Source: Halichondria panicea (taxonomy: Eukaryota; Porifera; Demospongiae; Suberitida; Halichondriidae). From it: 64,000 nt of DNA. Under the pieces are notes generated by a model. It was given only the letters and a program-made list of their open reading frames with translations, had not been told where the DNA came from and ran no database searches. Shown piece by piece: positions 1 through 64,000 of the stretch. Location of the stretch: assembly GCF_963675165.1 (NCBI RefSeq), contig NC_087392.1:4733442-4797441 (forward strand). Direction: 5' to 3'. Position 1 is the first letter of the stretch, and every line of letters starts with the position of its first letter. A program made the position numbers and the translations under genes.

Positions 1-155
1 TTTGGCCATTATACAGAGGTGGCCTTTGTTGAGTGCTTGTTTTGCACACAAACTGTTCATTTGGGACCTGGCCTTTATATCAAAGTTGGCCTTTCTTCAA
101 GGCTGGCCATTAGCATTTTTCAAACTATACTCTACTGACACACACACACACACAC

Positions 156-3100
156 CATAGGCCTCCTCCACCATGAGGGCAAAAGGGTTGACATTCTTCA
201 CAGCGTCCTGTTGTCCTATCTTGAGTATATTCTCCAGTCCCTCCAGAGTGATCATGACCATACGAGGATCTTGCACTGTCAGCAGATCACACAGCGGCTT
301 TACGCAACCAACGTCCACCAAGTATCTGCAAGTGAGTGGGCGGGAAAAGCCTGTCACGTACAAAGAGCTATTGAAATCATCCATTAGCTTTGAATTTGGA
401 CAATCTGAACACAAATTACAAACTCATAAAGATACATAATTATAATTATATCAGGAGTGTATGAAGTCCACTCCTGATTATATAGATAGATAGATAGATA
501 GATAGCTACCAAAACTACCTCACCAGAAAATGTACAAAACGTAAAGGTATGAATTAAAGCCCCACTCAAAATAGACTCAACAAGTATGCAAAAGTGTCAA
601 TTTTCCAAAGGCAGACAAGTAGCTAATAAGGTGTCAATTAACTGTATTCTGGGCTACACTACATGTATCTAGTGAGACTTGACAGCCTCAAGAATTCATC
701 CAGTGGTAGTGTGGGAAGACATGAATGACAACTTGGCATCATCTCAAGTTGCACTCTCAAATAATGGTCCAGGAGTTAATCTAATTACCACCTCTTCCTC
801 TGCTGAAGCCAAACACTACACACCTCAAAAGAACATAATAAGATTTCCATTGGGTGCATTTTGTGTTACAGACACAAAGAATTAGTTAGCCAAAAGGTTT
901 CTTTACAGTCATGTACATGTAGGAGCAACCTAATCTCCCAATAGCCTGTAAGCAAAATGTTCATTAAGTACAACTCAAAGCTTTGCTGCATACTGATTTA
1001 GACTTATCGATATATGTCACATGACTGGTCACCTGATCTGCTCGGCTGTTCCCCCCTGTGTGGCGTTGAGTACCGCCCACGCAGCCTCCTTCCTCGTCTT
1101 GTAGTCCACCCCCGAGCTGAGCACCTCGATTAGTAGCGGGAATATGTTGCAGTCAATCACAGTCTGTGTGTGTGGAGGGGGTAATACAAGTTCACAATAA
1201 GGTACTTAAAAACTAAAAGGTTTTAGAAGACTCCATTTTAAAGAATGTTGGACCCACTCATCAATAGCACACCTCCACATGTTTGGTACGTGCATACATG
1301 TACAAACCAGTACTAGACATCATGTAACTGAAAACTATCCAATAATGTACATTTGTACAGAATTTTGTCAATTTCTAACAATTAACACACACATTGTTCC
1401 AGTTAGCCCCTACCACCATCAGACTCCCACCTGTATCTGCACTCTGTTGCCGGCGGTGACGTTGGATAGAGCCCAACACGCCTCCTTCTTGACTCCCTCG
1501 AAGCGACTGCTCAGGAGATGTTGTAGTGCAGGCAGAACTGAGCAGTTGAGCAGCAGCTGTGGGAGTGGAGTGGGTGGGTGGGGTTATAATTATATGGACA
1601 GTCATTAGACTCCTTCACTGGCCTCCCCTGAAAAGAAGGCCTGCTACTGACTTTTTACGTATACGCAAAAATAATTATTGGATATTTTTTTACTATAAAA
1701 CTGGAATTTTTGCTACAAAAATATCAAATGAATAAACAGACAAAGAATACAAATTCATAATAATTATTAAAGCCACACACAGAGCTATATAACTGGTTAG
1801 CTACATGTAAAGACAGAGCTGTAGGTTTGTTGCAGCAGCTATTTTCTTTCTGATAAAGTCTAGTCAGCTTTCCCTCCACAATGTTGCAGGCTGTGAGTCT
1901 TTTGTTAGCATAGCATAGCTATCAGAATGCTATCAGATGGGCTAGAAACCTTCAATCGAACTTTCTATCTACTTTCTTCAATCCACTTCCATTTGTTGTG
2001 ACGTCATTGTTTTACTGAGCATACACGTTGTTATCTTGCGTTTGCCGGTATCTGGCTAATGGTTAGCGCAAGCGCACACAGTCGATACCAGACCCACTCT
2101 TAGAGGAAGTGCGGCCTGAGATTGAGGCCACATGTACATGTACATTACAATGTATGCACGAGAATACGTATTGCCACTGTATGACACTACAAAACAATTG
2201 GCTCTGGAAATGCCAGTCAAATTCTCGAGCGAGAGTGGCCAATTTCCATAAATGGCCTGAAAAGCACAATTAATTAAGACTGGTATTTGTACACTTGATT
2301 TAGTTACAGGATCAAGCTTTATAGCTCATACACAAATTGTGTACCTCACAAAATTCCAAAATGCCAGACATACTTTTACAAAAGACCTTGTTTGAAGCAC
2401 TGTATTGTGGTCACCCTCTATGCAATACACAGCCAGGTTTATGTGCCCCCAAGTAAGTCTCCATGGACCTGACCACCTCTTTATTACAGCCACTGTTGGT
2501 CTACCCAAGGGGTGACTTCTATAGGAACAAGCTTCACTGCTACTAACCGTACAGACCTCACAATTACAAGTGTCAATATACACACATATCACACAGATGT
2601 GCAGTGCAGTGCATCTATTAAGCACCTGTGTCTGACGGTCGTCCCCTGTGAGGATGTTACCCACGGCTCGTAGGGCAGGGGCTAACACTTTCTTATCAGG
2701 GAAGAACAACAGCTCCACCAGACGTCGACATAAACCACCATCCACTATACGCTGGATACGATCGTTAGGACCATCACCTGAGGAGGGAGGGAAGTACTGA
2801 AGCCTGTCTCTACTGTGGTCTCCCTATAAGCAGGCCACCCTCTATCAGAGGAGGTACGACATGCGTGCCTCGACCTAGCAATTAGCCTCCCACGCTCAAC
2901 GTTATTGCACAGGCTTAATTGCTCAATCGAGGCACGCACTCATCCTCTGGCCCTCTATAAAGCGAGGTAATGGTCTCCATAGCAATGTGTTTGGGCCTGT
3001 GTTAGTAGGCCACCTCTTATTACAGCCCACTGTGTCTGCCGGATGGTGACTCACAGTACAAGTATTGACTAGATCAAAGGCCACACAGCTGTCAGGAATG

Positions 3101-5463
3101 CTCTATATTAGATCACTACTTCCTGTTTCAAGCCATTAAAGAAAAGGTGGTAATTGCTCGAGGTTACTGCTCACCAATGAACGCGACAGACCAAGCGCAG
3201 TTACAGAGAACCTCCATATCCTCAGAGTGGAGTAGTTTAGCCAGCACTGGAATGGACAGTTGCACCTGTCATGTGTGTGGGTGGAGGGGATACAGGTTAC
3301 AGTATGCAATCAGAGGAGGTACGACATGCAGGAGCAATAATCTATTTATAGACTTGATTAGCTGACAAAGCATTATTAAACCTAGGCCTACACATGAACG
3401 GGATGAAACTACAGCTCTCAGCCTAATTGCTCCTGCATGTCATACCTCCTCTGGTATTATAATACAATACACAGCATCAAAATGGTCGTTCTTTTAATGG
3501 TATAATGCAAGCCTTAATTATACACTGTCTATTGTGGCCACCCTCTATAAATACAGCCAGGTTAATGACCTACACATGTATGATAAAAAAAACATGTGTT
3601 TGGACCTGTAGCAGGCCACCCGCCACTGTTGGACTACCCATGCAAGGGATGAAATCACCAACTCTAATCAATAGATCATCGGCCAGTTGCTGTTTCCCAT
3701 GGAAACTGACCACCCACTGCACTACAAAGCTAACCATACAATGAAAATGAAAACCACTATTCTGTAACACAGAACAACAACATTTTCAACTTACATGTAG
3801 GACAAAAACTGGCCTTTGGTAACAAAGCTACATGTACATGTACCGTATAGCGGGTAATTTTCGTCGATGCAAATTTACATATGAACCACCGAGTTTAATA
3901 TTTCATATTCTAAATATTCGTACAGCTCAGAATGGTGACGTAGGACTTGTTGCCAATAATATTTGGACTAATGCTCTAAATCTGAAAATTTGGACCATAT
4001 CCGCTTTTTGGACCATTTGAACCATAACCCGGTATTATGGTATGTACGGAGAGTCCACTTACTGCCCCTAGGTCCGGTGGTGGACTCTTCCCCCGACAAA
4101 GGTTAGAGAGAGTCCAAGTGGCGTTTCTCATCACAGCCACCTTGAGGGTAGGGTCTTGTAGTAATAACAGAAGAGGCTCCATTATACCAAATGATAGAGT
4201 GATGTCTCTGTACTCAGCACTGTCTCCAGCTATGTTGCCTAGTGCCCATACAGCCTGAGAGGGGGGGGGAGAGAGGTTTTGATGAGCCATAACTCAAGTT
4301 TGGTTGACCCAATTTCAATCATTTGGTGATTTCCTGAAAGCTAAGAACGAGTTCGTTCAAATGATAATATTATGCTCAGTTACATAATTTTTTGGATCGT
4401 GCCCAATAATTATTACACTTCCCCTCGTCTATATAGCCCATGGTTTTTGTCAAAACGGCCCTAAGCTCAATATACAGTGTAAGCTTTCAGAAAATCGAAG
4501 TTACGTTATGGCCATGAGGTCCTCCATGCATGCATAGTGCGTGCGTATAACTAAAACAGCTACATGCATGTACAGTTTTACTTTAGCCATAAAGTCATGA
4601 CCATAGACTATTACGACTTGTTTAACACACACACACATGCACACACGCACACACCTGTTCCCGTATGTAGTCGTGCTGTGAGAGGAGCAGCTGCACAAGA
4701 GGTGGGATGGCTCCGGCCTCAATGACCGTACGTGTTTGTAGGGTGGAGCCAGATGAAATGTTTGTGATGACCCAGGCAGCCTCAAACTGTAGGAGGGGGG
4801 AAGTGTGTTATGCACTGATCACCCTATAAGCAGAGCACCCTCTATAATACAGCCAGGTTATAATGGGTCTCAAAGTCTCCATAGCATGTGTTTGGACCTG
4901 TGCTAGCTGACTACCTCTTTATTATGCCTCGAGGCATAGGCCCATCATGGTAAAGCTGACTGTGTTAATACAGACTCTGTTGGTCTGACTAAGTATCAAC
5001 AAGTCTCACTGTAACACACACACACCTGTAGAAACGGACTGGTTGAACAGTGGAGAAACTCTACAAACTTTGGGAGACAGCCCAACCTAATGACCTCCTC
5101 AATCGGTGGATTGTCTGCAATAGAAACAGCAACAATACGAGGTAATGGACACAGTACACCATGGCAACTATGTAGCTAGCTACTAGTTTAGATAACAATA
5201 TCTATATATAAAAACGAAGCTTGCCCTAAAGCAAAGAGCAAATTTAGCAAAAATCGGCTGAAATTAAACAATTCTTCACTATTATAGCAATAGTAGAGGT
5301 ATAATACTGCACACACACAACCCCACACCCCTCCCCCCACACACACACACGTTCGTGACTCACTCAACTGTGAGAGTATGTGTCTAAACCTCCGCACTGC
5401 TGCCAGCTGCTCCTGAGGGTCCACACTGAACAGAGCCTTACAGAGCATGTCCAGGGGTGTGTC
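156..5463 (-). CDS. Importin subunit alpha, copy 1 (5'-truncated; 3' end outside window)
   Basis: Importin alpha carries cargo with a classical nuclear localisation signal to importin beta for nuclear import. Nine Armadillo-repeat exons are readable on the minus strand, about 5364-5463, 5026-5114, 4655-4786, 4063-4254, 3175-3265, 2626-2777, 1431-1556, 1033-1163 and 156-325. They encode the NLS-groove Trp/Asn pairs as [33 protein letters not shown] and [11 protein letters not shown], and the late-ARM peptide [14 protein letters not shown]. The sequence matches copy 2 at 31385-36681 almost base for base, and the exon differences I compared are synonymous. The two exons encoding the importin-beta-binding domain are absent: homology stops at 5714, inside the intron where they should follow. 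The final exon would lie left of position 1. Without the IBB this copy could not make a normal importin alpha. It may be a duplicated fragment, or the second haplotype misplaced by assembly. Confidence 0.88.
2846..2949. mobile_element. 104-bp MITE, CAGAGGAGG family (copy 1)
   Basis: Ends CAGAGGAGGTACGACATGCG and, inverted and degenerate, CGCACTCATCCTCTG. The flanks ACCCTCTAT and GCCCTCTAT make a 9-bp duplication with one mismatch. It is inserted in a family A repeat in an importin-alpha intron and present at the same site in copy 2 (34059-34162), so it predates the duplication. Confidence 0.85.
3311..3453. mobile_element. 143-bp MITE, CAGAGGAGG family
   Basis: Inverted ends CAGAGGAGGTACGACATGCA and TGCATGTCATACCTCCTCTG. 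It is also present in copy 2 (from 34533), where the right end has mutated to TTCTAG. The target duplication is not clear. Confidence 0.8.
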
Positions 5464-5716
5464 CTATAGCGGAGAATAGGACATGGTTCTTGATGTAATT
5501 GATTGATGAATACTGTACTAGTTGAGGTTGTTGTTATATGAATACTGCACTAATGGGTGTACGATAACCAGGTGAACATAGAATTAATTACACCGCAAAA
5601 AACATTCAATTCAAGTTACTAGGTTGGCCATGAAAGCATATTTAAACAAGCAAGAGAGAGAGAGAGAGCCATGTCACAATGCACATTGCATTCTACGTTA
5701 CAGTTCAGAGGTAGGG

Positions 5717-5889
5717 GGGAATTGAACTAATTAATTCTGACTAACCTCACAAGAGCCACCATTCTCACAAGGGCTGCTATCACACGGCTTTATTTCAGTT
5801 TGACAACCACTGGTGATGAAAAACAATTGCTAAAATTAACCCTAACCCGGCGTGCTCCTCTGCAAACTAATCAATGTAACCCTAACCCT
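5717..5889. other. Mosaic breakpoint: templated fragments and telomere-like units
   Basis: Between the last base shared by the two importin-alpha copies (5714) and the SENP gene lies a patchwork. Bases 5717-5811 are an exact reverse complement of 22644-22738 (an EGF exon of the Notch ligand plus some of its intron). Bases 5808-5837 are a direct copy of 26749-26778, overlapping the previous piece by CACT. Bases 5848-5879 are the reverse complement of 28762-28793 (second exon of transgelin gene 2). The joins carry AACCCTAACCC (5838-5848) and AACCCTAACCCT (5878-5889), which are CCCTAA telomere-type units. I could not trace 5890-5962. The EGF fragment is not part of any readable gene here. Confidence 0.85.
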
Positions 5890-5962
5890 GATTCATTTTG
5901 CAACCCTTTGTAATGCCTATTCAATATTGCGTTTAAAATATAGATACTGTGCTTAGTAAATT

Positions 5963-12898
<6,936 letters not shown>

Positions 12899-13245
12899 TG
12901 CGACCGTAGCCAGTCTACATCTTTAGTAGAGGGTGGTCATTGTACTTTGAGACTGTGTAGGTCAGCAAGACAGCTGAATCAGCAATAACTTTTGTCTAGG
13001 TTCAGAGGGCAGATACCACCAAAAGTTTCAGTCTCGGGTCCAGGCCGCGATTCCAGAGAAGTTTTTTTGCTGTTCTCCTAGATCCTGCTGTCCGTCCAAG
13101 GCCGGCTGAAGGGCCAAGGCTACACATCATGAGCTATCTAGTACTAAGGTGAGGAAGATGCAGACATATGTGTATTACTTGAATGAGCTACTGTACCCTG
13201 TAGTTTCAAGTGTACGTGGCTATAAAAGCATTGAGTCTAAAATAA
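12899..13245. promoter_or_regulatory. Shared upstream region between SENP and ULK4-like genes
   Basis: The two start codons face away from each other across 347 bp, so promoters for both genes must lie here or in upstream non-coding exons. I see no clear TATA box. Part of the stretch (about 13000-13060) looks like dispersed repeat DNA, with GTCTCGGGTCCAGGCCGCGA resembling the repeat near 43340-43375. Confidence 0.5.
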
Positions 13246-15188
13246 ATGGAGAACTACCTTCTGTGTGGTGAGCTCCAGTCCCAAGAGGAGGGTGTCTCTG
13301 CCTGGCCCACCCCGGTCAGCCTCGTGTACAAGGGACGGAGGAAGGGAAGTGTGCAGTTTGTGGGGATAGGGAAATACGACAAGCAAGACAAGAAATACAT
13401 CGAGAATGGAGTGAGTGCACACGCCCCCTTTTGTTTGCCTGTATAACTACTCGCTCTATCTATAGAATGTTTATATAGTGGTTTTTATAGTGGTTTTTTT
13501 GTAACATTTTGCCTGATTTTGATAGTTTTATCAGGCTTGATCGTAAGATTAAAAAAACCCCCGACTATACACCGACTTGGGGGAACTCCCTTATGCACGC
13601 ATTTAATAAAAAATCTCATGTTGTTGCCTATACATAATTATACATTGAGGGAAAACCCCGTTACGAGCTCTCCTTGTAGCCCTACATCAAGGGGAACCCC
13701 CCATTACGAGCAATTAGTCCTGATGTTCCCACTACACGTACAGGTACAGCTGATGCATTCTTTGGATCACGAGAACGTGCTCAAGTTCAGTGAATGGTAC
13801 GAGACTCCACAGCACATCTGGGTCATCACAGAGCTGGCCATCGGAGGCACCCTCTCTCACATACTGCACCAAGATGGCTGCATTCCCAGCCCTAATATCC
13901 ACGACTTTGTCCGGGACATTGCAGCTGGACTGACCTACATTCACTCCAGGGGGGTGCTCTATTGTGACCTGCAGCCCTCCAAGGTAACTTATTCCCATAG
14001 CACACAAATTAGCATGTACCTCATATAATAATCGCCTCAGCATTATAAAGTCGGTATTTACAGTAGAGCCCCTCTTAACGGCCACTCGTGAAAAAAAGCG
14101 AAGTGTGATACAAAGGCCAGGTCCCAAATGAACAGTTTGTGTACACAACCCCTCAACAAAGGCCACCTGTACATGTGTAATGATTATTATGGGTTCCCTA
14201 AAGGTGTCCACTATAAAGAGGCTGCACTGTATGTCCATTATTGATTAAGTACAAGCTATGCTACTTTTATTTTTCTATTTTAACTGTTGGGGCACTTCAT
14301 TATTGTGTATTTCACCAACAGATTGTACTGGATGGCCGTCAGCTACTGAAACTCAGCGACTTCACGCTAGCCCAGACAATGGCTGACTGCCATAACCATT
14401 ACAACCTCACGTCACTTGTAAACACATTACTGACGCCCTCGGGAAAAGACCACCCTCTAAAATACGCCCCCTCACCATTCTACGCTGCTCCTGAGTTGTT
14501 TGTTGATGGTGGACAGTTTTCAACAGCCAGTGACCTGTGGTCTCTAGGCTGCATCGTGTATGAGCTGAGTCTAGGTAATGCGAGTCTGGGTAATGCGAGT
14601 CTGGGTAATGCGAGTCTAGGTAATGCGAGTCTAGGTAATGCGAGTCTAGGTAATGCGAGTCTAGGTAATGCGAGTCTATAATTATACTAGTTTACTGCAA
14701 CACGCAGTCACCTGGTAAATGATTTTATGGTTACATTATTCAGCTTTAGAGCAAATTCAGATCACGTTGAATTCAGACAAATTTAATCATACAACAGTTT
14801 CAGATATCAACAGTGGCTGTAATAAAGAGGTGGTCAAACACATGCTATGGAGACTTTGGGACGCATACATTAACCTGGCTGTATTATAGAGGGTGGCCTA
14901 GCTGATTATGGGTGACAGGTTCTGTGTCACTGTGTAGTAGCAGGTAGTAGTAGTTGGATCGATGGATCATACTATTCTGGTAATGTTGTTGTCCCAAATT
15001 TATTGTGTTTTTTATATCTCACTACAGGTTGCAAACCATTTGATAGCAATGACCCTGACCTGCTACTCCAGTCTATCTCGTGCATACAACCAAACGCTGT
15101 GGTACAGTCTCCAGAAACAGCTCAACTATTATCAAACCTCCTCACAGGGGAACCTAGTCATCGGACTACACCGCCTCAGTATACATGA
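13246..15188 (+). CDS. ULK4-like pseudokinase (kinase domain only)
   Basis: ULK4 is a serine/threonine pseudokinase of the Unc-51 family linked to cilia and microtubules. Exons are about 13246-13410, 13744-13983, 14322-14574 and 15029-15188. The start MENYLLCGELQ and VYKGRRKGSVQFVGI match the ULK4 N-lobe pattern. HENVLKFSEWYETPQHIWVI, the catalytic-loop position LYCDLQPSK (YCD for HRD) and LSDFTLAQ (DFT for DFG) follow, then YAAPELF and SDLWSLGCIVYELSLG. The standard Ala-x-Lys lysine is not obvious. The lost HRD and DFG motifs agree with a pseudokinase. After CKPFDSNDPDLL the frame stops at 15188, and the long C-terminal helical-repeat region of ULK4 is not found before the next gene at 15389. 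The gene is therefore truncated, or joined to exons I did not recognise. Confidence 0.75.
14566..14680 (+). repeat. 15-bp minisatellite repeating the ULK4 5' splice site
   Basis: The unit AGTCTAGGTAATGCG is repeated about seven times at exact 15-bp spacing. The exon ends at 14574 as AGTCTAG/GTAATG. GTAATG recurs at 14575, 14590, 14605, 14620, 14635, 14650 and 14665. The frame stays open through the array, reading NASLG repeats, so any donor used would keep the frame of the downstream exon at 15029 (CKPFDS). Confidence 0.93.
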
Positions 15189-15388
15189 CTCTTCTATGTG
15201 TTCATTGCTTCATCGCTTTCAATGTGCGTATGAATCTTCCTTAAGAGCATTTTATCACTTACTAAATTTGTCTATTTTGATCCACAGTTTGTTACATGGT
15301 ATTTAGTTATGAACATGCTAAACTTGATAAAATGATAATTGACATATTGGGGTATCCCCTTATAAACCCACACAGTTGGTAAATTAAT

Positions 15389-16947
15389 ATGACCACCATT
15401 GTAGTACTGATGTCCCTAGTAGCTATTTGCTACACTCAGGAACTTGTTGTTGAAGACAGACCTCTCAACATTCTCCTGCTTAATGGCTTGTTTGCTGGCC
15501 ACCTGTTCCCACTGGTCAGCCTGGGTGAAGAGCTAGTCAGTAGGGGCCACAATGTCTCCCTCTGCTCCACTGTCATGGAGGGATCAAAATTGCTCCCAAA
15601 TCTACCAGAAAGTGTGGGAATAAAGTTCCTAAATGCTGGTTTGGATGTTATTACACTGGAAGAGTTTGAAGCACAAACCAGGAACCAAAAGGACGGACCT
15701 GGAGGTGCTGCAGTTGCTGACTTTGCTACAGTGCTCATCAATCGACTGTAAAGATTTTAAACAAATTGGAAACTTACGGAATTGAACGTTTTGATATGAT
15801 CGTATGCGATTTCTCTGTTATACATATCGGACTACACTATGCCATCTTGGGCAGGAAAGTCATTGCGTTCAGCTCCATGCTTCCCCCCTACCCTGCTATA
15901 GAATCCCCCTGGCCTCTTCCATTCACACTTAGCGGAGGCCAATCAGACGATTTGAGCTTCTTAGAACGTCTACAAAACTCGATACTAGCACCTTTGCTCA
16001 TCCCAGCATGGAACTATCTATTCTGGATCTTCTGCAAAGGCGACGAGAGATTGGAAACAACTCTAAATGGTATTAACTTTATGCGATATCCTGGGATTAA
16101 TATTCCCCATCTGATAACATCTGTAATTGGGTTCGATACACCTGCACTTCAAACTCCCCTCAGGCATTACGTAGGACCTATGGTGAAGAAAAGAACGGAC
16201 AAATTAGCAGAGGATCTGGAGGAATGGCTTAGTAACAAGAGAGAGAGATCTGTTATCTATATCAGCATGGGTACCACTGGCTATGTATCCGGGGATGTTG
16301 CTAGGACAATCATCGAAAGTGTGATGGCAACGAAATTTGATGCAGTTTGGGCCCTGAGAGACAACAATAGAGGGTCTATAGAAGGTGTTGAAATTGATGA
16401 CAATCGAATATTTATATCGGGATGGGTGCCACAGCAGACGATACTCGCGCATGCATCGATCCGATTGTGTATTCTCCATTGTGGACTGAATAGTGTGCAG
16501 GAGAGCCTATACAATGGCCTGCCTGTTGTGTGCCTGCCTCATGCCTTCGATCATTTCGCGACTGGTGGGACCATTCGTAATATTCGTGTGGGAATATCCA
16601 TGTACAGTTTTTTCGATAGCATTCTTGGGCATACAGACGTATCAATAAAGGATTTAACAAATGCAATCACGACAGTTTCAAGTGATGGGTATGTAGCAAA
16701 TGCTAGGAGGGTTTCACTCGTGTACAAGTTTGCTGGAGGAGCAGAGACAGCTGCAGGCCTGGTGGAGTACTATACTGATGTTGGGTACGATCACCTCATA
16801 CCAGCCTTTGCAAGATATCAGTGGAGCTGGATACAGTATCGTAATCTCGATGTGTGTGCTGTTCTGTTTAGTATTTTAGCTGTGTTTATGTTTCTGTCGT
16901 ACAAGTGCTTGTATAGTTGTGTCTGTGTGAAAGTATGTAGAAAGTGA
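15389..16947 (+). CDS. UDP-glycosyltransferase (UGT family) with an internal frameshift
   Basis: Membrane-bound UGTs of the ER transfer sugars from UDP-sugars to lipophilic acceptors. The gene is intronless here. The N-terminal part (15389-15751) has a signal peptide (MTTIVVLMSLVAICYTQ) and the acceptor-side motif GHLFPLVSLGEELVSRGHNV. The second part runs in the -1 frame from about 15739 to 16947. It contains ISMGTTGYVSG, the UGT signature WVPQQTILAHASIRLCILHC with GLNSVQESLYNGLPVV, a C-terminal membrane span (VLFSILAVFMFLSYKCL) and a basic tail. The usual HGGxNS is HCGLNS. The two parts are complete relative to the family, but need a one-base correction near 15740. The intervening stretch is too short for an intron. 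It is either a recent pseudogene or a sequencing error. Confidence 0.85.
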
Positions 16948-17137
16948 TTTGTTTGTTGTGATTTCCTGGGGGGGGGGGGGGGGGTTCTGTCACAAGTCAT
17001 AATTGTGAGTGAGCAGCCCCACCTCCCTCTACATGTAGCTCTGGGAATTCCAGTATAAATGCACACCGACACAGTTTCCAAGCAAAGATATCTGTTGTGA
17101 GAGCAGCCAGGCGTGCATAACAACAGTGCGCACAGCA
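16948..17137. promoter_or_regulatory. Upstream region of the Notch-ligand gene
   Basis: A 16-base G run (about 16969-16984) follows the UGT stop. Just upstream of the ligand start is a TATA-like box TATAAAT (17054-17060), preceded by the palindrome GGGAATTCC (17043-17051), which fits a Rel/NF-kB half-site pair. The TATA box is about 80 bp before the start codon at 17138. Function is inferred from sequence only. Confidence 0.35.
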
Positions 17138-26563
<9,426 letters not shown>

Positions 26564-26850
26564 TGTGTGCAATTTTATACCATTCGTATTCATGCAGCTT
26601 CTTTCATCGTTTTGTTATTTTCATGACCCTTTGCCATACGCAGGTAATAAACATGTTGTTATTATGATGATCCTTTGCCAGACAATTATTGCTATAGGTA
26701 ATGATCGATAAATTAATAAACACAATATGGACATACGTCCACTCACTGCACTGGTGATGAAAAACAATTGCTAAAATTTTTAATTGCAAAACAAGTTGCA
26801 AAACAGTCTATAATTAATGATTTAGTTCGATCCTCTCTATAGCAGTCACT
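26564..26850. other. Tail-to-tail spacer, Notch ligand and transgelin 1
   Basis: A 287-bp spacer between converging genes. It holds AATAAA-type signals and the stretch 26749-26778 that is also found at the 5.8-kb breakpoint. I see no gene in it. Confidence 0.6.
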
Positions 26851-27995
<1,145 letters not shown>

Positions 27996-28267
27996 TGTGT
28001 GAGAGCTATTAAAAGTCGGTGTCTAGCTTTATAAAACTGGAACTCACTTGCCCAATGCACGCAATTTTTACAAGGATAATTATTATAGCACTTCCGCTTT
28101 TGTGCCACAAATGCGCCATGCGCAGGAAGAGTACATTTTTGACTGTTAGTATTTTTACATTGTTAATATCACACATGAATTGAAATGTGCTAGGTATCAA
28201 AAACTGTTATATCAGCTCAAAAAAAATTTAATGATTGGACGATTGTTCATACTCCAGATAGTGGGGG

Positions 28268-29030
<763 letters not shown>

Positions 29031-30885
29031 TATGCTTGTGGGTAAGTTGAAGTAGTAGTTGCAGTGTAAAGCACAGAGAAGTTAGAGAAATGTAAGTGCT
29101 TGCAGAGCCCTGTTGCTACCTTATATATTAATTTGCTGCCCTTGAGTCACGCATGCGCAATTACTCCAACACAATATTTTCTTCCATATAAGGTCACATA
29201 CCACAGCATCCATAGGAACAAAGCATTATTTCTAATGTCTGGTATTTGGATGCCAGCCAGTTGTCCTACACACTGGATATACTTGTACCTTACTGCAACT
29301 GCCCATAAAAACATCAGACAGACTCACAAGCACTATTTCTGTTGTATGCAATGTATTACAACAAACCTCAATAGTTATGCTGGTGTACAGGCGTAATACC
29401 CGGTAATCATTTTCTGATAATGGAGAAGTGTCACTAGCAGTCTTAACTATACATCATTATGGTTGTATCTAGCCTCAACTTTGTACATGACATAGACCAG
29501 CTAGAAAGCAGCTGTCATTTAGGAGGTCCATCTTGGTCTCTCCCTCTGACCACATTCCAACCACTCAATTGTCCAAACCACAAAGTACACAACACTGTGG
29601 TTGTGATGTAATTAGCTGACATTCCAGTGATTCCACCACTCTGCAGGGTAAACATCCAATAAAGGAGATCATTTTAAGAATTCCATGAATGAATGAAAAC
29701 AGCTATATATACGTTGACTCATCAGGATGCACTCCTGACGTCATAAACAACATTATTTAGTTATAGCTAGAGGTCTTCAACCAAAATTAGTAAAAGCTTG
29801 TTGATAAACAGATGACATACAGGTTTTAATAAGTAGCTTAACATTTTTGTGTCGTCACGAAATACCGGCCAGAGTGCCAACAAATTAATATCATCTGCCC
29901 ATATGTCATTATAATTATCCGGTGCTGCATTATTTTATGGTTACCCTGTATGTGTACACAGGAGTATAATTACTCACATTACAGCGTCTGGTAGCCAACG
30001 TTACGTTGTGGCTGAGTGGGAGGTTATAACACAGTATACACAGCTGCTGCAAATCATGCCATCAACACTACACATTGTCATATACACAGGAGAGAGGAAT
30101 CTTTCCTACAGGAAGTTGAATTGTATACCCTTGTTCTATACCACACATTACATGCACTTCTAATTATAGGCAACCAATTGTAAACGTCTCCTAGGATCCA
30201 TAAATCCCCCATTAGCCTATTATCGATAGATATATGTGACAGGGCCTAGCAAAACAACCCTTATGGAGCAAACTAATTAATTGTATTTTATTGCTTAATT
30301 AAATAAAACAGTGCTTAAGCTTCAAATTGATTACAATATCACTCACTTTGCACCTTCCTACCCCAAAATATTTTCGGGTGAAAGGGGGACAGTATTGACC
30401 TACCGTTTTGAGAAACTAATGTTCCAAGTTCTATCCGCATGCAAGAACAGCATGAAAAAATTCAATGGCTGCCTTGTAACGGCTATACAAAAAATTTTCG
30501 GATAAAAAAATTTTTTTTTAAGTTAGAGGAGATGTTGAAGTTACTTCTTATGAAAGAAAACCAAAATCCTAAAATAGCTCTAATATTTTACTTTGTAGTG
30601 TACTGAACATTATTAGTTTGCTCCATAAGGGTTGTTTTCCTAGGCCCTGTCACATATAGCACACATCGAAGCATAAATGGTCATGTACAGCTAGGTACAA
30701 TTAAAACACACAACAGCTAGTTTCGTGCAAGCTGACAACATACATTATCCCATTTAGGTTGATCACACTTCAATCATTAGCAGAGTCAACAAATTCATTT
30801 TAAATTGACAAAGTAATGTAACAAAATAGACAAATAACTGCATACATACATACATACATCATGAAAAGTGATTACAGATTGAGTT
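29031..30885. other. Intergenic stretch with one inverted-repeat element
   Basis: I see no gene in these 1.85 kb. The right half holds an inverted-repeat element at 30231-30658, annotated separately. The remainder is AT-rich single-copy sequence as far as this window shows. The start of transgelin 2 is at 29030, so its promoter lies at the left end. Confidence 0.6.
30231..30658. mobile_element. Inverted-repeat element, about 428 bp
   Basis: The left end TATATGTGACAGGGCCTAGC and following bases (to AGCAAACTAAT) are matched, inverted, at 30612-30658 with one mismatch over about 46 bp. There is no coding capacity. A TA duplication is possible because the ends are flanked by TA, but this is not distinctive. 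Confidence 0.8.
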
Positions 30886-33800
30886 TTAGAATTGGAAACC
30901 GCCCTCAGGCAATTGTGTGTTGGTATTAAACATATATTGTTCTCCGTCCTTGGCAGGGTTTGGGGCCAGCTGTAAGTCCACTTGGTCCTGGTCATCACCG
31001 AAATACTTGTCAATAATTCTCAGTGCAATCTTGTACACTTGTTCACTGCTGTGCTGCTGCAAGTGCTCGATCTTGTCCAGGCCTGTGTGTGTGGGGTGAC
31101 ACTGTTGTACATGTACTTTGACAATGCAGATCATCTTACAAAGTGCACCCACCCATGAAATACAACCCCACAATACATCTGACTGTACAGTAAACCACAC
31201 ATTGCATTATACAGCTTTGTGGCAAGTTTTGGCCATTACACAGAGGTGGCCTTTGTTGAGTGCTTGTTTTGCACACAAACTGTTCATTTGGGACCTGGCC
31301 TTTATATCAAAGTTGGCCTTTCTTCAAGGCTGGCCATTAGCATGTTTCAAACTATACTCTACTGACACACACACACACACACACCATAGGCCTCCTCCAC
31401 CATGAGGGCAAAAGGGTTGACATTCTTCACAGCGTCCTGTTGTCCTATCTTGAGTATATTCTCCAGTCCCTCCAGAGTGATCATGACCATACGAGGATCT
31501 TGCACTGTCAGCAGATCACACAGCGGCTTTACGCAACCAACGTCCACCAAGTATCTGCAAGTGAGTGGGCGGGAAAAGCCTGTCACGTACAAAGAGCTAT
31601 TGAAATCATCCATTAGCTTTGAATTTGGACAATCTGAACACAAATTACAAACTCATAAAGATACATATAATTATATCAGGAGTGTATGAAGTCCACTCCT
31701 GATTATATAGATAGATAGATAGATAGATACCAAAACTACCTCACCAGAAAATGTACAAAACGTAAAGGTATGAATTAAAGCCCCACTCAAAATAGACTCA
31801 ACAAGTATGCAAAAGTGTCAATTTTCCAAAGGCAGACAAGTAGCTAATAAGGTGTCAATTAACTGTATTCTGGGCTACACTACATGTATCTAGTGAGACT
31901 TGACAGCCTCAAGAATTCATCCAGTGGTAGTGTGGGAAGACATGAATGACAACTTGGCATCATCTCAAGTTGCACTCTCAAATAATGGTCCAGGAGTTAA
32001 TCTAATTACCACCTCTTCCTCTGCTGAAGCCAAACACTACACACCTCAAAAGAACATAATAAGATTTCCATTGGGTTCATTTTGTGTTACAGACACAAAG
32101 AATTAGTTAGCCAAAAGGTTTCTTTACAGTCATGTACATGTAGGAGCAACCTAATCTCCCAATAGCCTGTAAGCAAAATGTTCATTAAGTACAACTCAAA
32201 GCTTTGCTACATACTGATTTAGACTTATCGATATATGTCACATGACTGGTCACCTGATCTGCTCGGCTGTTCCCCCCTGTGTGGCGTTGAGTACCGCCCA
32301 CGCAGCCTCCTTCCTCGTCTTGTAGTCCACCCCCGAGCTGAGCACCTCGATTAGTAGCGGGAATATGTTGCAGTCAATCACAGTCTGTGTGTGTGGAGGG
32401 GGTAGTACAAGTTCACAATAAGGTACTTAAAAACTAAAAGGTTTTAGAAGACTCCATTTTAAAGAATGTTGGACCCACTCATCAATAGCACACCTCCACA
32501 TGTTTGGTACGTGCATACATGTACAAACCAGTACTAGACATACATGTAACTGAAAACTATCCAATAATGTACATTTGTACAGAATTTTGTTAATTTCTAA
32601 CAATTAACACACACATTGTTCCAGTTAGCCCCTACCACCATCAGACTCCCACCTGTATCTGCACTCTGTTGCCGGCGGTGACGTTGGATAGAGCCCAACA
32701 CGCCTCCTTCTTGACTCCTTCGAAGCGACTGCTCAGGAGATGTTGTAGTGCAGGCAGAACTGAGCAGTTGAGCAGCAGCTGTGGGAGTGGAGTGGGTGGG
32801 TGGGGTTATAATTATATGGACAGTCATTAGACTCCTTCACTGGCCTCCCCTGAAAAGAAGGCCTGCTACTGACTTTTTACGTATACGCAAAAATAATTAT
32901 TGGATATTTTTTTACTGTAAAACTGGAATTTTTGCTACAAAAATATCGAATGAATAAACAGACAAAGAATACAAATTCATAATAATTATTAAAGCCACAC
33001 ACAGAGCTATATAACTGGTTAGCTACATGTAAAGACAGAGCTGTAGGTTTGTTGCAGCAGCTATTTTCTTTCTGATAAAGTCTAGTCAGCTTTCCCTCCA
33101 CAATGTTTCAGGCTGTGAGTCTTTTGTTAGCATAGCATAGCTATCAGAATGCTATCAGATGAGCTAGAAACCTTCAATCGAACTTTCTATCTACTTTCTT
33201 CAATCCACTTCCATTTGTTGTGACGTCATTGTTTTACTGAGCATACACGTTGTTATCCTGCATTTGCCGGTATCTGGCTAATGGTTAGCGCAAGCGCAAG
33301 CAGTCGATACCAGACCCACTCTTAGAGGAAGTGCGGCCTGAGATCAAGGCCACATGTACATGTACATTACAATGTATGCACGAGAATACGTATTGCCACT
33401 GTATGACACTACAAAAGATTTGGCTCTGGAAATGCCAGTCAAATTCTCGAGTGAGAGTGGCCAATTTCCATAAATGGCCTGAAAAGCACAATTAATTAAG
33501 ACTGGTATTTGTACACTTGATTTAGTTACAGGATCAAGCTTTATAGCTCATACACAAATTGTGTACCTCACAAAATTCCAAAATGCCAGACATACTTTTA
33601 CAAAAGACCTTGTTTGAAGCACTGTATTGTGGTCACCCTCTATGCAATACACAGCCAGGTTTATGTGCCCCCAAGTCTCCATGGACCTGACCACCTCTTT
33701 ATTACAGCCACTGTTGGTCTACCCAAGGCTTGAAGGGTGACCTCTATAGGAACAAGCTACTGTACAGACCTCACAATTACAAGCGTCAATATACACACAT

Positions 33801-36800
33801 ATCACACAGATGTGCAGTGCAGTGCATCTATTAAGCACCTGTGTCTGACGGTCGTCCCCTGTGAGGATGTTACCCACGGCTCGTAGGGCAGGGGCTAACA
33901 CTTTCTTATCAGGGAAGAACAACAGCTCCACCAGACGTCGACATAAACCACCATCCACTATACGCTGGATACGATCGTTAGGACCATCACCTGAGGAGGG
34001 AGGGAAGTACTGAAGCCTGTCTCTACTGTGGTCTCCCTATAAGCAGGCCACCCTCTATCAGAGGAGGTACGACATGCGTGCCTCGACCTAGCAATTAGCC
34101 TCCCACGCTCAACGTTATTGCACAGGCTTAATTGCTAAATCGAGGCACACACTCATCCTCTGGCCCTCTATAAAGCGAGGTAATGGTCTCCATAGCAATG
34201 TGTTTGGGCCTGTGTTAGTAGGCCACCTCTTATTACAGCCCACTGTGTCTGCCGGATGGTGACTCACAGTACAAGTATTGACTATAATTATAGATCAAAG
34301 GCCACACAGCTGCCAGGAATGCTCTATATTAGATCACTACTTCCTGTTTCAAGCCATTAAAAAAAAAGGTGGTAATTGCTCGAGGTTACTGCTCACCAAT
34401 GAACGCGACAGACCAAGCGCAGTTACAGAGAACCTCCATATCCTCAGAGTGGAGTAGTTTAGCCAGCACTGGAATGGACAGTTGCACCTGTCATGTGTGT
34501 GGGTGGAGGGGATACAGGTTACAGTATGCAATCAGAGGAGGTACGACATGCAGGAGCAATAATCTATTTATAGACTTGATTAGCTGACAAAGCATTATTA
34601 AACCTAGGCCTGCACATGAACGGGATGAAACTACAGCTCTCAGCCTAATTGCTCCTGCATGTCATACCTCTTCTAGTATTATAATACAATACACAGCATC
34701 AAAATGGTCGTTCTTTTAATGGTATAATGCAAGCCTTAATTATACACTGTCTATTGTGGCCACCCTCTATAAATACAGCCAGGTTAATGACCTACACATG
34801 TATGATAAAAAACATGTGTTTGGACCTGTCAGGCCACCCGCCACTGTTGGACTACCCATGCAAGGGATGAAATCACCAACTCTAATCAATAGATCATCGG
34901 CCAGTTGCTGTTTCCCATGGAAACTGACCACCCACTGCACTACAAAGCTAACCATACAATGAAAGTGAAAACCACTATTCTGTAACACAGAACAACAACA
35001 TTTTCAACTTACATGTAGGACAAAAACTGGCCTTTGGTAACAAAGCTACATGTACATGTACCGTATAGCGGGTAATTTTCGTTGATGCAAATTTACATAT
35101 GAACCACCGAGTTTAATATTTCCTATTCTAAATATTCGTACAGCTCAGAATGGTGACGTAGGACTTGTTGCGAATAATATTTGGACTAATGCTCTAAATC
35201 TGAAAATTTGGACCATATCCGCTTTTTGGACCATTTGAACCATAACCCGGTATTATGGTATGTACGGAGAGTCCACTTACTGCCCCTAGGTCCGGTGGTG
35301 GGCTCTTCCCCCGACAAAGGTTAGAGAGAGTCCAAGTGGCGTTTCTCATCACAGCCACCTTGAGGGTAGGGTCTTGTAGTAATAACAGAAGAGGCTCCAT
35401 TATACCAAATGATAGAGTGATGTCTCTGTACTCAGCACTGTCTCCAGCTATGTTGCCTAGTGCCCATACAGCCTGAGAGGGGGGGGGAGAGAGGTTTTGA
35501 TGAGCCATAACTCAAGTTTGGTTGACCCAATTTCAATCATTTGGTGATTTCCTGAAAGCTAAGAACGAGTTCGTTCAAATGATAATATTATGCTCAGTTA
35601 CATAATTTTTTGGATCGTGCCCAATAATTATTACACTTCCCCTCGTCTATATAGCCCATGGTTTTTGTCAAAACGGCCCTAAGCTCAATATACAGTGTAA
35701 GCTTTCAGAAAATCGAAGTTACGTTATGGCCATGAGGTCCTCCATGCATGCATAGTGCGTGCGTATAACTAAAACAGCTACATGCATGTACAGTTTTACT
35801 TTAGCCATAAAGTCATGACCATAGACTATTACGACTTGTTTAACACACACACACATGCACACACGCACACACCTGTTCCCGTATGTAGTCGTGCTGTGAG
35901 AGGAGCAGCTGCACAAGAGGTGGGATGGCTCCGGCCTCAATGACCGTACGTGTTTGTAGGGTGGAGCCAGATGAAATGTTTGTGATGACCCAGGCAGCCT
36001 CAAACTGTAGGAGGGGGGAAGTGTGTTATGCACTGATCACCCTATAAGCAGAGCACCCTCTATAATACAGCCAGGTTATAATGGGTCTCAAAGTCTCCAT
36101 AGCATGTGTTTGGACCTGTGCTAGCTGACTACCTCTTTATTATGCCTCGAGGCATAGGCCCATCATGGTAAAGCTGACTGTGTTAATACAGACTCTGTTG
36201 GTCTGACTAAGTATCAACAAGTCTCACTGTAACACACACACACCTGTAGAAACGGACTGGTTGAACAGTGGAGAAACTCTACAAACTTTGGGAGACAGCC
36301 CAACCTAATGACCTCCTCAATCGGTGGATTGTCTGCAATAGAAACAGCAACAATACGAGGTAATGGACACAGTACACCATGGCAACTATGTAGCTAGCTA
36401 CTAGTTTAGATAACAATATCTATATATAAAAACGAAGCTTGCCCTAAAGCAAAGAGCAAATTTAGCAAAAATCGGCTGAAATTAAACAATTCTTCACTAT
36501 TATAGCAATAGTAGAGGTATAATACTGCACACACACAACCCCACACCCCTCCCCCCACACACACACACGTTCGTGACTCACTCAACTGTGAGAGTATGTG
36601 TCTAAACCTCCGCACTGCTGCCAGCTGCTCCTGAGGGTCCACACTGAACAGAGCCTTACAGAGCATGTCCAGGGGTGTGTCCTATAGCGGAGAATAGGAC
36701 ATGGTTCTTGATGTAATTGATTGATGAATACTGTACTAGTTGAGGTTGTTGTTATATGAATACTGCACTAATGGGTGTACGATAACCAGGTGAACATAGA

Positions 36801-37343
36801 ATTAATTACACCGCAAAAAACATTCAATTCAAGTTACTAGGTTGGCCATGAAAGCATATTTAAACAAGCAAGAGAGAGAGAGAGAGCCATGTCACAATGC
36901 ACATTGCATTCTACGTTACAGTTCAGAGGTAGATACATTCCATCAGTGGTTATAACTAACCAGTAACTATACTCAAGTAGGAGGACATTTAGTGTGATCA
37001 GAAATAAGAACTGGAGTGAGCCAAAACGTATAAAACATAGTGTTGGTATGGTCACGGAGTCAGCCCCTCACCTCAGGGAAAGAGAATGCAGCTGCTCCAC
37101 CAGCCTCCACAATGTCTGGCACTGCATCCAGATTCCTCCGCTTGGATAACTGCAAAAATACAAAATAAAATAGCACTCAAATACATAATAATCATGACGA
37201 CGTACTTGTTCATCTCTCTTCGATTTTCTCAATTGAATTCCTTCTTCCTCTCTTTTTTTTCTTGACTCCTCCAAAGTGAACCCTTTGGTTTTGTAGGACT
37301 TGAGTCTATTCTCTCCACTTCCTGAACCAGCACTGGTAGCCAT
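30886..37343 (-). CDS. Importin subunit alpha, copy 2 (complete)
   Basis: An adaptor linking NLS cargo to importin beta. Twelve exons on the minus strand. Exon 1 (37206-37343) and exon 2 (about 37074-37150) encode the importin-beta-binding domain: [20 protein letters not shown], then LRKSKRDEQ and [13 protein letters not shown]. Armadillo exons lie at about 36582-36681, 36244-36332, 35873-36004, 35281-35472, 34397-34487, 33839-33990, 32653-32778, 32255-32385 and 31385-31554. The last exon (30886-31083) encodes [19 protein letters not shown] and the end LPEGGFQF. Ten ARM repeats with the usual Trp-Asn ladder are present, and the full protein of about 520 residues is family-typical. It is head-to-head with RMI1, 283 bp between starts. 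Several introns begin directly with (GT)n. Confidence 0.95.
31229..36932. repeat. Copy 2 of the 5.7-kb importin-alpha duplication
   Basis: It matches 1-5714 with small offsets (31229 at the left, 31222 in the middle, 31218 at the right) caused by indels in introns. Substitutions are scattered over the left two thirds. From about 4090 to 5714 against 35308 to 36932 I saw almost none. Homology ends at CAGTTCAGAGGTAG in both copies. Confidence 0.93.
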
Positions 37344-37626
37344 AGCTTTAGCCTTTTGTTAGTAGAGAAATACACACACACATGTGAGGGGTTGAGTTTC
37401 TTCTCTTTAAAACAGCCTCCACGTTGGATTGTTCCGTAATCTATGTGGCTTTTTCAGCAGAGTAGCCACTCCCACCCTCATGGCCTTGGTTACAAGAAAA
37501 AAGCAAGAGACCAAGAGACACGAGACACGTACGTACATACACACACACAGTCTAGTATCTAGTATGCAGCTTTATATAATAGTATCTGGTTGCTTGGAGG
37601 TGGAGCAGCGCTAGGCGTAGAGTATG
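37344..37626. promoter_or_regulatory. Bidirectional promoter candidate, importin alpha and RMI1
   Basis: 283 bp separates the two divergent start codons. I see no TATA box at the expected place for either gene. Short ACACAC runs occur near 37370 and 37540. That it is a shared promoter is inferred from the spacing. Confidence 0.55.
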
Positions 37627-40600
37627 GAGGTCAGGGATGGTGTCAAGAGACTGCTGGCAAGGAAAGGTGGTATTTCAGTTCAAAACGAGTGGCTGGATGC
37701 TTGTATATCGTGGATAGTTGAGGAGGAAGTAAGCTTAGTAAGTATCTGCACTCATAGTTACTGTATTATTATATCGTAGGGTTCTAGTGTGTCAGAGCAG
37801 AGGCTGTACCAGGTGGTGTACGAGCAATGGCTACATGCGGACCTTACGGAGGTGACCTCTGGACCCTCCCTGCCCACCCTCAATGGGGATAAGGGGGTCG
37901 TCTCTGGAAGCTTTATCGCTCAGGTATATGTTGTTTAGTATCCATAACGTGCAGTTTAATTTGTATTTCTGGACACTGGATCCTTTCAGAAATAAAATTT
38001 CGGCTGTTGTGTTTTGTACACAAACTATTCATTTGGGACCTGTCCTTTATATCACAGTTGTTTTATATCTCAGTTGGCCTTTCTTGAGGGTGGCCATTAA
38101 GAGGGGCTCCACTGTTACTGTAACACAACATTCCATGTACCAAAGTTGCTATGAAGTGTTCCTAGCGTACACAGTCCTTGTCATGCATGGTGTATGGTAA
38201 AGGTCCTATAATTAAGAAATGCATTATGCAATAACCTACTCTATTGTACAGATCACTTCAATAGTGAATGTTGGCTGTGCAGCTTATGGTCAGCTTCTAA
38301 AAGCAAAGAATCGGTCAGACGAGAGTACAGAGGAGACTGACAAGAAGACCTTTGAGCCGATCAGACCCACTCGCCTCCTTTTGCTAGCTTTGAGTGATGG
38401 ACTGACTGACACACAGGCAATGGAATATGAACATCTGCAGCAGCTCAGAGTGGACACACCTCCAGGAACAAAGGTAGGCTGTATAAGGAGTATGGTATGG
38501 GTCCTTTGGAAATTGGCTGTATGTTGTTGGCAAATATTAACTTCAGTACTGTTTGTCCAATGTCATGAATTTAGAAAGAGACCTTTCAAATAATGTGTCT
38601 AAATCCAACATTTCGTTTGAGCCATATTTTTTCGGCCTTGGACCATGGACAATATATGAACTTTGCTTCTTGAATTCTTGAACTTGACCATTTAAAAGGT
38701 ATCTTTCTAAAATCGTTGAAATTGGATCCAAGTTATGGCAGCTAAATGAGTCTGATTCAACAGAAGGGGTATAGCCATATTGCCTAATGGTTTACGACTT
38801 TTCCATAGCTTTTATCTGTGTATCAGCCAGTATTCCCCGTACAGTCTGCCGTTAAAGAGTGTTGTTTATAGAAGCTATTGCTATAGCAAATATAACCGTT
38901 GATTCTTCTTTGTACTATATGAGTGTTGTTGATACGACCACCTCCTGTGTAGGTGCTGTTACAAGGGGAGATCCCCTACCGACTGGGCATGCTCCTACTG
39001 AGCAGTGACAATGTGCAGGTGTTGGGAGGGCATGTGGAGCACCTGGCCAGTCGCAACGACACTATCAGTGTACTCAGCAGAATATTGTGAGCGTGTGTGT
39101 GGATAGTCCAGTCACTTAGTGAACAGTGTGTGTACATTTTGATTGGCTTTTTAGAGTAGATATTGAATTCCTAGTGATGAAAAAATGACATAGCATCTCC
39201 TGTATTATACATACATAGTTTTAACCTCGTTATTATCATTTATTATTCCCTCATATAGGAATGTTGAAGAGCCTGTCAATAACACACCACCACCCTCTGA
39301 AACCACACCCCCTCACCAGCAGATCGAACAGCAACAACCACCAGAGTCTGCTCAAAGCATTGCATATGATTTTCAAGACGAGATGGATGATTTTGATGAT
39401 TTTTCGGAAGCTGAGGTAAAGGAGAGTGGAATAACAGCAGGGCAACCCACAGTGGACTATGGTGTAGTAAACGATGAGCCTGGACACGATGACTGGTCCG
39501 ATGACCTTGATGATGATATATTCACCGCCACAATCGATTACAATGACGGACAACCGCCACGCTCTGTTAAAACTAAACCTTTCGTAGCTTTCAGTAACCG
39601 AGAGCAATACTCTAACCAGATACAGACTGACTCAAAGCCACCCTCTGGAGCACACATTAGCAACCAACCATCTTCTGTGGTGCCTCGTCAAACGACTGTT
39701 CAAGCAAACAAATCTGAGCCAAGACGAACAGTCTTTGTCCCCAAGCTGAACCTCAAGCAGCAGAGTGTTAGCAGAGTGCCCCCCACCACTAAAGGACCTC
39801 CCCCTGTGTCCCCCTCCACCAGAGGACCTACCCCCGTGCCACCCACCACTAAAGGACCTTCCCCTGTGCCCCCCACCTCCACCAGAGGACCTCCCCCTGT
39901 GTCCCCTACCTCCACTAGAGGACCTCCCCCTATGCCCCCCACCTCCACCAGAGGACCTCACCCTGTGTCCCCCTCCACCAGAGGACCTACACCTGTGCCA
40001 CCCACCACTAAAGGACCTCCCCCAGTTGCCTCGGTACGACCCATGCAGAGAGGGACAACTGTTGGAGGGGAACCAATTAAGATCAACTCACTTGCAGAGC
40101 TGTCAGATTCTTTCTGGATGGTCCATACCGCAGTTAAAGTGCATGTAAGTACAACTCAACATTTACCAGCCTTGACCATTAATCTACATGTATATATGCA
40201 TGCATCTACATTAGATGTACATGTACTGTATGTTGTCGACTAGCCTATGCTATATACATTGGCAAATATGTGTTCGCCTAAAAAACCTTATAGTTTAGGT
40301 ACACAATTAATATATTGTTTGCTATTTTTCTTTTCTATGCAGGCTCGCTTTGTGAGAGTGTGTGAGCGTATCGATGCTACTGGAGGAGAGTGGGTGGCTA
40401 AAGTGATAGTGCTGGACAGGCTCGGGAGCGGACTCATTGTACACCTCAGCAACAAGGTGTGCATGGTGTGGTGTGGGTGTACACACCAGCTCATGTGAGC
40501 TCGTACACGTGTCATATGACATAGTACAAGTGCATAAATTCTACGAATAATAGCTTTTATTCAACTTTCGCAGCTTCTTGAAAACATGATTGGATTTTCA

Positions 40601-41496
40601 GCTGTTGAGTTCACAGATGTGAGTATACTACAATGTATGTGCTTGTCCACAGCTTAATAATTGCCTCTGCATGTGTATTCCTCATACAGAGGAGGTGGGA
40701 CATGTGTTATCAGTCACATGGCAATGGAATGTATGGCATACAATGTTTACACGTTAGGCTCATGACCTCTAACCTTTCCTTACATTTCAGTGTAGCTATG
40801 GTGCCTGTGGTAGATCTACTGTTGTGCTCTTTAACAAACTCACATCACCTTTTAGTAATCTCGAATATTATAAACTGTTATAGAATATGGCAACCAACCT
40901 GAGTTAACCTCCCTAGATTGCTCTCTGTAGTAGCTTATGTACAGTAAAAACCTCTAGGTTTGATGGTGAATTTCAAGCTATTGAGCCGGGATCCCACTAG
41001 TATCGCTGATCCACAAGTTAGTACTATCCTTTCACTATATGATTACTGTGGGATCGCTGCTGTTTTGGCTGCTTGAAGATCCTCACTTTTCATGCACAAA
41101 TTCTTATCTAAATCTTTGTGGTTAAACGTGGATTGTTAATTACTGAGGCGCACGTGATTTGTGTCCTACCTCCTCTGTTCCTCATACAGCATATCAGTCT
41201 GCAAAGGAACAACCCAGCTGTCAGGGCCAGAGCTAGCAAGGTGATTCATTGTGTGTCCTTTAGTGGAGCTAGGGGTTTGGATAACAATTAATGTAGCCAT
41301 GTACTGGAGCCCTTTTATTTTACAGTCATCAAGACTAGGATTAAGTTTTGTATTGATGTTACTGCGTGTGTGTGTGTTGTTCATGCAGGGATTTGCCCAG
41401 TGCCAGTCTGCTATATCTCAACTGAACGGCTTCATGATCATTACTCAGCCTAGTACAACTGAGTACCCTACCCTCACCAACATATTAGATAATTAA
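37627..41496 (+). CDS. RMI1: RecQ-mediated genome instability protein 1
   Basis: RMI1 is the OB-fold scaffold of the BLM-TOP3A-RMI dissolvasome, which resolves double Holliday junctions. The N-terminus (37627) reads MEVRDGVKRLLARKGGISVQ, then WLDACISWIVEEE and VVYEQWLHADL, matching the RMI1 N-terminal region. The DUF1767/OB1 part follows: RPTRLLLLALSDGLTDTQAM, PPGTK, VLLQGEIPYRLGMLLLSSDN, VQVLGGHVEHL. The large exon 39259-40145 is acidic, then proline-rich with repeats of PPTSTRGPP (about 39775-40025). The C-terminal OB2 is in 40343-40455, 40574-40618 and 41188-41496: INSLAELSDSFWMVHTAVKV, ARFVRVCERIDATGGEWVAK and SQLNGFMIITQPSTTEY. An inserted MITE (40687-41177) abuts one acceptor. The BLM/TOP3A partners are not in the window. 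Confidence 0.9.
39775..40025 (+). repeat. Coding minisatellite in RMI1 (Pro-rich)
   Basis: Imperfect 33-39 bp coding units give PPTTKGPPPVSPSTRGPTPV and variants in the linker between the OB folds. The frame stays open throughout. Confidence 0.9.
40687..41177. mobile_element. 491-bp MITE of the CAGAGGAGG family with perfect 9-bp TSD
   Basis: Ends CAGAGGAGGTGGGACA and, inverted, TGTCCTACCTCCTCTG. TTCCTCATA occurs on both sides (40678-40686 and 41178-41186), a perfect 9-bp duplication. The duplicated bases belong to the pyrimidine tract of the RMI1 acceptor at about 41187, so the insertion hit a 3' splice site but restored it by duplication. Confidence 0.93.
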
Positions 41497-42397
41497 TCTC
41501 AAACCCTCATTACTTCTATATTGATCTGTGTGTTATAATTATATATCTGTCATAATTTATTGCTGCAACAGCTACTACATAATTATTATAATACATGCTA
41601 CATTATGGTGGGGGGACTAAGGGACATATAGGAGGGCAGGGCAGGGCAGGTGCACGTGGTGCTAAATAAATTCAATAATTATGCATGGTCATCTGAGTTG
41701 TGTGGTTTCGAATTCCTTTCATGATCAATTGTATATAATTATAATGGCACGAAAAATAGACAAAAGCAAAATAGACAAAAGCACCGACCTATAATCATAC
41801 GTTAATTTCCAATAATTTATACGGTGCATCCAGTCTACATGCAGAAATTAGAATATTGCAAATGTATGGAGTATATACTTATATATAGTGTACATAGCTA
41901 TATATAGTGTACATGTACTGAAATGTGATTATCCTGTGATTGATACCATTGGGTTCTGTAGGTGAATGTTTCCATGGCAACATGGTGGGTTTGGTGATAA
42001 TAAAACAGTGAAAAATTGTTATAGTGGGTGATCTGTTATGGAGAGAAAAACCAACGGTGTCCGGCTAAGGTCTGCAGGACTTTGTCGCAACATCTGTATA
42101 CTAGTTTGGCTATCTTATATATATGAAGTACGATCATGCATGCACCCATGGTTTCACCTAAATGGACTTCCGGCCACAATATAAGGTCCTAGCTTTTTCA
42201 CCTACATGTGTGTATATACACAAGCACAATTTCTTAGTAATGTTCCACATTTAAGTACAACGTACTACTCACACACTTGTGGTATTCTACTCTCTATATG
42301 GATACGTACACTACAAATTTCGGAGATAAAAAAATACTATACATGTGTTCCATTGTTCATAAGCTCATAGACAAAGTTCACTATGCATGCAGTTCAT
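41497..42397. other. Spacer between RMI1 and the P450 gene
   Basis: About 0.9 kb of AT-rich sequence between two converging genes. I see no gene in it. It contains a GGGCA-rich tract (41633-41650), two copies of AAAATAGACAAAAGCA near 41755 and ATATATAGTGTACAT repeats near 41885-41910. Confidence 0.6.
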
Positions 42398-45300
42398 TGT
42401 AAGTCAGTTTCTCCTTGCTATCTTGAGGAACACTCCATTTTTGGGGGCCACAGTAATTCCATAAGTGGTCTCAAGGGGTACCTGCAGTAAAATCAATCTT
42501 ATAACCTAACATGTTGTATATGTACTCCACAGCAACCCACCTCTGTGTCTGGTGCCTGTATGAACGTGAACCTCCTGAGCAGGTGGATGAGAGCCAGTTT
42601 AGCCTCCAGCAGTGCAAGCCTCATACCAATACAGTTCCTTGGACCGTAACCAAATGGGATATAACTCAGTGGAGGGCGCTTGGACTTCTCCTCAGGGGAA
42701 AACCTGTATAATTATGTATGTAGCAATTAAGCATTAATGTATGTATGTATGTATGTAATTCTGTAGAAATGAAAAATACTGTCATACGAAGCTTAGGATA
42801 TACCACACCTAAGAGGAGGATATATGGGGTGCATATCCTCTGAGTAGGTGTGGCATATCTGACTTCTACCACGTGACCGCAGCACTATAAAAGGACCTCC
42901 CCCTAGCAACAATCTGCTTTACATTATTTATTTGCTTTAAAAGAAAAAATTCAATCCATGGTGCAGGCTGCAAAAAGAGCAAGACTATGCCGAATTTTGC
43001 AGCCGTCAAAGAGCTAGTTGAGCAACACGCCGACTCTTACAGATGCTCAAGAGCTTCCTTGGTCCAAGCATTGACCATTCGGCGTCCCTTACTGGAGTTG
43101 CAAGCTCTTCTTAGTGTAGACTGAACATAGGGCCGCGTGGTGTTTTAATTAGATTAATTAAGTGATTAGTGGTTAGAGGATCTAGGCCGGATGTGTGAAA
43201 CCACATAATTAGATTTGCCAAATCTATTTTAGCTAAACTGTGCAACTGTGCGTTTTCACAATTACTACAAACACTTATCAGCCACTTAGAGTGCCACGAT
43301 ATTTGTGGCGCGGTCAACACAACTCTGTACGGTGAAATTGGCCAGACCCTCTTTCAGGGTCTGGGTCCGCGAGACTAATCCTACAGCTGTTAACCAATGA
43401 GATCAATTAGTGGCGACATAAGTGTGGTATATATTGCAATCTTAACCTCTCAGGGTCAAAGTCCTCGGGATTGGGCCAGTGCTGGGGGTCCTTGTGTATC
43501 AGGTGGATGGGAACATCCACGGAAACTCCTTTTGGAAATGTGACTCCATTGATGACAGTTGTCTTCTGACAATAACGAAGCAAACTGCAAATACAAAACA
43601 TAATTATTATTACTAACTGTATAATTATGTACAATATGGCATGTGTGTACCGTATTACTAGAATATTTTGCTGGTGAAAAACCTTTGCGAATCAGCCAAA
43701 TCAGCAGAAATTTTGACCATTTGCGATCTAACTAATTACGTTCTGGCAAGGATCGTGTGTAGTTACTAGGTTTTGCAGATTTTATTGTTGCGAATTGATC
43801 AACCATCGCAAAGTTCGCAAATGCTTGATGCTCGCAAAACATTCTAGTAATACGGTAGTATTGTACTGGGTCATGCTTTATTGAGTCAGGATTCTATAAT
43901 TATAAGTATACTTCAAACAGTTACTCTAAACTTGTTTTTTACTCTGTACATTGATATTGCTCACCTTCCAGCTGGTGAATAAAGTCGTAGTGTTTCCAGT
44001 ATGACCTTCTCCAGGTACTCTATCTCCTGAGCAGCCTCGTACAGTGGGGCCTCCTGGGAAGGTGGCGGGAGGGAGGTTAGCAATAACAGAGACATTGTGT
44101 ACTTACTGGATTGTTGTCAAAGTAGTTGTCAATTTCCTGCTGCAGTTTCTCCTGGACTGTGGGGTTGAGGGCCAACATGTATGACACGTACGCTAGAGCA
44201 GTGGAGGTGGTCTCATAACCGGCCAATAGGAATATCACAGAGTGCGTTACAATTTGTTCGTCAGTCAGTCTCTGTTGGTCTTCAGTCGTGGCATCAATCA
44301 TCAGCTGAAGCAGATCTTTGTACTGTACAATCAGTTCAAGCTGTGCACACATACACACACACTCGTTTACTTGCCTTCTGAGGGTTGGGGTTGTCTCTTC
44401 TTTGGCTGACAAGTTCTTTGGCAATAGAGTGCAGAGTATCAATATTTTTAACAATAACACTTCTTGATACTAAAAGCCGTAAAATCGACTCCAGCCATGG
44501 AAACGAATCTGTATAAGGAACGTTCGTACTTTACATGTACGTAACTATTAATCTTACTCAAGACAGGCATCAACATTGTATGGGAAAGAGCATTTTCTTC
44601 TTTTGAAGTATCAAAAAACATTCTAGAGATGTCCACAATCTGATCACTCTCTCCTCCCTGTATGTCCACACTCCGCCCAAAAGCCGTTGCTAGGATTGTC
44701 TCCATGGTGAAGTTACCGTAGAGTCTGTAAAGTTATTTGTTGAAAAAATCACATGCTTTTTTTAAATACGTACTTGTACACTTCTACACTCTGGTTAGCA
44801 TCTGCTGACTCATCAATAATCTTTCCAAGAGACTCGACACTTTTTTGAAGCAGTGGTACCATCTACAGAACGTATAATTATAATGCAGTAATGAGTAAAT
44901 ATCAAGCAGGTGTGTTTGTGTATACAGTAGAGAGTTCCTCTTAATGGCCACCCCTGAAGAGAGGCCAGCTGAATGTAAAGGCCAGATCCCAAATGAAGAG
45001 TTTGTGTACAAAACAATCCCTCAACAAAAGCCATCTCTGTATATAATTATAAGGGCCAAATTGATAGACTCACGGCTTTCATCTTGGCAGCAGAGAATGA
45101 GGGGGAGAGGGTGTGTCTAGCTGTCTTCCATTCCTCCCCTCGGGCATCAAGCAGATCCTGAGGAGCTGATGCAGCTCTGATAATGACTGGTGTGTACTGT
45201 ACACACAACGTACAAACGTTTTATAAAATTGTGATACGTTCAATTATTGTAGCTTACTGGTCTGTCCTGAAAAGAATCGAAGTCCTTTACCAAAATGTGC

Positions 45301-45764
45301 TTTAATATCTCCACATCAGTGACAGTTACAAACGGCATGAATCCAAGATAGTATCTGAGCAAAAACAATTTAACACTAAAATGGACGGTATGTGCCTTAC
45401 CCTACTACAGGACCATATTCCTTCGTGATGGAGCTCTGAAACTTTACGTATCCCTACAATGAGAACGATAGATGCTAGTATATTGATGATATAAATATTA
45501 TAGCTAGGCTTACCATTTTGTATCTGGTAATAAAGTTCCCCACAATGGGTTTTGGTGGAGGTCCTTTGATACCATTGTCTGAAAGCAGCCGATATGAGGT
45601 GAAGAGTAACCTGCAGTATATCATGTTACAACACACACACACACACACACACACACAGCACACGCGTACACACACAGGTGGTCAACTAATAGCTTGCCTG
45701 TATCCAAAGTAGAAGACTAAGGCAATGCAGAACACCAATATCCAGCTCAAAGCCATCTTAATTT
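42398..45764 (-). CDS. Cytochrome P450, CYP3-clan-like
   Basis: A haem-thiolate monooxygenase of the ER membrane. The start at 45764 encodes a signal anchor, MALSWILVFCIALVFYFGYR. The C-helix is EEWKTARHTLSPSFSAAKMK (about 45068-45140). The I-helix oxygen-binding motif is FLLAGYETTSTA (44107-44343), the K-helix is LEKVILETLRLYSP (43966-44053), and the PERF region is FDPER (about 43450). The haem loop FGYGPRNCIGMRLALLEAK is in 42532-42700. The last exon (42398-42478) ends VFLKIARRN. All P450 hallmarks are intact and the length is about 500 residues. The pattern resembles CYP3A/thromboxane synthase; the subfamily cannot be fixed by eye. A family B repeat lies in one intron (44925-45060). Confidence 0.92.
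42886..43124 (+). other. TATA box and small antisense ORF in a P450 intron
   Basis: TATAAAAGG (42886-42894) on the plus strand is followed by two short ORFs starting at 42958 and 42987. The second runs 45 codons to 43124 (MPNFAAVKELVEQHADSYRC at its start). It lies opposite the P450 gene in the intron between the haem-loop exon and the previous exon. An imperfect hairpin (42790-42865) precedes it. I do not recognise the product; it may be repeat-derived or chance. Confidence 0.25.
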
Positions 45765-46168
45765 GTTTTTGAGATGACTAGGTATGGAGGTACAAGTGGT
45801 TTTTGTGGTTAAAGGGTCTGACTAGTCGAGCGCCGCAGCCCTCCTTGAGGTAGAGGGCGGCGGCGCCCGACTAGGGTATGACCAAAAATATTTTACCCAC
45901 GAATGAAGCGACCTTGTCTTGTCTACTTTACTGCAAGCAACGAAAATATTATCCAACGTACTGCCAAATGATACCTCAACCACGAATATTCCTGTATTTT
46001 GTCCCCCGAAAATTACCCGCTATATATAGATTTGCATAAAATAATTATTTCACATAAAATTACAATACTTGAACAATTGTACAGTGTTTATGTTCATGAT
46101 GAACACTTCAATGAGAACAGACATAGATCTATGCAGATCATTCAACTCTATTAAATCGTGTCTGTTTA
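45765..46168. other. Spacer upstream of P450, with GC-rich hairpin
   Basis: This 400-bp region between the P450 start and the coproporphyrinogen oxidase stop contains a GC-rich fold-back at about 45818-45872 (arms CTAGTCGAGCGCCGCAGCCC and its near complement). It lies about 55 bp upstream of the P450 start codon. No other gene is seen. Confidence 0.6.
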
Positions 46169-47701
46169 TTAGACCCAGTCCCTTGGGTTCTGCAGCACTT
46201 TCAGCAGCTTCTCCTCAGGGGAGCCAGGTTGGGGTGTGTGCATGTACTCCCATCGTGCCGAGAGCGGTAGGGACATGAGGATGCTCTCTATCCGGGCCCC
46301 CGGGGTATGCAGGCCAAACTTGGTCCCTCGATCGTGAACCAGGTTGAACTCAACGTATCTGCATGAGGGAATGATGATAAACACACAAGCATTAATCACA
46401 CTGCATGGAGACATGCAGTGTGATTAATGCTTGTGTGTTTATTATTGTTGACTGCATGGAGACATGCAGTCAACAATAATATACACACATGTAATTGTAC
46501 ATGTACTTATAATATATAACTGAAAATGCATGCATACTATCTATCTATCAACCTATTGACAGCATTATACACCTAGTGTACATTAGCCCTGCATAATTAT
46601 AGCTCAAGTCAGGCAATTACTAACAAAACACTCAGTACATCATTCTCCAAAACAGCGTCTACTTTACAAATACACATACCTTCCCCTCCTGATCTGTTGC
46701 CATACTCTCTGCTGCTCAGTGTAGTCGTCTTGGTAATGGCTCTGCACAATTGGCAGGTACGAAGGAATCACAGAATTAGCACAACTTTCCACAAACTTGA
46801 AACAATTTTCCTGCGATGGAGAATCGAGGTCATCAAAGAAAATCCCACCCACCCCTCGACGTTCCCCTCTGTGAGTTAGATTGAAGTAATTGTCACACCA
46901 AGTTTTGAATTTCGAGTAGTACGTTTCGTCGTGGGCATCACACGCATTTTTGAGAGCAGTGTGGAAATCGGTCGCATCTTTCTCGTCTAGGTAACTCGGT
47001 GTGAGGTCTGTGCCTCCCCCAAACCACCACTGCCTCTCCCCTGTCCCGTCGTTAACCTCAAAGTAACGGTAATTAAAGTGAACCGTAGGCACTAAGGGGT
47101 TAACCGGATGAATCACACAACTAACTCCGACGGCATAAAACGGTAAATTGCCAGAATCGGGTAAATTCTTCCCACGAGATCTCATCTGTTTCACGGCCGC
47201 CAATGGAAGAACACCGTGCACCACTGAAATATTCACTCCAGCTTTCTCGAAGACATCTCCTTCTTGTAGCACACAACTAATCCCGCCCCCTCCCTCCTTC
47301 CGGGTCCAGCGATCAACCTTGAAGCGTTTCCCGTTCCCCTCGAACGTTTCCAATTGTCGGCACAGCTTGTATTGTATGTCCATGCACAAGCTCTCCATTT
47401 TTAATCGCATTTCAATGTTGTCTCCCTTTAAAGCTTCCCACCCAGATACGGGTAACGCCATCCAATGGTATTTCTCCAGATCAATGTACGATTTGCTACT
47501 CAGCATACCAAAGAAACCGGCAAAACTAGTAGCACCAACAGAAATCTTGAACATCCTGAAAGATTGCTTACTTCGATGTTTTTGATGTGATCTTGACCAG
47601 TAGAGGCGTGTTTGCCTGGGTATGGAGTAGCCATGGCCCCTCACAATGGTAGCTGCTCTTCTTGAGGTATTCACAGTGAAACTAACTCGATGCAGGGACA
47701 T
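46169..47701 (-). CDS. CPOX: Coproporphyrinogen III oxidase, oxygen-dependent, mitochondrial
   Basis: This enzyme converts coproporphyrinogen III to protoporphyrinogen IX in the mitochondrial intermembrane space, the third-last step of haem synthesis. Two exons: about 46682-47701 and 46169-46359. The start [20 protein letters not shown] and the following basic, Ser-rich stretch fit a mitochondrial presequence. Core motifs are intact: [67 protein letters not shown], and in exon 2 [22 protein letters not shown] and [16 protein letters not shown]. The end is LQNPRDWV. The Met at 47701 was chosen because the open frame upstream to 47971 lacks presequence character. The single intron holds two perfect hairpins. 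Confidence 0.95.
46379..46480. repeat. Two adjacent perfect hairpins sharing one core
   Basis: 46379-46407 and 46412-46440 are perfect 29-bp inverted arms around GAGA. Directly next, 46441-46458 and 46463-46480 are perfect 18-bp arms, again around GAGA. Both share the core CTGCATGGAGACATGCAG. They lie about 20 bp inside the CPOX intron, beside the acceptor of exon 2. Confidence 0.97.
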
Positions 47702-48039
47702 CTTGAATGAGTAGAAATGTTGTCTCACTTTATGGTAAAGGTCGTCACCCACATGGCTTATTAACCCACGTGGCCTACAAAGCCACTTGTAACAGATTTG
47801 AAGTACCCCAAGCAACTGACTGAGAAGGTCTGCATGCTCTGAAGCTGCTTTGTGGATTGCATAGTCATTAACTGTAAGAATGTCTTCTTTGTACAGACAA
47901 AGAATACTGATAATTTTATATTTATGCCTGGGAACAGTGGGAAGCCATACTATGTGCCATGCATTTTGCATATTTTAATAGCTAGATGCATTGCAGTTGC
48001 AATTGTAGTGTCCATAACAAACCTGTCCTTCGTACAGAT
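47702..48039. promoter_or_regulatory. Bidirectional promoter candidate, CPOX and RRM gene
   Basis: 338 bp separates the divergent starts at 47701 and 48040. The plus-strand start is preceded by TCCTTCGTACAG, which could be an acceptor, so the plus gene may have an upstream non-coding exon. That the promoter is shared is inferred. Confidence 0.5.
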
Positions 48040-51000
48040 ATGGCTAGTGTGAGCAGTTCTAACTCCAGCACCAAACGTAGGTGCCGTGGCCTTCTCTCCA
48101 CGGTCAACTTCAAGAGTGTACAGCGTACGACCCCCAGTGGACCACCCCCTGGTATTGATATGTCGTCCATCGTACCTTCAGTGAGACCATCAGGCCTGGG
48201 TCGGGGGATCCTGAACACAGGTGGGCAGTCCATTTGTATAGATACACTCATAGCAATCGTTTTATAGCAGACACGCTTGGTCACAAATTGTTATATACGG
48301 AGGTAACCTTTGTTGAGGGACTGTTTTGTACACAAACTGTTCATTTGGGACCTGGCGTTTTTCTAGGCCTATAAGAGGGGTTCCACTGTATATTCTTTAG
48401 TAGTCCCATTTTTGTTTAATAGAATCACTGTTTTTCTCCAGGAGAAGGTAGACGACGTGTTAAATCAGCTACATGTAGTGAAGTGCATGTTGATAACATC
48501 CCTGCATCTACTTTTGAGGTAAGCAGCAACTGAAGTCAAGTGGTTACCAGTGTATTCATGCACTACTCTTCAACTACAGAGAGTTTTGCAGAAGAAATTC
48601 TGCAGAGCTGGGCACGTAGAAGAAGTAAGAATTATTCGCTCAAGCAACAGCAAGACAACTTATGGGTAAGAGAGACAGATGATGTGTTTGTGCCGTGTTC
48701 AACAACTTGTGTCCGCAGGTTTGTTCGTTTCTCTAGATTCTCTGAGGCCGAAGAGGCCGTGAGGATAATGAATGGAGTGTTGTTGGACGGTAAGCAGCTG
48801 GTCGTTACTATTGCCAAGTCGAGGTCAAGGGCAACACAAGGTAATGCTTAGTTACTTTACTGCACAGCTTTGCCTCTTAAGATTGGACAATTGGGCCATA
48901 GCTTTTCCTCTGCTCTTGTATGATTTATTGGACAATTGGGGCCACTTTTCTTACAGCACATCATTTGCTTGTGCTGGCTTTGGTTACACCACTGAACAAG
49001 AGCTTGTAGCACTGTGCCATCCTAATATCAGGAGCAATAATTCCAGTGTGCAATAATCATAATATTCCATTTCTTTCTTTGCAGCAGTTTCTGATCCATT
49101 CTCAGCCACCTCCAGTGAAGGAGAGACACACTCGTCCAAAGAAGAGATCAGGTCAATACCAGGATCATGTGTGCTCTATGGATTGTTGCATATCTTGATA
49201 TGATTGTATGGTACACTAATTAAGCTGTTGGTTGTCCATAGTGTGAATAATACTACGTATAGTAATTAGCCCAATTAGGCCTGCCACAGTCTATAGTCTC
49301 AGTCAACACTATTGTACCAGAGGAGGTACGACACACACATGCCTCGATTAGGCTAATTGCCTTGAGTGTGGGCAGATAATCGAGGCATAATTACACCCAC
49401 GCTCAAGGTGGCAATTAGCCTAATCGAGGCACGTGTGTCGTACCTCCTCTGCTATTGTACTTGTAAATGATTCAATCTGGAGCATGTGTGGTTTCATGTG
49501 GTTTCGTTAAGGCACGTATCATTTCTTTATTCATTTTCTGTTGCAGACAAACACATGACAAAGGAAGGATCGTCCCTACCCTCTTATCGAAGACTACTGT
49601 CCCTAGTAATACGAATTGTACCTCGATTGCAAGAACCAAGTCATATAATAATGCATCTCCTCCAACTCTGTCAACATCGACTACTAACAAGAGCCCTGCA
49701 CACAGTGACAGTGAACACATTATACCTGTGATGACTTCACCTGTGACGCCACTGCCATCACTGCCAGTATGTGAGAATGGAGATTGTAAGAAAGTCAACC
49801 AAACACCGTCTTCACTAGAGACTGCTACACAACCTAGCGATGCAAAGACTGCAGGCATGCCACCACTGGAAGTAACAAGCTATGGTAGAGGCTTTTCTAG
49901 GCTACTAATCAGCAAAGATAAAAGTTTGCTACAGCAACGAAAGAGCAGTGATACTGGAACAAGGACAATGAGTTCACCCAAACCTGGTCGTATTGGTCGA
50001 GGTAAATCTCTATTGCAGCTAGTTCAACAACATCACACACTACCACAAGAAGAAGATGTAGTCTCAAGTTCCAATGAATTTTGCGAAACTACTAAGCCTG
50101 AACTGACACTATCAGATACAACAGATTCTATAGACAGTGCATCAACTGAAAGATTAGAATTGCCTACGTTACCCCCCACAGCGGACAGCTGTGAGCCCCC
50201 TACAATGGTCAATATTGATGATATGGTGCCCCCTGAAGAGGACATCCCTGAGCCCCCTACAATGGTCGATATTGAGGTTATGGTGCCCCCCACGGAAGAC
50301 AGCTCTGGACCCCCCAAAGTGGTCAATATTGATGCTAAGGTGCCTCCCACAGAGGACAGCTCTGAGCCCCCTACAATTGTCAATATTGATGCTATGGGGC
50401 CCCCTACAGTGGAAAACTCTGAGCCCCCTACAGTGGCCAATATTGATGCTATGGTGCCCCCCACAGAGGACATATCTGAACCCCCCACAGATGATGAAGT
50501 ACACCCTACCACAGTGGATACTGATTCGGCCATTGAAGACCTACAATTTGAACTGCCCATTCTGGACACTAGCGACCTTTTGACCCTCCCCTCACAGTTG
50601 TTTGAGTTTAATCGCTCCGAGTTTTTCCAGCTACCAACAGCTGCCAACGACCCACCTCTTTGTGACAAGCCAGAGATGGAACAATTTCTTACTGAGGGTA
50701 AAATTGAAATAAGAGAAAGTGAAAGGTCTCAAAGGAGTACGGACAATAATGAACAGTCACATAATGAAGCTTCACTATCTGTTACGGAGTCATCTCTCAC
50801 TTCAAGTGGTAAAAAGATGATCAAAATGGCGGCTGTGTTTCCATCATCGTCTACTCCCCTCAAAACCACCCTAGTTTCTAAAATGCCTGCACAAACTGAA
50901 TTTAATAACCAAGAAAACATGTCTGATATTGAACAAGACTTACCAGTAATGGCGGAAGTTGAGATACAAAGTAGCAAGAATGAAATCGATGAAAGTTTGA

Positions 51001-52971
51001 GTACCGATGTTGTTGTTGAGGATTACCATGGAAATTGCGATTTGGTTGGTATTGAAGGTGATATGGTCGACCAAGTGTCTGCTTTGTTAAGTAATAATAT
51101 CGAGATTGGTTCTGTTCAATTGGAAGTCGCTTCCGTAGGTATTGTGCACAATTTGGATTTGGAAATGAACTTGAGTTGTGCAGAGGATGAGACCACCTCC
51201 CCTGTACCGAGTTGTGCAGAGGATAAGACCACCTTCCCTGTACCGAGTTGTGCAGAGGATGAGACCACCTTCCGTGTACCGAGTTGTGCGGAGGATGAGA
51301 CCACCTCCCCTGTACGCGTACCGAGTTGTGTGGAGGACGAGACCACCTCCCCTGTACCGAGTTGTGCAGAAGATGAGACTACCTCCCCTGTACCGAGTTG
51401 TGCAGAGGACGAGACCACCTCCCCTGTACCGAGTTGTGCAGAGGATGAGACCACCTCCCCTGTACCGAGTTGTGCAGAGGATGAGACCACCTTCCCTGTA
51501 CGAGTACCGAGTTGTGCAGAGGACGAGACCACCTCCCCTGTACGAGTACCGAGTTGTGCAGAGGGAGAAACCACCTCCCCTGTACGCGTACTCAATGAGA
51601 TAGCGTCTGATGAAGAGTCCAGTGAGGACGAAGGCAGTGGTGTGGGGACGAGGGGGCGTGGTAGAGATGAAGTAGAGAAGTCCATCGCCACTTACCAAAG
51701 AAACACACATCGTTGGCAGGTAAGTCGTATATTGTAGCTATGTACTAGTAATGGAGGCCCCCTGACTGTTTGTTAGTACATGTACACATCTCTTAACTTA
51801 GGTCAGAAGCTAAAGTAATAGGATAGTACGGCTAAATTGGCTAATTATCTCTCAATTATAGACTGATCTAAAGCGGCTTCAGATGAAGATAGTCGCCATG
51901 GAGACAGGGCTGGAGGAACGTCACACTGAGCATGCCCAGACTGAAGTCGGACCATTAGAGGAGCTCTCTGACCAAAGGTGGATGGTGTGTGTGGGCTTCT
52001 ATTAAATTCATAAACGCAGCAAGTGCATGTTTATTGTTTAATACCAGGCAACTATACCTGCACAGTACATGTATTAAAGACATTCAGTGATCCCACCCCC
52101 TCCCTCTTACAGGCAAATAGAGCTGGACACCATTGCACGACTGGAGTCCCAGTACATTCTCAGGGAGGAGCAAACAAAGATGAGGTGGACAGTTACACCG
52201 TGTAGTTTATGAACACTTGTTATAGCCTCACTATCCCACTCTCTCCTTAAATCCCTCACTATCTCACAACCCCGCCCATTCTCCCCACTCTCCCCCTGTC
52301 TTGCCCATGCTACTATCTCACAATCTCACAATCCTCTTTTTTCTTTACCACTTTTCCCCACTAGTTGATGAGTTCAAGAAGCCTCACTCACTCACTACCA
52401 GTAACCTTAGCTTAGTTATAATTATGTTCACAGCCACTGCTGTAGTTATACAGGTATCGGTATTCTTATTTTTACAGTGCCCTCCGGAGACAGCAAACAT
52501 TGGAGACAATTCGTGAGCAGTACAGTGGGGATAGGACAGGTCTACTAGAGGTATGTACACGCAGTGGGGATAGGACAGGTCTACTAGAGGTACGTACACG
52601 CAGTGGGGATAGGACAGGTCTACTAGAGGTACGTACACGCAGTGGGAATAGGACAGGTCTACTAGAGGTATGTACACGCAGTGGGAATAGGACAGATTTA
52701 CTAGAGGTATGTACACACAGTGAGGATAGGACAGGTTTACTAGAGGTATACAATGTATGTTGATATTGTGTACTACAATCTATGATATGTCTGCATGCAT
52801 TGAACAATTCCATTTTCATTGCCTAATTAAATGTAACTCTAATTCTTCTCTCATACATAGATTGAGCTGGCTATTGAGAACGAGGAGGCTAGGGCTAAAC
52901 TGGAGCTGACCAAGCTGAAACTGAAAGTGCTACAACTGAAAGAGGAGTTGTACGCAACATTGGACTCATAA
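48040..52971 (+). CDS. RRM-containing protein with repeat-rich disorder and C-terminal coiled coil
   Basis: I cannot name this gene. Exon 1 (48040-48220) and exon 2 (48442-48518) give a basic N-terminus and the first RRM strand, EVHVDNIPASTFE (RNP2). The exon from 48580 gives RVLQKKFCRAGHVEEVRIIR, and the next (48719-48840) TYGFVRFSRFSEAEEAVRIM (RNP1) with GKQLVVTIAKS. A short exon near 49083 leads to the long exon 49546-51720, about 725 residues of Ser/Thr/Glu-rich disorder. It holds PPT-acidic repeats (about 50180-50500) and a 12-residue repeat SCAEDETTSPVP (51173-51590). Four GRG-like motifs recur (RCRGLL, LGRGIL, YGRGFSRLL, IGRGKSLLQ). The last exons (51861-51978, 52113-52182, 52478-52550, 52861-52971) form a coiled coil ending KLKVLQLKEELYATLDS. 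An RNA-granule role would be guesswork. Confidence 0.75.
49318..49451. mobile_element. 134-bp palindromic MITE with perfect 9-bp TSD
   Basis: Ends CAGAGGAGGTACGACACACA and its inverse. Nearly the whole element folds on itself through GCCTCGATTAGGCTAATTGCC. CTATTGTAC flanks both sides (49309-49317 and 49452-49460). It lies in an intron of the RRM gene. It belongs to the same family as 2846-2949, 3311-3453, 24917-25052 and 40687-41177. Confidence 0.95.
51173..51590 (+). repeat. Coding minisatellite, 36-45 bp units
   Basis: About eleven in-frame units encode SCAEDETTSPVP with small changes. Some are extended by Arg-Val (PVRVPSCAEDE). Acidic with spaced cysteines, it sits at the end of the long exon of the RRM gene. 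All units are in frame. Confidence 0.95.
52523..52750 (+). repeat. 39-bp minisatellite repeating a 5' splice site
   Basis: The RRM-gene exon starting at about 52478 ends as CTACTAGAG/GTATGT. The segment from CAGTGGGGATAGGACAGG through this donor is repeated at exact 39-bp steps. Donor-like GT follows CTAGAG at 52551, 52590, 52629, 52668, 52707 and 52746. The frame is open across all units (TRSGDRTGLLEV), and each donor leaves the same phase. Confidence 0.95.
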
Positions 52972-53162
52972 TTTCTCCCATTGCAGACTATAGTGTTGTG
53001 TTTTTCCTATGTGCATCTTATTATCCCAATATCATCAGTTGACATTTATAATTGTGATTCATTATTTTATGTTTGAGGCAAATATTTACTCAAAAATTGG
53101 TAAAGATCATTAACTAAACAAGCAAACAATAAGATAGTTGACTACCTATCACACACAAACAA
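52972..53162. other. Tail-to-tail spacer
   Basis: 191 bp between the stop of the RRM gene and the stop of the four-span gene; AT-rich. I see nothing else in it. Confidence 0.6.
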
Positions 53163-55340
53163 CTAATTATCCCTCATTATTGTCTCTAGACACTTTTCCA
53201 TACAAATATAAGCAGAGCACAAACAGAAGAGTCCAAACATCGGTAGCAGAATCCAAGACAAACTCATAGCAGCCAGAGCTACTTTAGGGGAGGAGCAATT
53301 ACTTGGTAGGTCGTTGATAAAGTTAATATTCTGGGCCACAAACACAGTGTTCGCAATCAGAGCAGCCAAAAATGCAAGGGTTAGGAGTGTCACAGCTGAG
53401 CAACACAAGCATTGCACAGTGGAGCTCTTTATGTTGCAGCAGTAGGCACAGCAGAGGATGGACATAATGAAAGTTATTGAACCCAGAACCAGCCCACTGC
53501 TCGCAGCACCTGACAGGGGAGCACATGCTGGCAAACCAACAACAGCTGCAAAGATAGGAAGAATATTTATTACTGTTTAATTGCTTTCACTATAATATCC
53601 CATTATTCATGGGAGATAGATAACATTGTGGGCCTCTGCGGTCCACTAGTAAATAAATTCATAGGAGATAGCAATCACTACAATCAGGAGTTCATGCACT
53701 CCTGCTACAATGTTGTACATGTCACCCCACTTCAATTTTTATGTAATTACAGCAGACTCTCGTTAATCCGGTCACCCTTGGGACCGACCATGCAGAGCTT
53801 GGCCGGAATAGCGAGGTGGCTGTATTTCGGGAAATAGCCGCGGCTTAAAAACGACCTTACCTCGAATCTAATGTTAATTTTGCGGATATGCCTAGAGGAT
53901 AATGAATCATTCTGCTCTCTATTTAACTATACTAGTAATTATGCTAACAAATGCCATAGACTAGGATCTACAACTATAGTAACCACAGCCGGTGCTCTAT
54001 TATTCTGTGATTGGCATTTTTGGTAGTTAGTGGTCAAAAAAATTTATTTTTAAGCCATAGAATTTTATAATATCTACAACTGCTCCATGGTTGCAATGAG
54101 TACAGCTAAGTGATTCTATAAGCTTCTAGCAATGCTATCTTGCTAACAAAGGCTTTATTCTCGAGTATAAAGGTTAGTTTTGCTTACCAGTACGTTGAAG
54201 GCCATTGCAGTCTCTCCAGAATCAGGAATAGCAAATCTTTTCGTAGAAGGTTGCTATTCTACTTAGTAGTTAGCTCTATACTAGAGCCGATAGCTATATT
54301 GGTAGCTGCAAGAAGCTAAAAACTATAAACCAGTTAATGCACTGTTTTGGCTAATTATAGAGCATTGCAACAGTGCATTAACTAGTTAGTACCTGTAGTA
54401 TGTGTACAGAGCCTATAATAGTACTCTGTAGTTATCCTATTATAGTGTTTCTCTACATGTAAATAAGATTTGCTGAGGTTGCCACTGTGTCTAGTCTAAA
54501 TTTGTTAGGAAGCCATTTTTATAGGAAGCAGGAGGCATATAACTAATAATTGCATGTTGTCCTATTATTCACTGTGATTCGTACAGTGATTAATCGCATA
54601 TCTGCAATAAGGGATTAATAGCACTCATAACAAGCACTGGCAAGGTTAATAGCACTCGGCTGCGCTTCGTGCAATTAGTATCCTTGCCATTGCTTATTAC
54701 TCGTGCGATTAATCCCATATTGCACTCTTAGCTAATTATATAGGTGCTATATAGACAATGACCACTGAATGTATATAAGGTCAAACTTACCTATAGGGGT
54801 GATTATCGCAAGGCTCATCAAGAAAATGAAGCAACTGCACAAAATCCCTGCAATTATTTACTAAAGTCACGCAGTCAACAAATACTACTTACAGCTGCAT
54901 GATTTGCAGACTCCATTGTTGGTATCAGGCTCATCAGATGTGCTCTCAATTACGTTATCGTTATACTGCAAGGCTCGATTAGTGCGTGGAGTGTAACTCG
55001 GAGGACCCTGTGCAGCAAGATCAAAATGAAACTGAAACTTGAAAATAAATATTCACCATACATAATTACTAGACTAAACAAACATCTAAACAAACATAAT
55101 AATGGTATATTGTATATTTAACTTGCAAGTTCTATAAATTACCACTTGTCCAACTTGCACTTGCTCTGTAACGAGAATGGCATGTCCACCTCCCTCTATA
55201 GGAACCTGTGCAACCACAGTCTTCTTCTGGCCCACCATACCAGTCTCCTCGTCGTACATAAGCTGTGTGCGCTCTCCCATCACCGCATTGCCGTGCTGCA
55301 CAACTCTAACATGGTTTGCAGTCAGCGCCATCTCATTCAA
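53163..55340 (-). CDS. Four-transmembrane protein, unnamed
   Basis: I do not recognise the family with certainty. Exon 1 (about 55141-55340) is cytosolic-looking: MNEMALTANHVRVVQHGNAV, then QKKTVVAQVPIEGGGHAILV. Exon 2 (about 54897-55012) is polar with a Cys cluster, GVCKSCSC. Exon 3 (about 54791-54848) gives span 1, ILCSCFIFLMSLAIITPI. The last exon (53163-53546) gives spans 2 to 4: SSGLVLGSITFIMSILCC, AVTLLTLAFLAALIANTVFV and VALAAMSLSWILLPMFGLF, with a short Cys/Asn loop (DLPSNCSSPK). The topology resembles MS4A/CD20-like or other small tetraspan proteins, but no diagnostic motif is visible. The long intron (53547-54790) holds a Tigger-like end (CAGCAGACTCTCGTTAATCC, 53751) and a fold-back at 54570-54735. 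Confidence 0.75.
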
Positions 55341-55692
55341 GGAAAAGGCAAGCTACTAGCTAGCTATAGTGCAGTGCAGTGGGCCGGGCAGAGGAGGTCA
55401 AAAGGTCACTAATGCTTAGCCAATAAATCCAGCAGTAGGTTATTTCCCAGGGAAAAAACCGTGCACATGAAGCCTGAACAGCATGTGCAGTGCAGTGCTA
55501 GATGGGCGTGCCCGTCCTCAGCCATAAAATGGCTGGGGACGGGCACGCCCATCTAGTGCAGTGCATGGACAAGTGGCGTAAAAGATTTACAGTCTAGGTC
55601 TACTGATATTTCTGCTACTCATATTTGGTTGAAACCTACCTACTGTTAGTGTACTTGTCTGAGTGTACTTCAAGAGCTTGCCTGCAATAAAA
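55341..55692. promoter_or_regulatory. Bidirectional promoter candidate with long hairpin
   Basis: 352 bp between divergent starts of the four-span gene and RNF213. It contains a strong fold-back (55490-55568) whose arms read CTAGATGGGCGTGCCCGTCC and its complement, around a short AAA loop. The paired length is about 33 bp with one mismatch. Confidence 0.6.
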
Positions 55693-58600
55693 ATGTCTGC
55701 GACATCTGATGGTGATGTGGAGCAGTTCTGCGTGTGCACTTGTCCTACCGATAATCTTCCCATTTCATTAACTTTAGGAATGACTTTCCCAGTTTGCCCA
55801 TTCTGCAAAAAACCATGGAAAAGTCAACCCACAGGGCCCCCTACTACTGAAAGTGTTGTTGATAGCCATGCTGCTGGTGGTGTAGCTGCTGGTGTGGAGA
55901 CACTGAAAGAAATCCACAGTACTTGTAGAACTGAACCACCTTCATTAGCAAAAGACCCCAAATTTCTAACCAGCACTGATGGAGAAAACGTCACACCATA
56001 TACCAAAGTTAAAAATCCCACACCAGACTGCATTGATTCACCAAGAGAAAAGTCAACAAAAGACACCGAAGACCCACCTGCTCATTCTCTACGAGAGCAG
56101 CCACGGACTTATGCTGACCAAGTTGGATCCTCTACTGTGGACTCAGAGGTGAATATGCTGGTTTGCACCAGTTAAAAGTATAAGTGCAGCCAATCATGAC
56201 CACCTGCACCTCGATCATTCACACACTGTTTATGCAATTAATGGTCAAGATTGACTGCATGCATACACTTTAACTTTTAACTTCTGCCAACCAACATGAA
56301 ACCCTTATGACATGCAGCATATGGTTTGTACAACGGTCAGTTGCATGTGTGGGTCATGCATGTCCGTGGTTATCATTTTGTTATTCTAATATAACTTGAC
56401 TAACTTGGGCGAAATAGTCACAAGACATTGATTCTGCACTCTGCATGATAGGTCATTACCAGATTCAGGTTGTAAAGGTTCTCAGTGGCGTAGCCAGGAT
56501 TTTGAGAAGGGAAGGCTTAAATCGGTATAGAGCATGGGCGCTTCGAAAAAATTTTGCATGCAGTACTGTAGATAGATCACAGTTATTCAAGCTAAGTTTA
56601 AGTTGATGGAGCACAAAGGGGGGGGGGGGGGGCTAGCCCTGTCAGCTCCCCTCTGCCTACACCACTGAAATGCTGTTCAAATGACCGGAATCTATAGTCA
56701 CGCACACATTGCGAACCATGGTTTTCGCAAAGTGCGTGATCACCATCACTTTTACTGTGTGGCTATAATGAGTCAATACTGCATGCAGCATCAAAATGAT
56801 TGCGCATAATTATTATGATATAGCAAGGGCCCTTGACGATAAATAGTGAATAAGGTTATTTAACCTTGCCTTTGTTTGTTGTATCAGGAGTGCATGAATA
56901 GGAGTATCGGACACCCATGCACATTCCACTCCATACTTTCTCAGGGTGACATCACAAACACTTAGTAGTTGTGTAACTCAGACTGTGGTTTTCAGCCAAC
57001 CCTAGGTCTCAAACCACAAGTGGTGCGCATTATACAGAACTATCATTATCAAAGCACCAAGATGAAGCCCAAGTGGCAATACATTTGTTGTAGTCTGTAC
57101 ATCGTGTTGTGTGACATTATAATAATGAATATCCCAAAATAGTTCCCTTTCTGGAAAAGCTGGAACTGTGGAAGCTTTGATCATATAGATATGCAGTTGA
57201 TCAGTCATAATGTGTCACAGGGGCGTGGCAATTTACACTACTACGCAACAGAAACCGTGAAAATCAGCTAAAATCACCATTTTTGGCAAGAACAAAGAAG
57301 AGACTGGTCTAGCTCCTGTAAGTTAGTATAAATGAAAAGTATACTATTGTAGTACATGCTCCTCAAAAATCAGACCTTAACTAGCACAAACTCAAAAAAT
57401 CAATGCCTAACACACATTTGCTACTAAAATTCTGTGTATCTCAGAACCTACCAGTAGCCTGCACTTCCGCTGGAGCTCAAAAGATGTGCTAGGTAATGAA
57501 GTACTTGCACAACAAATTTCAGATCTTAACTCAAACATAGTAAAGGAAAGGGATAGGAAACGCATTACGTCATACGGCTACTTACTGATCTTAACCTTGA
57601 TTACAGGCCCTTCATTGCGGCGTAAATTTGAGGCCACATTGAATAATGAGTTGTGCCTAAACAGGCTGTGGAGTACCTCAAAGCTCATACTGTGGACAGT
57701 ATAGTTAAAGCATAGATTGAACTCTTCAATCTATGATTAAAGGATATGGTGGCATCAAGAGTTCATTAGGAAGAGTACCAACTCCAATAGACTGTGCACA
57801 AAAAGCATTCCTCCACTCATACGTCACCGATACTATCTGTTGTAACCGCAACAAGTAGGAAAGGCAATGAATAAAATTAGAAACGCTGTTATTCATTGCC
57901 TTTCCTACCGCAGTTGTAAAGGAATAACATTAGTGATAATCATCACTATGTTATTCATTGTATTTGGTTTCACAGTTTATACAACAGCATGCGGTTGCGA
58001 CGTAGGACTGAAGGAACGCCTACTATGGTTTTAAGTGGAGTTGCGTACTCTTCCTAATGAACTCTTGGTGGCATCCATATCAGTAAAAAAGCTAGATCAC
58101 AACAAAAATGTATCTTACTGAACTCCTTTTGTGAGTCTTGACACTAATTATAAGTGTATACTGTACTCTAAAGAATTAGTGGTTGCAGAGAGAATTAAAA
58201 ACAAAAATAACAGTGTATACACAGAAGTAAAAATAAACACGTACATGTATACTTGTTGCATTTTGACCTCTGAGATCAAAGGAAACACTGTGCCAATATC
58301 TGCCATAATTATGGCACAGTTCAGATGGTGAACTGTGCCACTATCTGGATACTGGCACAGTATGGCTGAAGTTACCTAAAGCCCACCCTGGCACAGTATG
58401 ACTAAATTCTGTTATATTTTCGGTGGACTCAACCTCATTGCCGTAGTAGCCACGCCTGAGACGCCAAATTAAACATTGTCGGTTCAAATGGCTCATTTTA
58501 CCATATATTAATTATTTATACAGTACTTCTTTCTTTCAGGAATCAAGACCCTCAGGTCAGCCAATGACATACGGTCCAATACTTGCTGAAAGGGTACCTG

Positions 58601-61600
58601 AAAGTGAACAAACAACTGCGCCAGGTAAACATAAAATTATTCTTGGTTTCAGGTAAATGTGATATGACTTTAGGTAAAGTTGGAAAAAGAAAAAGACACT
58701 ATCCTCGAACAAATTGGAGGCCGATTGATGGCTACCATAGCGAGAGTGAGGCTGACTCAATACCATATCGGTCTAGCTGTCGAGATAAGCCTAGCAATCA
58801 AAATAATGCCCCTGGAGATGAACAAGATACTGTATCAGATAAACAGACTAGTAACTGTGAAGTAACTATGACAAATGGATTAAGACGGACTGATGGCTAT
58901 TCTAGTGACGGTGAGGCGCCTAAGCATGGCTCACAGGAATTTGCAGCACAAAATGTGCCTGTGGATACACTGGAGAAAGAACTGGCAGGGTATGACTGGT
59001 ACAGTGCTTTTATGCACCTTTCGGTATCACATATTGTTGCATTTTGAGTGGGCAGATCAAAGGAAACACTGTGCCAATATCTGCCATATGGCACAGGTCA
59101 AGCCTTGAACTGTGCCACTGTCTAGATACTGGCATAGTATGGCTGAAGTTACCTAAAGCCCACGGCTTGACCTGTGCCACTGTCTAGATACTGGCATAGT
59201 ATGGCTGAAGTTACCTAAAGCCCCCAGCAACCTGAAACGGTCCCTTTTATAGTATAACACTGTTAAACAGATTCATGCAGTGGTAGGCAGAAAACGTTTT
59301 TCATGCGTCTGGAGCATTCCACAGCCACCACAAGTAGTTGAAACTATTTGTCCTATAAAAGGAGTGATGTGTACCAGGAAAGGAATGCACAAGGAATGCA
59401 ACAAATCAGTTGTTACACAGCTCACTCGTGCGCACATGGGATATATTGGCTCAGTAGTGCCTTTGCCCTCGAGCCCTCGGGCCTAAGTCACTACTGAGCC
59501 AATATATCCCATGTGGCACTCGTGCATGTGTCACAACTATAACTTATACCACAAATAGTAAACATGCAAACCACAGGCTGCTACAGGCAAACAAGGAGGA
59601 ATTTGTGGTGTTGTCTTGTTGATGAGCCCGTGTTCAATAGAAACTTTAAAAGTTGAATGTTAACCACATTCAAAACTCATGCACGATATAATAATACATG
59701 TAGTTGTCTACTTGATATACAGTGCAACAACCAAAGAGAGTAGATTTTTTTTTTGGTACACATTTTTTACATTTTATGGCATATCTTCTAAAGTAAAAGT
59801 GATATGATCTATTTGAGTGCAGGTACTGAAAGTTCAACTATTGGCGCTTCCATTGGACCACCACCTGTTACATCACATGACATCATCAGTATAAAATGGC
59901 TGTCTGAAGATGTGTACTTTCGAAAATATGTTAGGAATAGAAGTAGCTTATTTGTTTGAGTTAAGATCTGAAATTTGTTGTGCATGTACCTGAGTATATT
60001 GCTCATCTTTTGAGCTTCAACGGAAGTCTGGGCTACTAGTAAGTTCTGAGAAATACTGCATTTTGTTGTTTTTTGGTGGCAAATATGTTAGGAATACAAC
60101 TTTCGATTATATATTAGTTAAGGTCTGATTTTTGAGCAGCATGTACTACAATAGTGTACTTTTCATCTGTACTAACTTACAGGAGTTAGGCTAGCCTCTT
60201 CTTTGCTAGAGCGGCCCATCTTGTCAAAAACAGTGCTTTTTATGACTTTTGGGGCGATTTGGCTACGTAGTAAGCTCAATTACCACGCCCCTATGACACA
60301 GAATGACCAACACCAACTGTGTATTTGCAGGTAGACATCACATGACCTTTGGATGTAGCAAATAACAACAAGATGATTTGTGATGTCACAAATCAATGAA
60401 TATCATTGCATACGTCAGCAAAAGTAGCAAAACGGAGCAAAATCACCATTTTTGACAAGAAGGGCCGCTCTAGCAAAGATGAGACTGGTCTAGCTCCTGT
60501 AAGTTAGTACAGATGAATTCTATGCTATTGTAGTACATGCTCCTCAAAAATCAGACCTTAACTAGCATAAAATCGAAAGTTGTATTCCTAACATATTTGC
60601 CACCAAAAAACAACAAAATTCAGTATTTCTCAGAACTTACTAGCAGCCCAGACTTCCGTTGAAGCTCAAAAGATGAGCAATATAGTCAGGTACATACACA
60701 ATAAATTTCAGATCTTAACTCAAACAAATAAGCTACTTCTATTCCTAACATATTTTCGGAGGTACACATCTTCAGACAGCCATTTCATAGTGATGATGTC
60801 ATATGATGTAACAGGTGGTGGTCCAATGGAAGCGCCAATAATTGAACTTTCAGTACCTGCACTCAAATAAATCATATCACTTTTACTTCAGAAGATATGC
60901 CACAAAATGTGAAAAAAAAAAAAAAAAAAAAAAATCTACTCTCTTTGGTTGTTGCACTGTATCTCTTGTGGTGTTTTACACGGTTCTCAAAACTCACGGT
61001 TAATTTCGAAAGTAAAGTGCTGAGTCAGCATTGAGCCCCACCCACCCTGTACTCCCAACTTCAATTTCATTGCATGCGTTTATTAAGGATTACCATTGCT
61101 CACAGTGTTTACAGCAAACCGAAGGGTTACAATCCCGAAGGATCCGAAGGATCGCTTGATGTTGTGTTCCATGTGATCATCGCCAAACCAGTCTGGGAGT
61201 GGGACGACGAATCTAAAGTATTCCTTCGTTTTGGAAGTAAACACCTTGGGGGTTGGAAACGAAACATTGGGAACTTTGTCAAAAAGTTAGTTAGTGAGCT
61301 ATATAATGCATAATGATAAGTGTTTATATAATTATATAGGGACATAGATAAAGATTATTGTGAGCTGTCTTGCCGACTTACCATCAATTTAAACGCCCTT
61401 AAAAAGTTTATACCATATAAGTATGTTGTATTTACTCCTAAAACGAAAGGAAAAGAACATTTGTACTTTGAATTTCTTGGAAAGAGTTATTCTGGACAAC
61501 ACACTAACAGAGTCTTGTACGGTTTAAAGGGTAAGTAATTAATAATGCATATATATTTACCTCGAGGCGTATATAGCTACACGAGGGATATGGTAAAGCT

Positions 61601-64000
61601 GACTGTGTGTCTGTGTGTGTGTTCCAGCTGTAACTGCATGCTCAACGGTTGCAATGCGACGAAAACTAGCAGCTTCTATAGGCTTTTAGCCACGTTTTTG
61701 GGGATTTGGATTCGTTCATTTGCAAACTAAAGCTTTGTTCTCCAGTTATGGATAATTTACTTAACAGTGAAGGCTGTTGTTTTAGTCTCTTCAGAATCTT
61801 TTGTAGCATTTATCTGTTCGCACAAAGTTTCTAATCAGCTAAAGATTTTTGTTAGCTACAGGAGTCAGAAAAGAGCTGCAAAGTTGTACTGCCAGAATGC
61901 CGCAGCCATTACGAACTTAACCTGTTTCGCCCCTTTTTCTGTGCGTGCGCATTCAATATCACTTGTGTGAGATCCTGACACAGAATATAATTTCTTCTTC
62001 TTTTCATGAGGTCCAGGTAAAAGCCACGAAACACTACAATGCTACTATGTAGATACACACTTATTTTTATTGCATGTATATAATTATCATTGACAGGAAA
62101 TGTACATTGTACTATTAACAATTAAAATTCAGTTCTTCTATCCTTGAAGATCATGACTGTGTGGAATTAAATCATTATCAACAATTGCGATCAACAATAA
62201 TATTATTTTCTTTACCTCTTCTATAAACACTCTTGAACGAAAGCAAAACATGACAAGAGGCATTAAGCACAGCGCAGTTTGCAACACTTGTTAGTACATC
62301 TACATGTACATGTACATCTCTATGTGTTCTCACATACTAATCATGAGCATTCATAATCAATAGGAGGTGTTCATCAACAATTTGACACAGTGGCCCTACC
62401 TAAAGATATAAATACAAGAACCTCAAGGAAATGGCTTACTGAGAAAGTAAAGTCGTTTTTTGGCTTTCAGGGACCTCCTACTAGTGTTGAAATGAGGCAG
62501 CTGTGCTTAAAGTTTTATCTTCAGCTATATCGATACCAAGACATATTCACGGTTCAATTTGAAGACACTTTAATAAGTGGCATTTACAAGATTGAGCACT
62601 TGTTTAATTCTATGCATGTGATTGCATTTTCAAATGATGGTCAATCAACAGATTTTGAGTATAATGTCTCTGTTAGTGCATCTGAGAAAAATGGAATTGT
62701 GCTGAAAAAGGTAGTGATTACAGATCTATATGTGTGTTTTTGATGGCACATCGATCAGTGTGCCCAATATTTTTTGCTACACTTACATGTATATTAATAT
62801 TCTGCAGTGGTTTGCGGAGTGGTTAGTGTCTCTGACTGAAAGAGTTCAACATCTTCAAGGAGCAGTCTGTATTGTTTGGTGCCTCTTTCGACTTGGTATC
62901 ACCCTTAAAAATGTGGATGTACAGGCCGTCATGCCTATTCTTCTGAGGCTCCTCTCGCCTCCTGCTCAGACTAGACTGCAACAATGGGATGATTACAAGA
63001 TCCTTTGCTCTTCCATCCCACAAAAGGCCCATAAGTCAGTGATTTTATGTTAAATAATTAACAGAATATATAATGTCAATTCTATAAAGGGCTGAAGTAG
63101 CTGAAGCTGTAAGGAATATCTGTTTGGCCAGTGCAACAAACAAAGGTGCAGGTGGTACTCTTAGCATGGACTGGATCCATGGAATTCCACTCTACTCATT
63201 TCTCACTGAGACATTTGAGCCAAATGAGGATGGTCGTTCCCGACAGGAAGGGACGCTCGCAAAAAGATGGTTTTTGCTACGGGACAAGTTTAGTTTAACT
63301 TTTATCAGGAAAAAGTTTGAGACTAAGAAATCTAGGCAAGTGTCATTTGTGAAACTTGTTGTTGGTTAACAGTTATGTTTTACATGTTTGCATATACAGG
63401 CACATAAACTTCAAATATCTTATGCAATTTGACTTGCTCACTCTCCAAGCATGTGTGTATGTATGTCCTGATCATGACCTTTCTGAGCTCTTTGCTGTGA
63501 TACCACCCAACGTCTGCACTTCCTGGCTGTCGTTTCTCCTGACTACGCTTCAATATAAAGTGAACAACATGGATGAGGTATAATAGTTTGTATTAGTTAT
63601 TGCCCAGCACGACTGCATGCCGCCCTCGGGCATTATGTTGCTCCTTTGCAATATATATGGCATATTGCACGAGGGCGCCTGCAATAACTGGCATAAGTCC
63701 AAAAGCAGATTTCATCCACTGCATTTACACACAGTGCAACATGCTGTGCAATATATGGTTGCTATGGTAGTGACGCAATATGCCATGTACAAAGCACTGG
63801 ATTGCTTTGATCTGCCCACTCACCGGGCAAGAAGTGTATATGTATATGTGCCGTACCTTTGTGAAAATATGCCCACCCTTTTCTACAAGAATTGATTTTT
63901 AGGAGACTGGGCATTTAATTACGAACGGCGAGTTATATGCAGCCTCAAATAGAGGTTTAAACTTTTGGCCCTATGACAATTATTCATTTCAATACATAGT
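55693..64000 (+). CDS. RNF213: RNF213 (mysterin) N-terminal part; gene continues beyond the window
   Basis: RNF213 is a giant AAA+ ATPase/E3 ubiquitin ligase acting at lipid droplets and on intracellular pathogens. The start MSATSDGDVEQFCVCTCPTD is followed by FPVCPFCKKPWK, like the N-terminal zinc ribbon of RNF213. Exons 55693-56149, 58540-58623 and 58673 to about 58989 are disordered. The CBM20-like domain follows: LDVVFHVIIAKPVWEWDDES, VFLRFGSKHLGGWKRN, then LNALKKFIPYKYVVFTPK and HLYFEFLGKSYSGQHTNRVL (61100-61532). Later exons (62363-62709, 62808-63030, 63090-63334, 63401-63577) give HQQFDTVALPKD and DWIHGIPLYSFLTETFEPNE, which correspond to the helical arm of human RNF213. The ATPase and RING parts lie to the right of the window. 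The 2.4-kb first intron and the intron before 61100 are full of inverted-repeat elements. Confidence 0.82.
57240..57545. repeat. Solo arm related to the 1.24-kb fold-back
   Basis: It resembles 60425-60735 over its length (GACTGGTCTAGCTCCTGTAA, ACATGCTCCTCAAAAATCAG, TCAGATCTTAACTCAAACA). The other half is not present here. It lies in RNF213 intron 1. Confidence 0.8.
57757..58066. mobile_element. 310-bp inverted-repeat element with perfect 9-bp TSD
   Basis: Ends AAGAGTTCATTAGGAAGAGT and its inverse (ACTCTTCCTAATGAACTCTT). GGTGGCATC flanks both sides (57748-57756 and 58067-58075). It contains an inner hairpin around AGGAAAGGCAATGAATAA (57856-57911). A related end is found at about 19033-19065. 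MULE-like by TSD length. Confidence 0.93.
58252..58376. repeat. Repeat with GTGCCAATATCTGCC/GGCACAG units
   Basis: The text AAACACTGTGCCAATATCTG, GAACTGTGCCACT and GGCTGAAGTTACCTAAAGCC recurs at 59050-59160 and again at 59165-59222. It is an interspersed repeat with internal duplication in RNF213 introns. Confidence 0.8.
59433..59515. repeat. 27-bp perfect hairpin
   Basis: 59433-59459 and 59489-59515 are exact inverted copies (CACATGGGATATATTGGCTC and onward). The 29-base loop contains a second small stem, CCCTCGAG and CCCTCGGG. It is intronic in RNF213. Confidence 0.95.
59720..60959. mobile_element. 1.24-kb fold-back element with about 500-bp arms
   Basis: It begins CAGTGCAACAACCAAAGAGA and ends with the inverse. 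Arms at about 59720-60230 and 60450-60959 are highly similar, with homopolymer differences (T run at 59747, A run at 60912-60934). It is flanked by TA on both sides, as for Tc1/mariner-type insertion. Short ORFs in the arms mirror each other and are not genes. It lies in the RNF213 intron upstream of the CBM-like exons. Confidence 0.9.

Follow-up and report, generated by a model that had tools for sequence, protein, structure and literature searches.

A tandem-duplication joint in the sponge Halichondria panicea that combines three locally templated fragments with two short telomere-like runs

What kind of event leaves copied fragments and telomere-like units side by side at a single breakpoint? 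The question is raised by a 64,000-nucleotide stretch of the genome of the sponge Halichondria panicea (the window; C16:4733442-4797441, in a 131-Mb assembly of 39 contigs), for which an initial annotation had described a duplication edge that was stitched from local templates and cut two genes. We read the surrounding 150 kb (C16:4650001-4800000) and aligned it to itself; this comparison of the assembled sequence revealed three tandem copies of a ~31-kb unit at C16:4672212-4770373, 1.06 Mb from the right end of the contig. The edge, the stitched templates and the cutting of genes were all borne out, but the structure is a tandem triplication, and the joint is internal to it and present twice. 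In the window, 5715-5888 forms the boundary at which one copy of the ~31-kb unit meets the next; the layout is as follows.

C16:4672212-4708419, copy 1, with joint 1 coming next
C16:4708594-4739155, copy 2, with joint 2 (the joint in the window) coming next
C16:4739330-4770373, copy 3
Window 1..5714, right end of copy 2, pairing with 31228-36932 (blastn, 98.57% over 5733 columns), homology stopping at 5714 and 36932
Window 5889..36932, copy 3, complete, with its left edge at 5889/5890 and its right edge at 36932

The point where homology ends had been correctly placed at 5714, since the alignment of 1-5714 to 31228-36932 stops there. On the far side, whole-genome alignment had been suggested as a way to place 5890-5962, and it does so: from 5889 onward the window matches the left edge of the unit at C16:4672212 (98% over 112 nt; 97.7% over 1,869 columns). 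Sequence past 36932 is unlike the joint, as are the outer flanks of the locus, which adjoin 4672212 on the left and 4770373 on the right and are also free of any telomeric run. A 401-bp query across the joint gave 13 genome matches in a search that skips very common words, all of them at C16 4.672-4.771 Mb, namely two full joints (100%), one intact right edge, one left edge (112 nt, 98%) and three donor sequences in three instances each. The joint itself therefore occurs twice, at 100% identity over 401 nt, inside a 4,113-nt stretch that is identical at both places (window 4645-8757). A phage search using the joint sequence gave no match. Farther right in the window lies an inverted repeat (59714-60965) whose 538-nt arms are 91% complementary and 176 nt apart.

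To resolve the joint, window 5601-6100 was compared with the whole window by blastn, and the joint was then compared base by base with each template. Positions 5601-5714 are identical by blastn to 36819-36932 (100%), and the sequence continues through these features:

5715..5716, GG, either untemplated or carrying one mismatch to the G-run of donor 1, from the template comparison
5717..5811, minus strand, piece 1 (95 nt), an inverted copy of 22644-22738, 100%
5808..5837, plus strand, piece 2 (30 nt), a direct copy of 26749-26778, 100%
5837..5848, telomere-like run TAACCCTAACCC (12 nt), partly shared with its neighbours
5848..5879, minus strand, piece 3 (32 nt), an inverted copy of 28762-28793, 100%
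5877..5889, telomere-like run TAACCCTAACCCT (13 nt), partly shared with its neighbours

On the plus strand the order is thus right edge, donor 1, donor 2, filler, donor 3, filler, left edge. The initial annotation had identified the same elements; its 95-bp inverted piece is indeed an exact copy of 22644-22738 but begins at 5717 rather than 5715, and the 30-bp direct piece, the 32-bp inverted piece and the telomere-like units (runs of 12 and 13 nt) all reappear in our comparison at the positions listed, as does the overlap of pieces 1 and 2 by the 4 nt CACT (5808-5811). Within the 150 kb no template was found for 5838-5847 or for 5880-5888. Piece 1, read on the minus strand, seems by eye to hold the end of a donor exon together with GAG/GTTAGT. 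About 0-4 bases are shared at the switches (the 4 nt of CACT, ~1-3 nt at the telomeric borders and 0-1 nt at the right-edge entry), and such overlaps are too short to tell from chance. Exact matches of 30 nt and 32 nt inside 64 kb are unexpected by chance, which is a poor explanation both for the donor pieces and for the telomeric pair.

The donors, as they stand in copy 3, are these:

22644..22738, plus strand, donor 1, other instances at C16:4694531 and 4725256
26749..26778, plus strand, donor 2, other instances at C16:4698629 and 4729361
28762..28793, plus strand, donor 3, other instances at C16:4700638 and 4731374

Within the 150 kb each donor has one instance per copy and lies inside the unit only. 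The fragments had been open to the suspicion of being dispersed repeats; a dispersed repeat or mobile element as their source was rejected, with 13/13 genome matches falling in this locus (very common words being skipped). The donors had also been placed 17-23 kb away, a distance that depends on which copy served as template, as they are present inside the unit in all three copies and those in the copy preceding the joint are ~8-14 kb from it. Their use in increasing order is correct for the plus strand, at a chance of 1 in 6 for three donors (by hand). Together the donors span 6.2 kb of the 31-kb unit, a clustering that is not significant (~0.1, by hand).

The joint of a copy-number gain here contains sequence copied from elsewhere, with three exact templates, a pattern expected of a FoSTeS/MMBIR joint. 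We consider it probable that one template-switching event of the FoSTeS/MMBIR type, with telomeric filler, produced a tandem duplication, and that a later crossover produced the three copies. A broken or stalled replication end would have left one edge of the ~31-kb segment and copied short stretches at three places in the segment (inverted, direct, inverted); short telomeric filler would have been added or copied, twice; and synthesis would then have resumed from the opposite edge, so that the segment stood twice in tandem. A later crossover between these two copies, out of register, would have raised the number to three and left the same joint at two places. That this was a single event, that its mechanism was replicative, and where the telomeric filler came from are all matters that we infer. 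Template switching is preferred because the templates lie kilobases away, in mixed orientation, are up to 95 nt long and are tied to copy-number gain. The 0-1 nt of microhomology at several switches adds little, and we count this against it.

Some of the same features recall polymerase-theta end joining, in which two broken ends would have been joined through repeated annealing and copying, with no processive break-induced replication. Such joining typically leaves brief overlaps and more than one small templated insert, and pieces 2 and 3, of 30 and 32 nt, are in keeping with it. Typical theta fillers are nevertheless shorter, and come from nearer, than a 95-nt template kilobases distant, whereas the templates here are kilobases off and one piece measures 95 nt; we therefore regard this route as unlikely. 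On the sequence, MMBIR, polymerase theta and telomerase are all candidate machineries, and polymerase theta and MMBIR have themselves been linked at telomeres in one report (PMC13065848).

The motif at the joint is the telomere repeat of this genome, with TTAGGG/CCCTAA at contig ends. Contig C1 starts with ~420 bases of CCCTAA repeats (C1:1-420) and has the complementary repeat near its right end. C16 ends in TTAGGG repeats, which fill its final 200 bases, but no telomeric array was seen in its initial 200. Within the 150 kb, telomeric words of at least 10 nt occur in the joints only, as do AACCCTAACC and its complement. Telomeric words of 12 nt are expected at 3.3e-7 per base in a third-order Markov simulation of the region, a rough figure based on one hit in 3 Mb. 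Neither the left edge in copy 1 nor the right edge in copy 3 has a telomeric run, so that the run is absent from the empty site as represented by these two edges.

Across the whole genome, isolated AACCCTAACCCT occurred 35 times vs. 16 for the reversed control, with 10 of the 35 in one cluster on C11. Being only about twice as frequent as the control, isolated 12-nt words make a single 12-mer weak evidence, which we also count against the template-switching reading; the strong part is the pair within one joint. We searched the whole genome for two AACCCTAACCC words 11-41 nt apart, and obtained 44 matches vs. none for the reversed control, two of the 44 being the joints. Fetched sequence revealed minisatellites or long CCCTAA-rich arrays at places on C2 (L101), C7 (L102) and C10 (L105), and degenerate telomere-like stretches with only partly repetitive spacers at two places on C8 (L103 and L104). 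Searches with the L103 and L104 stretches gave 17 and 74 further matches, respectively, which align chiefly over the telomere-like part and are mostly in telomere arrays, and no unique template was found for either spacer. A single degenerate array, present in two copies, accounts for two of the paired matches on C1; C1:9726945 and the clusters on C3, C8, C10 and C15 were judged by matched letters alone. We rejected the notion that paired telomeric runs are a common motif in this genome, the other 42 matches being minisatellites or telomere-like arrays or stretches, in part by matched letters only. Thus the two joints are the only paired matches for which a unique non-telomeric spacer template was found, the other 42 having been judged partly from fetched sequence and partly from matched letters.

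Two of the telomere-like sites deserve separate description. At C8:6124819-6125313 (L104), a spacer of ~40 nt, in part non-repetitive, stands between a short telomeric run and a degenerate telomeric stretch, with no template found for the spacer; this is possibly another repair scar. At C1:12751912-12752331 (L091), an interstitial site, two short telomeric runs stand head to head, TTAGGG meeting CCTAACCC.

Exact 20-nt telomeric words were found at 10 interstitial places on C1, the one contig surveyed in this way, in runs of ~20-30 nt; three of the places are copies of one repeat, leaving 8 independent. These places are in favor of a stepwise origin, in which a plain tandem duplication came first and the fragments and telomeric runs were inserted independently at its joint by later break repair. 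Telomeric insertion at breaks has indeed been documented in rodents and primates (PMC2246262), and a plain duplication with later insertions at the joint would leave an identical sequence, a point that we count against the template-switching reading. Several events would however be needed at one point, each with a template from the one unit; moreover, no intermediate was seen, and the two joints are identical. We accordingly judge a stepwise origin to be quite improbable.

The presence of one joint at two places can be followed in the history of the copies. Their three-way alignment yielded 731 informative ungapped sites, setting apart copy 1 (678 sites), copy 3 (51) or copy 2 (2). With a single switch point placed between C16:4729768 and 4730180, copy 2 is like copy 3 over about its first 21 kb and like copy 1 over about its last 9 kb; because this one switch point leaves only 7 misfits among the 729 sites that set copy 1 or copy 3 apart, we take copy 2 to be a recombinant of the outer copies. 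Unequal crossover (NAHR) can expand a tandem duplication, and the pattern of the middle copy would be that left after such a crossover between two-copy chromosomes. As in known cases, the internal copy combines the left part of one outer copy with the right part of the other, and the joints are identical; in this respect there is nothing unusual. The recombinant copy 2, taken with the position of the joints in a 4,113-nt identical stretch, suggests that the joint was made once, in the duplication, and was then copied. The interval of the putative crossover (equivalent in copy 3 to window 27156-27568) has donor 2 on one side and donor 3 on the other, which is probably a coincidence.

Divergence between copies 1 and 3 is mosaic (in 500-bp steps across window 14000-26000 it varies between 0.4% and 28%), and for this reason dating by copy divergence was dropped. 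Window 14000-22000 differs from C16:4680-4691 kb by 4-28% in parts and by 0.4-2% nearby, and copy 1 may hold a different haplotype, or may have undergone conversion, at the equivalent of this interval. The unevenness points to a history beyond the two proposed steps, e.g., gene conversion or haplotype mixing, and it too counts against the template-switching reading. It also resembles haplotype variation, as might be seen if the assembly were in error, either because two haplotypes had been assembled as separate copies or because of a chimeric join; a haplotype misjoin could likewise give three copies with a recombinant middle one. Haplotype duplication does not, however, yield a joint that connects one copy's right edge with another's left edge by way of three inverted or direct fragments, and copies 1 and 3 differ at hundreds of sites, with a ~4.4-kb insertion in copy 1 alone, such that we consider assembly error very improbable. 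This insertion (C16:4683985-4688435) carries an integrase-like reading frame and another resembling an Ulp1/PHD protein (domain names by eye), and looks like a retroelement.

The event may also have fused two genes. The left edge of the unit cuts a SENP6/7-like gene on the minus strand, whose hand-joined exon peptides match SENP7 (8.7e-25) and the Pfam family Peptidase_C48 (2.3e-14). The right edge cuts an importin-alpha gene, also on the minus strand; among the proteins matched by its hand-joined exon peptides, designed armadillo proteins come first, followed by native importin-alpha chains (~4e-61), and its IBB domain scored 1.5e-19. The exons that face each other across the joint are:

5966..6088, minus strand, last SENP6/7-like exon in the unit, peptide match RAHWFVAF...KKKP, donor CCG/GTAAAT, phase 0 (splice site by eye)
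5368..5463, minus strand, importin-alpha exon 3, peptide match DTPLDML...HILSQ, acceptor CTATAG/GACACA, phase 0 (splice site by eye)

Four SENP and four importin exon pieces are present in all three copies with identical peptides; the next SENP exon, by contrast, has one instance in the 150 kb, outside the unit, as do the importin IBB exon and exon 2, and these two importin exons are missing at the joint in the window. The cutting of two genes was thus upheld, with a likely consequence that goes further: the SENP exon and importin exon 3 share strand and phase, and an in-frame SENP-importin fusion is therefore predicted at both joints. Each predicted product, if expressed, would be a chimera spliced at putative sites across the merged intron and lacking the IBB domain. 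An intact SENP-like gene would extend leftward out of copy 1, and an intact importin gene rightward out of copy 3. Further genes in the unit are kinase-like, UDP-glucuronosyltransferase-like and Notch-ligand-like; the last has MNNL and DSL domains, which are specific to animals and mark the genome as that of an animal. The UDP-glucuronosyltransferase-like frame (window 15383-16947) is open for 523 and 521 codons in copies 1 and 2, respectively, and is split into 122 + 408 codons in copy 3.

The source of the telomeric filler bears on direction. Both fillers read GGGTTAGGGTTA on the minus strand and agree in phase, as would be expected if telomerase had extended one 3' end after another, and one base is in register with the motif at each primer end if the minus strand was extended (a chance of 1 in 4 each). 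In such a scheme, a 3' end that starts at the unit's left edge and moves leftward would gain about two TTAGGG units, anneal to donor 3 and copy it, gain two more telomeric units, then copy donors 2 and 1 and re-enter at the right edge. A leftward fork would extend the minus strand, with the fillers in the sense in which telomerase adds them; a rightward fork must synthesize the C-rich strand of the filler, and hence needs a telomere or telomeric RNA as template. The second filler could alternatively have been copied from the first, with which it has a 12-nt word in common 40 bases apart. That telomerase alternated with DNA polymerase within one repair event is a suggestion that we hold tentatively and consider rather doubtful.

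Each step of the proposed template-switching origin has precedents. In humans, germline insertions assembled from as many as five templates are described (PMC8421209), and at human 22q13 there are reports of telomere healing with 1-5 bases of microhomology and, separate from the healing, of a FoSTeS-type inverted insertion of 40-47 bp (PMC3136441). Like these human FoSTeS/MMBIR joints, as far as those accounts describe them, the sponge joint consists of short templated pieces in either orientation, with overlaps short enough to be due to chance; unlike them, it also contains telomeric filler at two points and is present in duplicate (through crossover, in our reading). Telomeric repeats have been inserted at breaks in rodents and primates (PMC2246262) and in other vertebrates (PMC8537989), and such short interstitial telomeric sequences at double-strand breaks resemble ours in being short filler of the telomere motif; the sponge fillers differ in being 12-13 nt only, in occurring twice, and in alternating with locally templated DNA at a tandem-duplication joint. 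The telomeric patches at induced I-SceI breaks, as reviewed in PMC5110952, similarly have telomere repeats as filler at a repaired break, but these are experimental and, as presented there, are without other templates at a duplication joint. Of further sources, PMC13207348 concerns ring chromosomes and PMC6410037 reviews interstitial telomeric sequences. In the literature searched, from which most subscription journals were absent, we found no tandem duplication whose joint alternates between telomeric filler and locally copied pieces, which is a weak indication that no such case has been described.

The locus offers a base-resolved record of an animal germline duplication, with templates, their order, filler, later crossover and predicted fusion legible at one place, and points to the possibility that a single event may involve both template switching and telomeric filler. 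It also makes a prediction of polarity, in that involvement of telomerase requires extension of the minus strand. Were the alternation of telomerase with DNA polymerase to prove true, telomerase could work within a template-switching duplication, and not only cap or patch breaks.
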